Assembly: GCA_903875575.1 (NCBI GenBank)
Contig: CAIQWJ010000005.1
Location: forward strand, 123,914 to 187,913
Reading direction: 5' to 3'
DNA: 64,000 bases
Source: an uncultured Acidobacteriia bacterium
GTDB taxonomy: Bacteria; Acidobacteriota; Terriglobia; Bryobacterales; Bryobacteraceae
How positions within the stretch are numbered: the stretch's first letter is position 1; every line of letters begins with the position of its first letter. This document shows positions 1 to 64,000 of this stretch, piece by piece. The position numbers and the translations under genes were made by a program. The notes under the pieces are model-generated. The model was not told where the DNA came from and searched no databases. It saw only the letters and a list, made by a program, of their open reading frames with translations.

Positions 1-62
1 GGTCCCGGATCTGGTAGAATTTATGAGGTAGAAACACGCCGGTATAACAAGGACGCCACGAA

Positions 63-614
63 ATGTTCAAAACAAAAAAAGAACAAGCCGTTGCCGCTGA
101 CGCCAGTCATGGCGATTCGGCGGTCGTGACAGGTCAATATACCAGTGGCGACGTGGCGCGGATCGCGGATGTGAGTCTGCGACAGCTCCAGTGGTGGGAT
201 GAGCGAAATGTCGTTTCGCCCCAGCAGGAAGGCCATCGGCGTGTGTACCGGGAGCAGGAAGTGGTGGAGGTTTCGGTGATTGCCGAGCTGCGCCGCAAAG
301 GCTTTTCCCTCCAGAAGATTCGCCGTGTACTGAAGTTTCTTCAGAAGGAAATGGGCCGTCGGCTGGCCGATGCGGTGGCGGAAAACAGCGATATCCATCT
401 GATCACGGACGGCAAGAATATCTATCTGGAAGACCGTCCGGACCGGATCATCGATGTTTTGAAGAACGCGAAGCAGCCGATGTTTCTTGTTTGCGTGACG
501 GACCAGTGGCGTCGCTTCCAGCCGGGTGTCACCGTGAGCCGGAAGCCAGTTCGCAGCGCTGCAGCCAGCAGTGCTCAGGCGGCCACTCCCGCGCAAAAGA
601 CCAAACTCGGCTAA
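63..614 (+). CDS. MerR-family transcriptional regulator
   Basis: A 183-residue DNA-binding regulator of the MerR type. Residues about 27-95 form the winged helix-turn-helix: YTSGDVARIADVSLRQLQWW is the recognition helix region, followed by the wing and the RRKGFSLQKIRRVLK segment typical of MerR proteins. The C-terminal half (about 100-165) has no cysteine cluster or recognisable ligand domain, so the effector is unknown. The ATG is preceded by AAGGA at normal spacing, and a TAGAAT -10-like hexamer lies near position 15; the -35 is at or beyond the window edge. It is followed 18 bases later by a glycosyltransferase on the same strand, so the two may be co-transcribed. Confidence 0.85.
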   Translation: MFKTKKEQAVAADASHGDSAVVTGQYTSGDVARIADVSLRQLQWWDERNVVSPQQEGHRRVYREQEVVEVSVIAELRRKGFSLQKIRRVLKFLQKEMGRRLADAVAENSDIHLITDGKNIYLEDRPDRIIDVLKNAKQPMFLVCVTDQWRRFQPGVTVSRKPVRSAAASSAQAATPAQKTKLG

Positions 615-632
615 CGGCCGGGTGGCTTCACA

Positions 633-1811
633 GTGAACATTCCTATTTCACTTCTTTGGCTGGCTCCGCTCATCGGGCTGGTCGCCGGATCGGTCGCGTA
701 TTGCGGTCTGGCGATTCTGGCGGCTTTCCACTACCGGAAGTCCGGCGCACCAAAGCTGACGAAGTTCCCGCCGGTTTCCGTGCTGCGCCCGATGGCGGGA
801 GATCGCGACAATACCGAAGCTGGCCTGCGGTCGGTGTTTGAACAGGACTATCCGGTTTTTGAAGTCATCCTGGGAGTGGCGTCGCCGGAAGATGCCGCAG
901 TCCCGATCGCGCGGCGGCTGATGGCGGAATATCCGAATCGACCGTCGCGACTGGTTTTCAGCGGCGATTCGCCTTATCCGAATCGAAAGGTCTGGCAGTT
1001 GCGCGCGCTGTGGGATGAAGCTCGTTACGAGACGATCGTGATGGCGGACAGCGATATTCGCTGGGCTCCGAATTGCCTGAAAACGGTTGTGTCCGAACTC
1101 ACGCAGGAGGGAGTGGCGCTGGTGACGTGCCCCTACAGGGCGACGGCGGGGCCGAGCCGGTGGTCACAGATGGAAGCGTTGGGACTGAATACGGACTTCA
1201 TTTCCGGCATGCTGACGGCACGAATGCTCAATGGCATGGATTACGCGATCGGCTGCACTTTGGCCACGCGGCGGGCTGAGATTGAAGCGATCGGCGGCCT
1301 GCAAGGAGTGCAGCCGTATCTTTCGGAAGATTTTGTGATCGGCAACCGGTTGCACCACCTGGGCCGAACGGTGATCCTGTCGCGGTCGGTGATTGAGCAC
1401 TACATTGGCAACGATTCGATCCGTGCCAGCTGGAGCCATCGGCTGCGGTGGGCGCGCGGTTCACGGCGTTCGCGGCCGGCCGGGTATGTGGGCGAGGTGT
1501 TCACGAAGCCTACAGTACCGGCAGTAGCGTTGTTGGTCCTGGCTCCCGGTTGGGGCGCTGTGGCCGGACTGGCGGTGGCGGCGCTGGTGATGCGACTGGC
1601 GGTGGTGTGGACGGCGTCGTCACTGGTACTGGAAGATCGCGAGATGAAGCGGCGCTGGTGGCTGCTGCCCATGGAGGATATCTCCACGTTTACGGTGTGG
1701 GCGCTGGGCTTCTTCGGCAATAAACTGGTGTGGCGGGGCCACGAACTGATTATTCAGCGGGACGGCACGGTGCTCACGCCGGAGCCTGCTACTTCTTCAG
1801 CGCTTCAATAA
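633..1811 (+). CDS. GT21 family glycosyltransferase (ceramide glucosyltransferase / HpnI-like)
   Basis: Membrane-bound family 2/21 glycosyltransferase of 392 residues. A TM segment lies at about 8-32; the catalytic domain has the D-S-D metal motif at 139-141, the S-E-D acceptor motif around 231-233 and the H-R-L-R-W motif at 269-273, the arrangement of ceramide glucosyltransferase and of HpnI, which adds N-acetylglucosamine to bacteriohopanetetrol. C-terminal TM segments follow (about 293-330). The start is GTG. The last 23 bases overlap the convergent etfA gene. The substrate cannot be decided from sequence: a hopanoid or sphingolipid sugar transfer is the family-based expectation, and no other hopanoid gene is in this window. 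Confidence 0.8.
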   Translation: MNIPISLLWLAPLIGLVAGSVAYCGLAILAAFHYRKSGAPKLTKFPPVSVLRPMAGDRDNTEAGLRSVFEQDYPVFEVILGVASPEDAAVPIARRLMAEYPNRPSRLVFSGDSPYPNRKVWQLRALWDEARYETIVMADSDIRWAPNCLKTVVSELTQEGVALVTCPYRATAGPSRWSQMEALGLNTDFISGMLTARMLNGMDYAIGCTLATRRAEIEAIGGLQGVQPYLSEDFVIGNRLHHLGRTVILSRSVIEHYIGNDSIRASWSHRLRWARGSRRSRPAGYVGEVFTKPTVPAVALLVLAPGWGAVAGLAVAALVMRLAVVWTASSLVLEDREMKRRWWLLPMEDISTFTVWALGFFGNKLVWRGHELIIQRDGTVLTPEPATSSALQ

Positions 1812-2766
1812 TCGCCGGGACGATCTGGAAGAGATCGCCCACAATGCCATAATCGGCGGCTTCAAAGATGGGAGCTTCCGGGTCTTTGTTGATCGCAACG
1901 ATCGTCTTCGAACCCTTCATGCCGACCAGGTGCTGAATCGCGCCGGAGATGCCCACGGCAACATAGAGCTTCGGGGCCACAGTCTGGCCGGAACTGCCGA
2001 CCTGGCGTTCCATAGGCAGCCAGCCGTTATCGCAGATGGGACGGGAGGCTGCGAGTTCTGCGCCCATCGCCTTCGCGAGCTGTTCGATCAGCTCGATATT
2101 TTCGGCTTCGCGGATACCGCGGCCGACCGAGACAATCCGCTCGGCGGCAGTCAAATCTACCGCGCGCTGGGATTCGCGGAAACGTTCGAGGGGTCTGGTG
2201 CGAATCTGACTCGTCTCGATAACGGGGGCTGTGGTTTCCATGGGCGAAACGGCGTCGGCCTTATGGGCGTTTTCCGCGCGGAAGGCACCGGCCTGGAGCG
2301 AGGCGAAATGCGGGGCGTCGCCTTCAAAGCGAACGTCGGCATTCATTTTGCCCTGGAAGAGCTGGCGAACCAGAGTCAGTGCGCCGTTTTCCACGCGATG
2401 GGCGATCACGTCGCTCACGAGCACGCGGCCCAGCGAAGCAGCCAGCGCCGGGGCGAAATCCCGAACCTGATAGGTGTGCGGGAAGAATACGTACGAAGGG
2501 TGATGCTGCGCGATCAACTGTTTCAGGGCGATGGTGTAGCCATCTGCTGTATATTCTGCCAGCAGCGCGTGTTCCACGACGTGGACCTTGTCCACCTGAT
2601 ACGCGGCAACCGCCGCGGCAACAGCAGCCAGACCATTGCCAACGACAGCGGCATACACCGGCTGGCCGAGTTCACCACCAATCTGCTGAGCTGCCGCAAG
2701 CGCCTCCAGCGACATGCCGTGCAGCTTGCCTTCACGCTGTTCCAGAACTACAAGGACGCCGCTCAC
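1789..2766 (-). CDS. etfA: Electron transfer flavoprotein alpha subunit
   Basis: ETF alpha, 325 residues, the normal length. The C-terminal FAD domain shows the signature run GSSGQTVAPKLYVAVGISGA and then the INKDPEAPIFEAADYGIVGD block that contacts FAD. With EtfB it forms a soluble heterodimer that takes electrons from acyl-CoA and other dehydrogenases and passes them to ETF:quinone oxidoreductase. The start codon overlaps the stop of etfB by 4 bases, indicating translational coupling. An acyl-CoA dehydrogenase and thiolase further along the window (39-42 kb) are plausible functional partners. Confidence 0.95.
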   Translation of the reverse strand: MSGVLVVLEQREGKLHGMSLEALAAAQQIGGELGQPVYAAVVGNGLAAVAAAVAAYQVDKVHVVEHALLAEYTADGYTIALKQLIAQHHPSYVFFPHTYQVRDFAPALAASLGRVLVSDVIAHRVENGALTLVRQLFQGKMNADVRFEGDAPHFASLQAGAFRAENAHKADAVSPMETTAPVIETSQIRTRPLERFRESQRAVDLTAAERIVSVGRGIREAENIELIEQLAKAMGAELAASRPICDNGWLPMERQVGSSGQTVAPKLYVAVGISGAIQHLVGMKGSKTIVAINKDPEAPIFEAADYGIVGDLFQIVPAIIEALKK

Positions 2767-3521
2767 AGGACCCTCGCTTCAAAACGCAGTTTATCCACTA
2801 ATTGCGCAGCGACTTCCTGCGGCGTGCCTTCGAGAAGCTGCGAACGCTTCGACTTCTGAGGCAAATAAATCTTTTCCAGCCGCACCGAAGGATTGCCCGA
2901 AGCGGCGGGCGCATCGACAAGACGGATTTCTTTGGATTTGGCTTTCTTGATGCCCATCAGGGTCGCGTACCGCAGCTTCGCAGCACCGGACTGAATAGTG
3001 AGCAACGCTGGCAGCGGCATTTCGACATGCTGGAACCAGCCGTCTTCGAGTTCGCGCTTCACACGGATGCCGTCGCCAGCCGTCTCAATGCTCATGACGA
3101 GCGTGGCGTGGGCGAAGCCCAATACTTCCGCCAGGATCACGCCGGTCTGGCCGTAGCCAAGATCGTCAGACTGGAGGCCGGTGAGAACCACATCCGGATT
3201 TTCGGATTCGAGCGCCTTCGCCATGGCCTGAGCCAGTGCCAGCGGGTCCGCCGCATTGCCGTACTCGATGTGAATGGCGCGATCAGCACCTTTCGCCAGG
3301 GCCTCGCGAATCGTCTGAGTCGCGCGGTCAGGACCGGCGCAGAGAACAGCCACTTCCCCGCCCGCCGATTCCCGAAGCTGAAGGCCGGCTTCGAGCGCAT
3401 AGGCGTCTGGCTCGTTGATTTCCCAGGAGAGATCTTCGTCTTCAATCCACGCACCGGAGGCATCCACTTTGAGGAAGCTGTCGCGCGCGGGAACCTGCTT
3501 GATGGCAACTACGATTTTCAT
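2763..3521 (-). CDS. etfB: Electron transfer flavoprotein beta subunit
   Basis: ETF beta, 252 residues, with the N-terminal MKIVVAIKQVPA typical of the family and the AMP/adenine-binding region VLTGLQSDDLGYGQTGVILA near residues 117-136. It pairs with EtfA as the structural half of the heterodimer. It lies 20 bases downstream of fabF and overlaps etfA by 4 bases, so fabF-etfB-etfA is probably a single transcript linking fatty-acid synthesis with fatty-acid-derived electron transfer. Confidence 0.95.
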   Translation of the reverse strand: MKIVVAIKQVPARDSFLKVDASGAWIEDEDLSWEINEPDAYALEAGLQLRESAGGEVAVLCAGPDRATQTIREALAKGADRAIHIEYGNAADPLALAQAMAKALESENPDVVLTGLQSDDLGYGQTGVILAEVLGFAHATLVMSIETAGDGIRVKRELEDGWFQHVEMPLPALLTIQSGAAKLRYATLMGIKKAKSKEIRLVDAPAASGNPSVRLEKIYLPQKSKRSQLLEGTPQEVAAQLVDKLRFEARVL

Positions 3522-3541
3522 TTGATCCTGCGAAACGTTAC

Positions 3542-4783
3542 CTAGTTATCGAAGCGCTTAAAGATCAGCGCGCCGTTGGTGCCACCGAAGCCGAAGGAAT
3601 TACTCAGGGCGTAATCGAGCTTCATGGGACGCGGCTCATTTGGGATGTAGTCCAGATCGCAGGCTTCGTCCGGGTTATCCAGATTGGCAGTAGGTGGTGC
3701 CACCTGGGCACCCAGTGCACACACGACAAGGCCTGCTTCCAGAGCACCCGCGCCACCGAGCAGGTGGCCCGTCATGGATTTGGTGGAACTGACGGCCAGC
3801 TTATAAGCATGCTCGCCGAAAGTGCGCTTAATCGCGGCGGTTTCGGCCTTGTCACCCAATTGGGTGGAAGTACCGTGGGCGTTGATGTAGTCGATTTTAT
3901 CCGGAGTAATCTTCGCGTCATTGAGCGCATTACGCATCACGCGGTAAGCGCCTTCGCCGTCTTCCGGGGGCGAAGTCAGATGATGAGCGTCTCCGCTCAT
4001 GCCGTAGCCGACGATTTCCGCGAGGATGGGAGCGCCACGGCGTTTCGCGGTTTCCAGTTCTTCCAGAATGAGAATGCCGGAACCTTCGCCGACGACGAAA
4101 CCGTCGCGGTCGCGGTCAAACGGGCGGGAGGCGCGGGTGGGATCGTCATTGCGCTGCGAAAGGGCGCGCATGGCGGCAAAACCGCCGATCCCCATGGGGG
4201 TGATGCAGGCTTCCGCGCCGCCGCAGATCATCACGTCGGCCTCGCCGCGGGCGATGATGCGGAAAGAATCGCCAATGGAGTGGGCGCTGGTTGTGCAGGC
4301 CGTTGCTGTGGCGGAATTCGGTCCCTTGGCACCGGTGCGGATCGAGATGTAGCCGGAGGCCAGATTCACGATCGTGGCCGGGATAAAGAAGGGCGAAATG
4401 CGGCGCGGGCCGCCGTTCAGATAATTGCTGTGTTCGCGTTCGATGACTTCAAAGCCGCCGATGCCGCTGCCGACGTAGACGCCGACGCGCTCCGCGTTCT
4501 CTTCGGTCACCTGAAGGCCGGAAGTGGTGAGGGCGTCCACAGAGGCGGCAATCGCCATCTGGATGAAGCGGCCCATCTTCTTCACTTCCTTTTTTTCGAT
4601 GAACTTTGTGGGGTCAAAGTGCTTGATTTCGCCAGCGATCTGCGCGTTGAACTGATTGGTATCAAACGCTTCAATGCGGGAAATGCCGCTGCGGACGGCA
4701 AGCACGGACTGCCAGGTTTGCTGGGTAGTGTCGCCTATCGAAGTGATAAGGCCAACGCCCGTGACTACGACTCTGCGGGAAAT
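3542..4783 (-). CDS. fabF: Beta-ketoacyl-ACP synthase II, probably starting at ATT
   Basis: KAS II, the elongating condensing enzyme of type II fatty-acid synthesis. The first conventional start in frame is a GTG at 4705, which would delete the N-terminal beta strand. Reading upstream restores [14 protein letters not shown], and the only codon where the family methionine belongs is ATT at 4783-4781, with GGAAGGAG 9 bases upstream and an in-frame TAA 27 bases before the Shine-Dalgarno region. Counted from ATT the protein has 413 residues and the catalytic triad falls at Cys163, His303 and His340, the standard FabF numbering. A sequencing error replacing ATG is the alternative. Confidence 0.93.
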
Positions 4784-5029
4784 AAACGAACACTCCTTCC
4801 TGAATTACATCCGGTCGGATTTACCGATCGGATTCACCTGCACGTGCACTGCCTTCCGCCGGACCAGCGGATATGCAACGCGGAATACAAGAAAGGATGG
4901 CGCGGGAGCTATCCCGTCTCTGGCCGCCGTCCGCCCTGCTAACAGAATCGGATGCGAGAAGCCACGACGCGGATGCAGCAACTATCACCACCCCGGCAAA
5001 GAACGTCGCCGCCGAAACGGCGAGCGCTG

Positions 5030-5269
5030 TTACTTTTTCTTGCCTTCGATGTAGGTGACGGCGTCGCCGACCGTGCCGATCTTTTCGGCGTCTTCGTCGG
5101 GGATTTCCAGTTCGAAAGCTTCTTCGAAGGCCATGACGAGTTCCACGATGTCCAGGGAATCGGCGCCCAGATCGTCGACGAACGAGGCTTTGTTATCAAC
5201 CTGGCTCTCGTCCACACCTAACTGTTCTACGATGATCTGCTTGACTTTTTGTTCAACTGCTGATGCCAT
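5030..5269 (-). CDS. acpP: Acyl carrier protein
   Basis: ACP of 79 residues, acidic and alpha-helical. The phosphopantetheine attachment site is Ser38 within G-A-D-S-L-D. An in-frame GTG 18 bases upstream would add six residues, but the ATG at 5269 is preceded by GGAGG and gives the usual M-A-S-A-V-E-Q-K-V start. It carries growing acyl chains to FabF, the next gene on the same strand. About 250 bases separate the two genes, with no ORF or terminator recognisable in between, so fabF may also have its own promoter. Confidence 0.95.
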
Positions 5270-5411
5270 ACGACCTCCAATATACACTGAGCGCCAGTCG
5301 AGTGGGAGAAAAACTTTTGCGGACGTTTAAAACGGCCCACCTGGTGACGCAAAGTTTTGATTCTACACTACCGCCGCCTTCGCGGCCGGAATCGGACGCG
5401 GGGATGCTGTA

Positions 5412-6212
5412 TTGAGCAGTAAAACTAAGGGTAACAGGGTGACCAGGCGCGCGCGTCAGGGGGCGTGCCATGCTCGTAATATCGCCGCCGAACTGACAGT
5501 CATTCTGGTCTCCGCCCGCAACCCGCTGAACATCGGCGCGGCCGCCCGCGCTATGGCGAATTTCGGTTTCAACGACCTGCGACTGGTAGACCCTTACGAA
5601 CTGGCTTTCCGGGAAGCCGTTTCGGCCGTAGGCGGGGCGCACGTGCTGCAGAGCGCGCGGGTCTATTCGACGGTGGCGGAAGCCGTGGCCGATTGTACGC
5701 TGGTGCTGGGCACCACGGCGGGGCAACACCGCGTGCCGCAGCAGACGGTGGAACGCCTGGAGACAGGCATGTTGGCCGCACGGTCTCACGCGGGCAGGGT
5801 GGCGGTCCTGTTCGGCAGCGAGAAGTTCGGGCTTTCGAACGACGACATGAGTTTCTGCCACGGCCTGGTGAGCATCCAGACCGCTCCGAACACGCCGTCG
5901 ATGAACCTTGGCCAGGCGGTGGCGGTCTGTCTGTATGAATTGGTGCGGGAGCGTGGCGGGGACGAGGCGCCCGTCGCAGTTTCGCGCCAACCGGCCGCCA
6001 ATCCGCCAGTCACCGGTTCGGATGCCGAACAACTGACGCGGATGCTGCTGGAAGTGCTGGAGGAATCCGGCTACATGAACCGAATCATCGCGGTATCCAC
6101 AGAGCAGAAGGTGCGCCGGTGGATTCGCAGGCTCCGGGTGGGGCGGCGGGATGCGCCGCTGATGCTTGGCATGCTGCGGCAGATTCTCTGGAAGTTCCGG
6201 AAGGGCGCGTAA
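5412..6212 (+). CDS. SpoU-family tRNA/rRNA methyltransferase, TrmJ-like
   Basis: SAM-dependent 2'-O-ribose methyltransferase of the knotted SPOUT class, 266 residues. The three SpoU motifs are visible: motif 1 S-A-R-N-P-L-N-I-G-A-A-A-R-A-M (about 35-49), motif 2 V-L-F-G-S-E-K-F-G-L (about 135-144) and motif 3 M-N-L-G-Q-A-V-A-V (about 163-171). The C-terminal helical extension and overall length resemble TrmJ, which methylates position 32 of tRNA, more than TrmH. The start is TTG at 5412; a GTG at codon 10 is an alternative. The stop abuts the convergent GGDEF gene with no spacer. Confidence 0.8.
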   Translation: MSSKTKGNRVTRRARQGACHARNIAAELTVILVSARNPLNIGAAARAMANFGFNDLRLVDPYELAFREAVSAVGGAHVLQSARVYSTVAEAVADCTLVLGTTAGQHRVPQQTVERLETGMLAARSHAGRVAVLFGSEKFGLSNDDMSFCHGLVSIQTAPNTPSMNLGQAVAVCLYELVRERGGDEAPVAVSRQPAANPPVTGSDAEQLTRMLLEVLEESGYMNRIIAVSTEQKVRRWIRRLRVGRRDAPLMLGMLRQILWKFRKGA

Positions 6213-7376
6213 TCAGCCGTGAGAGGGCACGGCGATTCGAGGTGCCGTCGTTTCCCCTTCAGGGGCCCGTTCCTTATCGGCATACATTTCTTTATCGGCG
6301 CGGGCGAATAATTCGCGGCCGGATTCCGAGCCGTCCCAGGAGGCCACACCGAGCGCGACAGCTATCTTCACCGTCAGCGTTTGATTGTCCAGCGATATCT
6401 TATAGTCGCCGAGCGCCCAGTGGCGGACGCGATCAGCCCGCAACCCGGCCTCTTTGCCGGGGCCGGGAATGAGGACGGCGAATTCATCGCCCCCCCAGCG
6501 CGCCACGGTATCTTCCGGCCGGAACTGCGCCTTGAGTTCGCCTGCGAACTGACGCAGGATCTCGTCCCCCGCCAAATGACCGTAACGATCGTTGATGAGC
6601 TTGAAGTCATTCAGGTCCGCCAGCAATATCGAGAATTGCTGCCCGGCTGCGGCACAGGCTTCCAGGCGCTGCTCAAAGCCTGGCCGATTGAAGGCACCCG
6701 TCAGCGGATCTGTCAGCGCACGCCGCTCGGAGGCCTGCAGACGCGTCTGATACTCAGCGATTTCCGCGGTCAACTGGCGGACGGATTCACGGCATTCTTC
6801 CGCCATCTTCGTGGCACAGGTATTGAGAGCGTTCGCGTTTTCGGTGATCGATTTGCGGACCAGCGGCAGGTTTTCAAGGCCAGCGGAGGCCCGCAGGCGG
6901 TCGCTGAGCTGCTTGATTTCGCGAGTGTACCGCTCGTCGCGGGTACCGGTAGATTGCGTCACTTTGGCCACCACCGTCAGAAGTTCGCTGGCCGTGCGCT
7001 CGTTTTCTTTCTGCTGCTGACTCGCCTGGTCCGCCCACAGGCTCAGTTGCGCTTCCACCTCGCGTCCGGACTCCCGCAGGGCCGCAGTCACAGCGCCGGC
7101 TTCCGCGCTTGCTGTTCGAGTAAGATTATCCGATATCCGGGTCATGGCGGAAGACACCATGGTGCCAAGCGCCGGAATGGCGCGTTGCGCGTGGGTCCCG
7201 ATGGCAGCCAGCACCTCGCAGTAGGCAGACAAACGGGCATCGACGGAGCCGGGGTGCGCTTCCGGGGAGTGCCGCGCCGGCAAGGCATGACTCTGCCCGT
7301 TGGCATCCCGTAGGTCTGTGTCTCGTGGCGACTGCGAACCACTTGTCGCGTCAAGCAGTTTGCGGAGCGAAATCAT
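6213..7376 (-). CDS. Diguanylate cyclase (GGDEF) with N-terminal coiled-coil region
   Basis: Predicted enzyme making cyclic di-GMP from two GTP. The C-terminal GGDEF domain (about 220-370) has an intact active-site GGDEF motif around residue 295 and an inhibitory R-P-E-D (RxxD) I-site exactly five residues upstream, so product inhibition is expected. The N-terminal 215 residues are helical, with no membrane segment, PAS or receiver domain, and include a long coiled coil (about 120-215) that probably mediates dimerisation or partner binding. It stands alone, downstream of the MoxR/vWA operon with a 93-base gap. Confidence 0.9.
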   Translation of the reverse strand: MISLRKLLDATSGSQSPRDTDLRDANGQSHALPARHSPEAHPGSVDARLSAYCEVLAAIGTHAQRAIPALGTMVSSAMTRISDNLTRTASAEAGAVTAALRESGREVEAQLSLWADQASQQQKENERTASELLTVVAKVTQSTGTRDERYTREIKQLSDRLRASAGLENLPLVRKSITENANALNTCATKMAEECRESVRQLTAEIAEYQTRLQASERRALTDPLTGAFNRPGFEQRLEACAAAGQQFSILLADLNDFKLINDRYGHLAGDEILRQFAGELKAQFRPEDTVARWGGDEFAVLIPGPGKEAGLRADRVRHWALGDYKISLDNQTLTVKIAVALGVASWDGSESGRELFARADKEMYADKERAPEGETTAPRIAVPSHG

Positions 7377-7469
7377 CGGATGCGTTTAGACTCTGGAGTC
7401 TTATCGGCACCCGACCGGTCATTTTATAGAGCCCAATCCCCACTGCGCTTTCCCGATCCCGAGAGCGGG

Positions 7470-10400
7470 CTACTGCTTGCTCAGTTTCTTCGTATAGTCC
7501 GCGAACGCGTTGCCGTAGCCCGGCGTCACGTTGCTGGGGCGCGCGCTGCGCACGCTGTTGTCCGCTTCGGCCTTGCGGCGGAGCAACAATTCCAGCTGAT
7601 CCAGCTGGTTCATAGTCTGGCTGCCGATGCGCGCCGCCAGTTCAGCATCCTGCGTCGCCCACTTGGCGGGATCCAAACCCTGGGCACGATTGACCAGATC
7701 CTGATATTCCTTCGCCAATTGCGGATCGCCCGCGACTGCCGGCCTCAACTGGGCCAGTTGCCGCATGACCTGGTTGTAAGTGGCCTGGGCTTGCGCCGGA
7801 GTTCGGATTTCCGGAGCGTTGCCCTGGGCAGCCGCCCCGCCGTCCCCGATGTTCAGAGGACCGCCGGACATGGGCCCTTGCCCGCCGATGTTATTAATGT
7901 CGTACCCGCCCGTGCGATTTCCGCCGATCTGGCCGCCCCCCTGCGGGTTGCCACCGCCGCCCTGGCGATTGCCTGCCTGCTGGCCTTGGCCCTGGCCCTG
8001 TCCCTGGCCTTGTCCCTGGCCCTGGCCTTGTCCCTGCTGACCCTGGCGTCCCTGGCCGTTGCCAGCTTGCTGGCCCTGGCCCTGGCCCTGGCCCTGTTGT
8101 CCCTGACCCTGACCTTGTTGGCCCTGACCTTGTTGGCCCTGACCTTGTTGGCCCTGCTGCCCTTGCTGGCCTTGTCCCTGCTGGCCGCCAGCCTGCTGCT
8201 GGCCCTGACCCTGACCTTGTTGCCCTTGCTGGCCTTGTCCCTGCTGGCCTTGCTGGCCACCCGGCTGTTGTCCGCCGCGTTGTCCACCCTGCTGCTGCCC
8301 CTGCTGGCCGCCCGCGCGTGCCTGCTGGCCGCGCTGCAGCGCCTGCATCTGCTGGCGCATGTTCTGGATCTGGTTGATCGCGTCCTGAGCCTGTTGGCCC
8401 TGTTCGTTGCCCTTACCGCCGGCCGCCGCAGCCTGCTGCGCGTTCTTCAGATCGTCGCGCAACTGGTTGACGGCCTGCGTCACGGGAGCCTCTCCCATCA
8501 CCGCGTACTGGCCCAGACCGCGCCGAATGTAGCTTTCGAGCGTGCCCATACGGCCTTCGATATCTCCCTGCTGGGCGTGACCGGCGGCATCGCGAAGCTG
8601 TTTCGCGATTTCCGGCTGGGTGCCGGTCACCGCGCGTGTCGCACTTTGGATGTCCTTCTGGAGCTGTGAATACTGCTCTTTCACAGCAGCCTGCTGGTTG
8701 GCCATCTGTTCGGAAACCTTTGGATCCGCCTGCCCGCCGGCGAAGTCCTTGCGAAGCTGCTGTTCCAGATCCTGCTGCTGGCTGGCCAGGCGTTCGGCCT
8801 TGTTGGCAAGGTCGCCCATCTGATTGCCGGTCGCCTGTTTCTGCATGTTCTGCAGAGTCTGATTCGCCTGCCGCATGGCATCGGCCGCGCGCTGTGCATC
8901 GGCCGCCGTCTGCCCGTTGTTGGGCGTCCGGGAAGACGCCGCATTACTCATATCGCGCTCCGCCTGCTGCAACTGCCGGATCGACTGCTCCAGTTGACTG
9001 GTCTGCGCCTGCGTCAGCCCGCTCTGGCCGTTGCGGGCCAGTTGCTGGCTCTGCTGCTGACCACCTTGCTGTTGCTGGCCTTGCTGGCCACCCTGTTGTC
9101 CCTGCTGCCCTTGCTGGCCGCCCTGCTGACCCTGGCGACCGCCCTGGGCCTGCTGCTGACCACCCTGCTGGCCTTGCTGGCCTTGCTGACCTTGCTGACC
9201 TTGTTGGCCTTGCTGACCTTGCTGGCCGCTCTGCGCCTGCTGCTGGCCCTGCTGACCCTGCTGTTTGGAGTCCTGACCGTTCTTCAGGTCTTCCATCTGC
9301 TGACGCAGTTGCTCGGCCTCGCGCCGCAGCATTTCCTGCTGATACTTCTGCTGTGCCAACTGAGTGGGGTTGGCCTGCTGCTGTTGACGAGCGGCTTCGG
9401 TCTGACGCTTGGCCAGTTCCTCCAGCTTCTTCATGATGTCGTCAACTTTTTGCTGCGCCTGCTGCTGCGGACTGCCGCCGCCGGCAGCTTTGGAATTCGT
9501 CTCGAACTGGTTCTGTTCCTTATCCAGTTCCAGGTCGAACAGATTCGCAAGGTCGCGACCGGCTCCACCACCGCCACCACCTCCACCGCCACCCCCGCCA
9601 CCGCGGCTGATCTGAATCTGGATGTCGCGGAAAGTCGCTTCAGCGCGCAGCAAATGCTGCAAAGTCTGCTGTTCGGGCTGTAATGCGTCCTGGAAGGCCT
9701 GCGCCTTCAGCTTTTCGGAAGCGGGCGTCATGGAAGCAATCGCCGCGTCCATTTCCTTCACGAACTGCGTGAAGGCAGCGCCGGAATCGTCCAACTGCCG
9801 CGCCTTGGTGCGGTCGGAAAGCGACTTCGCCTGATCGCGCAGCTTGGCCTGTACTTCGGAAAGGTACTTTGCAGTATCGGCCGCCGTAGCTTTCGCCTTC
9901 GCGTCGCCCTTCAACTGGTTAAACGTCGCGGAGATGATTTCCTTCTGGCGCTCTGAAATCTGCTGATCCTGCTGGTCGCCGCCACCCCCACCGCCGCCTC
10001 CGCCACCACCACCCTGCGATTGCGTGTAGTTAAATTCGAACGGCACGGCCTGGATGAACATCATGTCCGTCTTCTGGGTATTCTTCCCGTCGCGGGCCAC
10101 GGCATACAGGCTGACGATGTCGCCAGGCACGGCCTTGAACTCTTCCATGGAGAGCAGCGTGCTGCCTTCAATCTTCTTCGCGCCTTTGTTGTCTTTCAGC
10201 AGCGAGATCGACTTCTCCGGCCCGCCGTTGACCGAATAGCGCAGGCTGAGTTCCTGTAGCGGATACTCGTTCTCCGCCGAAACCTGCACCGCTACTTCTT
10301 CAATCGGACTCACTTTGGCGTCTTTGCCGGGCTTGGTCAGGTGGACCGACGGCGGAGTGACCTTGCGTGCCTCAATGAAGTAATCGTCGCTGATGCGAAC

Positions 10401-11522
10401 GATCTCGCCCTGATATTCCACGCCCACGTGGTAGGAGCCGTCTTTCGCAATCGTCACGGTCGCGTTGGTCTTATTCGCCTTGGCCGCGTCAACCTTCGTC
10501 GCGTCCAGTGCCGTCTTCGTGCCTTCTTCGAAAACCAGTTGCCCGCCGCTCAGAGGACGATCCGTCTCAATCTCCAGGTGCGCCGTGGTGCCTTCGACAG
10601 CGCGCAGATCGCCGCCCGGATCTTCCGTATTGGACGGAATGCCGGACCAGCCCGGATAGTTGTAGGTCACCTTGATGTTCTTCACACCCGGCAGATCCAC
10701 CGTATGCAGTTTGAAAGACGACGACTTGATGCCGCCCGCTTCCACGTAGTAATCCACATCTTCCGGCAGGCCCACAAACGTAAAGCCAAAACCCGCCCCG
10801 CCGTTCTCCGTCTGCATGGGAGCTTCTTCCCACTTGCCGGAACTGGCATAGCGCGCCCACAGGCTGGCCTTCGAGGCCGTGAAACCGGCCAGATGCGCGG
10901 TCACTGGCATATCGGAACGCCGGCGAACCGTTTTCGAACCAGGGTCCACCGTGACGCTGTAAACGCCGGTAGTTGCCGCGTTGTGCGGCAGGCTGCCCCA
11001 AAGAACTTGTGTGCCGTAGCCGAAGACGCCCGGTCCCCAGAACATCAGCCAGGCCAGCACGCCCAGTGCGGTGGCGCCCAGTGCGGCGAAACCGAACAGG
11101 CGGCGCGATTCCACCACAACTTCCGGCTGCACATCGCGCGTCATATTCAGCGCGTCTTCGGCTAAGAGGGGGAGGAACGGATCGTTCGGCATGTCCCGCT
11201 GTTTTTCGGTGAACGTGAGCAAGCGCTGGTCGAAACCGGGGTTCTTGCGCTCCACTTCATTGGCTGCGCGACGACGATTCATGCGCAGCAGCGGCACAAT
11301 CAGCCCGACCGCGACAACCGCGCCAATCCCGAGGAACAAGAGCACGCGGCTCAGCAGCAAGGAGGTGGGCGTAAACGCCGAGCCCATGAGCGCACCCACG
11401 ATGATCACCGTGAGCAGCAGGGCGACCCCGACGGTGGCCGCGGCCCCCCGCGTCCACGCGAACAGGCGGAGGCGACGCTCCAGCCGATCCAGATATTGTG
11501 CCAGGCCAGCTACGGGATTCAT
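7470..11522 (-). CDS. DUF4175-type giant membrane protein with Gln/Gly low-complexity tracts
   Basis: A 1350-residue protein of the DUF4175 kind found at the end of MoxR/vWA operons. Three N-terminal TM segments (about 27-47, 57-78, 146-168) are followed by beta-rich, Ig-like extracytoplasmic sequence (about 180-500), a 12-residue poly-Gly tract (near 505), a coiled-coil block, a second 13-residue poly-Gly tract (near 645), and long glutamine-rich helices. Two tracts made almost only of Gln and Gly occupy about 751-828 and 1064-1200. The last 130 residues are a conventional helical domain. Last gene of the 20977-7470 operon, 36 bases after the BatA-like gene. Function is unknown; a stalk or scaffold in the envelope is an inference. 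Confidence 0.8.
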   Translation of the reverse strand: MNPVAGLAQYLDRLERRLRLFAWTRGAAATVGVALLLTVIIVGALMGSAFTPTSLLLSRVLLFLGIGAVVAVGLIVPLLRMNRRRAANEVERKNPGFDQRLLTFTEKQRDMPNDPFLPLLAEDALNMTRDVQPEVVVESRRLFGFAALGATALGVLAWLMFWGPGVFGYGTQVLWGSLPHNAATTGVYSVTVDPGSKTVRRRSDMPVTAHLAGFTASKASLWARYASSGKWEEAPMQTENGGAGFGFTFVGLPEDVDYYVEAGGIKSSSFKLHTVDLPGVKNIKVTYNYPGWSGIPSNTEDPGGDLRAVEGTTAHLEIETDRPLSGGQLVFEEGTKTALDATKVDAAKANKTNATVTIAKDGSYHVGVEYQGEIVRISDDYFIEARKVTPPSVHLTKPGKDAKVSPIEEVAVQVSAENEYPLQELSLRYSVNGGPEKSISLLKDNKGAKKIEGSTLLSMEEFKAVPGDIVSLYAVARDGKNTQKTDMMFIQAVPFEFNYTQSQGGGGGGGGGGGGDQQDQQISERQKEIISATFNQLKGDAKAKATAADTAKYLSEVQAKLRDQAKSLSDRTKARQLDDSGAAFTQFVKEMDAAIASMTPASEKLKAQAFQDALQPEQQTLQHLLRAEATFRDIQIQISRGGGGGGGGGGGGGAGRDLANLFDLELDKEQNQFETNSKAAGGGSPQQQAQQKVDDIMKKLEELAKRQTEAARQQQQANPTQLAQQKYQQEMLRREAEQLRQQMEDLKNGQDSKQQGQQGQQQAQSGQQGQQGQQGQQGQQGQQGQQGGQQQAQGGRQGQQGGQQGQQGQQGGQQGQQQQGGQQQSQQLARNGQSGLTQAQTSQLEQSIRQLQQAERDMSNAASSRTPNNGQTAADAQRAADAMRQANQTLQNMQKQATGNQMGDLANKAERLASQQQDLEQQLRKDFAGGQADPKVSEQMANQQAAVKEQYSQLQKDIQSATRAVTGTQPEIAKQLRDAAGHAQQGDIEGRMGTLESYIRRGLGQYAVMGEAPVTQAVNQLRDDLKNAQQAAAAGGKGNEQGQQAQDAINQIQNMRQQMQALQRGQQARAGGQQGQQQGGQRGGQQPGGQQGQQGQGQQGQQGQGQGQQQAGGQQGQGQQGQQGQQGQGQQGQGQQGQGQGQQGQGQGQGQQAGNGQGRQGQQGQGQGQGQGQGQGQGQGQQAGNRQGGGGNPQGGGQIGGNRTGGYDINNIGGQGPMSGGPLNIGDGGAAAQGNAPEIRTPAQAQATYNQVMRQLAQLRPAVAGDPQLAKEYQDLVNRAQGLDPAKWATQDAELAARIGSQTMNQLDQLELLLRRKAEADNSVRSARPSNVTPGYGNAFADYTKKLSKQ

Positions 11523-11558
11523 GAGACTCCTTTTTACAAACTACGCTGCTTCAACACT

Positions 11559-13625
11559 TTACGCGACTTCTTTGCCCACGGCGTCCAGATGCTGGTTCGC
11601 CACCACGGTTTCCGCTATAGCCAGCATCACCAACAAGGCCAGCACCCACCACCAGAGTTCAGACTTCTCTTCGGAATTGCCGGCGGAGGCCGCAGCAGTT
11701 CCCGAAAAAGACCCTGCTCCTGTATTCTTCCACAAATTCACCGTGTCCTGGGTAACCATGGAAAAGTCAGATTCCCGGCGGTCCGGATTGACCGCCGCCA
11801 TCTCTTCCCTGCCATTGGCCCGCCGGATATCGTAGAATCCCTGCGTGGTGAACTGGAAATTCTGGGCTTTCGCCGATTCTGAGAGCGAAAGTAACCGGAC
11901 CATTTCCTGCTTCAGCGGATCTTCATTCGCGCTGGCGGAACCCTTCGGACCCATGATCTCCACGGGGACATTCTTTTCCTTGACCGTTCGCAGGTCAACG
12001 TATGACCCGACCCGATATTGCGTCCGCGCCGCGCCAATGCCGCCCATCTCATGCGTGGTCTGCTCGATGAACGGCAGCCAGACCGGCTGGAGCGGCAGGT
12101 TGTTCGCGACGTTGTCGAGCGAAGAGGCGAACACGATGACGTGACCTTCACCGCTCTTGCGGTCGATCAGCAGCGGCGAACCATCGGACAGCCGCGCCGC
12201 TACGCGCGTGTTGGCGTCCTGCGGCAAGGTTAGTTTGGCCATCTGGAAGAACTCAACGCCGTCCCAGTTCTGGCCGCCGCCGAAGGAGGTGTAGGAGTTA
12301 TCGATATTGCCGACCGTGAGCGCACGGTCGTGATCGAGCGCAAGCGTGCGGATGGCAAGAAGCTGGATACCCGCCGCGGGCAGTTTGCCGCCCGGCACGG
12401 CGTTTTTGCCGAGTGAGATCAGAATGGAACCGCCATCCGATACGTACTTATCCAGAGTGTCCTGCAAACGCTGCGGCAGCGGGCCGGCATCGGACAGGAT
12501 CACGAAAGCGTATTTGGTGAGATTCGCCAGACCGGCAGCCTGCTCGGGCGTCTGGGAATCCACCGTGAAGGCGGGTTCCGTCGCGGCTTCGAGCGCCGTG
12601 CGAACGTAAAGCGGACTTGCCGTATCGTTGGCGGTGTGAACCAGCAGCGCGGGCTTCGGGTCGGAGCGTTCCACGGAAAAGAGCCAGCGGTCGTCGTCGG
12701 CAAAGGCGTCGGCGCTGTCGATGCGGATTTCGCATTTCGTCAGACCGTACGGGGCGTCCAGCGTCAGGAATTCGGCGGTGGTTCTGCCGTTGGCCGGCAC
12801 CTTGACCTGTTTCGTTTCGAGCGTCTTGCCGTTGGCGACAAGAGTTACGGTCCGTGTGGCATCGGGCGTATTGAAACCGGCGATGGTGGCAACCGTGCGA
12901 ACCTTCTTCGTATCGAACACGCGGCGCGGCGCATCCACGCTCTCCACCGTGAAATTCGGGATGGCTTTATCCGCGTAGGAGTGGACGTTGAGTTTCGTGC
13001 CCGCATCCAGGCGCGAATCCGCGAAACTGGCGGGCCAGGACGATTTCTGAAGATCCGTGAAAACTTCCGCGCTGATATCGTTCTTCACGGTTTCCGCCGC
13101 CGAGCGCAGCACGCGGGACAACTCGCTGTAGGAACTGGCGTCATCGCCCGGTTCGATGCCTTCAATGGCACCGCGCAGCGCCTGCTTGTCGCCGGTCATC
13201 TCCGTGATCAGCTTTGCCGGACCGCCGAAAGTCACAATCTGGCCGCGGTCCGCGTCGCCGAGCGACTGCACCGCGTCGATGGCGTCTTTCTTGGCCTTCG
13301 AAAACCGATCGCCCTGCCGCATGCTGAACGAATTGTCGAGCGCGATCACGACGCGTTTGCCGGAAATCGCACTGGTGGCGGAAGACGAACTGAAAAACGG
13401 CCGTGAAAACGCCAGCACCAGCAGCAGCACGAAAAGACAGCGCAGCGCGAACAGCAGCAGATACTTCAGCCGCCGGTGCTTGATGGAACTCTGTGTTCGC
13501 CGCTCAAAAAACATGAGCGAACTGAACGGCATGGGCGTCTGCTTGTACTGCCGCAGAAGGTGAATATAAAGGGGCAGGCCCAGGACGGCCAGACCACCGA
13601 GGAACCATGGCGCGAGGAAGCCCAC
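11559..13625 (-). CDS. BatA-like vWA-domain membrane protein
   Basis: 688 residues. The N-terminus is the double-TM BatA module (about 5-24 and 55-74, F-L-A-P-W-F-L-G-G-L-A opening). A von Willebrand A domain starts near residue 92 with a complete metal-ion-dependent adhesion motif D97-x-S99-x-S101. The rest is a large extracytoplasmic region resembling the glutamine-amidotransferase-like middle of related proteins, and a C-terminal TM anchor lies at about 655-675. MoxR, DUF58 and vWA proteins normally work as an ATPase plus metal-binding partner assembly on the inner membrane. It starts 1 base after the DUF58 gene. Confidence 0.85.
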   Translation of the reverse strand: MGFLAPWFLGGLAVLGLPLYIHLLRQYKQTPMPFSSLMFFERRTQSSIKHRRLKYLLLFALRCLFVLLLVLAFSRPFFSSSSATSAISGKRVVIALDNSFSMRQGDRFSKAKKDAIDAVQSLGDADRGQIVTFGGPAKLITEMTGDKQALRGAIEGIEPGDDASSYSELSRVLRSAAETVKNDISAEVFTDLQKSSWPASFADSRLDAGTKLNVHSYADKAIPNFTVESVDAPRRVFDTKKVRTVATIAGFNTPDATRTVTLVANGKTLETKQVKVPANGRTTAEFLTLDAPYGLTKCEIRIDSADAFADDDRWLFSVERSDPKPALLVHTANDTASPLYVRTALEAATEPAFTVDSQTPEQAAGLANLTKYAFVILSDAGPLPQRLQDTLDKYVSDGGSILISLGKNAVPGGKLPAAGIQLLAIRTLALDHDRALTVGNIDNSYTSFGGGQNWDGVEFFQMAKLTLPQDANTRVAARLSDGSPLLIDRKSGEGHVIVFASSLDNVANNLPLQPVWLPFIEQTTHEMGGIGAARTQYRVGSYVDLRTVKEKNVPVEIMGPKGSASANEDPLKQEMVRLLSLSESAKAQNFQFTTQGFYDIRRANGREEMAAVNPDRRESDFSMVTQDTVNLWKNTGAGSFSGTAAASAGNSEEKSELWWWVLALLVMLAIAETVVANQHLDAVGKEVA

Positions 13626-13626
13626 G

Positions 13627-14514
13627 TTACATCCTCCTCTGGCGGATGGCGAGATAATTCCGCAACCCGGCGTCGAGCGGTTTCGACGTATCCATGAAAA
13701 CGTATTCGAGCCCCGCCTTCGCGGCCTCGTCCGAAAGACCCTTCAGGTGCTGCTCCATTTTCTGTTTGTATTCGGTCTTCGCGTAATCCGGCGTCACTTC
13801 CATGGCGCTGCCATCTTCCACATCCAGCAGCATTACGGGATCTTTAAACTTCGGTGCCAGTTCCTGCGGATCGAGCAGATGGAAGAGCACCACTTCATTG
13901 CCGTGATACCGCAGCGGTTCCACGATTTTGCAGATCTCTTTGGGGTCGCGATAGAAATCCGAAATCACGATCACGATGCCGCGCCTCTTCAGATACTGCT
14001 GAAAATGCCAGAACGGCTTGCCGAAATCGGTGCCCTTCCCTGCCTCCGCGCTTTCAATGGCGTGAAGATTGCGCATCAATTGGCCCTGCCTTGTGGAAGG
14101 CGGCACGTAGTTAATCACTTCTTCGTCGAAAACAATCAGCCCGGTGGCATCGCGTTGCTGCGAGGAAAGATAAGCCAGTGACGCCGCCATGAAACGACCG
14201 TAATCGAGCTTGCTGATCTTGCCCGAGGTAAAGCCCATGGAGGCGCTGGTATCGAGCAGAATCAGGAGTTGTGAATTCGTCTCGCCCCGGAAGCGTTTCA
14301 GGTACACGCGCTCGGTACGCGCGAAAACATTCCAGTCGACGTGGCGGAGATCGTCGCCCTCCACGTACTGGCGATACTCGGCAAACTCCTGACTGAAGCC
14401 GAACGTCGGCGAACGGTGAAGGCCCGCCACGAAACCGTCCACCACCGTCTTCGCCACAAGATCGAGCGAAGAGATGGAGGCCAGCACGTTGGGATCGAGA
14501 AATCGCTGCAGCAT
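13627..14514 (-). CDS. DUF58 domain protein (vWA-like, MoxR partner)
   Basis: 295 residues, soluble. The N-terminal part carries the DUF58 signature around P-T-F-G-F-S-Q-E-F-A-E-Y-R and G-D-D-L-R-H-V-D-W-N-V-F-A-R (about 37-70), followed by a vWA-like fold with an intact D-T-S-A-S metal motif near residue 88. DUF58 proteins are almost always encoded next to MoxR ATPases, as here (61-base gap after MoxR), and are thought to couple ATPase action to membrane vWA proteins. It also directly precedes the BatA-like gene. Confidence 0.9.
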   Translation of the reverse strand: MLQRFLDPNVLASISSLDLVAKTVVDGFVAGLHRSPTFGFSQEFAEYRQYVEGDDLRHVDWNVFARTERVYLKRFRGETNSQLLILLDTSASMGFTSGKISKLDYGRFMAASLAYLSSQQRDATGLIVFDEEVINYVPPSTRQGQLMRNLHAIESAEAGKGTDFGKPFWHFQQYLKRRGIVIVISDFYRDPKEICKIVEPLRYHGNEVVLFHLLDPQELAPKFKDPVMLLDVEDGSAMEVTPDYAKTEYKQKMEQHLKGLSDEAAKAGLEYVFMDTSKPLDAGLRNYLAIRQRRM

Positions 14515-14575
14515 TGGTTTTTTGTCGTCCGCTCAGTGTGCCCGGCCCGAAGGCCAGACCCTCTCGAATTGGTGA

Positions 14576-15592
14576 CTATTCCTTCGGTGCCGGCTTCGCC
14601 TGCAGAATCTGTTTCAACACGTCGTCGGTGGTGACCTTTTCCGATTCCGCATGGAAGTTCAGCAGCACGCGATGGCGCAGGATCGGGATGAAAAGTTCCC
14701 GGACGTCTTCGAAGCTGACATGGAAGCGGCCCTTCATCAGAGCGCGCGCCTTGGCACCGAGTACAAGGAACTGCGCCGCGCGGACGCTGCCGCCGTAGTT
14801 GACGTATTTGCGCACCACATCGGGCGCGGTGGGATCTTTCACACGCGTGGCGCGGACCAGATCGATGGCATAACGCGCTACGGTTTCGGCAATCGGCGTC
14901 ATACGCACGAGTTGCTGGAAGTCGAGAATCTCTTCCGCCGTGGTGATCGGATCGGCCTTGGCCACATGGGTGGTGGTGGTCAGATCGACGACCTTCAGTT
15001 CTTCGTCCGCCGAGAGGTAATCGAGCAGAATATTGAACAGAAAGCGATCCAGCTGGGCTTCCGGCAGCGGATAGGTGCCTTCGAGTTCGATGGGGTTCTG
15101 GGTGGCGAGCACGAAGAACGGCGCAGGCAGCTTGTAATTGTTGCCGCGCACCGTGCAGGCACGTTCCTGCATGGCTTCGAGCAGCGCGGACTGCGTCTTC
15201 GGCGGCGTACGGTTGATTTCGTCGGCCAGCAGCACGTTGGCGAACAGCGGACCGCGCACAAAGGTCCAGGTACGCTTGCCGTGCTCGTCTTCTTCGATGA
15301 TGTCGGTACCGGTGATATCGCTCGGCATAAGGTCAGGAGTGAACTGAATGCGCTTAAACTCCAGGCCAAGCACTTCGGCCATGGTGCGCACCAGCAGCGT
15401 TTTGGCGGTACCCGGCAGACCGGTGATCAGGCAGTGGCCGCCGACGAACAGGCCGATTCGCACCTGTTCCAGCACCTCGTCCTGGCCGACGATGACTTTT
15501 TTCACCTGCCGGACGATTTCGGCGTCCACCTCGCGAAAGCGGGCGACTCTCGACTTCAGTGCATCGGTATCAATCTGTGGAATTGTGGACAT
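14576..15592 (-). CDS. moxR: MoxR-family AAA+ ATPase
   Basis: 338-residue AAA+ ATPase. Walker A is G-L-P-G-T-A-K-T at 58-65, Walker B L-L-A-D-E-I-N near 125, and the sensor region is A-T-Q-N-P-I-E-L-E-G-T-Y-P-L-P-E. MoxR proteins are chaperone-like ATPases acting with vWA partners in metal insertion, complex assembly or stress responses. It follows the peptidase gene by 2 bases and precedes DUF58. The operon supplies at least three vWA-like partners (two membrane vWA proteins and DUF58). Confidence 0.95.
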   Translation of the reverse strand: MSTIPQIDTDALKSRVARFREVDAEIVRQVKKVIVGQDEVLEQVRIGLFVGGHCLITGLPGTAKTLLVRTMAEVLGLEFKRIQFTPDLMPSDITGTDIIEEDEHGKRTWTFVRGPLFANVLLADEINRTPPKTQSALLEAMQERACTVRGNNYKLPAPFFVLATQNPIELEGTYPLPEAQLDRFLFNILLDYLSADEELKVVDLTTTTHVAKADPITTAEEILDFQQLVRMTPIAETVARYAIDLVRATRVKDPTAPDVVRKYVNYGGSVRAAQFLVLGAKARALMKGRFHVSFEDVRELFIPILRHRVLLNFHAESEKVTTDDVLKQILQAKPAPKE

Positions 15593-15594
15593 GG

Positions 15595-17817
15595 TTATTT
15601 GCCGTCGCCGCTCACATCGAGCAGCAGCTTTTGGGCCGGCCTGAATTCAGGCGCGGTTTCGAGCGCGTTAATGGCTTCCTCTCTGGCTTTATCTTTTTGA
15701 CCATCGGCCTGATAGGCCTTTGCAAGATTATAGTGACTGCCGGCTTTATCGCCGGGGTTCAACGCGAGCAACACCTGGAATTCGCGCACGGCGTCCTTCG
15801 TGTTGCCTGTATCAAGATTCAGATTGCCCAGCTTTTCATGCAGGCCGGCATCGAGCGGGAACACATAGATCATGCGGCTGAGCGCGGCCAGGGCATCCTT
15901 CTTGTTGCCGCCTTCCGAAAGCAGACCCGCGTACTGCTCCATGGCTTCCAGATCGCGTCCGCCGATCTTCGAGTACTTCGCGAATTCGCCCACAGCACAG
16001 GGTTTATCGCTGGCCTTGAGACAAGCCTGCGCCGCCAGCAGATAAGGGCTGCCCGCTTCCACGTAGTCCGGGTAGATCGCTTCGAGAGCACGCGCGCGCT
16101 GCAGCATGTCGGCGGGAATCTTGTCGTCCTTCACCGCGGTATTCAACTCGCGCATCTCTTTCGTCCACGCTTCGAAACCATTCACAGTCTTGCCGGTTTC
16201 TGCCATGAGGTCGGCCAGGAAATCCTTATCGAAGGCTTCCGGTTCCATCTTCAGAACTTCGCGAATCACATCCGGCGTCTGGCGATTACCGGCGAAAGCG
16301 TGGATCATTTCCACCAGTTTCGAATCGCCCCAGCGCTTCACGATGTAGTCGCAAATCTTACCCGCCTGGTAGTACGAAACGATCACCTGTTCGGGATACG
16401 TCGGATGCACGAAACCGCGATCAATGTCTGCAATCGGCAGCAGTTTCTTATCGCGCAACGCCGCGACGATCTGCGGATTCAGCCGGTCGCCCCAATCGGG
16501 CGTGGTAGCGGCTTCTTCATGCACAGCCACACCTTCCGTGAACCAGCGCGGTACACGTTCATTCGTCATCGCAATGGTGTAAACGTGGCTCAATTCGTGC
16601 CACATCACGCTGGCCCAGTGATAGCCTTCCTGCCTGGCGCGGGCCGAGGGGCCATCCATCGCCACTACGTTGTCAAAGGTCACGCCCAGCAGCCCAATAC
16701 CGGCCAGACCCATCACGCGGACGGCGAAATTGGCCGGGTCCGTGTAGACTTCCAGCTGCACGGGCTTCGTCATCTTGTACCCGTACTTCTTTTCGTAGGT
16801 CGCCATGGCGCGCTTCATTTCCACTTCGAAGTAAGGGCGTAAAACCGCCGATTCCTTTTTGTGGAGACGCAGAATGCCGGTCGGAGTGCCGGGTTCGGGC
16901 CAGCGTGTGGTGTCGTAATCCTTGTACGTATCCATCAGGATCAGCGTGTTTGCCGTCACGGCGTCCCGGTAGTCGTTGTTGTACGCGAGTTCCAGTTCCG
17001 CGCGGGCTTCTTCTTCTCTGCCCATGCGCATCAGGTTCACGCCCAACTGCGAATGCGCCCGCCACAGATCCGGATTGGCCGCCACGGCCTTGCGGTAGTA
17101 GGCGATGCCGTCTTCATAACGGCGATTGTTCACCAGCGCGCGCGCAATATCCGCGTAGCCTTCGCCGCGGTTGCCGATCTTCGCTAACCAGGGAGAATTC
17201 GGTCTATCGGCCAGAAGATCGATGGTGGCGTGGATGGCGATGGCTTCGACCGCGGTCGGATCGATGGCCAGAGCCAGATCGGCGGCCTTCGCAGCCTTCT
17301 CCATGTTGCTGTCTTCGAGTGCAATCCGGGCGATGATTTCCTGCGCGTGATAGAGTTTCGGGTCCAGCCCGAGCGCAGCCGTGGCACTCTCTTCGCCGAG
17401 TTTGTCGAAGCTGTCGGCGTAGATTTCAGCCAGTCCGATATAGGCCTTTGCGTTCTTCGGATCGATCTTCAGCGCTTCCTGATAAAGTGACTCGGCGTCG
17501 GCGACGTTGAAACGCGAAATCAAAAGATCGGCGTAGCGAATCCGGTATTCAGCGTTGGTGGCGTCCGACTTGAGCAAAGTTTCGAAAGCTGCACCGACGG
17601 TCTTGTAGTCCTCCGCCGTGCGGGCGTTGCGCCAGAGGCCTTCCACCTGCGCGAGCGTGATGGAAGTACGAACCGGGGCAGTATTCGGTGCGGGCGCAGG
17701 CGCGGCGGCGGGAGGCTTCTTCGCGGGCGGGCGCGGCGCGGCAGGCTGCGTCTGCGCGAGAATGCCCGCAGTCAGACCCAGTCCGCAAACTCCGGCCAGC
17801 AATACCCCGCGCTTCAT
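15595..17817 (-). CDS. Secreted TPR protein with gluzincin (peptidase MA-like) domain
   Basis: 740 residues with an N-terminal signal peptide (cleavage after about residue 21, A-G-I-L-A-Q) and a Pro/Ala-rich linker. TPR repeats lie on both sides (about 60-290 and 560-735). Between them is a zinc peptidase domain with the H-E-L-S-H motif at 407-411 and the third ligand Glu428 in W-F-T-E-G-V-A, as in gluzincins. All catalytic residues appear present. The start overlaps the caspase-like gene by 4 bases. Within a MoxR/vWA operon this suggests periplasmic proteolysis of an envelope substrate; the substrate is unknown. Confidence 0.85.
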   Translation of the reverse strand: MKRGVLLAGVCGLGLTAGILAQTQPAAPRPPAKKPPAAAPAPAPNTAPVRTSITLAQVEGLWRNARTAEDYKTVGAAFETLLKSDATNAEYRIRYADLLISRFNVADAESLYQEALKIDPKNAKAYIGLAEIYADSFDKLGEESATAALGLDPKLYHAQEIIARIALEDSNMEKAAKAADLALAIDPTAVEAIAIHATIDLLADRPNSPWLAKIGNRGEGYADIARALVNNRRYEDGIAYYRKAVAANPDLWRAHSQLGVNLMRMGREEEARAELELAYNNDYRDAVTANTLILMDTYKDYDTTRWPEPGTPTGILRLHKKESAVLRPYFEVEMKRAMATYEKKYGYKMTKPVQLEVYTDPANFAVRVMGLAGIGLLGVTFDNVVAMDGPSARARQEGYHWASVMWHELSHVYTIAMTNERVPRWFTEGVAVHEEAATTPDWGDRLNPQIVAALRDKKLLPIADIDRGFVHPTYPEQVIVSYYQAGKICDYIVKRWGDSKLVEMIHAFAGNRQTPDVIREVLKMEPEAFDKDFLADLMAETGKTVNGFEAWTKEMRELNTAVKDDKIPADMLQRARALEAIYPDYVEAGSPYLLAAQACLKASDKPCAVGEFAKYSKIGGRDLEAMEQYAGLLSEGGNKKDALAALSRMIYVFPLDAGLHEKLGNLNLDTGNTKDAVREFQVLLALNPGDKAGSHYNLAKAYQADGQKDKAREEAINALETAPEFRPAQKLLLDVSGDGK

Positions 17818-18728
17818 TTTTCGATCGCCTCCTGCGTGCGTGCCAGTTGCAGCAACAACGTGGTGAGCTGACGGCGGTAGTCGTCGGAATCCATGAGATC
17901 TTTCTGATACTTCAGAGCGTCAATCTTGTTCTCAATGTCTTCTTTGGTAGCCACCAGCGCGCGCTTCGCGGGATCAGTCACGACCACCGCCGAACCAGAC
18001 CGCACCAGCGTGAACGCGGCCGCGCGCTGTTCGTCGGCCAGCACCGCGTGTTCCGTCGCCAGATGCTTGGAATCGGTAAAGAAAGCCGTCGTCTTGGCTA
18101 CCGCGTACTTGTAAGCTTCCAGCGCCGTAATTGCCTGGTTCTTATCTGTGTCGGCGGCTGGATCGCGCAACGCTTCCACCCAGAAACGCGCGAATACCGT
18201 CGCGTTCTTCTCGGTGCCCGATTTCGTGGCCGTAATAATGACGCGGCCTTCCTTCTTCAGCGCATCCGTCGCGCCACCGCTGGCGCTCGTCATATTGACC
18301 ACCAACTGCCGTCCCGCGGTAATCCTGTTCAGCAGCACCGCGAGTTCCGGCCCGGAAATATCGGGACCCGGCAGATTGAACTTGTACTCGCCGCCGTCAA
18401 ACGTGCCATGGCCAATCATCATCAACACAAAGGCATCGGCGGGTTTCGCAGCAGCAGCGATCTTCGCCAACGAGGCTTCCAGCTTCGCTCGCGTGGCATC
18501 GGCCCCCTTCAGCGTCTCGACGATCTTATCGGTACCCGGAGACGCCTTCAGCATCTTGTCGGTATCGGTGGCCAGCATCTGGAAGCGCTGCTCGTAATCC
18601 GCTTCGCCGCCAAGACCCGCGACAGTCAGAAAGTAGGTGGCACCGAACGCAGTATGAGCCGAGGCCCCCAGCAGCAGGAATGCCGCCGCCGCAAGCCGGG
18701 TGGACCCGAGGGAACAAATATTTCTCAT
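17814..18728 (-). CDS. Secreted caspase-like (C14-fold) protein lacking the catalytic Cys
   Basis: A longer ORF begins at 18809, but the ATG at 18728 overlaps the stop of the upstream vWA gene as ATGA and opens a clear signal peptide (M-R-N-I-C...A-F-G-A, about 29 residues), so this start is preferred: 304 residues. The fold resembles a caspase p20 domain: H107 in M-M-I-G-H-G-T-F matches the catalytic histidine, while the position of the catalytic cysteine in V-V-N-M-T-S-A-S-G-G is Ser148. The protein is therefore probably not a cysteine protease and may be a binding or scaffold homologue. A C-terminal helical tail (about 245-304) follows. Confidence 0.6.
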   Translation of the reverse strand: MRNICSLGSTRLAAAAFLLLGASAHTAFGATYFLTVAGLGGEADYEQRFQMLATDTDKMLKASPGTDKIVETLKGADATRAKLEASLAKIAAAAKPADAFVLMMIGHGTFDGGEYKFNLPGPDISGPELAVLLNRITAGRQLVVNMTSASGGATDALKKEGRVIITATKSGTEKNATVFARFWVEALRDPAADTDKNQAITALEAYKYAVAKTTAFFTDSKHLATEHAVLADEQRAAAFTLVRSGSAVVVTDPAKRALVATKEDIENKIDALKYQKDLMDSDDYRRQLTTLLLQLARTQEAIEK

Positions 18729-20977
18729 ACGACACCCCATTTCCGCCGCAGCAGCCATTCCGCGGCACGGATCAGAATCAGGAGCAGGAACAGCACGGGC
18801 ATGTCCCATATATCCAGACTATCGTGTCCGGAAATCCCGGCTTCGGAGACTGCAATCTCATCCACCAGCTTCTTCGCGTTGTCTGCCGTGTAGTAGTTGC
18901 CACCGGTATCGGCGGCCAGCCGTGTCAGCAATTCCTTGTTCTGCGCTGCATTGAAATTCTCAGCCACCCCGTCTTCACGACGGAACGTCAGAGTGTCGCG
19001 GCCCACTTCGAGTTTGTCGTCATGCGCCACCACTTCGGCCACGTAAGCACCCGCCTTGTCGGCCGAATAGTCACCCGTGTAAGCGCCAGGCTCCAGTGGG
19101 TCCGGCTTCATGGTCACCACTTCAGACTTGCCGTCCGGACGCGAAATCGTCGCTTCCACATTGGCACCGGCCACCGTTTGGTAGGTCTTGTCCCGAACCA
19201 CGGTCCGCAGATGCACCTGGCCATCGTCGTTCAGCATCTGGTGCTGCGTCGTGGCCGTCACCTGACCCGGCGTTTCCGTCACCAGCCAGCGCAGCAACTG
19301 CTGCCAGAAGGCCTCGTGCGTCATGTCAGTATGATCCTGGAGCATCTGCCAGCGCCACGTTCCGGAAGTCGCCAGCACAGCCGTCCGGCCATGCCCGTAA
19401 TTCTCAATCGCCAGCAGCGGAGTAGTGCGTTTGCCGTTCTCGCCCACATTCATCAGGACCACCGCCCCCGGCTTCGGAGCGCCCATCACCGCGTAGTTCG
19501 CGATCTGCGGCATCTTCTTCCAGCGCGCGTCGTTCGCATCGGCATTGTCTTCCAGGCGAAGAATCGGACTGGCTTTGCCCGCTTCAGTCAGTGTCGCTGT
19601 CGCAAAATTCCGCGTAAAACTCTTCTCCGGCGTCAGACGCAGGGGCATCATTTCCGCCATCGGCGTGTTGGCGTAACCACCGTCGCTGAGTGAGAACCGG
19701 CCAGCCAGAAACATCACGCCGCCACCGCGCCGGTCGGCAAAATCGCGAATCGCATTCTGCTGGGCAGGTGAAAAATAGCTGGCTTCCTCACTGCCGATTA
19801 TCAGCCCGTCATAAGCGAATAACTGCTCCGGCTTATCCGGGAAACCGCCTTCCAGTTCCTTCGGATTGTCAATGCCCTGGCGGTACATCTTGTTCTCGGT
19901 GGTGCGCACCATGCTGACCACGTCAATCGCCGGATCGTCTTCGAGCGCACGACGGATAAACTTGTACTCCCATTTTGGCTCGCCTTCGAAGTACAGAATC
20001 CGCTGCTTCTTCTGCGTGACATTGATCAGCCGAACCACCACGTTGTTCTGCGCGTTCTGCTCACCCGGAATCGGATCGATGCCGATCTGGAAACTGTGCG
20101 CGCCCGCCGGACCGGCGTTAAACATCACGGTTTCCGATTGATCCGCCTCGGGCTTCAACGTAATTTCCTGCTTCGCCAGCGGGTGCCCGTTTTCCCGCAC
20201 CATCACGCTGACCTTCTGGCCTTCGTAACCATGCTGCCGGAAATTGATATGCGCACTTACGCGTGAATTGGCCAGCGCGCGGGCAGGGACGTCGGCGTCG
20301 ACAATCTCCACATCTTTCGCGAAGTGATCCGGGCCGAAGCCGATCGTGTGGATCGGCAGATGCAGTTGCCGTACCTGGGCCAGCGTCTCGCGATCCACGC
20401 CGCCCGTGTTGTCGCCGCCATCGGTCAGCAGCACCACCGCACCGAGCGGCATCGTACTGGCTTCCGCGGCAATGTGCTTCAGACTGTCGCCGATCCGCGT
20501 GGCATTATCGTCAGCCGTCAAGCTCTTCGCCTGATCGACCCGCGCCGCGTCGTGACCCATGGTGTAAAGCCGGATCTGGAACTTTTTGCTGAGATCCGTC
20601 AGCAGATCGTTATTGAGAACGTCCTCGGCACTCTTCAGGCGGGTCTTGCCATCGCTGGCGTTATCGACCAGTCCCATGCTCCGGGAGTTATCCACCAGCA
20701 CGGCAATCACATTTTGCTGCGGACGCAGGCGAGCCACGCTGATCGCCGGATGCCACAACATAAACAAAATGAGAGCGATCATGGCCGACTGGGCAATTCC
20801 GACCGCGATCAGACGAGGCGTGGTCAACGAGCCCCGCTTCTCCCGCAGGAACCAGGCGACACCGCAGGCGCCCGCCACTGCCAACAGAATCAGAACCCAA
20901 AAAGGCCAGGGCGCAAGCAGAACCAGCTTGCCTTTGGAGAAGATTGCGGGCGGGTATTTGAAGAGCAGTTCGAACAT
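18725..20977 (-). CDS. vWA-domain membrane protein with amidotransferase-like middle region
   Basis: First gene of the MoxR operon, 750 residues. Two N-terminal TM segments (about 22-43 and 57-76) precede a vWA domain with an intact D96-N-S98-R-S100 motif and a later T-D-G-G-D motif. A Rossmann-like, glutamine-amidotransferase-type segment follows (I-L-Y-F-E-G-E-P-K-W-E-Y-K-F, near residue 330), then a beta-rich domain and a C-terminal TM helix ending R-R-K-W-G-V-V. The adhesion-type domain would face the periplasm, where it could meet the secreted peptidase and caspase-like products of the next genes. No convincing promoter could be assigned in the 268 bases upstream. Confidence 0.85.
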   Translation of the reverse strand: MFELLFKYPPAIFSKGKLVLLAPWPFWVLILLAVAGACGVAWFLREKRGSLTTPRLIAVGIAQSAMIALILFMLWHPAISVARLRPQQNVIAVLVDNSRSMGLVDNASDGKTRLKSAEDVLNNDLLTDLSKKFQIRLYTMGHDAARVDQAKSLTADDNATRIGDSLKHIAAEASTMPLGAVVLLTDGGDNTGGVDRETLAQVRQLHLPIHTIGFGPDHFAKDVEIVDADVPARALANSRVSAHINFRQHGYEGQKVSVMVRENGHPLAKQEITLKPEADQSETVMFNAGPAGAHSFQIGIDPIPGEQNAQNNVVVRLINVTQKKQRILYFEGEPKWEYKFIRRALEDDPAIDVVSMVRTTENKMYRQGIDNPKELEGGFPDKPEQLFAYDGLIIGSEEASYFSPAQQNAIRDFADRRGGGVMFLAGRFSLSDGGYANTPMAEMMPLRLTPEKSFTRNFATATLTEAGKASPILRLEDNADANDARWKKMPQIANYAVMGAPKPGAVVLMNVGENGKRTTPLLAIENYGHGRTAVLATSGTWRWQMLQDHTDMTHEAFWQQLLRWLVTETPGQVTATTQHQMLNDDGQVHLRTVVRDKTYQTVAGANVEATISRPDGKSEVVTMKPDPLEPGAYTGDYSADKAGAYVAEVVAHDDKLEVGRDTLTFRREDGVAENFNAAQNKELLTRLAADTGGNYYTADNAKKLVDEIAVSEAGISGHDSLDIWDMPVLFLLLILIRAAEWLLRRKWGVV

Positions 20978-21245
20978 TCGCTATTGTCTCGGCTCAGGCG
21001 GTCGTTTTATCGTTCCATGCTCGTATCGAGTAGTGTATACCCGTCGCAATCATCCTCTATTGCGGACGTCCGCGCAACATCCTGGTGCGTAAAGGTTTGC
21101 ATATTCGACGTGTGAAGTTCCCGAAAGGCTACGCGGAAAGTATCGGATCAGAATATCACGCAATTGGCGGACCGATTGTTACAACGGCATTTCCCCTTGT
21201 TTGCACCATAAAAGCGCGCACCCGTAACGTGCGATCCTATCCGGC
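20978..21245. other. Divergent intergenic region between the MoxR operon and the DinB-like gene
   Basis: 268 bases that must hold the promoter of the leftward 13.5-kb operon and that of the rightward DinB-like gene. No consensus -35/-10 pair is convincing on either strand. A small inverted repeat (CGCAC, GTGCG) lies at 21217-21233, just upstream of the DinB-like start. No ORF or RNA gene is evident. Confidence 0.5.
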
Positions 21246-21725
21246 ATGGAACCTGTCCAGACGACTGTCTCCCTCCGGCACACCCTCGCCGCTCTTGCGT
21301 ACCGGGCCGCCCGCGCCCTGGAGAATGCCCCTCCCGATTTCGCGGCATTCGGCCTCGGCAATGCTCCGAAAACGCCCGCAAGTATCCTGGCCCACATGGG
21401 CGATCTCATGGATTGGGCGCTTTCTCTGGTGCGGGGCCAGCAGAAATGGCAGAATTCTGAGCCCTTGCCTTGGGATCAGGAGGTTGCGCGCTTTTTCGCC
21501 GCTCTCAAAGCGCTTGACGATGGCCTGGCAGAGACCCCGGTGGACAGCAAGACCGCGAACCGGCTCTTTCAGGGACCGATGGCGGATGCTCTGACCCACA
21601 CCGGACAAATAGCCATGTTGCGCCGCCTGGCGGGCTGTCCGGTGAAAGGCGAGAACTATTTCATCGCGGACATCCAGGTTGGCAGCGTGGGATTGGACCA
21701 GCCAAGTCCCCGCAAAGCGTTTTGA
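21246..21725 (+). CDS. DinB-like four-helix-bundle protein
   Basis: 159 residues, predicted all-helical. The spacing of H-M-G-D-L-M-D-W (about residue 50) and D-A-L-T-H-T-G-Q-I-A-M-L-R-R (about 117-130) matches the two histidine-containing helices of the DinB/YfiT metal-dependent superfamily. Such proteins act as thiol transferases or have unknown roles; the third histidine ligand is not obvious. It is convergent with the AAA/DUF4143 gene and separated from it by 1 base. Confidence 0.7.
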   Translation: MEPVQTTVSLRHTLAALAYRAARALENAPPDFAAFGLGNAPKTPASILAHMGDLMDWALSLVRGQQKWQNSEPLPWDQEVARFFAALKALDDGLAETPVDSKTANRLFQGPMADALTHTGQIAMLRRLAGCPVKGENYFIADIQVGSVGLDQPSPRKAF

Positions 21726-21726
21726 T

Positions 21727-22935
21727 CTACTTCCCGGCGTGAACCGCTCTGGCCAGCGCCACCAGGCCGATGGCCTCCGTTTTCTCATCCAGCGAGAACC
21801 GGTCGGTCCCCGGATAAACCACAAACCGCTTCTTCGGTTTCAGATCCGTACAGGCCGAGTGAAACCCGCGCTCCACCCCTGGCGCTGAACTTCGCTTCAC
21901 CTCTATCGCCCAGAGCTTCCCGCCCGGCAGCGTCAGGATGAGATCGATCTCCGTTCCGTTGGAGGTCCGATAGTAGTGCGCCTCGGTTCCCTCGGGAGCC
22001 ACCATGATGAGGTTCTCAATCACGAAACTCTCCCAGGTTTGCCCCACCACCGGATGGCCAAGCAACGCCTCCTTGTCCCGAATCCCCAGCAGCGCGTGCG
22101 CCACGCCACTGTCGCGCACCCAGACCTTGGGCGACTTGATCAGCCGCTTCCCCATATTGCGGTGCCAGGCCGGCAAACGGCGCACCAGCAGCAAATCCAC
22201 CAAAAGATCCAGATACCCCGCCACCGTCTTGCCATCCACGCCCAGGCCGGATGCCAGGTTGGCCGCGTTCAGCACCTGCGCCTGGTTGTGGGCCAGCATG
22301 GTCCAGAAACGGCGCAGCGTCTCCGCCGGAACCCGCGAGCCAAACTGCGGTGCATCGCGCTCCAGATAAGTGCGAATGAAACTGCGCCGCCACTCCATGC
22401 TGAGATCGTCCGTCTCCGCGAGAAAACTGCGGGGAAAGCCGCCTCGTACCCAAAGTTTGTCGAGCGCCTTCGGGTCCGTTGCGGCAGACTCCAGTTCCAG
22501 CGCACCGAAAGGTCCCAGCTCCAGATAGGAGATTCGCCCCGCCAGGCTCTCGCCGGATTGCCGCAGCAAATCCATCGAAGCCGAACCGAGCAGCAATAAT
22601 CGCCCAGTCCCCCTGCCCTGTCGCCGCCCCCGGTCAATCACACCGCGCAGCGGCTGGAACAACTCCGGTATCCGCTGCACCTCGTCCAGGATCACTAACT
22701 CCCGCTCGTGATCCGCCATATAGCGGGCGACGCTGGCGAGTTTCGCCCGATCCTCCGGCTCCTCAAGGTCCAGATACACGGAGGTCAGCTGCTCGCCAAC
22801 CTCAAGTGCCAGTGTGGTTTTACCAACCTGCCGCGGCCCCAGCAGAACGACTGCCGGCGAATGCTGCAGCAGGTATTTCAGGCGGTCGCCCAGGCTGCGC
22901 CCGAAGATGTATGTATTTGTGGGGGCCGCCTCCAT
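21727..22935 (-). CDS. AAA_14 / DUF4143 ATPase
   Basis: 402 residues. Walker A G-P-R-Q-V-G-K-T is at 33-40, Walker B L-V-I-L-D-E-V-Q near 80, and L-L-L-G-S-A-S-M is the sensor region. The C-terminal DUF4143 domain has the conserved S-P-K-V-W-V-R-D-S-G-V-A-H-A-L-L segment and an E-I-D-L-I-L nuclease-like PD-(D/E)XK remnant. Families of this type are common accessory ATPases of unknown function. The ATG is inside a hairpin repeat and only 6 bases after a -10-like hexamer, implying a leaderless message. A second family member is at 49675-50832. Confidence 0.88.
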   Translation of the reverse strand: MEAAPTNTYIFGRSLGDRLKYLLQHSPAVVLLGPRQVGKTTLALEVGEQLTSVYLDLEEPEDRAKLASVARYMADHERELVILDEVQRIPELFQPLRGVIDRGRRQGRGTGRLLLLGSASMDLLRQSGESLAGRISYLELGPFGALELESAATDPKALDKLWVRGGFPRSFLAETDDLSMEWRRSFIRTYLERDAPQFGSRVPAETLRRFWTMLAHNQAQVLNAANLASGLGVDGKTVAGYLDLLVDLLLVRRLPAWHRNMGKRLIKSPKVWVRDSGVAHALLGIRDKEALLGHPVVGQTWESFVIENLIMVAPEGTEAHYYRTSNGTEIDLILTLPGGKLWAIEVKRSSAPGVERGFHSACTDLKPKKRFVVYPGTDRFSLDEKTEAIGLVALARAVHAGK

Positions 22936-22945
22936 AAATACATAC
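22909..22945. repeat. Hairpin repeat copy 3, spanning the ATPase start codon
   Basis: Arms GTATGTATTTGTGGGG (22909-22924) and CTCCATAAATACATAC (22930-22945) flank a 5-base centre; 14 of 16 positions pair. It has the same 16-5-16 geometry as the two upstream copies and covers codons 1-9 of the AAA/DUF4143 gene, so the arm nearest the promoter contains both the start codon and part of the -10. Confidence 0.8.
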
Positions 22946-22969
22946 TATCAGTCCTTATCCTGTCGTCAA
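22942..22969 (-). promoter_or_regulatory. Predicted promoter of AAA/DUF4143 gene
   Basis: On the minus strand, TTGACG (22969-22964) and TAGTAT (22947-22942) are separated by 16 bases. Only 6 bases separate the -10-like hexamer from the ATG, so transcription would begin at or next to the start codon. The -10 overlaps hairpin copy 3. Confidence 0.5.
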
Positions 22970-22976
22970 CCTTCAG

Positions 22977-23013
22977 GTATGTATATCTGGAGCTTACCTC
23001 CAGATATACATAC
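22977..23013. repeat. Hairpin repeat copy 1
   Basis: Perfect inverted repeat: arms GTATGTATATCTGGAG (22977-22992) and its exact complement (22998-23013) around CTTAC. Lies 8 bases upstream of the predicted -35 of the AAA/DUF4143 gene. Could be an operator for a dimeric or multimeric regulator, or a structured mobile repeat. Confidence 0.9.
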
Positions 23014-23055
23014 TTCGCCGCAAATACCCCGTTCGCCGCATGCCTGTTTTTCACA

Positions 23056-23094
23056 AGTATGTATATATGGAGCCTATCTCCATATATACATACT
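23056..23094. repeat. Hairpin repeat copy 2
   Basis: Perfect 17-bp stem: arms AGTATGTATATATGGAG (23056-23072) and complement (23078-23094) around CCTAT. It differs from copy 1 by a compensated change (C-G pair replaced by A-T). It begins immediately after the stop codon of the TrmH gene, but there is no U-run, so it is not a classical terminator. Confidence 0.9.
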
Positions 23095-23640
23095 TCACAC
23101 AAACCGGCTGCGATACTTCCGCAGCAGCTCATACAACACCACCCCCCCCGCCGTAGCCACATTCAACGAGTGTTTCCGCCCCAGCATGGGAATCCGCACG
23201 TGCGTATCCGCCAGCCCTCCCAGCTCCGGCGTCAGCCCGTCTGTCTCATGGCCAAAAAGCACGCACACGGGAAAACGCGGCTGCCAGTCGAACAGATCCA
23301 CCGCATGAACGCTGGTCTCGATAGCTGCAATTTCACAACCGCGAGCCCGAAGCGCCAGCACCATATCCCGCGCGTCGCTCACGCGTTCCCACGGCAGCGT
23401 CTCCTCCGCCCCCAGCGCGGTCTTCGAGATCATCTTCTGCGGCGGATAGCCCGTAATTCCGGCAAGATAAAGCTTTTCGAGCGACACCGCATCGCCGGTA
23501 CGAAAGAACGCCCCCACGTTGTAAAGGCTGCGCACATTTTCCAGCAAAACGCTCACCGGCAGCGGCCCGATCCCTGCCCATGCGGCGGCCGCCTCCGTCG
23601 CCCGATACGGAACCCGTTCGTTTTCCATAATCCTTTTCAT
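23095..23640 (-). CDS. TrmH/SpoU-family RNA 2'-O-methyltransferase
   Basis: About 181 residues of SPOUT methyltransferase. Motif 1 is L-L-E-N-V-R-S-L-Y-N-V-G-A-F-F-R-T, motif 2 V-L-F-G-H-E-T-D-G-L and motif 3 I-P-M-L-G-R-K-H-S-L-N-V-A-T-A; all catalytic positions are present. It lacks an RNA-binding extension, so tRNA or rRNA target is undecided. Three starts compete: TTG 23649, ATG 23640 and ATG 23628; GGAGG sits directly before 23640 and 12 bases before 23628, so 23628 is also possible. Divergent from the glycosyltransferase gene. Confidence 0.85.
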   Translation of the reverse strand: MKRIMENERVPYRATEAAAAWAGIGPLPVSVLLENVRSLYNVGAFFRTGDAVSLEKLYLAGITGYPPQKMISKTALGAEETLPWERVSDARDMVLALRARGCEIAAIETSVHAVDLFDWQPRFPVCVLFGHETDGLTPELGGLADTHVRIPMLGRKHSLNVATAGGVVLYELLRKYRSRFV

Positions 23641-23670
23641 CCTCCGCAACGCTAGAATAGAATCTTAACG

Positions 23671-24639
23671 ATGCTGTCACTCGTCGTCCCCATTCATAAC
23701 GAAGAGCATTCCATACTGCCGCTCTACGACCGGCTGACGGCCGTGCTCCGTACTGTACCCGGCACCTACGAAATCCTCTTCGTGGACGACGCCTCTACCG
23801 ACCGCAGCCACGAACTTCTGGCCAACCTGGTGCAGACCGATGGACGCCTCAAGGTGATCCGCCTCCGCCGCAATTTCGGCCAGACCGCCGCGCTTTCCGC
23901 CGGTTTCCATGAAGCGAAAGGCGACGTCATCATCGCGATGGATGGCGATCTGCAGCACGCCCCGGAAGACATTCCCGCCCTGCTCAAGCCGATCAGCGAA
24001 GGTTACGATATCGCCAGCGGCTGGCGTCACGAACGCGCCGATAACGCCCTCACCCGGCGTCTGCCTTCGAAAATCGCCAACTGGCTGATGGCAAAAGCTT
24101 CCGGCATGGACCTGCACGATTTCGGCACGACGTTCAAAGCGTACCGGGCCGAAGTCCTCGCGGACGTCCATCTTTACGGTGAACTGCACCGCTTCATTCC
24201 GGCGCTCGCCAGCGTCTATGGCGCGCGCGTCATCGAGGTGCCGATTCAGAATCCACCCCGCGGCGGCGGTGTCTCGCACTACGGGCTGAGCCGCACATTT
24301 CGCGTTCTGTTTGACATCTTAACCATCCGTTTTTTGCTGAAGTACGCCACCCGCCCCATGCACTTCTTCGGCGCAATCGGCCTTGCGGGAACCAGTTCCG
24401 GCTCGCTGATTCTCGGCTATTGTCTTGTACTGAAGCTGTTCACCCGAATCGACATCATTCAGGAGCACGGGCCGCTGATGCTGGCTGGCGCCATGCTGCT
24501 GATCGTGGGCATGATGATGTTCTCCACCGGCCTGATTGGCGAACTGGTCATGAGGACCTACTTTGAATCCCAAAACCGCCGCATCTACGCGGTACGTGAC
24601 ATTCTGACGCGACACCCGGGCGAACGCCAGCCCCTCTGA
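23671..24639 (+). CDS. GT2 glycosyltransferase, polyprenyl-phosphate sugar type
   Basis: 322 residues resembling DPM1/GtrB/ArnC enzymes that transfer a sugar from a nucleotide donor to undecaprenyl phosphate. The GT-A domain (1-225) contains V-D-D-A-S-T-D-R near 31, the D-G-D-L-Q metal motif near 90, and R-N-F-G-Q near 70. Two C-terminal TM helices (about 232-255 and 268-292) anchor it in the inner membrane. It is convergent with the TrmB-like regulator, 24 bases apart. Donor sugar is not deducible. Confidence 0.88.
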   Translation: MLSLVVPIHNEEHSILPLYDRLTAVLRTVPGTYEILFVDDASTDRSHELLANLVQTDGRLKVIRLRRNFGQTAALSAGFHEAKGDVIIAMDGDLQHAPEDIPALLKPISEGYDIASGWRHERADNALTRRLPSKIANWLMAKASGMDLHDFGTTFKAYRAEVLADVHLYGELHRFIPALASVYGARVIEVPIQNPPRGGGVSHYGLSRTFRVLFDILTIRFLLKYATRPMHFFGAIGLAGTSSGSLILGYCLVLKLFTRIDIIQEHGPLMLAGAMLLIVGMMMFSTGLIGELVMRTYFESQNRRIYAVRDILTRHPGERQPL

Positions 24640-24663
24640 CCGCGTCGCCCCGTCTGAAAGCAT

Positions 24664-25506
24664 TTACTGGTCGCCGAATTCCGCCGCCCGCTGCCACCGG
24701 TCTTCAAACAGGTGATGCATCGCTTCCGCAAAACCCGCGTGATCGAATACCAGCGACGTCCACGCCGGAATACTGACAACCGGATCCAGCAGTGCGATCA
24801 AGCCCTGCTGTCCGTCAAACAGTGCGAGCTTCATGGGAAGTGAAGGTGCCTGCCGAATTTCCACCCCAGCCTGCGCATACTCGCTCAGACGCTGCCGATG
24901 CGGCAAATCCAGAGTCCCGGTCTCAATCAGCAGCCGGCACGTCACGCCGTGTGCCCGCGCCTTTCGCACCAGTTTCTCGTCCAGCGGATCCACCGCGTAA
25001 GGCGGACGGGAGAATTCCAGATACTCCGTCTTCACTTCGCCGAGCATTCTGCGATATTCAGCGGCCGTCTGCGAAGGCTCCGCAACAATCCGCAAAAAAT
25101 CCAGAGTGCCACGCCCGCCCTTACCCTCGGAATAAAGACCATTCAGATCTTCCATCAGGTTGTTGGCGGAACGTGACTGCCCGGCCAGTTCGTGCTCAAT
25201 GATCTGCCGCTTGCGTGCCAGCCACGATGGAATCGCCAGGTTCGGTTCCACTGCGGAAAACAGTTTGGTACGGTCCTGTACTACCCGCGCGAAACCCCGC
25301 TCTACCAGGCTGTCCAGTACTTCATAGATTTTTTGTCGTGGCACCCGCGCTCGCGGCGCCAGTTCCAGCGCCTTGAACCTGGAATGCCCCAGCAGCACCA
25401 GATACGTGCGCGCTTCGTAAGCATTCAGCCCCAGTTGCTGCAATCCTTTCCAGAACTGCTGGTACTCGACTTCGGCTGGCTCGGTTTTCATTTCTTCTTT
25501 AGACAT
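24664..25506 (-). CDS. TrmB-like transcriptional regulator
   Basis: 280 residues from the ATG at 25506; an open frame continues to 25602 but the added residues are unlike the family and lie across a palindrome. Residues about 15-85 form the TrmB winged helix (G-L-N-A-Y-E-A-R-T-Y-L-V-L-L-G, then R-Q-K-I-Y-E-V-L-D-S-L-V-E-R-G). The C-terminal part (about 130-280) resembles the phospholipase-D-like effector domain of the family, ending in a short conserved W-T-S-L-V-F-D-H region. TrmB proteins respond to sugars or other small molecules. Divergent from the NarL-type gene, sharing a 117-base region with two palindromes. Confidence 0.8.
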   Translation of the reverse strand: MSKEEMKTEPAEVEYQQFWKGLQQLGLNAYEARTYLVLLGHSRFKALELAPRARVPRQKIYEVLDSLVERGFARVVQDRTKLFSAVEPNLAIPSWLARKRQIIEHELAGQSRSANNLMEDLNGLYSEGKGGRGTLDFLRIVAEPSQTAAEYRRMLGEVKTEYLEFSRPPYAVDPLDEKLVRKARAHGVTCRLLIETGTLDLPHRQRLSEYAQAGVEIRQAPSLPMKLALFDGQQGLIALLDPVVSIPAWTSLVFDHAGFAEAMHHLFEDRWQRAAEFGDQ

Positions 25507-25515
25507 TTTACCCGA

Positions 25516-25530
25516 TGCCATCCGATGGCA
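25516..25530. promoter_or_regulatory. Palindrome next to the TrmB-like start
   Basis: TGCCATC C GATGGCA, perfect 7-bp arms, 9 bases upstream of the TrmB-like ATG. Position suggests an autoregulatory operator. Confidence 0.5.
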
Positions 25531-25579
25531 ACTCCGCTCCAGTACTAACAGGACTCCGGTACCACACCTTGGACAAGAG

Positions 25580-25604
25580 TAGTGACTCACTGGTACTATC
25601 ACTA
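25580..25604. promoter_or_regulatory. Inverted repeat upstream of NarL-type gene
   Basis: TAGTGA and TCACTA arms separated by 13 bases, ending 19 bases before the TTG start of the NarL-type regulator. Candidate operator for either divergent regulator. Confidence 0.4.
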
Positions 25605-25623
25605 ATAGGCAGGAAAGCGCACC

Positions 25624-26343
25624 TTGGCAAAAACTGCGGGATCGGCATCAACGATGGCGGACAGCACAGGCACCGGCCCTATCCGTGTTTTGATCGCCGA
25701 CAACAAAACCTTGTTTCGGGATGGCATCGCGAACCTGGTCGCCGCGCAGCCCGATCTTGAAATTGTGGGCAGTGTAGAAGGCGCTGCCACGGCGAACGAA
25801 CAGATTCGGCAGATCAAGCCGGATATCGTTCTGCTTGGCTGGGCTGCCGATGCGCCCGCCAGCCAGCGAATTTTTGCTGCCATTCATGAAGGCAAACTTG
25901 CCACCCGCACCATATTGATCATTGCCGAGGATGGCAAGGAAGATATCGTTGAAGCCGTCCGTATGGGGTGTAGTGGCGTGGTGCCCAGAAATACTTCAAC
26001 GGAACTTCTCCTGAAAAGCATCCGCAAGGTCCACGCCGGCGAGATCTGGCTGGACCGCATGTCCACTGCCGACGTCATTCGCCGTCTCGCGAAAAAAGGG
26101 AACACGAACGTTGCGGCCCGTCAGGGCATTCGCGAACATGGCGCGGCTCTCAGCACCCGGGAGCGTGAAATCGTCGGCCTGATTGCCCAGGGTTTCAAGA
26201 ACAAGGACATGGCGGAGCGTCTGTTCATCAGCGAACAGACTGTCAAAAACCACCTCCACAACATTTTCGATAAGCTCGGCGTGTCGGACCGGCTCGAACT
26301 CGCGCTCTACGCCATCCACCACAAGCTGCACGACGGCGCGTAG
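25624..26343 (+). CDS. NarL/FixJ-type regulator with degenerate receiver domain
   Basis: 239 residues. TTG start with AGGA 9 bases upstream; ATG at 25654 is an alternative. Residues 20-135 have a receiver fold, but the phospho-acceptor Asp expected in D-I-V-L-L-D is Gly72, the acidic pair is Asp26-Asn27 and the conserved Lys is replaced in V-V-P-R-N. It should not be phosphorylated conventionally. The LuxR-type HTH (about 168-232: L-S-T-R-E-R-E-I-V-G-L-I-A-Q-G and S-E-Q-T-V-K-N-H-L-H-N-I-F) is intact. Likely regulated by ligand binding or abundance. No partner kinase adjacent; divergent from the TrmB-like gene. Confidence 0.85.
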   Translation: MAKTAGSASTMADSTGTGPIRVLIADNKTLFRDGIANLVAAQPDLEIVGSVEGAATANEQIRQIKPDIVLLGWAADAPASQRIFAAIHEGKLATRTILIIAEDGKEDIVEAVRMGCSGVVPRNTSTELLLKSIRKVHAGEIWLDRMSTADVIRRLAKKGNTNVAARQGIREHGAALSTREREIVGLIAQGFKNKDMAERLFISEQTVKNHLHNIFDKLGVSDRLELALYAIHHKLHDGA

Positions 26344-26376
26344 CGATCGAACAGCCCAAGGCGAAACGCCTCACCG

Positions 26377-27750
26377 CTATTCCCGCGGCGCAATTCCCAG
26401 TGCACGCATTTTCCTGTACAGATTGCTGCGTTCCAAACCCAGCAATTCCGCCGCGCGGCTCACGTTACCACCTGCTTCCTCCAGCTTGCGAAGAATGTAG
26501 TCCCGCTCAGCCGCTTCCCGCACATCCTGCAGGCTCCCGTAGCGTTCCGGCGCGCGGTCTATACCCGGCTTCCGGTTCGGCGCAGCCACCTGCAGCGGAA
26601 TATGACGCGCGTCTACTTTGCTTTGCGGATGCAGAATCACGATGCGTTCAATCAGGTTCCGCAGTTCCCGAACATTCCCGGGCCAATGATGCTCGCACAA
26701 TACCTCAACCGCAGCCGGCGTCAGTTCCTTCGGCTTGCGCCCGTAGGACCGCGTGAACTCTGCCAGAAAATGAGCCGCAAGCACGGGAATATCTTCTTTG
26801 CGTTCCCGCAGCGGCGGTACATGGAAAGGGATCACGTTGAGCCGGTAAAACAGCGCCTCGCGAAAATTCCCCGCGTCGATCTCCTGTTCCAGATTCTTAT
26901 TCGTCGCCGCCACCACCCGCACATCCACCTGGACGGATTCGTGCGCCCCCACCGGCTCAAAGCGCTGATCCTCCAGCACCCGCAGCACCTTAGCCTGGGT
27001 CTTCAGGCTCATATCGCCCACTTCGTCCAGAAAAAGCGTGCCGCCGTCGGCCTTCTGGAACTTACCGATCTTGCGCTCATGCGCTGCCGTAAAACTGCCC
27101 TTCATGTGGCCAAACAGTTCGCTCTCAATCAGGTCTTCCGGAATGGCCGCGCAGTTCACATCCACAAAAGGTTTCGCCGCCCGCGGACTCATGGCATGCA
27201 GCGCATGGGCCACCAGTTCCTTCCCTGTCCCGCTCTCGCCGTATATCAGCACGCGGCCATTGGTCCCCGCCATCAGCGCAAGCTGCTGGCGCAGGGCTTT
27301 CATCGGCACGCTGTCGCCCACAATGTAAGGCTGCCCGGCGGATGATTCCCTGTACTGGTCATTCTCCAGCCTCAGCCTGCGATGTTCAATCGCGTTCCGG
27401 ACCACCAGCAGCACACGCTCAATCGAGAGCGGCTTCTCAAGAAAATCGAACGCCCCCAGCTTCGTCGCGCGCACCGCCGTGTCAATCGTCGCATGCCCGG
27501 AGATCATCACCACCACAGGCCGCTCCGCCGCCGGCATCTTCTGTATCCGCTCGAGGATCACCAGGCCATCGGCCCCCGGCAGCCAGATATCCAGCAGCAC
27601 GATTTCGTAAAGCGAGTCCGCCAGCGCGTCCAGACACTTCTCGCCCGAATTCACCGAATCGACGCGAAAGCCTTCGTCGTCGAGCACGGCGCTGAGCGAC
27701 TGCCGAATACCGGGTTCGTCGTCGACGATAAGGATGCGTGGCGATTTCAT
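26377..27750 (-). CDS. Sigma-54-dependent response regulator (NtrX/ZraR-like)
   Basis: 457 residues in three domains. The receiver (1-120) has the full set Asp10, Asp11, Asp54 and Lys near 104. The AAA+ domain (about 140-375) has Walker A G-E-S-G-T-G-K-E and Walker B G-G-T-L-F-L-D-E-V-G-D. The sigma-54 contact loop, usually GAFTGA, reads G-S-F-T-A-A. The Fis-type HTH is at the C-terminus (G-G-N-V-S-R-A-A-E-L-L-G-L-E-R-S-N-L-Y-R). It is paired with the NtrY-like kinase gene 63 bases upstream. Targets unknown; nitrogen or redox control is the family precedent. Confidence 0.92.
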   Translation of the reverse strand: MKSPRILIVDDEPGIRQSLSAVLDDEGFRVDSVNSGEKCLDALADSLYEIVLLDIWLPGADGLVILERIQKMPAAERPVVVMISGHATIDTAVRATKLGAFDFLEKPLSIERVLLVVRNAIEHRRLRLENDQYRESSAGQPYIVGDSVPMKALRQQLALMAGTNGRVLIYGESGTGKELVAHALHAMSPRAAKPFVDVNCAAIPEDLIESELFGHMKGSFTAAHERKIGKFQKADGGTLFLDEVGDMSLKTQAKVLRVLEDQRFEPVGAHESVQVDVRVVAATNKNLEQEIDAGNFREALFYRLNVIPFHVPPLRERKEDIPVLAAHFLAEFTRSYGRKPKELTPAAVEVLCEHHWPGNVRELRNLIERIVILHPQSKVDARHIPLQVAAPNRKPGIDRAPERYGSLQDVREAAERDYILRKLEEAGGNVSRAAELLGLERSNLYRKMRALGIAPRE

Positions 27751-27813
27751 AGGCCTGCTTTCAGTTTAGTCACACCGCAACGGGCGGAACCTTCGTCAGT
27801 CCGCGGCAATACG

Positions 27814-29958
27814 TCAAACGCGCACCGGAATCGTACGGTCCGCCGGATCTTCCTGGTTTACATCCGGTGCCGCGGCCGGAATTTCAATCGCAAAGCGGGC
27901 TCCGCTGGGCTTGTTATCCTCTACCCGAATGCTTGCGCCATGCTCCGCCAGAATGTGACTGACAATGGCCAGCCCCAGTCCCGTCCCGCGCCCTTTGGTG
28001 GAAAAATACGGGAGAAACAGCTTCTCTTTTTCCTCGGCTGTGACGCCGCAACCGGAATCGGCGAAAATGATCTCGGCGGAGTCAGCCAGTCCCGGCCGTG
28101 TCTGCACCAGAAGACTCTTCACCGGCGAATCCTGCATGGCCTCCGCCGCGTTGTCGATCAGATTCACCACAACGCGCTTCAGTTGCTCCGGATCGGCCAT
28201 GACAGGCGGCAGTCCGGCGGCAAGGTCGATCGTCAGTTCAATGCCTTCAAGCCGCCCATCAAACACTCCGATGCCGCTGGCCACCACGTCGTTCAGGTCG
28301 CACAACACGAGTTGCGCTGCGGGCAGGCGTGAGAACTGCGAGAACTCGTCCACCAGTCGCTTCACGGACGCAGTCTCTTCGAGGATCGTCCCCGCGCACT
28401 CCCGCAGCAGCTTATCCAACCCCGGCGGCAGCGCGACCCGATCCGCCTGGCGGATGATGCGTTCGGCGGAAAGCGCGATGGGCGTCAATGGATTCCTGAT
28501 CTCATGCGCCACGCGGCGGGCCACTTCGCTCCACGCCGCCACCTTCTGCGCCCGCAGGAGGTCACTGGTGTCTTCAATCACAACAACAAACCCCGAGTTC
28601 CTGCCACCTTCGATAGCCGCCACCGTGATCGCCAGATGCAGCGTACGCGCCGGAGTATGCACCTCGAACTCCCGGGAGGAGATGCCCGTTCGTCGCGCCC
28701 GATTCATCAGATAGCGAATCTCCGTCGCGTCTTCCGGCGGGAAAAAATCATCCAGGCGCGAGGCGGCACGCGCGTCGGGCAGCATCTGTTTCAGCGCCTT
28801 ATTGACCCGCTGAATCACGCCGCCGGAATCTACAGAGATCACGCCCGTCGGAATGCTTTCCAGAATCGCCTCGGTAAATCGTCTGCGGGAATCCAGCTCC
28901 GAACGGTTTGCCTCCAGGTCCGCCGTCATGCGGTTGAAGCCTCCCACCAGTTCCGCGAATTCTCCGATGCCGGTGCCGGCGACTCGATGCGTCAGGTTGC
29001 CGCGGCTCACCTCACCCGCCGCCTGCAGCAGCGCCGTAATCGGCGTGCTGATCTGCCGTGCCAGATATTGCGCAAAATAGGTCGCCACAAAAAGGATGAA
29101 CAGCGCGATGAGCCAGAGTACCTGCAGAAGATTGGTACGGATGCGCCTGCCGTCGTCGTGCAGTTGCTGTGAGACCCGGATGTGGTCGTTGATTTCCTTC
29201 TGCCCGGCCACCACGTCGACCGGCACCTCGCCGGCTACCAGGACCGTTCCAATCTCCACGCCGCCGCTCTTCACCTTCGCCATTGCCGTGGCGTTTGTCG
29301 TCAGCGGCATCTTGCCGAAACTCGCCACCGGCGTCATGGAACCAGTCGGCAGTATTCGCGCGGCAAGCAACCCGTTCTCTTTGCAAAAGGCCGACAGCCA
29401 ATCCGAACTGGCCACGTTCTGCTCGGCCGCGGCTTCGCCCTCCGAGGCTCCCCCGGCGCGGCTTGCCAACGCGGCTTTCAGCAGCGTCTCGGCCTCCGGC
29501 GACTGCGCAATGAGCCGTGCCTCCGCCAGCGCCCTCCCGCCCATCTGCTTTTCAAGCGCGTTGCCGATGGTCGTAAAATCCTGCACTACGTGCTCCGCCG
29601 GTGCTGTAAACCACTTGGTGAACGTGTTGTTCAGAACATAGTAGCTGAACAAGACCATGAAGAATACCGGCATGATGCTGAGCGCCAGCGCCCCCATCAC
29701 CAGCCGCGTCCGAATGCGCGATCCCGCTCCTCCGGTCTGACGCGCGATCCACAGCTTGATCATCAGCCGCACCAGCATGAAGCCGAGCCCAAGCATCAGC
29801 AGGAAGATGAGGATGGAAAGACCGAAGAATACGAAGGTTTGCGACGGATCAGCCCCAGGATCCGCAACTCTGTTATTGAACGACCCTTCCCACAAAACAA
29901 ACAACACCGAGGCGAGCAGCAGGATCGCCGCGAGACCGATGGAAATTCGCTTCAGCAT
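27814..29958 (-). CDS. NtrY-like membrane sensor histidine kinase
   Basis: 714 residues. Four TM segments (about 7-25, 42-70, 87-110 and 275-297) give an NtrY-like topology, with an extracytoplasmic sensor between the last two. HAMP (about 298-350), PAS (about 365-470), HisKA with the phospho-accepting His near 485 in R-R-V-A-H-E-I-R-N-P, and HATPase follow; N box N-L-I-D-N-A-A-E-A-M, G1 D-S-G-C-G-V and G2 G-R-G-T-G-L-G-L are intact. It precedes its cognate NtrX-like regulator in the same orientation. Confidence 0.92.
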   Translation of the reverse strand: MLKRISIGLAAILLLASVLFVLWEGSFNNRVADPGADPSQTFVFFGLSILIFLLMLGLGFMLVRLMIKLWIARQTGGAGSRIRTRLVMGALALSIMPVFFMVLFSYYVLNNTFTKWFTAPAEHVVQDFTTIGNALEKQMGGRALAEARLIAQSPEAETLLKAALASRAGGASEGEAAAEQNVASSDWLSAFCKENGLLAARILPTGSMTPVASFGKMPLTTNATAMAKVKSGGVEIGTVLVAGEVPVDVVAGQKEINDHIRVSQQLHDDGRRIRTNLLQVLWLIALFILFVATYFAQYLARQISTPITALLQAAGEVSRGNLTHRVAGTGIGEFAELVGGFNRMTADLEANRSELDSRRRFTEAILESIPTGVISVDSGGVIQRVNKALKQMLPDARAASRLDDFFPPEDATEIRYLMNRARRTGISSREFEVHTPARTLHLAITVAAIEGGRNSGFVVVIEDTSDLLRAQKVAAWSEVARRVAHEIRNPLTPIALSAERIIRQADRVALPPGLDKLLRECAGTILEETASVKRLVDEFSQFSRLPAAQLVLCDLNDVVASGIGVFDGRLEGIELTIDLAAGLPPVMADPEQLKRVVVNLIDNAAEAMQDSPVKSLLVQTRPGLADSAEIIFADSGCGVTAEEKEKLFLPYFSTKGRGTGLGLAIVSHILAEHGASIRVEDNKPSGARFAIEIPAAAPDVNQEDPADRTIPVRV

Positions 29959-30068
29959 GGATTGCTTTCAGTGTACGCGAATCCGGATGGCTCGTGAACG
30001 GTGAGCGCTTACACGGAATACCCGCAGCCAGCCTCACGCATTCGCTATCGGAATATTGCGACGCAAAA

Positions 30069-30117
30069 AAAGAGAAAGGCCCCCGGGGAATCCCGGGGGC
30101 CTTTCTCTTTTAATACT
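30069..30117 (-). terminator. Strong rho-independent terminator after TonB-dependent receptor
   Basis: Perfect 19-bp stem (30069-30087 with 30092-30110) around a 4-base loop, with A-runs on one side and T-run on the other, so it can work in both directions. It lies 19 bases after the receptor stop codon and also insulates the NtrY/NtrX operon from upstream transcription. Confidence 0.93.
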
Positions 30118-30128
30118 TAACGGTCAGC

Positions 30129-33100
30129 TTAGAACGTGAACCGGATCGACAGGCGGATATTGCGCGCCTGCTGATACAGCTGCGGCAACCCGTAACGGGA
30201 GGCCAGCGTCAGCTTCGACTGAACACCGGCGAAAGTACCCGTGCCATTCAAAGCGTCCATGTAGTTGTAAGCGGTCATGATCTTGTTCCAGTCAACCAGC
30301 GGGTCGCCCGAGAAACGGGAGGCGCGCGTCGGGCTGATAAGGCCGGACCCGGCTACCGCAATCTCGTTCACCGCAGTCACTGCATGCTGATTCAACACGT
30401 TGAGAGCGTTGACTTCGAACGCCAGCTTCGTGTTTTCGCTCGTGCGAATTTCATGGTGGATCGACAGATCGGACTGAACATAGTTCGGGGTGCGGGCACC
30501 CATGATCACGTTGCCCTTGACGAAATCGCCACTGGCGGAACGAGTGAACTGCACGAAGTTACCGCGGCCTTCCGCCCACTGGCAGGCCGACGATGTGCCG
30601 ACTACCGGGAGGCAGGTGCTAAGCGGGGTGCCCTCGAAGACAGACTGGACAAGGCCGATGGTCGTGGTCATACCGAGCCACTTCACCGGAATGTAGCCGA
30701 AAGCCTTCAGCGTATTCGGACGATCCGTGCTCAACGGGCCATCGCTCACCTTGCCGTTCGGATCGTATCCCATCGACGGCAGATCGAAAGCGCGTCCGTT
30801 GTCGGGAGCGTGACGTCCACCACCACCATCCGTCGGATCGGTGTTCGTGAGACCCGCATAGTTACCGCGCAGAGCACTGTAGGTATAGGAGACGGTCCCA
30901 AACCACTTGCCAACTGTCTTGCGGGAAATGGCAAACTCAATACCGTCATAACGACGGGAGGGTTTCACGTTCCCGGGGCATTCCGCGCAGAACGGAACGG
31001 TTGTCAGATAATTGTTGCCATTCGCGTCCGGCGTAACCACCGGCCGATGCAGAAGGTCGGAGAACGGGGTACCCGGGTTGCCGATATAGAATCCCAGGTT
31101 ATCCGTGATCGACATGTCTTCAATCGCGCTGTCCAGCCGCTTGCGGGCATAACGCGCCGTGACATAGTACTGAGACGAGAGTGCCCAATCGGCACCAGCC
31201 ACGAATTCATGCTGCCGCATCGGCTTCATGTTCGGATCGATCGCGGGATCGCGGGTATCCGCCTTCGTTGCACGGAAGTCCACGTTTTCAATGAACCGGC
31301 CGGTGATACCGGGTGCCGGACCAGTTGCGGGGCAACCGCCACCAGCACCGTAGGTCGGCGTCAGGCTGGAGAAGTTGGTGGTATCGAGAGCGTATACGCA
31401 ATTGTGCCAGTAATCGCTGCCGAAGGAACCACGGGCCAGACCCATCTTCATGATGTCGTAGAACACGCCGTAGCTGGCGTAGACCTTGACCTTGCCGTTG
31501 TGGAGCAAGTCATACGCTGCGCCAAGGCGCGGAGCAACTTTTTGACCCCAGCCGAACGAAACAGTCGGAAAACGGTTGGCATCGTACGGCGGCTGCACTT
31601 CCTGATCGAAGCGAATGCCGAGATTCAGCGTCAGGCCGTGACCCACCTGCCACGCATCCTGGAGGTAAATGGCCTTTGCCGTCTGCTGTGTGCCACCAGT
31701 GTTCGTCACGCCAGTGCCGACCACGAAGTAACCGAACTGACCCTGACAAACGTTCGCCGCCGAGCCAAAATTCGTTACGTTACCCGCCATAACCGCGTTG
31801 CAGGCCGTACCGGAGGTAACGGGAGCGTAAGCCTGACCCCAATAAAGATCAATACGTCCGCCCTGGAAGTTCGTCAGCACCGTGTTACTCTGCTGCTGCA
31901 TGAAGAACCCGGTCTTGAAGATATGGGTGCCGCCGAACAGACGTCCCACAAAATACGAGCCGTCAACCGTGAAGCTGTTGCGCTTGTAGGCGTCGTACAC
32001 GGTTGCCAGGTTCGAAGGAATATTGCCGAAACCTGCCGAATTGAAGGAAGACGACGGGAAGGGATTGCCCGCCAGATCCTTGCTGTTGGCGTTCACCGAC
32101 GCCTGATAGACGTAACGCGTGCCAACCGGCGTGCCGCGCTGTTCCACGTTATTAAAGAAGCGGCCATAGCGCACCGTGATGGTGGCTTTCGACGTCGGCG
32201 TCCAGTCTCCACCGAACGACCACAGAGCATTCGGCTGCACCGAACCCGTGTCTGAACGAAGCGTGTTCGGATCCGTGCCGGAACTCGCATTCAACTGACC
32301 GATCGTGCTGTCCGCGCCCGACAGAAGACCCGTCGTGCGGAAGTAACCGTAGTTCCAGGAAGCGAACAGATTGATGCTGTTCCGCAGCCGGTAATCCAGG
32401 CGATTGAAAGCATTGTGCTGCAGGTTCGCCAGCGACAGCGTTCTCGGCCCCGGATTCGCGCCCGTAAAGGTCGTGGTGCGGCGGGTCGTGTCGATGTTCG
32501 GAATGTAGCTGCTGAAAATCCAAAGACGATTCTTGATCAGCGCGCCGCCCACCGAGTAGCCCGGTTCCAGCGTCGTGTGGTGATCTTTCTTCGGGACATA
32601 ATACTGAGGGGTTCCGTCCAGACGGGTCGTCGTGTTCAGACCGGCCAGTGTCGGATCCAGACGCAGTCCGCAAACCGTGCTGAAGCCAGTCGAAGTGTAA
32701 CCGCTGGCGCAGGGATCGTTCGCGTCCATCGACGCGCTCTGATAATAACCAAACAGCGAACCATGCCAGTTGTTCGAACCGCGCTTCGCTACCGCGTTGA
32801 TCACGCCGCCGAGCGCGCCGCCGTATTCGGCTTCGAAGCTGCTCGACTTGATCTGTACTTCCTGCACAAATTCCATCTGGAAGCTGCGGCCAACGCCGCC
32901 GCTCAAAATATTCGTCGTATTGACGCCGTCCACCAGATAGGTATTTTCGGAGTCCGTCGCGCCATCAATCTGGAAGCCGTTCGTGCGGGCACCCGTGGTG
33001 CTCTGCAGCGGTTCCTGACGCGCGCCAGGTGCAAAAGGAATCACGGACTGATAAGAACGTCCGGTCGGAATGCCGTCCAGAATCTGGCGATCCACAACTG

Positions 33101-33497
33101 CCGCCACTTTACTCGATGTAACGTCAACGTTCGATACCGCGTCTGTCACTTCGATGGTTTCCGTGACTGCGCCCAATACCAGCTTCGCTTCCACATTGAC
33201 CAGGTGGCCTGTCTCCAGAACCACGTTGGGCACGTTTTCCTTGCGGAAGCCCTTCGCCGTGACCGATACCGTATAGGTGCCGACCGGTAATGCTGTTAAC
33301 TGAAACTTACCTTCTCCATCCGTTGTAGCGGTACGCGGTGCGATCAGCGCCGAACTAGTCGCCTCTACGCTCGCGCCGGGAACCGCAGCCCCTGACGGAT
33401 CTTTAACTGTTCCCTGAATTCCTGCCGACGTCTCCTGCGCAAAACTTGCGAAGGCGAGTAGCAGCGACATAAATGCCAGCGTTAGTATCCTCTTCAC
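30129..33497 (-). CDS. Oar-like TonB-dependent outer-membrane receptor
   Basis: 1122 residues starting at GTG with AGGAG 6 bases upstream. Signal peptide at 1-20 (ends S-F-A-Q), then a carboxypeptidase-regulatory-like beta domain (about 24-110), a plug domain (about 125-240, with N-I-L-S-G-G-V-G-R-S) and a long beta-barrel ending in R-F-T-F with the terminal Phe required for outer-membrane insertion. These large receptors are typical of acidobacteria and are thought to import oligosaccharides or other polymers. Monocistronic: upstream 197-base promoter region and a strong terminator downstream. No neighbouring SusD-like or hydrolase gene points to the substrate. Confidence 0.92.
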   Translation of the reverse strand: MKRILTLAFMSLLLAFASFAQETSAGIQGTVKDPSGAAVPGASVEATSSALIAPRTATTDGEGKFQLTALPVGTYTVSVTAKGFRKENVPNVVLETGHLVNVEAKLVLGAVTETIEVTDAVSNVDVTSSKVAAVVDRQILDGIPTGRSYQSVIPFAPGARQEPLQSTTGARTNGFQIDGATDSENTYLVDGVNTTNILSGGVGRSFQMEFVQEVQIKSSSFEAEYGGALGGVINAVAKRGSNNWHGSLFGYYQSASMDANDPCASGYTSTGFSTVCGLRLDPTLAGLNTTTRLDGTPQYYVPKKDHHTTLEPGYSVGGALIKNRLWIFSSYIPNIDTTRRTTTFTGANPGPRTLSLANLQHNAFNRLDYRLRNSINLFASWNYGYFRTTGLLSGADSTIGQLNASSGTDPNTLRSDTGSVQPNALWSFGGDWTPTSKATITVRYGRFFNNVEQRGTPVGTRYVYQASVNANSKDLAGNPFPSSSFNSAGFGNIPSNLATVYDAYKRNSFTVDGSYFVGRLFGGTHIFKTGFFMQQQSNTVLTNFQGGRIDLYWGQAYAPVTSGTACNAVMAGNVTNFGSAANVCQGQFGYFVVGTGVTNTGGTQQTAKAIYLQDAWQVGHGLTLNLGIRFDQEVQPPYDANRFPTVSFGWGQKVAPRLGAAYDLLHNGKVKVYASYGVFYDIMKMGLARGSFGSDYWHNCVYALDTTNFSSLTPTYGAGGGCPATGPAPGITGRFIENVDFRATKADTRDPAIDPNMKPMRQHEFVAGADWALSSQYYVTARYARKRLDSAIEDMSITDNLGFYIGNPGTPFSDLLHRPVVTPDANGNNYLTTVPFCAECPGNVKPSRRYDGIEFAISRKTVGKWFGTVSYTYSALRGNYAGLTNTDPTDGGGGRHAPDNGRAFDLPSMGYDPNGKVSDGPLSTDRPNTLKAFGYIPVKWLGMTTTIGLVQSVFEGTPLSTCLPVVGTSSACQWAEGRGNFVQFTRSASGDFVKGNVIMGARTPNYVQSDLSIHHEIRTSENTKLAFEVNALNVLNQHAVTAVNEIAVAGSGLISPTRASRFSGDPLVDWNKIMTAYNYMDALNGTGTFAGVQSKLTLASRYGLPQLYQQARNIRLSIRFTF

Positions 33498-33694
33498 CGG
33501 TTTCTCCTGACTTATTTTTTAAACAAAACCAACCCGCGCTCCCATTGACCGCCGACTGGCCCTTTTTCTAAGTTTAACATTCTTTACGCAATTCTTGACA
33601 CAACGTTAACACGCACCACTGATAGGTGGCAACTACTAAATTGTGGCGAAACGTTAATAAACGGTGGCGAACCCGTCCTGTGGGTACCGGGCTG
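33498..33694 (-). promoter_or_regulatory. Promoter region of the TonB-dependent receptor
   Basis: 197-base AT-richer spacer between amidase and receptor. On the minus strand TTGTGT and an extended -10-like TGTTAAACT can be seen about 80 bases upstream of the GTG, but their spacing is not ideal. An 8-base direct repeat GTGGCGAA occurs at 33644 and 33665. No ORF. Confidence 0.4.
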
Positions 33695-35050
33695 TCACCC
33701 CTCCATCAGGCCGGCAACCGCCAGTACTCTCGCATCGTCGAAACCCCGCCCGATAATCTGAAGTCCCGCCGGTAACCCGCTTTTTTTTAGAGGGATAGAC
33801 ACCGCAGGCAAACCAAGCACGTTAATGGCCCGTACGAATCGGGTCGTAGCCAGGCGAACATCTTCGCCTTCTGTTTCTTTATTATTCGCCTGCCATTCGA
33901 CCTCCGTCTGCCCAATCAGCGGGGCCAGAATCGGTGCCGTTGGGGTGAAAATCACGTCGGCCTGGGACCAGACTGCGTCCCACTCCCCCCGCATTTTTGT
34001 CCGCAGCCGCTGCGCATTGATGTAGTCCGCGGCCGCAAGCAGCCTCCCCTGATCCAGCAGAGCCAGCACATCGGCACCAAAATCAGCGCGACGGTCTTCA
34101 TACCGTTCCATCAGCGCGGACGCCTCAGACATGAGAATGATGCGCCCAATGACATTGATCGCCTCCGGGTCCGGTGCCCGAACGGGAATCAATCCCGCCC
34201 CCGCCGCCTCCGCCCGCTTCAGGGCTTGCGAAAAGGCATCGGCCACCTCCGGGCAGACTCGCGCACCATAGAAATTCTCCGGCACTCCCACCCGCAATCC
34301 CTTGAGTGAATCCCGCCCTGACTCCCAGTTCAGAGCCCCAACCACGGAACTGCCGTCCCGCAGGTCGAATCCCCCAATTGCGCGCATCACCAGCGCTGAA
34401 TCACGCGCTGTCTGCGTCATTGGACCCATATGGTCCAGACTTCCACCCAGCGGCATCGTCCCGTATCGACTCACAACCCCGTACGTCGGCTTAAACCCCA
34501 CACACCCGCAGTACGCCGCCGGAATCCGGATCGAGCCGCCCGTATCGCTGCCCATGGCGAAACTGACCATCCCCGCCGCCACCGCCGCACCGGAGCCGCC
34601 GCTCGACCCACCGGGAATCCGCGAAGGATCATGCGGATTCCGCACCGCGCCATAGTGCGGATTGTTGCTCGTCACTCCGTAAGCCAGTTCATGCAGTCCG
34701 GTCTTTCCCATCAGGACCGCGCCTGCCGCCCGCAGCTTCTCATAGACCGCGCAATCGTAATCCGGCACATGATCGGCGTAGATCTTCGTACCGCCCGTGG
34801 TTCTCACCCCGCGCGTCCGGAAGAGATCCTTCAGTGCGTAGGGAATCCCCTGCAACGGTCCGCGATCAATCCCCTTCGCGAAGTCCTCGTCCGCCTGCCG
34901 CGCCTGCGTGAGCGCCAGTTCATCCGTAATCGTGATAAAGGCGTTTAGGTGAGGCTGCTCCGCATGAATCCGCCGCAGCGATTCCTGCGCCAGTTCCACG
35001 GCGGATACCACTCGCGCCCGCAGCCTTCTGGCGAGATCTTCGATCTTCAC
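33695..35050 (-). CDS. Amidase signature family enzyme (GatA/AtzE-like)
   Basis: 451-residue amidase with the Ser-cisSer-Lys triad visible as Lys74 (A-L-K-D-L-F), Ser149 in G-G-S-S-G-G-S-G-A and Ser173 in G-S-D-T-G-G-S-I-R. It hydrolyses or transfers amides; overall sequence is closer to stand-alone amidases and AtzE/GatA paralogues than to a complete GatCAB, and no gatB is present. Its start overlaps a 59-residue upstream ORF by 4 bases, so the two are translationally coupled. Confidence 0.88.
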
Positions 35051-35226
35051 CGTTCACCCCCGGCCACGTTCGTAAACACCACGGCAGCTTCCACGTCCTC
35101 CGTCAACTGTGCCGCCAGCGGGCGAAAAGCCGCTTCCAGTTTCTCCAGCGAAGGCACGATGCGCTCCACGGCATCAGAGGGTATATCGGGGCAGCGCGCG
35201 GCCGCCAGTGCTTTCCAATCGGTCAT
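35047..35226 (-). CDS. Small GatC/AtzG-like partner of the amidase
   Basis: 59 residues from the ATG at 35226 (M-T-D-W-K-A-L-A-A-A). The helical C-terminal half, with L-E-K-L-E-A-A-F-R-P-L-A-A-Q-L near residues 29-43, resembles small subunits that stabilise amidases, such as GatC and AtzG. The ATGA overlap with the amidase start supports a 1:1 complex. Divergent from the glutamylcyclotransferase gene with only 21 bases between starts. Assignment is by context and composition; homology not verified. Confidence 0.55.
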   Translation of the reverse strand: MTDWKALAAARCPDIPSDAVERIVPSLEKLEAAFRPLAAQLTEDVEAAVVFTNVAGGER

Positions 35227-35247
35227 CACGCCATAATATAGGACGTC

Positions 35248-35628
35248 ATGTCCGATCTCCTTTTCGTCTACGGCTCCCTGCGCAGCGAATTCGACAATCC
35301 GCACGCCCGAAAGCTGCGCGCTGACGCAGTTTTACTCGGCCCGGCCACCGTTCGCGGGTCGCTCTTCCACGTCGCCGGCTACTCCGGTTACCAGAAGGAA
35401 CCGGACGGCCTGGTCTATGGCGAAATCTGGCAACTGGGCGACCCTTCGAAGACCCTGAACACCATGGACGGCACACTGGTCGTACTCGACAACTACGAAG
35501 GCACCGAATATGTTCGCGTCTTAGTAGATCTCGTGGAACCCGCCGGCCGAAGCGCCTGGATCTATATGTATAACGGCAAACCGGACTCCTCGCGGCGAAT
35601 CCTTTCGGGAGACGTCCTCAAACCATGA
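35248..35628 (+). CDS. Gamma-glutamylcyclotransferase-like protein
   Basis: 126-residue member of the GGCT/AIG2 fold. The substrate-binding Y-G-S-L motif is at 8-11 and the catalytic Glu is Glu84 in L-D-N-Y-E-G. Such enzymes release 5-oxoproline from gamma-glutamyl compounds. The stop overlaps the aminotransferase start by 4 bases. Confidence 0.85.
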   Translation: MSDLLFVYGSLRSEFDNPHARKLRADAVLLGPATVRGSLFHVAGYSGYQKEPDGLVYGEIWQLGDPSKTLNTMDGTLVVLDNYEGTEYVRVLVDLVEPAGRSAWIYMYNGKPDSSRRILSGDVLKP

Positions 35629-36746
35629 ACTTCTCGTCGCGCCTGCCGCACGGGATTCAGACGAACACGCTCTCCCAGCTGCTCGACGCCAAACGCTTCG
35701 CGGGCACCACAGTGCTCGACCTCACCGAATCCAACCCCACCCACGCCGGAATCGTCTACCCCGAACACTTCCTCGACGCCCTGGCTGACCCCCGCGCCGC
35801 CTTCTATGAGCCCGAACCCTTCGGGCTGCCCGCCGCCCGCGAACGGATTGCCCGCGAATATGGCGCTTTGTCTCCAAAATCCGTCGTCATGACAGCCAGC
35901 ACCAGCGAAGCCTATTCCTGGCTCTTTAAACTGCTCTGCAATCCCGGCGATGAAGTCCTGGTCCCCCGCCCTTCTTACCCCTTATTCGACTACCTCGCTG
36001 CCCTCGAATCCGTCGTCGTCCGCCACTACGGCCTCTTCTACGATCACGGTGCCTGGTGCATCGACTTCCATGCCCTGGAACAGACCCTGACAGACCGCAC
36101 GCGCGCCATCGTGGTCGTCAATCCCAACAACCCGACAGGCCACTTCATCGCCCGCGGCGAACTGGACCAATTAACCGCTCTCTGCGCGCAACGCGGCATT
36201 GCGATTATTTCGGATGAAGTATTCCGCGACTACGCTCTGGCCGCCCGCCCGGAAAGTGCGCTCACTCTCGGCGGCACCTCCGATGCCCTGACCTTCACCC
36301 TGCACGGTCTGTCCAAGGCAGTCGGCCTCCCACAGATGAAACTGGCCTGGATGCTGGCCAGCGGCCCTGAAGCTCTGGTGCGAGACGCCCTTCTGCGCCT
36401 CGAAATGATCGCTGATACTTATCTCTCAGCGGGAACCCCGGTGCAGTGCGCCCTGCCCTCTCTTTTGGCCCTGCGCGAACCGGTACAACAACAGATCCTC
36501 GCGCGTCTGCGGCAAAATCTGACGTATCTGCTGGAATCCGGCCTGCGGGTACTCCACGTGGAAGCCGGCTGGTACGCCATCGTGCTCCATAACGAGGGCG
36601 ACGATTTCGCCGAACGACTGCTCCGCGATCGCGACCTCCTCGTGCAACCCGGCTATTTTTACGATTTCGAAGGCCCCGGCAATCTGGTCCTGAGCCTGCT
36701 CACGAAGCACGAGACCTTCCGTTCCGGTGTCGATCGCTTACGTTAA
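35625..36746 (+). CDS. PLP-dependent aminotransferase, fold type I
   Basis: 373 residues, class I/II aminotransferase. Lys231 in H-G-L-S-K-A-V-G is the PLP Schiff-base residue; V-V-N-P-N-N-P-T-G and I-S-D-E-V-F-R-D-Y are the PLP-ring contacts. The substrate is probably an amino acid or keto acid, unspecified. Second of a coupled pair with the cyclotransferase; the M28 peptidase follows 11 bases later, making a three-gene run for peptide and amino-acid handling. Confidence 0.9.
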   Translation: MNFSSRLPHGIQTNTLSQLLDAKRFAGTTVLDLTESNPTHAGIVYPEHFLDALADPRAAFYEPEPFGLPAARERIAREYGALSPKSVVMTASTSEAYSWLFKLLCNPGDEVLVPRPSYPLFDYLAALESVVVRHYGLFYDHGAWCIDFHALEQTLTDRTRAIVVVNPNNPTGHFIARGELDQLTALCAQRGIAIISDEVFRDYALAARPESALTLGGTSDALTFTLHGLSKAVGLPQMKLAWMLASGPEALVRDALLRLEMIADTYLSAGTPVQCALPSLLALREPVQQQILARLRQNLTYLLESGLRVLHVEAGWYAIVLHNEGDDFAERLLRDRDLLVQPGYFYDFEGPGNLVLSLLTKHETFRSGVDRLR

Positions 36747-36757
36747 ACTAAACACCG

Positions 36758-38128
36758 ATGAAAGCACACAACCTCGTCCGCGCAGTCCTGTTTGCCGCCA
36801 TCCCGCTTGCGGCCCAGACGTGGCAGGTACGCCCCGAATGGGTGCATGCCGACGAAGCCTTCCTCGCAAGCGATGCACTACAGGGCCGCGGCAGCGCCAC
36901 CCGCGATGAGCAAATCGCGGCCATCTACATCGCCTCGCAGTTCGAATCTTTCGGCCTCAAACCGGCCTCCAACACACCGGGCTTCATCCAGCCTGTCGAA
37001 CTCGAAACAGCTCAACTCGATGGCAAAGCACAACTCACCATCGGGGGCCATGTTCTGCACGAAGGCGCTGATTTCTACCTTGGAACTTCTCCGGGCAATG
37101 GCGCGAACGGCGCGGTCCATCTCATAAACGCCGCCGATCTCGCCACCGCAAAAGTAGAAGCAGGTGCATCGATCTTCGTGCGTGGTGTACCAGCCAGCGC
37201 TCAGGCGTTTGCCGCCCTGAGAACTGCGGGCGTCAGTCTCATCGTCGCACCCGGGACCAAAGCTCAATTGGACCGATTCGAGACTGCCGGCACAACCCGC
37301 ATCACTCCCCGTATTGTCGGCGTGCCGCAGATTCCCCCGCCGTCGATCATCTACCTGAAGGAAGAAGCGGTTCTTGCTCTGGAAGACGTCAAAGACGGCA
37401 CCCCAGTCTCGCTGAACATACAGGCCACCCATTCCACGAAGTTCACTTACAACGCAATGGCCATGTTGCCCGGCACCAACCCCTCCGCTGACACCATTCT
37501 GATCACCGCCCATCTCGATCACCTCGGCCTCGGCGCTCCAATCAACGGCGATGCCATCTATAACGGTGCCGATGACGACGCCTCCGGCGTAACCGCCGTT
37601 CTCGAAATCGCACGCGCCCTCGCCGCCGGACCCGCCCCTCGCCGCAACATCCTCTTCGTCTGCTTCGGCAGCGAGGAATCCGGCGGTATCGGCGCGCGCT
37701 GGTTCCGCGAAAATCCACCCATGCCTCTTACCAACATTTCCGCCAATCTGGAGTTCGAAATGATCGGCGTGGCAGACCCCGAAAATAAGGTACCGAAAGG
37801 CACAATGTTCCTTTCCGGCTGGGAACGCTCCAACCTCGGCCCCGCGCTCAAAGAACACGGCGCGCTGCTGGGTCCCGACCCATTCCCTCAACAGCAGTTC
37901 TTCCGCCGCTCAGACAACTACCCGCTGGCGCTCAAAGGCGTAGTGGCGCACACCGCAGCCGCCGGCGGCACGCCGCCGATTTACCACAAGCCGAACGACG
38001 ATCTCGATCACATCGACATCCCCCTCATGACGCAATTGATCCAGTCGATGATTGAGCCCCTGCGCTGGCTCGTCAACAGCGATTTCAAACCAGCCTGGAA
38101 CCCCGGCGGCGCACCAACCGGGAATTGA
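36758..38128 (+). CDS. Secreted M28 family zinc aminopeptidase
   Basis: 456 residues with a signal peptide (cleavage near residue 19, P-L-A-A-Q). A PA-like insert lies at about 85-215. Di-zinc ligands are visible in A-H-L-D-H-L-G, N-G-A-D-D-D-A-S-G, G-S-E-E-S-G (catalytic Glu plus ligand), E-F-E-M-I-G and the final Y-H-K-P-N-D-D. It would release N-terminal residues from peptides in the periplasm or outside. Shares a transcription unit with the preceding aminotransferase. Confidence 0.9.
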   Translation: MKAHNLVRAVLFAAIPLAAQTWQVRPEWVHADEAFLASDALQGRGSATRDEQIAAIYIASQFESFGLKPASNTPGFIQPVELETAQLDGKAQLTIGGHVLHEGADFYLGTSPGNGANGAVHLINAADLATAKVEAGASIFVRGVPASAQAFAALRTAGVSLIVAPGTKAQLDRFETAGTTRITPRIVGVPQIPPPSIIYLKEEAVLALEDVKDGTPVSLNIQATHSTKFTYNAMAMLPGTNPSADTILITAHLDHLGLGAPINGDAIYNGADDDASGVTAVLEIARALAAGPAPRRNILFVCFGSEESGGIGARWFRENPPMPLTNISANLEFEMIGVADPENKVPKGTMFLSGWERSNLGPALKEHGALLGPDPFPQQQFFRRSDNYPLALKGVVAHTAAAGGTPPIYHKPNDDLDHIDIPLMTQLIQSMIEPLRWLVNSDFKPAWNPGGAPTGN

Positions 38129-38156
38129 TGGGCGCTGAAACTGCTAAACTACCTCT

Positions 38157-38429
38157 ATGATCAGTCTGCAAATTGAGATTGACGAGGCAACCGACCGGGA
38201 ACTGGCCGAGATGGCCGAACCTTACGGCGGCGATCGCGGCAAGGCCGTGATGGACTTGGTGCGCGAACAACTCATTGCGCGCTCCAACGACTTCACCGAG
38301 GAAGATATCGATGAGGCCGAGCGCATCCACCACGATTCGCTGGTCATGCAACTGGAGCGCTCCGAACGTGGCTTCCGCGAAGGACGCTTTACGACATGGG
38401 AAGAAGTCAAACGCCGCAACGGCCTGTAG
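38157..38429 (+). CDS. Predicted antitoxin (RHH-like) of TA pair 1
   Basis: 90 acidic residues; residues 1-45 look like a ribbon-helix-helix DNA-binding part and the C-terminus (W-E-E-V-K-R-R-N-G-L) resembles the toxin-binding end of ParD/RelB-type antitoxins. Overlaps the downstream toxin-like ORF by 34 bases. Confidence 0.65.
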   Translation: MISLQIEIDEATDRELAEMAEPYGGDRGKAVMDLVREQLIARSNDFTEEDIDEAERIHHDSLVMQLERSERGFREGRFTTWEEVKRRNGL

Positions 38430-38671
38430 CGATTCTGTTCGGTGACGGCGTTCCTGAATTATTCGAAGAACTGCCCGAAAAAATCAAAATTGAAGCCGGC
38501 AGGAAACTCGCATTGCTATCCTTCCATCCGGAAATGTGCGAAGTGCGACGCCGTGGCGCTATGCGCGGCAGACGCTACTTTCTGATCAGCCGCTACTTCT
38601 TCTACTATTCGGTCTCCAGCGCCGAAATCCGCATCGAAGCTATCATTCCCGCTGGCATGCGCCACGCCTGA
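38396..38671 (+). CDS. Predicted RelE/ParE-type toxin of TA pair 1
   Basis: 91 residues. The region from about residue 17 (E-L-F-E-E-L-P-E-K) to the end (Y-F-F-Y-Y-S-V-S-S-A-E-I-R-I-E-A-I) has the helix-helix-beta-sheet layout and basic, aromatic strand pattern of RelE/ParE toxins. The overlap with the antitoxin gene is typical of type II modules. Whether it targets gyrase or ribosome-bound mRNA cannot be told. Confidence 0.65.
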   Translation: MGRSQTPQRPVAILFGDGVPELFEELPEKIKIEAGRKLALLSFHPEMCEVRRRGAMRGRRYFLISRYFFYYSVSSAEIRIEAIIPAGMRHA

Positions 38672-38678
38672 TACAGCC

Positions 38679-39122
38679 TCACGCCCGCACCACCGTGACC
38701 CGATCAAACCCCTCCGCCACGCTAGGCGCCACCAGTTTCCTCGCCAACGCGTCCATCGCCGCATCCGGCACCACCCGACCCCGCCCCGCATTTCGCGCCC
38801 TACATACCTCCAGCGGCACATCAAAATACACCGCCTCAATCGAACAACCGCGCTCCCACGCAATCTTCAAATAAGGCCGCCGTTCCTTCGGCGTCAGGCT
38901 CGTCGCATCAATGTAGGTAACCGGTCGCCCGATATCCAGCCGCGCTCGCAGCAGATACCGCACCGTCGCGAACACTCGCCCGTGGATCGTCTGATCGTTC
39001 TCGTCGTCCGCCAGTTGCAGCCGAATCGCATCACTCGAAATTGCATGCGCGCCCTTCCGCGCCAACCAGGTCGACTTCCCCGCCCCCGGCAATCCCACCG
39101 CAACCACGATCTTCCCCGGCAT
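38679..39122 (-). CDS. P-loop kinase-like protein (AAA_33)
   Basis: 147 residues from the ATG at 39122, chosen because it gives an immediate beta strand and Walker A G-L-P-G-A-G-K-S at residues 9-16. I-D-A-T-S-L-T-P-K-E-R-R is the polynucleotide-kinase-like motif, and an R-x-x-x-R-G-R lid follows. The family includes kinases of nucleic acids and small molecules; substrate unknown. It lies 13 bases after the acyl-CoA dehydrogenase gene on the same strand. Confidence 0.8.
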   Translation of the reverse strand: MPGKIVVAVGLPGAGKSTWLARKGAHAISSDAIRLQLADDENDQTIHGRVFATVRYLLRARLDIGRPVTYIDATSLTPKERRPYLKIAWERGCSIEAVYFDVPLEVCRARNAGRGRVVPDAAMDALARKLVAPSVAEGFDRVTVVRA

Positions 39123-39135
39123 CGCGACGCAAACC

Positions 39136-40872
39136 TCAGGCCACCGCGTAATGCCCGGCCGCCAGTTGCTTGTCCGAAATCCGCCGCCGGAGCGCAATCG
39201 CATCCACGGGCTCGAACTTCGCATAACGGCGCAGCACCGTCATTTTTGACCGCAGCGCATCGCCCTCCGAACACGCCGCCAGCACCGGCTTCGCAAAGCC
39301 CTCCGCCCGCGTCAGCGAATCCCGCAGCAGCACCGCAGTCATATCCGCACCTGCCTTCGTCTTCTCCGAGCGCAACAACGCCGATTCCATCGCGAACACT
39401 TCCATCGCCACATCCGCAATCCCGGCCAGCACTTCCTGCTGCTGTTCCATCGCCGCGCCGAACTTCTCGAACGCGCTTCCCAGCAGCAGCAGCGCAATCC
39501 TCTTCGCGTTGCGCACCAGCCGCCGTTCTTCTGATTCCGCACCACTCGCCAGCGACGGCCCCGCCAGAATCTCATCCATCAGGCCCTTCACCGCCTTCAC
39601 CAGACCCAGCCGACCCTGCTGCGCGCGCTTCAGCAACATGCCCGTCACCAGCAGCCGATTGATCTCATTCGTGCCTTCGAAAATCCGGTTGATGCGTGAA
39701 TCCCGATACGCGCGCTCCACATAATAATCGTGGTGATACCCGTAGCCGCCGTGGATCTGCACGCCCTCATCCACCACGTAGTCGAGCACTTCAGACCCAT
39801 GCACTTTCACCATGGAGCACTCCACGGCGAACTCCTCCACCGCCTTCATCATGCGCTTCGCGGCTTCCTGCTCATCCCACGTAAACCCGTCCAGATGCCC
39901 TTCAATCAGGCCTTCCACGCGATACGCCACAGACTCCGCCGCATAAATCCGAATCGCCATCTCCGCCAGCTTGTGGCGGATCATCCCGAAGCTCGCAATC
40001 TCCTGCCCGAACGCCTTGCGCTGCTTCGCGTAGGCCAGCGATACCGCCAGCACGCTCTTCGAAGCGCCCACCGCGAACGGCCCCAGCTTCAGCCGGCCAA
40101 TGTTCAGAATGTTGAACGCAATAATGTGCCCGCGTCCCACTTCGCCCAGCAGATTCTCCACCGGCACCTTCACGTTGTCGAAGAACACGGCACAAGTCGA
40201 ACTCCCTTTGATGCCCATCTTCTGTTCTTCCGCGCCATTCGTCACGCCCGCAAACGCGCGTTCCACCAGAAACGCCGAAAACTGCTCGCCGCCAATCTTC
40301 GCAAACACGGTGAAGAAATCCGCCTTGCCGGCATTCGTGATCCACATCTTCTGGCCATTCAGCACGTAGTGTGTGCCATCCGCCGAAAGATCGGCGCGCG
40401 TCTTAATTGCCATCGCGTCGGAACCCGTCTGTGGCTCCGTCAAACAATACGCGCCCACATACTCGCACGACGAAAGCTTCGGCAAATACTTCTGCTTCTG
40501 CGCCTCCGTCCCGAACAGCAGCAGCGGCAGCGTTCCAATCCCCGCATGCGCCCCATGCCAGCCCGCAAACGACCCATCCCGCGCAAACTCCTCCGCCACC
40601 ACCATCACCGACGCCATGTCCATTTCCATGCCGCCATACCGCTCCGGCGTCAGGATCGCCTCCAGCCCCAGCGATGCCGCCTTCCGCAGCAGCACGACAG
40701 CCAGATCGTGATCCCCGCGCTGCATGGCATCGATGTTCGGCGTCACTTCGCGCTCGAAAAACTCTTTCGCCGTGCGCGCAATCGCGCGATGCTCGTCCGT
40801 CAAATCCGCCGGCGTGAAAACCTCGCCCGCTTCGTGTTCTTCAACCAGGAAGGAACCACCGAGTCGTTTCAT
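39136..40872 (-). CDS. Acyl-CoA dehydrogenase (long form)
   Basis: 578 residues, longer than the usual 380 because of a 180-residue C-terminal helical extension like that of very-long-chain enzymes. FAD-binding Y-C-L-T-E-P-Q-T-G-S-D and W-I-T-N-A-G-K-A-D are near 135 and 170; the R-I-F-E-G-T-N-E-I segment near 410 carries the catalytic base. It oxidises acyl-CoA to enoyl-CoA, passing electrons to ETF (etfBA at 1.8-3.5 kb). Its ATG overlaps the thiolase stop by 4 bases. Confidence 0.92.
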   Translation of the reverse strand: MKRLGGSFLVEEHEAGEVFTPADLTDEHRAIARTAKEFFEREVTPNIDAMQRGDHDLAVVLLRKAASLGLEAILTPERYGGMEMDMASVMVVAEEFARDGSFAGWHGAHAGIGTLPLLLFGTEAQKQKYLPKLSSCEYVGAYCLTEPQTGSDAMAIKTRADLSADGTHYVLNGQKMWITNAGKADFFTVFAKIGGEQFSAFLVERAFAGVTNGAEEQKMGIKGSSTCAVFFDNVKVPVENLLGEVGRGHIIAFNILNIGRLKLGPFAVGASKSVLAVSLAYAKQRKAFGQEIASFGMIRHKLAEMAIRIYAAESVAYRVEGLIEGHLDGFTWDEQEAAKRMMKAVEEFAVECSMVKVHGSEVLDYVVDEGVQIHGGYGYHHDYYVERAYRDSRINRIFEGTNEINRLLVTGMLLKRAQQGRLGLVKAVKGLMDEILAGPSLASGAESEERRLVRNAKRIALLLLGSAFEKFGAAMEQQQEVLAGIADVAMEVFAMESALLRSEKTKAGADMTAVLLRDSLTRAEGFAKPVLAACSEGDALRSKMTVLRRYAKFEPVDAIALRRRISDKQLAAGHYAVA

Positions 40873-42047
40873 AAGATTTCAAAGATCCCCGCGGCACCCT
40901 GGCCGCCACCTACGCACATCGTCACCATGCCGTAGCGCAGATCGCGACGCTGCATTTCGCGGAGCAGAGTTGCCGTTAATTTTGCGCCCGTGCAGCCCAG
41001 CGGATGTCCCAGCGCCAGCGCGCCGCCATTCACGTTCACCCGCTCCACATTCAAACCCGCCTGCCGAATCACCGCCAGTGCCTGCACCGCAAACGCTTCA
41101 TTGAGCTCAATCAGCCCGATGTGATCCAGTTTCAGCCGCGCCATCGCCAGCGCTTTCGGAATCGCCACCACCGGCCCGATGCCCATGATCTCCGGCGGCA
41201 CGCCCGCCGTCGCAAAACTGACAAACCGCGCCATCGGCTTCAGCCCCAGTTGCTTCGCCTTCGTGTCCGACATCACCAGTGCCGCCGCCGCGCCATCGCT
41301 GGTCTGCGACGAATTTCCCGCCGTCACCGTGCCATCCACCATGAACGCCGGCTTCAGCTTCGCCAGCGCTTCCAGCGTCGTATCCGCCCGCGGCCCTTCG
41401 TCGCGATCCACCACCGTCTCCGTGTGCTGCGCCTTCGACGCACCATCGAGCGCCGTCGCTTCCACACGCATCGGCACAATCTCGTCCGTAAACTTCCCGG
41501 CGGCCTGCGCGGCCAGAGCGTTCTGATGACTACGGAACGCGAACGCGTCCGCATCCTCGCGCGTTATCGCATAGCGCTTGCGCACTTCCTCCGCCGTCAG
41601 TCCCATGCTCATGTAGACTTCCGGATGATGTTCCGCCAGCCATGGATTCGGCGCAGGATTATTCCCCGCAAAAGGAATCATGCTCATCGACTCGCTGCCG
41701 CCCGCAATCAAGATGTGCGCCGCACCCGACCGGATCTGATTCGCCGCCAGCGCAATCGCCTGCAACCCTGAACTACAAAACCTGTTGATGGTGATCCCCG
41801 GTACGGTGTCCGGCAACCCCGCGCGCAACCCGGCGATCCGCGCCATGTTCGACCCGGATTCCCCCTCCGGCATGGCACAGCCGAGAATGACATCTTCTAT
41901 CTCACTCGCTGCAACCTGTGGATACTTCTCCAGCAGCGCGCGAATCACGGCGGCGGCCAGATCGTCCGGTCGTGTGTTCCGGAAAGCGCCCCTCGGGGCT
42001 TTGGCTACGGCAGTACGAAGGCAATCGACAATAACCGCTTCTGGCAT
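40869..42047 (-). CDS. fadA: Acetyl-CoA C-acyltransferase (thiolase)
   Basis: 392 residues from the ATG at 42047 (GGAG upstream); a frame to 42131 adds residues outside the family. The active site is Cys91 in N-R-F-C-S-S-G, His348 in G-H-P-L-G and Cys378 in C-V-G-G-G. With the co-transcribed acyl-CoA dehydrogenase it supplies the first and last steps of beta-oxidation; hydratase and hydroxyacyl dehydrogenase are not in the window. Confidence 0.93.
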
Positions 42048-42212
42048 GGATCGGGACTCCAGATTTAATGTCTCACATCCACCGCCTGTCGTAAATTCGG
42101 CCCCGACTATTCCGCTCGCCGCCCCCCCCAAACGAAATCCTTACAACTCGTTACGCGCCCAAACCCCAACCTTCAGCGTCTCTTCAGCTTGGCGTTCGAT
42201 TATTACAAAACG

Positions 42213-43481
42213 ATGACAGCTACGCCTGAGATTCCCGGCGCGCCGTCGTCTGTCCCAACCGGCCGAATGCAGACAAAAACCCAGACTTCCGCGCGCGTCG
42301 CCAACATGATCCTCCCGGCGTGCAATTTCCTCAGCAAAGGCTGGGAAGTCAGCATCCTCGGCCTGCTCGCCTTCGTCCAGCAGAAATACTCGCTGCCCCT
42401 GTATATGGTCGGCATCCTGAGTACTGTTTTCATCGTCTGCCAAATCAGCGTCAGCTTCTTCGCCGGCAAAATCGCCCACGCCATCCACAGCCGCAACGTC
42501 GTCCTGCTTGCCATCTTCGCCAGCGGCCTCGCCTGGCTCACACTATTCCTGTCTCACGACACGCTGATCTTGTACCTGTCCTATACCTTGGGCGGCATCT
42601 CGTCCGGGCTTTTTGAACCTATAGGCAACTCCCTCGTCGCCAAGAGTTCCTCCGCCAAGAACCGCGGCACAGCCATCGGCAATTTCGCCGCGTTTGGCGA
42701 TATGGGCCGCATCGCCGTCGGTGCCGCCGCCACAACTCTCGCCGGCTGGCTGGGCGTCAACCTCGCCTGCGGCATCATGTTGTTCACCAACATCGCGGCG
42801 CTGATCCTCTCCCAGATCTATCTGCCCAAACCGAACGACGCAGACGACCCCAAAACCGGCGGCGAACGCGTTCACCTGCATGATCTGCTCCGCAACAGCA
42901 AGTTCGTCCACGCCACCATCGCCGGCATTGCCGACTCGTTCTCCAGCGCCTCGCTTTACATCTTTATCCCGTTCCTGCTGATTCCGAAGGGCATCACCCT
43001 CGCCAACACCGGCTACTTCAACGTGGTCTTTTTCGCCGGCTACATGTCCGGCCGCCTGGTACTCGGACGCATGGCGGACAAACACGGCCCCTCCATCATT
43101 CTGATCGTCTCCAAGGCCATCATGGCGGCGCTGATCGTCGCGCTCATCCTGATCTCCGGCTACATCCCCATCATGATTCTGGTCTTCGTGCTCGGCATCT
43201 TCACCCGCGGCACTTCCCCCATCATCCGTGCCATGGTGGCCGATTCCATGGACGAGCGCGTCAGCTTCCATGACGCCTTCGGAGCCTACTCGTTCGCCTC
43301 CCGTGGCTCGACAGCCGTCTGCCGACCCATCTACGGCTATCTGGCATCTTTTGCAGGCATCGCCTCGGTCTTCTACGTAGCCGCGGCAGTCTCTCTGCTA
43401 ACCCTCTATCCGGCAGCAAAGTACGATGGCCGGAACCCCCTGGGCCTCTCCCGCCGCACCGGCAAGCACAAGCACACGTAG
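42213..43481 (+). CDS. MFS transporter
   Basis: 422 residues from the ATG at 42213 (TTG at 42189 is an alternative). Twelve hydrophobic segments are visible from residue 36 on, with a cytoplasmic loop near 200-220 (D-D-P-K-T-G-G-E-R). The loop G-K-I-A-H-A-I-H-S-R after helix 2 and G-R-M-A-D-K-H-G after helix 8 match MFS loop motifs. Substrate unknown. Divergent from the thiolase operon; the 165-base spacer has a C8 run but no clear promoter. Confidence 0.85.
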   Translation: MTATPEIPGAPSSVPTGRMQTKTQTSARVANMILPACNFLSKGWEVSILGLLAFVQQKYSLPLYMVGILSTVFIVCQISVSFFAGKIAHAIHSRNVVLLAIFASGLAWLTLFLSHDTLILYLSYTLGGISSGLFEPIGNSLVAKSSSAKNRGTAIGNFAAFGDMGRIAVGAAATTLAGWLGVNLACGIMLFTNIAALILSQIYLPKPNDADDPKTGGERVHLHDLLRNSKFVHATIAGIADSFSSASLYIFIPFLLIPKGITLANTGYFNVVFFAGYMSGRLVLGRMADKHGPSIILIVSKAIMAALIVALILISGYIPIMILVFVLGIFTRGTSPIIRAMVADSMDERVSFHDAFGAYSFASRGSTAVCRPIYGYLASFAGIASVFYVAAAVSLLTLYPAAKYDGRNPLGLSRRTGKHKHT

Positions 43482-43561
43482 CCCTTCGTCACCGACAACT
43501 CACGCAATTGTAACCGGAAATTCACCTGGCGCAACGGGTGTTTTGGCTACATTGGGAGCAG

Positions 43562-43723
43562 ATGAACACCTCTGCGATTGAAATCACCGGCCAACGGATC
43601 CGTATCGCCAAAAACGAACAGACCTGGACCGCAAGGTTCCTTGACCTTTGCGACTCCCTGATCCACAGCTACTCCACCGTCGCCCGCGCCGAATGGCGTG
43701 AAGACGGCTTTAGCCTGAAGTAG
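43562..43723 (+). CDS. Small ORF of unknown function
   Basis: 53 residues (M-N-T-S-A-I-E-I-T-G...), amphipathic, with GGGAG 3 bases before the ATG. It sits alone between the MFS and RlmB genes. No family recognised; the evidence is codon pattern, ribosome site and position only. Confidence 0.4.
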   Translation: MNTSAIEITGQRIRIAKNEQTWTARFLDLCDSLIHSYSTVARAEWREDGFSLK

Positions 43724-43739
43724 CACCCTCCCCGGCCCG

Positions 43740-44450
43740 CTACCCCCGCGATTTCGCCCACGCGAACAACGTAATCCCCGCCGCCACCGAAACATTGAGC
43801 GACGCGATCTTCCCCGCCATCGGAATCTTCAGCAGCATGTCACAGTTCTTCTTCACCAGGTCGTGCAGTCCCTTGCCTTCGCCACCCAGCACAATCACCG
43901 TGCGCTCGGGAAACCTGACGGCATCGTAAGTCGTCTCGCCGCGCTCATCCAGCCCATAGACGAAATAGCCCATGTCCTTGAGCGTCCGCAGCGTCTGATT
44001 CACATTCGTCGCCCGCACTACCGGCAGATGCTCCAGCGCGCCCGCCGCCGCCTTCGCCACAGTCTCAGTCAGCCCCGCCGCACGCCGCTCCGTCACCACT
44101 ACAGCCCCGGCACCCGCCGCGTGAGCCGTCCGGACAATCGCCCCCAGATTGTGCGGATCTTCCACGCCATCCAGCACCACAATCAGCGGGGAATGCGGAG
44201 CCACATCCTCAAGCTCCGCGTACTTCTTCTCAGACCCCAGCGCAATAATCCCCTGGTGCGACTTCGCGGCCGCCAGACGATCCAGCGCCCCGCGATCCTC
44301 AAATCGCACCGGCGTGTTCGTATCGCGCGCCAGATCAATGACCTCCTGCACACGGCCCCCCCCCAGTCCGCGCGCAATCAGCACACGTTCCAGCGGGCGC
44401 TTCGCGCGCAGAGCTTCAGCTACCGGGTGAAATCCAATGAGAACGGCCAA
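43740..44450 (-). CDS. rlmB: 23S rRNA (guanosine-2'-O)-methyltransferase RlmB
   Basis: 236 residues with the two-domain layout of RlmB: an L30e-like RNA-binding domain (1-70, G-F-H-P-V-A-E-A-L and H-Q-G-I-I-A) and a SPOUT domain (80-236). Motif 1 is D-G-V-E-D-P-H-N-L-G-A-I-V-R-T-A, motif 2 V-L-G-G-E-G-K-G-L and motif 3 I-P-M-A-G-K-I-A-S-L-N-V-S-V. It methylates G2251 (E. coli numbering) in the peptidyl-transferase loop. Last gene of a possible pair with the AhpD-like gene, 6 bases upstream. Confidence 0.9.
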   Translation of the reverse strand: MAVLIGFHPVAEALRAKRPLERVLIARGLGGGRVQEVIDLARDTNTPVRFEDRGALDRLAAAKSHQGIIALGSEKKYAELEDVAPHSPLIVVLDGVEDPHNLGAIVRTAHAAGAGAVVVTERRAAGLTETVAKAAAGALEHLPVVRATNVNQTLRTLKDMGYFVYGLDERGETTYDAVRFPERTVIVLGGEGKGLHDLVKKNCDMLLKIPMAGKIASLNVSVAAGITLFAWAKSRG

Positions 44451-44456
44451 ATCGAA

Positions 44457-44972
44457 TTATCCCGCAGCCTGTGCGGTCTCCAGTTCCACGTTCAGGCCGT
44501 TGTTAAACCGGTTCGTGAAATTCGCCATCGCCACCACCAGCGTGAGTTCCACAATCTGAGGTTCGGTGAAATGCCCCACCAACTCCGCCGCCGAATAACC
44601 GGCCGCCGCACGAGTCATATTGCGGGCGTATTGCACTGCCGCCTGCTCGGTCGGTGAAAAATTGCGATCACTCTCATTGCGGAGATCTTCCACGTCCTGT
44701 TCAGACAGCCCCGCCTTCTTCGCGCCCTTCAGGTGCGCGGCAGTGCAGTAAACACACTGATTAGTGAACGAGACCGTAAGATAAACCATCTCTTTCAGCC
44801 GCCGCTCCAGAACACCAGGCCCCATGACGGAACCGTAGAATTTCGGAAATGCCGCCAGTACATCCGGCTTATAAGCCATCGCGCGAAAGAAGTTATTAGG
44901 ACCGGTCTTGCGTTCCAGTTCCGCCAGCGGTTCGCAGGCGGCTGGATCCACTCCGGTTACGATTTGTGCCAT
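44457..44972 (-). CDS. Carboxymuconolactone decarboxylase / AhpD-like protein
   Basis: 171 residues from the ATG at 44972. The redox motif C-V-Y-C-T-A-A-H (about 81-88) is the CxxCxxxH centre of AhpD-type peroxidase partners. All-helical. It probably protects against hydroperoxides. Longer starts up to 45017 exist but add non-family residues. Confidence 0.82.
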   Translation of the reverse strand: MAQIVTGVDPAACEPLAELERKTGPNNFFRAMAYKPDVLAAFPKFYGSVMGPGVLERRLKEMVYLTVSFTNQCVYCTAAHLKGAKKAGLSEQDVEDLRNESDRNFSPTEQAAVQYARNMTRAAAGYSAAELVGHFTEPQIVELTLVVAMANFTNRFNNGLNVELETAQAAG

Positions 44973-45017
44973 AAACAGGATGGTACCGCGTACGTGGTTC
45001 GTGCGACCACTGGACAC

Positions 45018-46259
45018 CTACCAGAAATACGCCGCTTCAATCTTCGGTGGCCCCGAACTGCCTTTCACCACCACCGTCGATAGCACCACCTGCAGATTCT
45101 TGCTTTTCCAACCGGCCGGAACAAAAGCTTCCAGCTTCCTGATCTGGTCCGGATCGGTGATAAACTCGCCCGCCACTTCCGTCCCGTGCGCTCCCAGACC
45201 TCCCGCAATCACCACCACCTGCTCCACCTGCGGGTCCAGCACTCGGGACACGATCGCATAATCCTTCTCGGATTCCCTCGCCGGATCGCTGCTCCGCGAC
45301 CAGTCCCGCCGCTCCGGATGCTGCCGGTCAATCACCGCAATCGGCCGGTTCGCGCTGTCCAACACGTAGTCGTATCGCAGCCTGTCCGTGAGCCGGCGTG
45401 TCCACGCATTATTGCCGGCGCCAATCAGGACAGTGGGGTCATTTCGCAAATCGGCGAGGCTGGTGGACGAGGAATCGAGGACACGATACTGCTCATGTCT
45501 CTGCCCCACGTAGCTCGCGACTCTCGCCAGCGCCAGCATGTCCGCCATCGCCACCCGATGCAGCAACGGATCGGCAGCCGCGGTTGTAGCCGCGGACCCA
45601 GCCTCGCCGTTCGCCGTTTGCCCGTCGCGCAACCCAACGCAGATCAGCACAGGACCTTCGGTCGCAAACACAGGATCCCAGAATTTCTGTAACGTGGTGG
45701 TTCCACCCAGTCCGGGAAAGAGCCAAAGCGAAAGCGCAACCAGCAAAGCACAGTTAAGGGCTATAAAAATGACGAAAGGAGTGACGCGGAAACGCCGCGC
45801 TACAGCGATTTCGTCCGGCATGTTTTCCACCACCGGACTCGCTACTACCGAAAGCTGTCGCGCACTGAGAATCTCTGAGGCCAGTCGAAACTGCGCGACA
45901 TAAGCGCCCGCCGGCACTTCAATGCGGATCTCGTCCTCATGCCCCGCTTCCATGTAGTACTGCGCCAGTCGCTTGCGCACTTCCCCCGCGGCCGTGCGAA
46001 CCACATGGTCGGAATTCGTATCGTAATCCGGCGCCCGGCCAAAGACTTCGATACCGAGGATTCTTTCCTTAATGCCGTCGCCCCGCCCGTCCAGCGTTTG
46101 TTCCACAATGTATTTCAGCAACGCCGGATATCGCTTGCTGTTGCGAAACACGGAACTGCTCAAAATACGGTCAAGCTGACGAAGGACAGCGTCCCGCTCC
46201 AACTCGGTCTGAGGCGACCAGGTTCCGACAAGAACGGCAGTGGAGGGAGCGGAAGCCAA
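45018..46259 (-). CDS. One-TM protein with Solibacter-type N-terminal domain
   Basis: 413 residues, TTG start. The first 120 residues (L-D-R-I-L-S-S-S-V-F-R-N-S-K-R-Y ... V-R-K-R-L-A-Q-Y-Y ... E-V-P-A-G-A-Y-V) form a domain I associate with the large paralogous families of Solibacter-type acidobacteria, where it precedes a TM helix and variable sensor; it looks like a winged-helix transcriptional module. TM at about 155-177. The C-terminal 235 residues are probably extracytoplasmic with no recognised domain. A membrane-bound one-component regulator is an inference. Confidence 0.65.
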   Translation of the reverse strand: MASAPSTAVLVGTWSPQTELERDAVLRQLDRILSSSVFRNSKRYPALLKYIVEQTLDGRGDGIKERILGIEVFGRAPDYDTNSDHVVRTAAGEVRKRLAQYYMEAGHEDEIRIEVPAGAYVAQFRLASEILSARQLSVVASPVVENMPDEIAVARRFRVTPFVIFIALNCALLVALSLWLFPGLGGTTTLQKFWDPVFATEGPVLICVGLRDGQTANGEAGSAATTAAADPLLHRVAMADMLALARVASYVGQRHEQYRVLDSSSTSLADLRNDPTVLIGAGNNAWTRRLTDRLRYDYVLDSANRPIAVIDRQHPERRDWSRSSDPARESEKDYAIVSRVLDPQVEQVVVIAGGLGAHGTEVAGEFITDPDQIRKLEAFVPAGWKSKNLQVVLSTVVVKGSSGPPKIEAAYFW

Positions 46260-46426
46260 TACGAATCGAAGCCCTGCTTCTTTTTCAAGAATAGCATCGG
46301 CTTACTCAAACGCAGGCCTTTCGCAACGTAACGAATTGTGAGCATCTAACTGCGCGATAAGGCACAGGACAGGGTTGTGAAACCGCGCAGTCCTGCGCCA
46401 TCGCTCAAGTTAGTCGTACCGAATGA

Positions 46427-46753
46427 CTAGTTTGCAACTAACTTAGTGGTCGTGCCTTGGAGATCGATCGCATTGATAACTGTCGAGCCGTCCTTCGTGC
46501 TCGTTTCCACCGTAGTGTCATTGTACTTTTGAGTACCGTTTTCCACTTTCAGCGCCACTTTCAGGTCTTTCCCGTCGGGGTTAGTAATTACGGCAGTGGT
46601 GCCATTGACCTTCACGGAGTATTCGCCTTCCTTAAGCTTGAGCACACCCAGCGTCGCGGGCCCGGTCAGAGTAAAAGTGTACGATTTCGCGCTGGCGATT
46701 CCAACGACCAGTAACATCAACGCGCAAACTACAAGTATCGGCTTTCTCGTCAT
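46427..46753 (-). CDS. Small secreted protein of unknown function
   Basis: 108 residues from the ATG at 46753, with GAGGAG upstream. Signal peptide at 1-24 (V-V-G-I-A-S-A-K). The mature part is a short beta-rich domain (Y-T-F-T-L-T-G-P-A-T-L-G-V-L-K-L-K-E-G) common in acidobacterial hypothetical proteins. An in-frame GTG-type extension to 46834 is less likely. Single gene. Confidence 0.7.
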   Translation of the reverse strand: MTRKPILVVCALMLLVVGIASAKSYTFTLTGPATLGVLKLKEGEYSVKVNGTTAVITNPDGKDLKVALKVENGTQKYNDTTVETSTKDGSTVINAIDLQGTTTKLVAN

Positions 46754-46981
46754 GCAGTCAATCTCCTCGATAGCGATGCCTTGTGGCAGCGCCTGTTCGG
46801 AGTCTGGCGGAATGCGACCTGTTCCACAAGCCACCGACAGTCACAGATCGAATGGCGCATTTGTTTTCAGCGTATTGAAGCGGCATGCAAGTCACGTTCA
46901 TGACGGTATGAGACAACGCATTCATGTGCTGCAGACTCGCTGGCAGACCGACGACACGAGCCGAGGCCGTCGACCTGGTGG

Positions 46982-47602
46982 CTATTTGCTGAACCGATAC
47001 AACTGGGCGGGCCTGCCGTCGGAACTTTGCCGTTCCTTCGTCGGCTTAACAATCCCCTGTTGCAGAATCTTCCGTCGAAAGTTCCTCTTGTCGAGACTCT
47101 CGCCGGAGATCGCCTCGTGTACGGACTGAAGTTCCGTCAGTGTGAATTTGTCCGGCAGGAGTTCAAAACCAACATTTGTGTAGTTGAGTTTGTTCCGAAT
47201 TCGATTACATGCGTAGTCGATAATCTCACGGTGATCGAATGCCAGCTTCGGCAGATCGTCAACGGGAAACCAGGCGGCGTCCGTCGCATCCGTGCCCGAA
47301 TGCAGCGTCTGGATGTTCGGCACCAGCGCGTAATAGGCGATCGTGACGACACGTCCCCGCGGATCCCGCCCCGGAGCGCCAAACGTATATAACTGTTCGA
47401 GGTAGACCTTCTTTACCCCGGTCTCTTCGCATAGCTCGCGCGCGGCTGCCTCATCCAGCGACTCGTTCTCCGCCACGAAGCCCCCAGGAAGTGCGTAACC
47501 GCCTCGAAAAGGCAGCGCCAGACGCCGGATGAGCAGCACATGGAGCTGTCGCTCCCGAATGGTGAACAGAACGATATCGACGGTTACCAGCAACTTCGTC
47601 AT
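46982..47602 (-). CDS. Nudix hydrolase with C-terminal winged helix (NrtR-like)
   Basis: 206 residues from the ATG at 47602. The Nudix domain (1-140) has a complete box: G-x5-E-x7-R-E-x2-E-E-x-G. A C-terminal winged helix (about 145-206, F-T-L-T-E-L-Q-S-V-H-E, then K-R-N-F-R-R-K-I-L) matches NrtR repressors of NAD synthesis, in which an ADP-ribose-sensing Nudix domain is usually catalytically degenerate. Here the box looks active, so it may both cleave and sense NAD-derived metabolites. Ten bases downstream of the NAD-kinase-like gene. Confidence 0.88.
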   Translation of the reverse strand: MTKLLVTVDIVLFTIRERQLHVLLIRRLALPFRGGYALPGGFVAENESLDEAAARELCEETGVKKVYLEQLYTFGAPGRDPRGRVVTIAYYALVPNIQTLHSGTDATDAAWFPVDDLPKLAFDHREIIDYACNRIRNKLNYTNVGFELLPDKFTLTELQSVHEAISGESLDKRNFRRKILQQGIVKPTKERQSSDGRPAQLYRFSK

Positions 47603-47612
47603 ATTGTTATCT

Positions 47613-48533
47613 TCACGCAACCACCAGGTTCGCCTTCTCGGGTGCGATTCCAACCCGCGCAAAGGCTCCCGAATTGAAGTCAAGGTGGTCGGCTTCCGTA
47701 CCATCGGAAAAGATCACGCCGCCCACCGGCATCTGAGACTCCACCATCAATGGCGTCTCTCCCGATACAAGCCCCGCCACAATGCTGGCCTGAGATTGCA
47801 GGCTGGCGAACGGTTCACGAACAGCGAAAAAGAGCCGCTCATCTTCCCATTCCATTCTCATCGGCTGCACCGGCCCACCGCCAAGAAACGCCAGGATGCC
47901 TGCCGCTTCATTGAATATCGATGACATCCAGCCCGTGCTGCCGGCACCCGTCGAAACGATAATGCCGCTCGACGATTGATCTTCGCCTCGGCCCCCGGAT
48001 CGGATGCGATATCTCGCCGAGACATGGGTGCTTGCCCCGATAAACAGGTCGTTGAATGCCAACAGGCGCTGCCCATCCTGTAGCTTCGCCTCCGCCATGC
48101 TGACCGCTCGTAGTCGGGCCTTTCCCAGGAGCGCACGTTCCAGACTCTCGCGAAAAGAGGATGGCTGGAAGGGTAGCAATTTCCCGTCAAAGTGAGCGTG
48201 GTCAGGGTTGATCGCCAGAATCGGCTGCCCTTTGACGTATTTCGCCGCATTCGCCACAAGTCCGTCCTGTCCGAGCGTCACGACGAAATCGGTGGCCGCA
48301 AACAGGTAGGTGGGCACCAGACTTCTATCCATCTCCTGAACTTTGAGCCCGGTGCTGACCGCCCTTCTCACCACTTCCAGCGCGCGTTGGTAGGTATCGT
48401 GCTCGTCGACATAGCCGCTGAAGTCACCTCCCGCATGTTCAATGTAGAATTTCGCCTGCGCCCTCGTGTTGAAACGCGCCACCAGGTCGTCCAGTCGCGT
48501 CTTCCGCGTCACCAGCACAATCTTCTCGAACAT
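47613..48533 (-). CDS. NAD kinase-like protein
   Basis: 306 residues. The layout follows ATP-NAD kinase: T-L-G-Q-D-G-L replaces the G-G-D-G-T ATP motif near residue 89, N-D-L-F-I-G-A-S the N-E substrate motif near 160, and S-S-G-I-I-V-S-T-G-A-G-S-T-G-W the conserved NAD-binding block near 190. The change from GGDGT to GQDGL makes activity uncertain. Operon with an SPFH protein (4-base gap) and the NrtR-like Nudix gene strengthens a link with NAD(P) metabolism. Confidence 0.85.
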   Translation of the reverse strand: MFEKIVLVTRKTRLDDLVARFNTRAQAKFYIEHAGGDFSGYVDEHDTYQRALEVVRRAVSTGLKVQEMDRSLVPTYLFAATDFVVTLGQDGLVANAAKYVKGQPILAINPDHAHFDGKLLPFQPSSFRESLERALLGKARLRAVSMAEAKLQDGQRLLAFNDLFIGASTHVSARYRIRSGGRGEDQSSSGIIVSTGAGSTGWMSSIFNEAAGILAFLGGGPVQPMRMEWEDERLFFAVREPFASLQSQASIVAGLVSGETPLMVESQMPVGGVIFSDGTEADHLDFNSGAFARVGIAPEKANLVVA

Positions 48534-48537
48534 GTGG

Positions 48538-49506
48538 TCAACTCCTCTGGACTTGCGAGCCCATCAGTGTTCGCAGCAGGTCAGGTGAGATGTTGAGTTC
48601 GCCGATTTTCTGCGCGTTGCCCGCCAGTTCCTGGAACGCCATGGCAATCGTGTTGCGCGCGTCTCCGCCGTGGGGAGTCAGCGCCATCAACACTCGCCAA
48701 TCCAGGCCCTGTATCGGCGTGATCGCGGAGCGAAGCGCATACGCCCGGCTGTCTGCCTCCTTCCGCTCGTTTTCCGATTTCTGGTCGGTCAGTGCCGCCC
48801 TTTGAGTCTCCAGAGCGATTTCCGCATCAAGTTCATGCTCACGAATTTCGCGCTGCTTCGCCTGCACCAGCATTTCGGTCTGCAGTTCGTTTTCGCGAAT
48901 GCGCCGCTCCTGCTCAATCGCCGCATTCCGGCGGGTATATACGGCCTCGTCAGAGATGCGATTCAGCGCCTCACGAGCCTCGGCTTCAAGCGCTTTGGCC
49001 ATTTCCGGTGTCGGCTTCAGCGAAAGGATCGCGAGATTGAGAATCTCCAGACCGAGTTGCGTCACCTCCGCACTGGCCCTCAGTTGTTCCGTCACGCGCT
49101 GGGCCAGTTTCTCGCCATAGACGAGAGTCTGTCGCAGCGTCAGTTCCTGTATCGTGCCGCAGACCAGCGTCTGCAGCGCGTAGACCAGTCGCTCCGGCAG
49201 CTTCTGATATTGATCCCCAACGTAGCGGCCCTTGCCGTCAACCGTCAAATCCAGCATTGCGGCAGCTTTCTTTGGCTCCGCAATTCGATAAGTGATTTGC
49301 CCCTGCACCGTCACCGTCTGGAAGTCGACTGTCGACTCGTTGAAGACGAAAGGGCAGTTGGAACTCGCGAGCGGGACCGACACGGTCGTTGAGGACGGGG
49401 CGAAATAGAAGAACGACAGCCCTGTCCCTTCATGTGTCAGCTTCCCGCCTGAGAAGTGAAGTACGTAATCGGTTGGATTGGTCTTTCGATAGCCGATGCC
49501 TAACAT
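48538..49506 (-). CDS. SPFH/Band-7 domain protein
   Basis: 322 residues from the ATG at 49506, which has AAGGAG 6 bases upstream; the frame extends further but without an SPFH match. SPFH domain about 30-185, then a charged coiled coil (about 180-260). There is no N-terminal TM helix, unlike stomatins, so it may be peripheral. Such proteins form rings or scaffolds. First gene of SPFH - NADK-like - Nudix operon. Confidence 0.82.
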   Translation of the reverse strand: MLGIGYRKTNPTDYVLHFSGGKLTHEGTGLSFFYFAPSSTTVSVPLASSNCPFVFNESTVDFQTVTVQGQITYRIAEPKKAAAMLDLTVDGKGRYVGDQYQKLPERLVYALQTLVCGTIQELTLRQTLVYGEKLAQRVTEQLRASAEVTQLGLEILNLAILSLKPTPEMAKALEAEAREALNRISDEAVYTRRNAAIEQERRIRENELQTEMLVQAKQREIREHELDAEIALETQRAALTDQKSENERKEADSRAYALRSAITPIQGLDWRVLMALTPHGGDARNTIAMAFQELAGNAQKIGELNISPDLLRTLMGSQVQRS

Positions 49507-49516
49507 GTCCATCTCC

Positions 49517-49559
49517 TTAGTGTCTCTACAACACCAATATGGTGTCACAACTACACTAA
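49517..49559. promoter_or_regulatory. Nested dyad operator over promoter of SPFH-NADK-Nudix operon
   Basis: Outer arms TTAGTGT (49517-49523) and ACACTAA (49553-49559) and inner arms ACACCA and TGGTGT (49531-49536, 49540-49545) share the same centre at 49538. On the minus strand a TTGACA -35 overlaps the outer arm and the dyad ends 10 bases before the start codon, so a bound repressor would block transcription. The NrtR-like product is the obvious candidate. Confidence 0.6.
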
Positions 49560-49648
49560 TGTCAAGAAGAAACTTCAGGGAACCGCACCCTCCAGCGAAA
49601 CAGGACTCCGGCTGTTCACCGTCAGCCGGAATTCCATTGATGCATAAA

Positions 49649-49668
49649 ATACGATTTCATCGTATAAT
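49649..49668 (+). promoter_or_regulatory. Palindrome and -10 box of second AAA/DUF4143 gene
   Basis: ATACGAT TTC ATCGTAT (49649-49665) overlaps a consensus TATAAT at 49663-49668. Only 6 bases separate the -10 from the ATG at 49675. No consensus -35 is at ideal spacing. Confidence 0.6.
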
Positions 49669-49674
49669 TTGCAT

Positions 49675-50832
49675 ATGTGGATTCCCCGCGACGTCGAACC
49701 CCGGCTCCTGCGCTCCGCCAAAACCCGCCCCGTACTCGTCCTCACCGGAGCCCGGCAAACGGGCAAGACCTCCACTCTGCTGCGCCTGTTTCCAAAGTAT
49801 TCATTTGTCTCTCTGGACCTTCCCAGTGAAGGCGAACAGGCCGAGAAAGAACCTCGCCTCTTTCTCCAGCGCCATCCTCCGCCAGTCATCGTCGACGAAG
49901 TGCAATATGCGCCCGCACTTTTCCGGCACCTGAAAGTGGAGGTCGATGCCAACCGCGCGCGGAACGGTCAGTTTCTCCTCACGGGATCGCAGAAGTTCGC
50001 CCTCATGAAGAATGTTTCCGAATCGCTGGCGGGCAGGGTCGACATCGTGGAACTCGAAACCCTGTCGCTTTCCGAGATCAGGAACGCGCTGCCACAAACC
50101 AGCATCGAGACGGCCATCGTGCGCGGCGGCTTCCCCGAACTCTACGCCAATCCGGAGATTGATGCCACGGCTTTCTGCAACTCTTACCTGGTCACCTACC
50201 TCGAACGCGATGTCCGCGCCCTCGCCAACGTAGGCAGCCTTCGCGACTTCGAGAGGTTTCTTCGGGCGTGCGCGCTCCGGTCCGGCAACCTCCTGAATAA
50301 GGCCGACCTCGCGAGAGACGTGGGCATCGCCCCTTCCACCGCAAACCAGTGGCTATCCGTACTCGAAGCCTCCGGCCAAATCGTCTTGCTCGAACCGTGG
50401 TTCGCCAACCGCACCAAGTCCATGGTCAAGAGTCCGAAGCTCTACCTCGCCGATACAGGACTGCTTTGCACTCTGCTCAATATTCGTTCGGAGGAAGCCC
50501 TGCGCCAGTCTCCCATGTGTGGTGCAATCTGGGAAACGTTTGTCTTCGCTCAGCTTCGCCATCGTGAGCGCCAGGCCGGGCGCACCGGCAGCCTCTTCTT
50601 CTGGCGCGACAGAACCAGAGAAGTAGATTTTGTAGTGGATGCAGGCGGCTCCCTGGAATTACTGGAAGCTAAGTGGACCGAACTACCAGATCGCGGTGAT
50701 ACCGTCAATCTCAGCCACGTACGCGAGGCTCTGGGCAAGACGCGAGTCAAAGTTGCAGCGGTAGTCTCCCGCGCGCCGAATGCCTACCCGTTGGCCGAAG
50801 GGTTTCGGGCGATACCGGTGACGGACTTGTAG
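49675..50832 (+). CDS. AAA_14 / DUF4143 ATPase, second copy
   Basis: 385 residues. Walker A G-A-R-Q-T-G-K-T at 25-32, Walker B P-V-I-V-D-E-V-Q near 70, sensor L-L-T-G-S-Q. DUF4143 with S-P-K-L-Y-L-A-D-T-G-L-L and a V-D-F-V-V-D PD-(D/E)XK-like segment at the C-terminus, followed by E-A-K-W. Same domain architecture as the 21727-22935 gene but clearly diverged. The start codon is 6 bases after the -10 hexamer, so the message is probably leaderless. A TTG 6 bases upstream is in frame but would fall at the expected transcription start. Confidence 0.88.
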   Translation: MWIPRDVEPRLLRSAKTRPVLVLTGARQTGKTSTLLRLFPKYSFVSLDLPSEGEQAEKEPRLFLQRHPPPVIVDEVQYAPALFRHLKVEVDANRARNGQFLLTGSQKFALMKNVSESLAGRVDIVELETLSLSEIRNALPQTSIETAIVRGGFPELYANPEIDATAFCNSYLVTYLERDVRALANVGSLRDFERFLRACALRSGNLLNKADLARDVGIAPSTANQWLSVLEASGQIVLLEPWFANRTKSMVKSPKLYLADTGLLCTLLNIRSEEALRQSPMCGAIWETFVFAQLRHRERQAGRTGSLFFWRDRTREVDFVVDAGGSLELLEAKWTELPDRGDTVNLSHVREALGKTRVKVAAVVSRAPNAYPLAEGFRAIPVTDL

Positions 50833-51144
50833 CACGCCTGCGAGCCAACGTGGGATGTCATCGCCCGGCCGGAGTATCTGCTGGCACAAATCTCCGGGCC
50901 GCGCGCTTTCATGATCGCTCCACCTGCGGCTTGGACAAGTGGCTGGGTCGAAATGCTGCAACCGCACGAAGAATGCGCTCGCGCCCGGCACGATTTCAGC
51001 ACTTCACACGAGAATTGATGGTAACCCTTCAGCGGTAATGCCTCAGTGGGAGTTGCCCCTGGTACCGGGCCGCTGAGGGAAGTGCAAAATGATGCAGCGG
51101 GGGCGTTGGCCTTGTATAGTCATAGTGAGCAAGTGCTCAGGTGA
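50833..51144. other. 312-base spacer without a supported gene
   Basis: Short frames on both strands lack ribosome sites and family features. Contains a long-loop inverted repeat (CCTCAG ... CTGAGG, about 51042-51078), and at its right end a TATAGT hexamer (51115-51120) followed by a palindrome next to the downstream gene. Confidence 0.5.
51126..51139 (+). promoter_or_regulatory. Palindrome just upstream of zinc-finger hypothetical gene
   Basis: TGAGCA AG TGCTCA, perfect, 6 bases after a TATAGT -10-like hexamer and 5 bases before the ATG at 51145. Candidate operator at the transcription start. Confidence 0.4.
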
Positions 51145-51786
51145 ATGCGACCAACTGAATCTCTCAGCCCAAGACATCCGACTTGTCTGGCGGTATTAAC
51201 ACTCGTGTCGGACCTCGAGGCCTGCCTTCGAGAGCTTTCCGAGATTGACTCCGCCCCGGAAGGTAGGCCTCTTGGGCTGTACCAATTGATCGAAGAGCAC
51301 AAGGATAAGGCAACTTTTTTTGATTATTGGGGCGTCCACAGCGCAAGATTCATCCGTAACCGAATCGCGCACCGTGACCAGCGCCCGGGAGCACCGCCGC
51401 TTTCACTACCGGAAGTCGAGCGTGCGAAGGCAACCTTCGAGTACGCCTTAAGAGAAATCCTCCCCTTGTGTTCGCGTCGATTGCAGGACGAAATCGGCGG
51501 TGAAGCGCCGGCGAGGCAAAATGATGTTCCTGAGATCGGTGGCAGTAAGCCGCACCTTTTACAATCGAGCCCACGAAATGTCGCCACCGCCCAGCCTGGG
51601 AAAGTCGAAAATGTGTGTCCTGAATGTGGGCACCAGTTCAAAGGCAAGGGATTCGATGGAATCGATGCCCACTGGCGTGCCAAACACGAAGCGCTTATGC
51701 CGTACGAGGAGGCGTGGCCGTTGATTCGATCTGGAACCTACAGTCGCTTGGGACACCAAAACACTTTTAAAGGAAATGCAGGTTAA
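51145..51786 (+). CDS. Hypothetical protein with C-terminal C2H2-like zinc finger
   Basis: 213 residues. The first 120 residues are helical with H-S-A-R-F-I-R-N-R-I-A-H-R (about 65-77), the R-N-x-x-A-H pattern of HEPN-like or DUF4145-like domains, followed by a disordered linker. The C-terminus has C-P-E-C-G-H-Q-F and H-W-R-A-K-H, a C2H2-type finger (about 164-186). The RNxxxH-like motif could suggest an RNase, but this is unproven. Codon use is less GC-biased than in the core genes, in line with an accessory segment. Confidence 0.6.
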   Translation: MRPTESLSPRHPTCLAVLTLVSDLEACLRELSEIDSAPEGRPLGLYQLIEEHKDKATFFDYWGVHSARFIRNRIAHRDQRPGAPPLSLPEVERAKATFEYALREILPLCSRRLQDEIGGEAPARQNDVPEIGGSKPHLLQSSPRNVATAQPGKVENVCPECGHQFKGKGFDGIDAHWRAKHEALMPYEEAWPLIRSGTYSRLGHQNTFKGNAG

Positions 51787-51851
51787 GGGCCACAGCTGCC
51801 TCGGTCGGAACTTCGAAACAGGCCGACTGGCGATAACCGCTAAATAAGAGG

Positions 51852-52634
51852 ATGAAGAATCAATACTTCGGCGACCGGCGCGATTTTTTCAAGTACGACC
51901 TGCTACTTGATCTCGTGGAAGGCCATGGCAGCCGGAAACTTACCTTCATTCCGATGCTCACGCCCAACGATGGTTCGGCCGAAGGGACACTGACCCACTA
52001 CGATTGCGGCGAGCGTCGCCAATCGCTTTGCGAATTCCTTCAGGCTGCAGTCACTTCACGGCAGAGAGATATCCGACTGCTGCACCAGATCATGCCGCAA
52101 TTCCAAGTGGAGTTCCGGTGCCACTGTGACAATCATTACTTGCTGAATCAGGATCGGGATCGGTACTTCGACTCCCTGCCCCCGGAATGGCTTGCCGAAT
52201 CGGTCGTCTTCCTGGACCCCGATATCGGCCTTCAGACTGGCAATAATGGTTATATGAGAAGAAAGGGCTTCGAAAAATACCTGACGTACGCTGAACTCAG
52301 TCGCGTATGTTCTCGCACATCCGGCAGCAGCGTCGTCATCGTCTATCAGCACCTGCAAAGAAACGCCAAACGGCACCTCAGCGATTTGGAGCATCGGCTT
52401 GAAGATTTGAGGGCGCATATTCCGGCGGCGGGCCTTTGGGCTATTCGACAAGGCGACCTGGCATTCCTGATACTTATCCAGGATCGAATGCGGGCGCGTC
52501 AAATCGAGCATTCTCTGGCGACACATGCACGTCGACATGGTCTTCAACTGATCCAGACACCCGCTTCTTCCTGTTCTCTGGACGCCAAGCTCAGTGAGTT
52601 AAGTATTTCTGTCCCATCAAATCAGGTACGATGA
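51852..52634 (+). CDS. Uncharacterised protein (K-N-Q-Y-F-G-D family)
   Basis: 260 residues, ATG with AAGAGG directly upstream. The opening M-K-N-Q-Y-F-G-D-R-R-D-F-F-K-Y-D-L-L and the central V-V-F-L-D-P-D-I-G-L and V-V-I-V-Y-Q-H-L motifs match a widespread uncharacterised family I recognise only by these features; the D-P-D-x-G strand looks like the active edge of a Rossmann-type enzyme. Located between accessory genes. Function unknown. Confidence 0.65.
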   Translation: MKNQYFGDRRDFFKYDLLLDLVEGHGSRKLTFIPMLTPNDGSAEGTLTHYDCGERRQSLCEFLQAAVTSRQRDIRLLHQIMPQFQVEFRCHCDNHYLLNQDRDRYFDSLPPEWLAESVVFLDPDIGLQTGNNGYMRRKGFEKYLTYAELSRVCSRTSGSSVVIVYQHLQRNAKRHLSDLEHRLEDLRAHIPAAGLWAIRQGDLAFLILIQDRMRARQIEHSLATHARRHGLQLIQTPASSCSLDAKLSELSISVPSNQVR

Positions 52635-52638
52635 ATGC

Positions 52639-52869
52639 ATGACGGTTGAGACGATCAAGGATCTGATCGAACACTTGCCCCCGGACGATCAGGCCACACT
52701 GGCTGGTTGGCTCGGTAAACGCGACATGCGCGTCTGGGCAGATCAGATTGAGAGCGATTTTTCTGAAGGCGGAGCCGGACTCTCGTTGCTCAGCGAGGTC
52801 GACGCCGCCATCGATTCAGGCGATCTGACCGCGTTCAGGGTCAGTCGGCCACGCAGTCTTTTCGACTAG
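52639..52869 (+). CDS. Predicted antitoxin of TA pair 2
   Basis: 76 residues, 4 bases after the preceding gene. Short helical N-terminus (V-E-T-I-K-D-L-I-E-H-L-P-P-D-D-Q) and flexible acidic C-terminus, as in antitoxins of addiction modules. Followed 22 bases later by a RelE/ParE-like gene. Confidence 0.5.
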   Translation: MTVETIKDLIEHLPPDDQATLAGWLGKRDMRVWADQIESDFSEGGAGLSLLSEVDAAIDSGDLTAFRVSRPRSLFD

Positions 52870-52891
52870 GCACGGCTGCGGAAAACATCAC

Positions 52892-53155
52892 TTGCGCTCA
52901 ATTCCCTTTCCGCCCTTTTGGCGCCTTTACGCGGCATTGCCTGCGGAGGTTCAAAAACAAGCCGACAAGCAATTCGCACTGTTTGAGTCAAACCCGCGAC
53001 ACCCTTCGCTCGGATTTGAAAAAAAGGGCGAGGTGTACACGGTCGAAATCGGCAGATCGTGGCGAGCGATAGCGCGCCGCAGGGAAGACGCATTGTACTG
53101 GTTCTGGATCGGGTCGCACGAGGACTACAACAAGATGCTTCGCCGTTGTCAATAA
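52892..53155 (+). CDS. RelE/ParE-type toxin of TA pair 2
   Basis: 87 residues, TTG start. P-R-H-P-S-L-G-F-E-K, then Y-T-V-E-I-G-R-S-W-R-A-I-A-R and the final W-I-G-S-H-E-D-Y-N-K form the strand order and His-Asp-Tyr tail typical of RelE/ParE-like toxins. Confidence 0.72.
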   Translation: MRSIPFPPFWRLYAALPAEVQKQADKQFALFESNPRHPSLGFEKKGEVYTVEIGRSWRAIARRREDALYWFWIGSHEDYNKMLRRCQ

Positions 53156-53197
53156 AGAATTCATGTCAGCGACCGAGCCCGTCTCCATTGAGCCCCC

Positions 53198-55075
53198 CTA
53201 CCAGATCACATCCTTAGCAATCGCCCGCTTATCATACCCGTCCAGCACATGCACCACCCGAATCTTCTTCATCGTCACCGGCGATAACTGCCCGATCGGC
53301 ACATACACAATCGTCCGCCCAAACCGCGCCGCCACATTCCGAAATACACTTCTGGGCGGCTTCGCCGCCACATACACCACATACTTCTGGATCGAATAAT
53401 CCAGCCCCGCCAGCAACAGCCTCTCCGCCTTCGTCTCCGCGAAATCGTAATCCGGATCCGCCCACACGTCATACATCCGCCGCGCCGGCAGACTCATCAG
53501 AAACCCGCCATACTCCCCCCGCCCAATCCCCGGCCCGATCATATGCTCAAACGGCGGCGTCGAATAAAACGCCATGTCCGACTCGTTCTGGTTCTCCCCC
53601 AGCCACGTCGTCATGTAGTTATACCGGCCCGTCTGGTCGTCGTCAAAGATCACCACAACCGACCCCACCTCGCCATGTACCTTCTGCACATTGCGAACAA
53701 AAATCTTCCCGTCGTGCCAGTTGCGAATCGTCTCCCGCAGATCCACGCCGTCCAGCAGCGAAGACGTAAACGGCTCCACCGTCGTGCGCTCTTCCGAAAG
53801 CACGCTCTTCCCCTTCTTCTTCAGATACCGGCCGAAATTCTCAATCACCATGTCTTCCGGCGGATACGAACAAATGTTCGCGCCATTCAGTTCACTCGCC
53901 CACTCGCCCGGAAACTTTTCCTTCTTCCGCGGCTTCAGGCCCAGCCGACCCATCCGCCGCTTCGTGCTCGGCAACCGCCGCCGCAAATGAATCCGCCGCG
54001 TGTTCAGCCAGATCTCATCGCCCGAAATCTTCACCGTCGGAATATCGCTCGCCGTCTCCTGCGGCCCGTAGCGCGACGCCATCTCCCAAACTTCCCACGC
54101 GTAGTTCTCATCCACAATCGACCGCGCCGCAATCGTCAGATCGAATAACGACGCCGTCAGATCCCGATTCACCAGCGCCAGATTCCGGCTATACTTCCCC
54201 AGCAACCGCCGCTGCCACGCATGAACCTTATCGCCCGTGTTGACTTCATACGCCTGTCCCGCCTCGCGAAACAAAGCAATCTGCACACGCCGCCGATCCA
54301 CCCGCTCATCACCCGACATCGAATCGCGAAACGCCTCATACCGCTCCTGCAGGTACGGATACTCCGACGTAATCTCACCCAGACAATCCGGATGAGGATT
54401 CACCAGTTGCAGCCGCTCCCGCCGCCTCCGCGCCGGCTCCATCTGCGGCTCCTCCATCGCATCCAGCACCGGATCCAGCATGTTCAGCGAGATCACCACC
54501 ATCACCGTCGCCGTCGGGTCCGCCCCCTGCAGCTTCCACGCCACCGCACGCGAAAAATCCTCCACCTCGCGCGTCCGCGTTGGAGGATGCAGCCGATAAG
54601 ACTCTACATATTGTTCGTGTGAAATCGAATGCAGCGCATACGAATCCGGATAACTATCCGAAACGTGCGGCCGCTCGGTCGTGTCAGGATCCGCGAATAC
54701 CACCCGCGCCCCCACCTCATGCGCCGACCGAATCGCTTCCACAAAAGGATCCGTCGGCTCCACCGGCACATACACTGCACGGTCGTCATCCTCATCCCGC
54801 GCATAGACCGACTCACCAGGCTTCCCGCCCAGCGTCGTGTCGTTATAGAAGATCACCGAGATCCGCGGCATCCGCCGGATCGCCCTCAGATACAGGTCTT
54901 CCAGCGTCTCCGGCAGTTCCACCGCCACCACTTCCGGTCGCTCGGCAAGAATGCGCCGCCGCACCTCCAGCGCAAACTCCAGCCGACCCGGCACCACCGG
55001 CACATAGCTGAACCGCCCGCGCTCCAGTCGTCCGAAATCGAACTCAGAGTCCAGCGGGCCTGTGGGGTCTGGCAT
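53198..55075 (-). CDS. Large unknown partner of MoxR ATPase (possible TraB/ChaN-like N-terminus)
   Basis: 625 residues from the ATG at 55075, with GAGGAGG 9 bases upstream; it overlaps the MoxR gene by 32 bases. No signal peptide or TM. The N-terminal 130 residues (G-R-L-E-F-A-L-E-V-R-R-R-I, R-P-E-V-V-A-V-E-L-P-E and P-F-V-E-A-I-R-S-A-H-E-V-G-A) recall the layout of TraB/ChaN/DUF5682-like domains that occur beside MoxR genes. The middle (250-430) is basic; a C-terminal domain (about 450-625) has an acidic cluster V-V-V-I-F-D-D-D-Q-T. No vWA metal motif was found. Function unknown. Confidence 0.65.
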   Translation of the reverse strand: MPDPTGPLDSEFDFGRLERGRFSYVPVVPGRLEFALEVRRRILAERPEVVAVELPETLEDLYLRAIRRMPRISVIFYNDTTLGGKPGESVYARDEDDDRAVYVPVEPTDPFVEAIRSAHEVGARVVFADPDTTERPHVSDSYPDSYALHSISHEQYVESYRLHPPTRTREVEDFSRAVAWKLQGADPTATVMVVISLNMLDPVLDAMEEPQMEPARRRRERLQLVNPHPDCLGEITSEYPYLQERYEAFRDSMSGDERVDRRRVQIALFREAGQAYEVNTGDKVHAWQRRLLGKYSRNLALVNRDLTASLFDLTIAARSIVDENYAWEVWEMASRYGPQETASDIPTVKISGDEIWLNTRRIHLRRRLPSTKRRMGRLGLKPRKKEKFPGEWASELNGANICSYPPEDMVIENFGRYLKKKGKSVLSEERTTVEPFTSSLLDGVDLRETIRNWHDGKIFVRNVQKVHGEVGSVVVIFDDDQTGRYNYMTTWLGENQNESDMAFYSTPPFEHMIGPGIGRGEYGGFLMSLPARRMYDVWADPDYDFAETKAERLLLAGLDYSIQKYVVYVAAKPPRSVFRNVAARFGRTIVYVPIGQLSPVTMKKIRVVHVLDGYDKRAIAKDVIW

Positions 55076-55886
55076 ACCGCAACGCCTCCTCACCCAGAGT
55101 TTCCAGCACCGCCGTCTCCAGCGCCATCTTCTCGTGGTCGCGACCCATTGACAAACTCTTCAGCTTCGTCGCAAACCGCGCAATGTTGATGCCGTCGCGC
55201 ACGCTGTAGCGCTCATCCGCCGCATGTGCCTGCTGCAGAAACTCCGTCACATACATCAGGACGCCGTCTTCGGCAAACGGCAGATTCTCTTTCAGAATCT
55301 GATACTCCTCGTCCTTCTCCGGGAAATCGATCAGCAGCTGCGGCTGTAGCCGCGAATGAATATACTCCGGCAATTCAAACGTCGAAGAGTCGTCATTCAT
55401 CGTCGTCACAAACCGGAAATCCGCATGCGCCCGAATCTTCACGCCCGCCACAATGCTTTCCACATAGCGACGGTTATCCAGCAGCGGAGCCAGGCTTGCC
55501 CAGCTCTTCTCGCTCATGCGATTGCCTTCGTCCAGAATCACCACGCCGCCGGTAATCATCGCACTCACCAAAGGCGACGCCACATACCGCAGCTTCCCCG
55601 CCCCTTCAATCACGGGCGTAACGAGAAGATCCTCCGGCCGCGTATCCAGCGTGGCCTGCATGATGAACACATCGCGCCCCAGCCGTTTCGCGGCGGCATA
55701 AGCAAGAGTAGTCTTACCCACGCCGGGCTTGCCAATCAGCCGCGGATTCATCGGCATATCCGCGTCGTCCACCACCATCCACGCGGCCAGCAACTGCCGC
55801 ATGAGTTCTTCCTGCCCCACCCACCGGGTAGTCAGTTCATCCGGATGCCCCAGATGCAGTACGACGCCTTCTATCTCAACTGTCAT
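55044..55886 (-). CDS. MoxR-like AAA+ ATPase, second copy
   Basis: 280 residues. Walker A G-K-P-G-V-G-K-T at 52-59, Walker B G-G-V-V-I-L-D-E-G-N near 110, sensor F-V-T-T-M-N-D-D and R-finger region Y-I-H-S-R-L-Q-P. Short compared with the operon MoxR (338). Upstream partner of the 625-residue protein, with overlapping genes. The upstream region is only 41 bases to the permease stop, so it may be transcribed with the permease. Confidence 0.88.
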   Translation of the reverse strand: MTVEIEGVVLHLGHPDELTTRWVGQEELMRQLLAAWMVVDDADMPMNPRLIGKPGVGKTTLAYAAAKRLGRDVFIMQATLDTRPEDLLVTPVIEGAGKLRYVASPLVSAMITGGVVILDEGNRMSEKSWASLAPLLDNRRYVESIVAGVKIRAHADFRFVTTMNDDSSTFELPEYIHSRLQPQLLIDFPEKDEEYQILKENLPFAEDGVLMYVTEFLQQAHAADERYSVRDGINIARFATKLKSLSMGRDHEKMALETAVLETLGEEALRYARPHRPAGL

Positions 55887-55927
55887 GAAGTCTCATTGTA
55901 ACGATGCTGTGCTGACCAGGTACCCCC

Positions 55928-57283
55928 TCAAGCTCCTCTTGGCGTACTTTGCGCCCCCTTTGCGCCCTTTGCGCAAAAAGCAGCCCACACGCAAACCCCC
56001 AGCCCCACAATCCCCACCCCCAGCCCCAGCGCATTCACCTGCACCCCAAACACCTTCCCCACCGGCTCCGCATCGTTCCGGATCACCGCCATCACCAGCA
56101 GCCCCAGCGGAGCCAATCCAATCCCCACCGCCCCGGCCATCCCCCCCGGCACCCGATACGGCCGCACCAGCCCCGGCTCCCGCACCCGCAACACCACCAG
56201 CGCCGCAAACTCCAGCAAAATACTCAACCCGGTCAGCAGCACATCCAGCATGATGAGTTTCGAAAAACTCATCCCCAGGCAAAACGCCCACGCCCCCGCG
56301 CACGACATCACCGCCACCCACGGCGCATTCGACTTCACGTGCCGCTTCGCCAGCACACCCGGCAGAAACCCATCCTCCGCCATCGCCGCCGGCAGCCTCG
56401 AATACGACATCGTCAGCGCATTCAGCGTCCCCGCGGCCCCAATCATCCCGGCCCCGATCAGCGCCGCCGCCATCCACCCGCCCCCGCCAATCGCCCGTGC
56501 CACATCCGGCCACCCGCCCGTCGTCCACTTCGCCGCATCCAGCCCCGTCAGCGCCACCGCCCCGATCGGCACCACATACGTCACCGCCACCAGCACCACC
56601 CCCACCGCCATCGCCATCGGATAAGTGCGCTGCGGCCGCTCCACCTCCCCCGCAATCGTCGTCGAGTTATCCCACCCCATGTAATTCCACATCGCCACCA
56701 GCATCCCCGCCAGCAGATCGACATGCTTCACCCCAGCCGCGCCCAACCCGCCAGCCGACGCCCCGGCATGCATTCCCGCCCAAACCGCCAGCACCACAAA
56801 CGGAGCCAACAACAACACCGTCATCGCCAGCGACCCCTGCCCTACCGCGCTTGCCCCCATCACATTCCAAACCGCGCACACAGCAATCAGCAAAACTCCA
56901 ATCGCGATCCCCCTGCCACCCGCCGTCAGCCCCGGCGACACACGGCTCAAATAGCTCACAAACAGCGTCGGATAAATCGCCATATCGAAGATGCTGCCCG
57001 CCAGCGACAGCCATCCTTCCTGGAACCCCCAGAAGCCGCCCATCGCGCGATGCACCCAGCGATAATACCCGCCATCTTCCGGAATTGCGCTCGAAAGTTC
57101 GCTCACCATCAGCGCCGTCGGCAGACTCCAGATCACAGGCGTGATCAGCAAAATCAAAATCGCCCCCAGATACCCGGACGACCCGACAATATCCTCCAGC
57201 CCGAACGGCCCCCCGGCCACCATCAGATAGATCGCGCCCACCAAAGGCCAAAGCGTGACCTTCTTCTGAGTCACCTCTGACAC
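55928..57283 (-). CDS. APC-family amino-acid permease
   Basis: 451 residues with about 12 TM helices, starting M-S-E-V-T-Q-K-K and the P-L-V-G-A-I-Y-L-M-V-A-G-G-P-F-G-L-E motif (helix 1, about 12-30) of amino acid/polyamine antiporters. Likely imports amino acids or related amines; substrate unassigned. The last dozen codons lie in the GCAAAG short tandem repeat, so the C-terminus (A-K-G-A-K-G-A-Q) is repeat-derived. The start overlaps the mutM stop by 13 bases. Confidence 0.88.
   Translation of the reverse strand: MSEVTQKKVTLWPLVGAIYLMVAGGPFGLEDIVGSSGYLGAILILLITPVIWSLPTALMVSELSSAIPEDGGYYRWVHRAMGGFWGFQEGWLSLAGSIFDMAIYPTLFVSYLSRVSPGLTAGGRGIAIGVLLIAVCAVWNVMGASAVGQGSLAMTVLLLAPFVVLAVWAGMHAGASAGGLGAAGVKHVDLLAGMLVAMWNYMGWDNSTTIAGEVERPQRTYPMAMAVGVVLVAVTYVVPIGAVALTGLDAAKWTTGGWPDVARAIGGGGWMAAALIGAGMIGAAGTLNALTMSYSRLPAAMAEDGFLPGVLAKRHVKSNAPWVAVMSCAGAWAFCLGMSFSKLIMLDVLLTGLSILLEFAALVVLRVREPGLVRPYRVPGGMAGAVGIGLAPLGLLVMAVIRNDAEPVGKVFGVQVNALGLGVGIVGLGVCVWAAFCAKGAKGAQSTPRGA
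55947..55975. repeat. GCGCAAAG short tandem repeat inside permease 3' end
   Basis: Three copies of CTTTGCGC (plus strand) at 55947, 55958 and 55967, encoding the permease C-terminus. Same element as the one at 58391-58424. Confidence 0.75.
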
Positions 57284-58059
57284 CGCCCGCAGTAATGCGT
57301 CCCCCGCTGCCCCACCAAAATCCGCTTAATCTCCGCCCCGCAATTCACGCAAGGCTCCCCTGTCCGCTGGTACACCCGATGCGCCGTCTGAAAGCTCCCC
57401 TGGCATCCCTCCGCATCCACATAGTTGGATATCGAAGACCCTCGCGCCTCAATCGCCTCCCGCAGCACCTCCTGCATCGCGCGATATACCCGACCCACTC
57501 TCTCCGCGCCCAGCGACGCCGCCATCCGCTTCGGATTCACACCCGCCCGAAACAGCGCCTCATCCGCATAAATATTCCCCACCCCGCGCACAACGCTCTG
57601 ATTCAGCAGCACCGCCTTCACCGGCGACCGCCGCAGCTTCAACCGCCGCCCAAACTCCCCTTCCGAAACCTCCAGCGGCTCCGGCCCCAGCGCGGCAACT
57701 CGCGCGGGCAACGAAACCCCGTACTCAATGCGCCCAAACTGCCGTGGATCCTCATAAACCAGCGATCCCTGATCCAGCGTCAGCACAGCATGAGTCCACT
57801 TCGTAAGTTCCCCATCCACCAGCAGCCTCCCGGTCATCCCCAGATGCACCACCAGAAAACCCTGATCGAGTGCAATCGCAATAAACTTCCCATGCCGCGT
57901 GACGCCGGTAATCTTCCGCCCCACCAGCGCTTCCGCCGTCTCGCGCGCGTCGCCGATGAGCACCCGCAGGCCGGTAAACTCCGCGCTCAAAATCCGACGA
58001 CCTGTAATCTTAGGCCGCAGCGTCCGCACCACCGTCTCTACTTCAGGTAACTCAGGCAT
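57271..58059 (-). CDS. mutM: Formamidopyrimidine-DNA glycosylase
   Basis: 262 residues from the ATG at 58059. After Met removal the catalytic Pro and Glu are in P-E-L-P-E-V-E-T; the helix-two-turn-helix segment contains G-V-G-N-I-Y-A-D-E-A; the C-terminal zinc finger is C-V-N-C...C-G-R-C. It removes oxidised purines such as 8-oxoguanine. Overlaps the Rieske gene by 8 bases and the permease by 13. Confidence 0.95.
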   Translation of the reverse strand: MPELPEVETVVRTLRPKITGRRILSAEFTGLRVLIGDARETAEALVGRKITGVTRHGKFIAIALDQGFLVVHLGMTGRLLVDGELTKWTHAVLTLDQGSLVYEDPRQFGRIEYGVSLPARVAALGPEPLEVSEGEFGRRLKLRRSPVKAVLLNQSVVRGVGNIYADEALFRAGVNPKRMAASLGAERVGRVYRAMQEVLREAIEARGSSISNYVDAEGCQGSFQTAHRVYQRTGEPCVNCGAEIKRILVGQRGTHYCGRCQR

Positions 58060-58369
58060 CCTGCTCCGGCAAATCCACCAGCACCGCGCCACCCTCCACC
58101 TTCACTGCATACACCGGCACACCCATCCGGTCATCCACCAGGCAGGCCCCGCTCTTCGAATCGAACTCCCACATATGCCAGGGACAAACCACCATCCCCT
58201 GAATCACCGTCCCCTGCCCCAGCGGCCCGCCCTCATGCGGACAAACCCCGCCCATCGCGCGCAGTTCCCCGCCCGCATTGCAGATCGCAAATAACTCCCC
58301 GCCATGCTCAACTTCAATCACGGAATCCCGCTGCAGTTCACCAATACTCGCAAGTTTCGTCCAAGCCAT
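58052..58369 (-). CDS. Rieske [2Fe-2S] ferredoxin-like protein
   Basis: 105 residues from the ATG at 58369. The cluster ligands are Cys43, His45, Cys62 and His65 in C-P-H-E-G-G and C-P-W-H-M-W. Single-domain Rieske ferredoxins feed electrons to oxygenases or other enzymes; partner not evident. The frame continues to 58519 but that part comes from a repeat and lacks a ribosome site. Confidence 0.9.
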   Translation of the reverse strand: MAWTKLASIGELQRDSVIEVEHGGELFAICNAGGELRAMGGVCPHEGGPLGQGTVIQGMVVCPWHMWEFDSKSGACLVDDRMGVPVYAVKVEGGAVLVDLPEQDA

Positions 58370-58390
58370 GCCTAACAGTGTATTGCCTTT

Positions 58391-58424
58391 CTTTGCACCC
58401 TTTGCGACCTTTGCGCCTTTGCGT
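58391..58424. repeat. GCGCAAAG short tandem repeat upstream of Rieske gene
   Basis: Four CTTTGC(A/G)N units on the plus strand at 58391, 58400, 58409 and 58417, 22 bases upstream of the Rieske ATG and next to the terminator of the PEP-CTERM gene. Confidence 0.75.
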
Positions 58425-58426
58425 GC

Positions 58427-58467
58427 AAAAAAATCCGCCGCGCAGGATACCCTCCCACGCAGCGGAT
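58427..58467 (-). terminator. Terminator after PEP-CTERM gene
   Basis: Minus-strand stem ATCCGC/GCGGAT (58462-58467 with 58433-58438) with extra internal pairing, followed by seven T residues. It lies 26 bases after the stop codon. Confidence 0.65.
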
Positions 58468-58493
58468 CACCACCAACGAAACTAATGAAGTTC

Positions 58494-59162
58494 TTACGCG
58501 CGCTTGCGACGCACCGCAATCAGCCCGGCCAGCCCGCTCAGCGAAAGCAGCACAGTACCCGGCTCGGGCGTGGCGGAATTGACCGTCGTGTTGTAAGAGT
58601 CTCTCGCATCGTACGAAGAACCCCCACCGCCGGCCGTATCGAACTTAATCACGAGTGCCCAGTAGCTCTTCGCCGGCGAGAGCGGGTCGTCGCAATAGAG
58701 CGTTCCCGGCGAGCAACCGTTCGCGCCAGCCGTATAATTATTCCCAAACTGCGCAAACCCGTCAGTCAGCGATCCCAGCGGATTGTTCTGCCACTGCGTC
58801 AGCACCATCGTATAAGCTCCGGCATTCCACGGCTGCGAAGCACCGGCATCGTTGCAATCGGTGGGCCCCGGCCCGAACGGCGCTAAACCCGCACCGCAAC
58901 TGGGCGCACCGTTTGGTATGGGCCATACCTGGCTCCCATCACTGTTCTGATACATCGTCAGGATCGACCAGAATCCGCCAATCGCGCCGTCCGTCGTATA
59001 AGCCGTGAGCGTTTCCGTGCTCGGCAGCGTGATGTTGATAAACGCTTCTCCGTCGTCGCCCGTGAAGTTGCCAGAGTAATTAAAGGTAACGGTGCCGGCC
59101 ATGGCGCTCGACGCCAGCAGCACAACCCCCGAAATCATTTTTAGTAAGAAGCTCTTCTGCAT
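58494..59162 (-). CDS. PEP-CTERM sorted secreted protein
   Basis: 222 residues from the ATG at 59162, with a signal peptide (about 1-24, L-L-A-S-S-A-M-A-G). The C-terminus is a PEP-CTERM sorting signal: T-P-E-P-G-T motif, TM helix (V-L-L-S-L-S-G-L-A-G-L-I-A-V) and R-R-K-R-A tail, recognised by exosortase in EPS-producing bacteria. The middle is beta-rich without a known domain. No exosortase gene lies in the window. The start could be 9 codons earlier. Confidence 0.85.
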   Translation of the reverse strand: MQKSFLLKMISGVVLLASSAMAGTVTFNYSGNFTGDDGEAFINITLPSTETLTAYTTDGAIGGFWSILTMYQNSDGSQVWPIPNGAPSCGAGLAPFGPGPTDCNDAGASQPWNAGAYTMVLTQWQNNPLGSLTDGFAQFGNNYTAGANGCSPGTLYCDDPLSPAKSYWALVIKFDTAGGGGSSYDARDSYNTTVNSATPEPGTVLLSLSGLAGLIAVRRKRA

Positions 59163-59312
59163 AGAATTTGTGATTTCCTCCGAAATCAAACGTTCTGGCT
59201 ATTGTACTCCACCCCATCGGCATCATGGGGATTTTTTTACGGTCGATTCGGCCTGTTTCGTACCTGAATCTGCCCCACAACAGCATTTCTCCCGTAACCC
59301 GATTATTCACGC

Positions 59313-59358
59313 CCTTATCTGAAATAATACTTATCTAAATAAAACTTATCTAAATAAA
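59313..59358. repeat. 15-bp AT-rich tandem repeat (VNTR)
   Basis: Two exact copies of ACTTATCTAAATAAA (59329-59343, 59344-59358) after a degenerate 16-base copy (59313-59328). The paralogous leader at 62.3 kb has one partial unit. Confidence 0.85.
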
Positions 59359-59363
59359 ACTTG

Positions 59364-59376
59364 CCCCCCCCCCCCC
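59364..59376. repeat. C13 homopolymer
   Basis: Thirteen consecutive C residues 84 bases upstream of the collagen-like gene start; only C5 at the corresponding position of the paralogue. Slippage-prone. Confidence 0.9.
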
Positions 59377-59459
59377 AGGTTCTAGGCAATAATAACGGGA
59401 ACGTCCAAACTGCGGGCAGGTGATGAACGAGCCACGCACGACGGAGGAAACTTACGAAG

Positions 59460-61178
<1,719 letters not shown>

Positions 61179-61204
61179 GCGCACGGATACAAACACAACA
61201 ACCC

Positions 61205-61243
61205 AAAAGGCCTGCTCTTCACGGAGCAGGCCTTTTGCTTTTC
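61205..61243 (+). terminator. Terminator of collagen-like gene
   Basis: 13-bp stem AAAAGGCCTGCTC and complement (61205-61217, 61224-61236) around a 6-base loop, followed by GCTTTT. 27 bases after the stop. Confidence 0.88.
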
Positions 61244-61424
61244 AGAACCCGCAGGTTTTCATCAGGGGATCAAGCCCGCAGCACGCCCCGCTGAGTTACG
61301 CCGCTCACAAAGAGTTTGCGTGGCCGGTTTCCAACCGGCCTTCCCATTTCAGGTCAGACCCCTCCTGCGCTTCGCCTGGCCCCGAAGCGCCGGCAGGCAC
61401 AGTTCATCTCTATTTGATCTTCGA

Positions 61425-61439
61425 TTCCCAATTTGGGAA
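61425..61439. promoter_or_regulatory. Putative HigA operator
   Basis: TTCCCAA T TTGGGAA, perfect 7-bp arms, 8 bases upstream of the higB TTG start. Position and symmetry fit autoregulation by an HTH antitoxin. Confidence 0.55.
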
Positions 61440-61447
61440 CATACATT

Positions 61448-61732
61448 TTGAGAGTGATCAGCCGCAAGGCAATTCGCGAATTCACCAGGGAAAACCCGGA
61501 CGCGACCGCACCTCTCTCCATCTGGCACAAGGAAGTCACCAATGATGGCTGGAAATCGACTTCTGACTTGCGGGCGACTTTTCGCGACGCTGATATCGTC
61601 GGCGACAAAGTTGTCTTCAACATCGCGCGAAACCGTTACCGGCTGATCGCATTCGTCGCATATCGTGCGCGCAAAGTTTTTATCAAAGCGATTCTCACCC
61701 ACAAACAGTACGACAAGGAGACCTGGAAATGA
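61448..61732 (+). CDS. higB: HigB-type mRNA interferase toxin
   Basis: 94 residues from TTG at 61448; a TTG at 61433 falls inside the palindrome. R-V-I-S-R-K-A-I-R-E-F opening, W-K-S-T-S-D-L, V-V-F-N-I-A-R-N-R-Y-R-L-I and the final T-H-K-Q-Y-D-K are the family landmarks, with the catalytic His/Tyr/Asp tail. Overlaps higA by 4 bases (ATGA). Confidence 0.88.
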   Translation: MRVISRKAIREFTRENPDATAPLSIWHKEVTNDGWKSTSDLRATFRDADIVGDKVVFNIARNRYRLIAFVAYRARKVFIKAILTHKQYDKETWK

Positions 61733-62163
61733 CCACCCTCACCGACGTCGCCATCGCCAGTCCGCCGGAAGTCGATGCAAAGCGCTATGGACGTCTTCTG
61801 ACAAAATTCGCACCCAAAGTCATCGAAACCGAGAGAGAAAACGACGCCGCTCTGGCCATAGTCGAACGCCTGCTGGAGAAAGGTGAAAACCACCTGACTC
61901 CCGAAGAACGCGTCATCTTTGACCTTCTGACCGTCCTGATCGAAAACTTCGAGGACCGCGCATATCCGATCCCCGAAGCAGCCCCCAAAGACGTCCTGCG
62001 CGATCTCATGGAACATCGCGATCTGAAGCCGGCGGATATCGCCCCGTTAGTCGGTTCACGCGCGAAGGTCTCCGAAATCCTCTCCGGCAAACGAGCCATC
62101 AGCAAAGAACAGGCCCGCCGCCTCGGAGAATTCTTCAAAGTATCCCCCGCCGCTTTTATCTGA
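61729..62163 (+). CDS. higA: HigA-type antitoxin
   Basis: 144 residues. N-terminal toxin-binding region (Y-G-R-L-L-T-K-F-A-P-K-V-I-E-T-E) and C-terminal Xre HTH (about 92-142, L-K-P-A-D-I-A-P-L-V-G-S and K-V-S-E-I-L-S-G-K-R-A-I). Long type of HigA. Located between two collagen-like paralogues and probably represses higBA through the upstream palindrome. Confidence 0.9.
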   Translation: MTTLTDVAIASPPEVDAKRYGRLLTKFAPKVIETERENDAALAIVERLLEKGENHLTPEERVIFDLLTVLIENFEDRAYPIPEAAPKDVLRDLMEHRDLKPADIAPLVGSRAKVSEILSGKRAISKEQARRLGEFFKVSPAAFI

Positions 62164-62412
62164 GGTTGGCGCGAGGCTTACCGCGGCTCCACCCGCACCT
62201 CGCCGGATTCAAAGCATCAGAAACGCCCGGACAGGCCCCCAGGCACCGCACAACCGCATTTCTCCCGCAACCCGACGATTCACGCTCCTGTACGGAAATA
62301 ACCTTTAAATAAACTTGCCCCCACGCCTCGGTTTGAGGCGATACTATCTAAAAGGCCCAAATGGCATCGGAGTCTCATCCGGAGCCATGTCCCACCGAGG
62401 AGACTTTCGCCA

Positions 62413-63692
62413 ATGAGAACCAACCAGCGCACCCGCAGCATGAAGAACCTGCTGTTCAGCCTCACCCTGCTGCCACTCGCCGCTTTCGCACAGACCGTTC
62501 CGCTCACACAGGATGCGTACGTGGTGGCGGGCAACGCCAGCAACTTCGGCGGCACCGTGTCCATGAATGTCAACGGCGTCAACAATTCGCAATCGCTCAC
62601 GCAGTTTGACCTTTCCTCTCTCTCCGGCATCACCGCCGCCAACATTTCCAGAGCCACCCTGACCATCTTCGTCAACAAAGTCACCGCCGCCGGGAACATC
62701 AACATCTCCGCCGCCAACGGCGCATGGACCGAATCGACCGTGAACGGAACCAACGTCCCCGTGGCGGCAGCCGCAGTCTCCAGCGGCCTCAACATTTCCG
62801 CCGCCGGCGTTTACGTCTCTGTCGACGCCACCAACGCCGTCAAAGCCTGACATCCACCAGCAACAACGGTTTCATCATCACCCCGGCCGATGGCACCGTG
62901 AACATCGCCATCGATACCAAGGAAAGCTCCACCACCAGCCATCCCGCAACCCTGACAGTCCTCCTCACCGCCACCGGTGCAACGGGCGCAACCGGTACGG
63001 CGGGCAATAACGGCATCAATGGATCTACCGGCGCAACTGGTGCAACTGGCGCAACCGGCGCGGTGGGTTCCAGTGCCAACATGAATGTCCTGGATGCGAC
63101 CGGCCACATCCTTGGAGTGATGAACGGTGGCGTGAATGGCTCATCGGTCGGAGTACGCACGCAGAACGGATACACCTTCTATATCAATCTGGATGGTAAG
63201 TTTCCTCCATCTCAGTTGTGGTGGACTGGTACGACGTCGTGTACCGGTACCGCGTACCTCAACGACGGCCTGGATAAGGGTGGCGGCGCCACCATTTACG
63301 GCAAGACTGCCGTTTTCTCCGTTTACTCGAACGCAATCCTGACTACGGGCTCCAGTGGCGGCCTGGTAACCTCGGTTTTCGCAGGTGGCGCGGTTCATAG
63401 CGGGGAGAAAGCCGGCCTGCAATTCAATGGCACCAGCAGCCCGAACCCGAGCGGCAGCGCCGCTTGCAACACCACCCTGGGCTCAGACGTCGGCTTTGGG
63501 GGTTGGGCGCTGACAAACCTGGGCAGTGCGACCGCCGCCGCTGCGACGCTCGGGTGGCCTGCAGGAACCATCCTCACCACCTGCACCGTATCGACGCAGG
63601 CTTCGAGCACAAGCGGCCAAAGCACCGTGTATGGACCCATCCTGAATCAAGGCAGCACGATGTGCGTAGCCGGACCGCTGCAACTACCGTAG
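62413..63692 (+). pseudogene. Collagen-like paralogue with 4-bp frameshift
   Basis: Residues 1-145 reproduce the signal peptide and DNRLRE-like domain of the 59460 gene almost exactly, then hit TGA at 62848-62850. Compared with the paralogue, four bases of a CTGGCTG micro-repeat are missing at 62849/62850; the remaining sequence resumes in the next frame to 63692, with a short collagen-like stretch (about 62970-63066) and a distinct C-terminal domain rich in Gly/Ser. If the deletion were restored, a protein of about 427 residues would result. It could be a true pseudogene or an off-phase allele. Confidence 0.8.
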
Positions 63693-64000
63693 GCCAGTCT
63701 GGCCCCCCACAATCAGCCCAGGGAAACAAGGGGCCTGCCCTTATGGACGAGCCTTTGTTCGCTTGCGCAGGTAGCCGCGCTCATCATGACTCCCACCCCG
63801 TTGTCGGCACTCTGGCGTCATCAGTCTTCTTAGCGTTCCCTTTGCGTAAAAGCGTTCCAGTGAGCTACTTGCAAAACTCCGACACGACGGACTCCAGGCC
63901 GAACGGTTTTTCAATTTGGGGGCGAATCGGAAAAATCCGCGAACCTACAAATCAAATTGAAACAAGGGGTTGAAAAAGTAATTAGGAACGGGGGTTGAAA
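63693..64000. other. 308-base unannotated window end
   Basis: No ORF with supporting features. A GGCCAG T CTGGCC palindrome starts at the stop of the pseudogene (63693-63705), GCGTTCC occurs twice near 63832 and 63849, and GGGGTTGAAA occurs at 63966 and 63991 (25-base period), the second copy reaching the window edge. Confidence 0.5.

Follow-up and report, generated by a model that had tools for sequence, protein, structure and literature searches.

Three palindromes in front of a PDC-S01 family ATPase gene in an uncultured Acidobacteriia bacterium probably serve as operators that the adjacent ATPase binds as a dimer, and sequence comparison leads us to predict that the bound protein represses its own promoter. 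A recognition code between ATPase residues and palindrome bases, together with start-codon palindromes that follow the gene, makes operators of the ATPase itself the most likely identity of these repeats. PDC-S01 is a common candidate for phage defence; the sections of one survey that deal with it describe an ATPase fused to a PD-(D/E)XK member, rank it as the fourth most common defence across prokaryotes (29,494 bacterial and 9,986 archaeal systems), give no tested function for it, and call validation of most PDCs pending (PMC12988326). The main text of that survey does not mention palindromes, inverted repeats, promoters, or autoregulation. The portions available of the literature on DUF4143, COG1373, PDC-S01, and AAA_14 in connection with palindromes, and on defence autoregulation, held no description of this operator.

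The palindromes and the adjacent ATPase gene

In the window (the whole 64-kb stretch of DNA analysed), inverted repeats with a 16-5-16 layout are centred at three points, 22927, 22995, and 23075; a pairing scan bore out this arrangement, given in a preliminary description of the sequence, and found at least 13 of 16 pairs at this geometry nowhere else in the window. The gene-proximal candidate operator, copy 1 (22909..22945), has 14 of 16 pairs and holds the first ATG (22933-22935) of the ATPase open reading frame. Copy 2 (22977..23013; E = 8e-7 in a covariance model of the family, R1) and copy 3 (23057..23093; E = 2e-7) pair at 16 of 16 positions, and copy 3 lies just past the stop codon of a SpoU-family RNA methyltransferase gene, which it adjoins. 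The preliminary description had taken copies 1 and 2 to be the perfect ones and copy 3 to span the start codon; the ATPase gene lies on the minus strand, and it is copy 1 that overlaps the first ATG. The paired substitution that it reported between copies (C-G to A-T) is real, at half-site position 11. Half-site matches with at most three mismatches number six in the window; each of 100 shuffles had fewer, with an average of 0.23. A genome search at the same tolerance found three palindrome copies, all at this one locus.

The gene (21727..22935, minus strand) encodes a 402-residue AAA_14-DUF4143 ATPase. Both Pfam domains score above their curated cut-offs (85 and 164 bits), the PADLOC model names the protein PDC-S01 (E = 1e-93), and its domain content is like that of PDC-S01 in PADLOC (AAA_14, PF13173; DUF4143, PF13635). 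In the AlphaFold (AF2) model (pLDDT 92), residues 234-240 (codons 22216..22236, minus strand) open a helix of the winged-helix domain (235-247) that is the putative recognition helix, and residue 326 (codon 21958..21960, minus strand) is in the loop preceding the nuclease-fold strand that carries D331. The C-terminal part has both the fold and the conserved motif residues of a PD-(D/E)XK nuclease (E329, D331, E345, and K347, within residues 329-347; 21895..21951, minus strand), with fold matches to VRR_NUC, McrC, and Hjc; its nuclease activity is predicted. A Foldseek search with this C-terminal domain gave no match at E <= 0.001, NCBIfam returned no family for the ATPase at E 0.001, and a sequence search of the PDB gave weak matches alone; the strongest, with the regulator PA3341, covered residues 222-282 at E = 0.047. 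An AAA+ plus winged-helix fold is common to the window ATPase and ATPases of the STAND/PH type, which we take to include the archaeal proteins 2qen and 2fna; in alignments with these two and with the Orc1/Cdc6 protein 2v1u, the PD-(D/E)XK tail of the window ATPase is outside the aligned ranges.

The upstream neighbour, the SpoU-family methyltransferase gene (23095..23649, minus strand), provides a syntenic landmark. A second AAA_14-DUF4143 (PDC-S01) ATPase is encoded at 49675..50832 on the plus strand, and an unlike palindrome (L295; score 8.5) abuts its ATG at 49640..49674.

Palindromes at the start codons of homologues

Of the homologues examined, taken from public genomes and from relatives, about one in two has a palindrome at its start codon, and those that do belong to several phyla. 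In the first set, 50 of 106 distinct homologue regions have a palindrome with a score of at least 9 at the 5′ end of the gene, versus three upstream controls (counted where upstream sequence sufficed), one of 106 in-gene stretches, and 0.33 per 106 shuffles; nine of 115 regions were left out as late matches (two) or duplicates (seven). In a second set of 95 further matches (about 31-61% identity), a palindrome was found in 51; the controls had one in 7 of 95 stretches inside the gene and in 1 of 93 far upstream. At the strict cut-off, the palindrome is absent or unrecognised in about half of the regions of these two sets. In a third set, at least 12 pairs occur in 37 of 67 homologues, versus 6 of 335 shuffles and none of 67 in-gene stretches. 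The preliminary description had proposed looking for the same array upstream of homologues, and such palindromes do stand at the start codon of many. Among named plasmid and phage records, 5 of 14 reached a score of 9 and nine missed it; ten viral contigs encode an ATPase, and five of these have at least 12 pairs at its start, three of them alike. The single Ruminococcus record had no palindrome. The homologues come mostly from metagenome-assembled genomes (MAGs), with very few from Firmicutes or archaea, and a further ten from closed plasmids served to check the MAG-derived sequences.

Two plasmid homologues carry perfect palindromes. In a Moraxella bovis plasmid (L203; WP_012477657.1, 31% identity), a 21-bp palindrome with TATAAT at its centre ends 5 nt before the annotated ATG, and in a Runella rosea plasmid (L204; WP_229599612.1, 30% identity) a 20-bp palindrome abuts the ATG.

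The consensus of 51 rows with a common centre is CCTTGCAAATCTGGAA..TGCCATAATTGCAAGG, followed by ATG in all 51. These rows and alignment A1 were selected for a centred dyad, so pairing figures derived from them lean toward pairing. The left arms of the 51-row set contain TTGCAA and the right arms yATAAT, with 16 nt between, a geometry that places the predicted transcription start at the ATG. A box with at least five of the six letters of the -10 element is present in 52 of 111 gene-proximal copies and in none of 13 distal ones (Fisher 6e-4); at multi-copy loci alone the counts are 3 of 10 and 0 of 13. Among closed-plasmid records, which were new data, eight are annotated, and in six of these a gap of 0 or 1 nt separates the end of the palindrome from the annotated start. 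It appears from these figures that a leaderless promoter lies inside the proximal palindrome and that the extra copies are sites only.

ATG directly follows the palindrome in 51 of 51 aligned dyads and in 73 of 111 proximal copies, and M10 is nearly invariant in the ATPase alignment, in which the starts were picked nearest the post-palindrome place. The window copies match the -10 element poorly and the consensus ATG has been lost: the spot right after copy 1 where many homologues have ATG is occupied by ATC (Ile10; 22906..22908, minus strand), perhaps a sign of drift. Translation of the window ATPase therefore probably starts at the in-frame ATG within copy 1.

Palindrome loci hold one to three copies, and ATPase matches reach 22 in one genome. 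When run on 101 related genomes, covariance model R1, built from the 51-row set, gave matches at 77 places in 34 of them. Sixty-one of these places lie 206 nt or less from the 5′ end of an ATPase match, all on its 5′ side; the comparison covered most of the listed ATPase matches, and the DNA around each of the 16 unmatched places was then inspected directly. Four of the 16 have an ATPase or a fragment of one alongside (one fragment is weak, E = 9e-5), and 12 of the 77 have none in the surrounding stretch, two of these with an ATPase about 3 kb off. A mobile cassette bounded by the repeat would have copies at both gene ends, but all 61 gene-linked matches are at the 5′ side.

Some lone copies are well preserved. 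One genome (G014) has three (L184, L185, and L186), two of them nearly perfect, and its sole listed ATPase match is distant (33%) and elsewhere in the genome. Two others (L191 in G070 and L194 in G076) occupy apparently the same place in both genomes and have kept their symmetry; an adjacent open reading frame appears to resemble that of glutamine synthetase.

A SpoU match is present in 59 of 61 genomes, and comparison of 30 SpoU loci revealed a palindrome after the gene in four: the window, G012 (one copy, with the ATPase split over three matches), and G008 and G006 (a palindrome without an ATPase). No palindrome was seen in the 230 nt after SpoU, read by eye, in the other 26. The most economical history has a single gain and a later loss of the gene that left the operator behind; insertion of the ATPase next to a pre-existing palindrome is also conceivable. 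When G006, G008, and G012 were compared with the window locus by blastn, there were no alignments from which the exact gain/loss junction could be read. A short frame past the lone SpoU palindrome of G008 (L120, 1538-1745) resembles what we take to be the remnant of a HigB-type toxin.

Covariation between ATPase residues and palindrome bases

Palindrome sequence differs between ATPase subfamilies and follows the ATPase, not the host. In the genome of the window, each of five paralogues compared, including the second window ATPase, has its own palindrome. Across genomes, same-genome paralogues with less than 45% protein identity have a mean palindrome identity of 0.475 (47 pairs); with phylum labels assigned by hand from record titles, the value for distant between-phyla pairs is 0.481, rising to 0.636 at 60-70% protein identity (336 pairs) and 0.686 at 70% or more (30 pairs). 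Same-genome pairs above 60% protein identity number just two, and their palindrome identity is 0.514.

Couplings between protein residues and palindrome bases were computed with APC correction from 103 ATPase-palindrome pairs, the two arms being treated separately; 111 pairs had been kept from 210 loci, selected by palindrome score. The strongest couplings, found in each arm separately, join residue 236 to bases 13 and 14, 234 to base 14, 240 to base 15, and 326 to base 3; residue 326 is also strongly coupled to base 2 on the left arm. Mean covariation by domain is nearly flat (winged helix, 1.72; AAA, 1.56; nuclease, 1.45), and a handful of residues, but no domain as a whole, carry the signal. 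On left arms, K236 accompanies GG at bases 13-14 (44 of 50), Q236 CC at 14-15 (13 of 15), and V236 and P236 A at 14 (15 of 16 and 7 of 7, respectively), and residue 326 pairs as A326 with T3 and N326 with A3; N236 accompanies GCA in seven of seven cases on both arms. The window ATPase, with K236 and N326, is predicted to have GG at 13-14 and A at 3, and all three copies comply (GGA/GGG and GTA).

A prediction rule was fixed in writing before a new homologue set was read, of which 48 of 67 proteins were usable (one of 68 lacked a region), all with at most 80% identity to the training proteins. The rule was correct for 57 of 66 arm-bases at base 14 (permutation mean 0.42), 51 of 58 at base 13 (0.44), and 37 of 42 at base 3 (0.57), and for each of these bases none of 5,000 permutations matched it; the permutation figures are optimistic because the new set holds some near-duplicate pairs. 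A looser pair cut-off gave 65/74, 54/66, and 39/44 for bases 14, 13, and 3, and a stricter one 48/52, 42/44, and 31/34. Nine of the ten closed plasmids have at least 11 pairs (the dyad of L389 has 8), and the rule was right in 16/18, 12/14, and 13/16 cases; three of the ten are 81-89% identical to training proteins, and for L391 the agnostic register was plainly wrong.

To correct for shared ancestry, 294 residues were ranked by their co-changes on a 143-protein tree from which the covarying segments had been left out. For base 14, residue 234 ranks first (15 co-changes versus 3.6 expected, p = 2.7e-8) and 236 second (12 versus 3.6, p = 2.3e-5); for base 3, residue 326 ranks first (20 versus 7.8, p = 2.1e-6). 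For base 13, residue 236 is third, behind 238 and 248. Residue 240 was not significant with base 15 on the tree (p = 0.29) and ranks fifth with base 16. Covariation of winged-helix residues 234 and 236 with inner half-site bases, and of residue 326 with outer ones, thus persists after tree correction in these sequence sets. The ATPase is likely to bind the palindromes, because its predicted DNA-reading residues covary with the repeat bases across many bacteria.

Alternative explanations and a possible defence circuit

The preliminary description had left the array as either an operator for the ATPase gene or a structured RNA or REP-like mobile repeat. The operator is now strongly supported by the start-codon palindromes of homologues, their subfamily-specific sequence, and the residue-base covariation.

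Another use of the same contacts is improbable but deserves the most weight among the alternatives: the palindrome could be mainly a cleavage or parking site, where the PD-(D/E)XK domain, on activation, would nick or cut the outer half-site that it reads. Residue 326, ranked first for covariation with outer base 3, is five before D331 of the motif, the motif residues and fold are those of a nuclease, palindromes occur alone, and loci carry one to three copies. It would be costly for the protein to cut its own promoter, however, and the sites are retained next to intact genes; many proximal copies are promoter-like as well. A search of IMG/VR with two strict patterns for lone sites that might be phage targets found them in just two contigs, which share one sequence and lack an ATPase; the second pattern gave none in viral contigs.

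Control of translation or stability of the ATPase mRNA by leader hairpins is less probable again. The minus strand is predicted to fold strongly (z = -8.9), covarying pairs are found (in rows selected for a centred dyad), and within the inner stem G.T mismatches outnumber A.C ones (36 versus 14). Symmetric protein contacts would explain the covariation, however, and G.T is not commoner than A.C overall (93 versus 97), the outer arms being reversed (34 versus 52). A.A and C.T mismatches are frequent at ±10 and ±8, where they place the -10 box in one arm, and the promoter geometry sets the start site at the ATG. Rfam gave no match above gathering score in 22500-23700, where the sub-threshold hits were chance microRNA matches only. 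The structured RNA of the preliminary description is thus disfavoured, both by the mismatch counts and by the predicted promoter within the palindrome.

Binding by a host regulator instead of the ATPase would account for the lone sites that persist in genomes without a close ATPase, yet it is very unlikely. A host factor would give the opposite of the observed pattern, in which same-genome paralogues have unlike palindromes and cross-phylum homologues share theirs, and the residue-base covariation falls in the recognition helix of the ATPase. A REP-like or MITE-like hairpin unrelated to the gene, for which the 12 lone copies among 77 places in 101 genomes might speak, can be dismissed: the three near-identical copies in this genome are all at one locus, not dispersed, the 11 R1 strand matches listed for it, more distant ones included, are all at DUF4143 genes, most R1 places are just upstream of an ATPase, and palindrome bases are predicted by ATPase residues.

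If the palindromes are operators of the ATPase, the dimer would place its two recognition helices about 10 bp from each other, measured from one base 14 to the other, and its nuclease-fold domains one turn further out; once bound, it would cover the -35 and -10 elements as well as the transcription start of an mRNA that is probably leaderless. Additional upstream copies, of which the window has two, would provide sites that lack a promoter and might tighten repression. Gene and operator together would make up the complete circuit, so that the cassette could pass from one host to another and regulate itself there from the outset.

Self-repressed defence and toxin-antitoxin operons, and the C-proteins of restriction systems, have a palindromic operator over their own promoter, and the gene is often leaderless; a similar operator over its own promoter is predicted for the window ATPase. 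In contrast to those systems, the regulator here would be the ATPase-nuclease effector itself, in a single gene, and a second DNA-reading module would lie in the nuclease-fold domain.

A more speculative extension, which we regard as possible though doubtful, is that PDC-S01 is a one-gene immune circuit in which a single protein acts as sensor, repressor, and effector. The ATPase-nuclease would be parked on its own promoter, with the nuclease-fold domains loaded on the outer half-sites, until a phage-induced change in nucleotide state or DNA released it; release would turn on its own gene and free the nuclease at once. Residues 234/236 and 326 would set the operator of each copy, allowing many paralogues to coexist without cross-talk. 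In a Thermus HB27 study, TT_P0211 is reported to be up 6.6-fold with plasmid DNA in the TtAgo strain (PMC4406477). The T. thermophilus HB27 DUF4143 ATPase gene to which this tag appears to belong (L396, 13854-15074) has a weak palindrome (best 11 of 16 pairs) and is therefore not counted as support.

As read from sequence, the recognition code would give PDC-S01 a likely DNA ligand, DUF4143 a DNA-reading role, and the system a self-contained control circuit. It would allow operators and true start codons to be predicted for many genes annotated just as "ATP-binding protein", and it would explain how a lone gene with many paralogues can spread between phyla.
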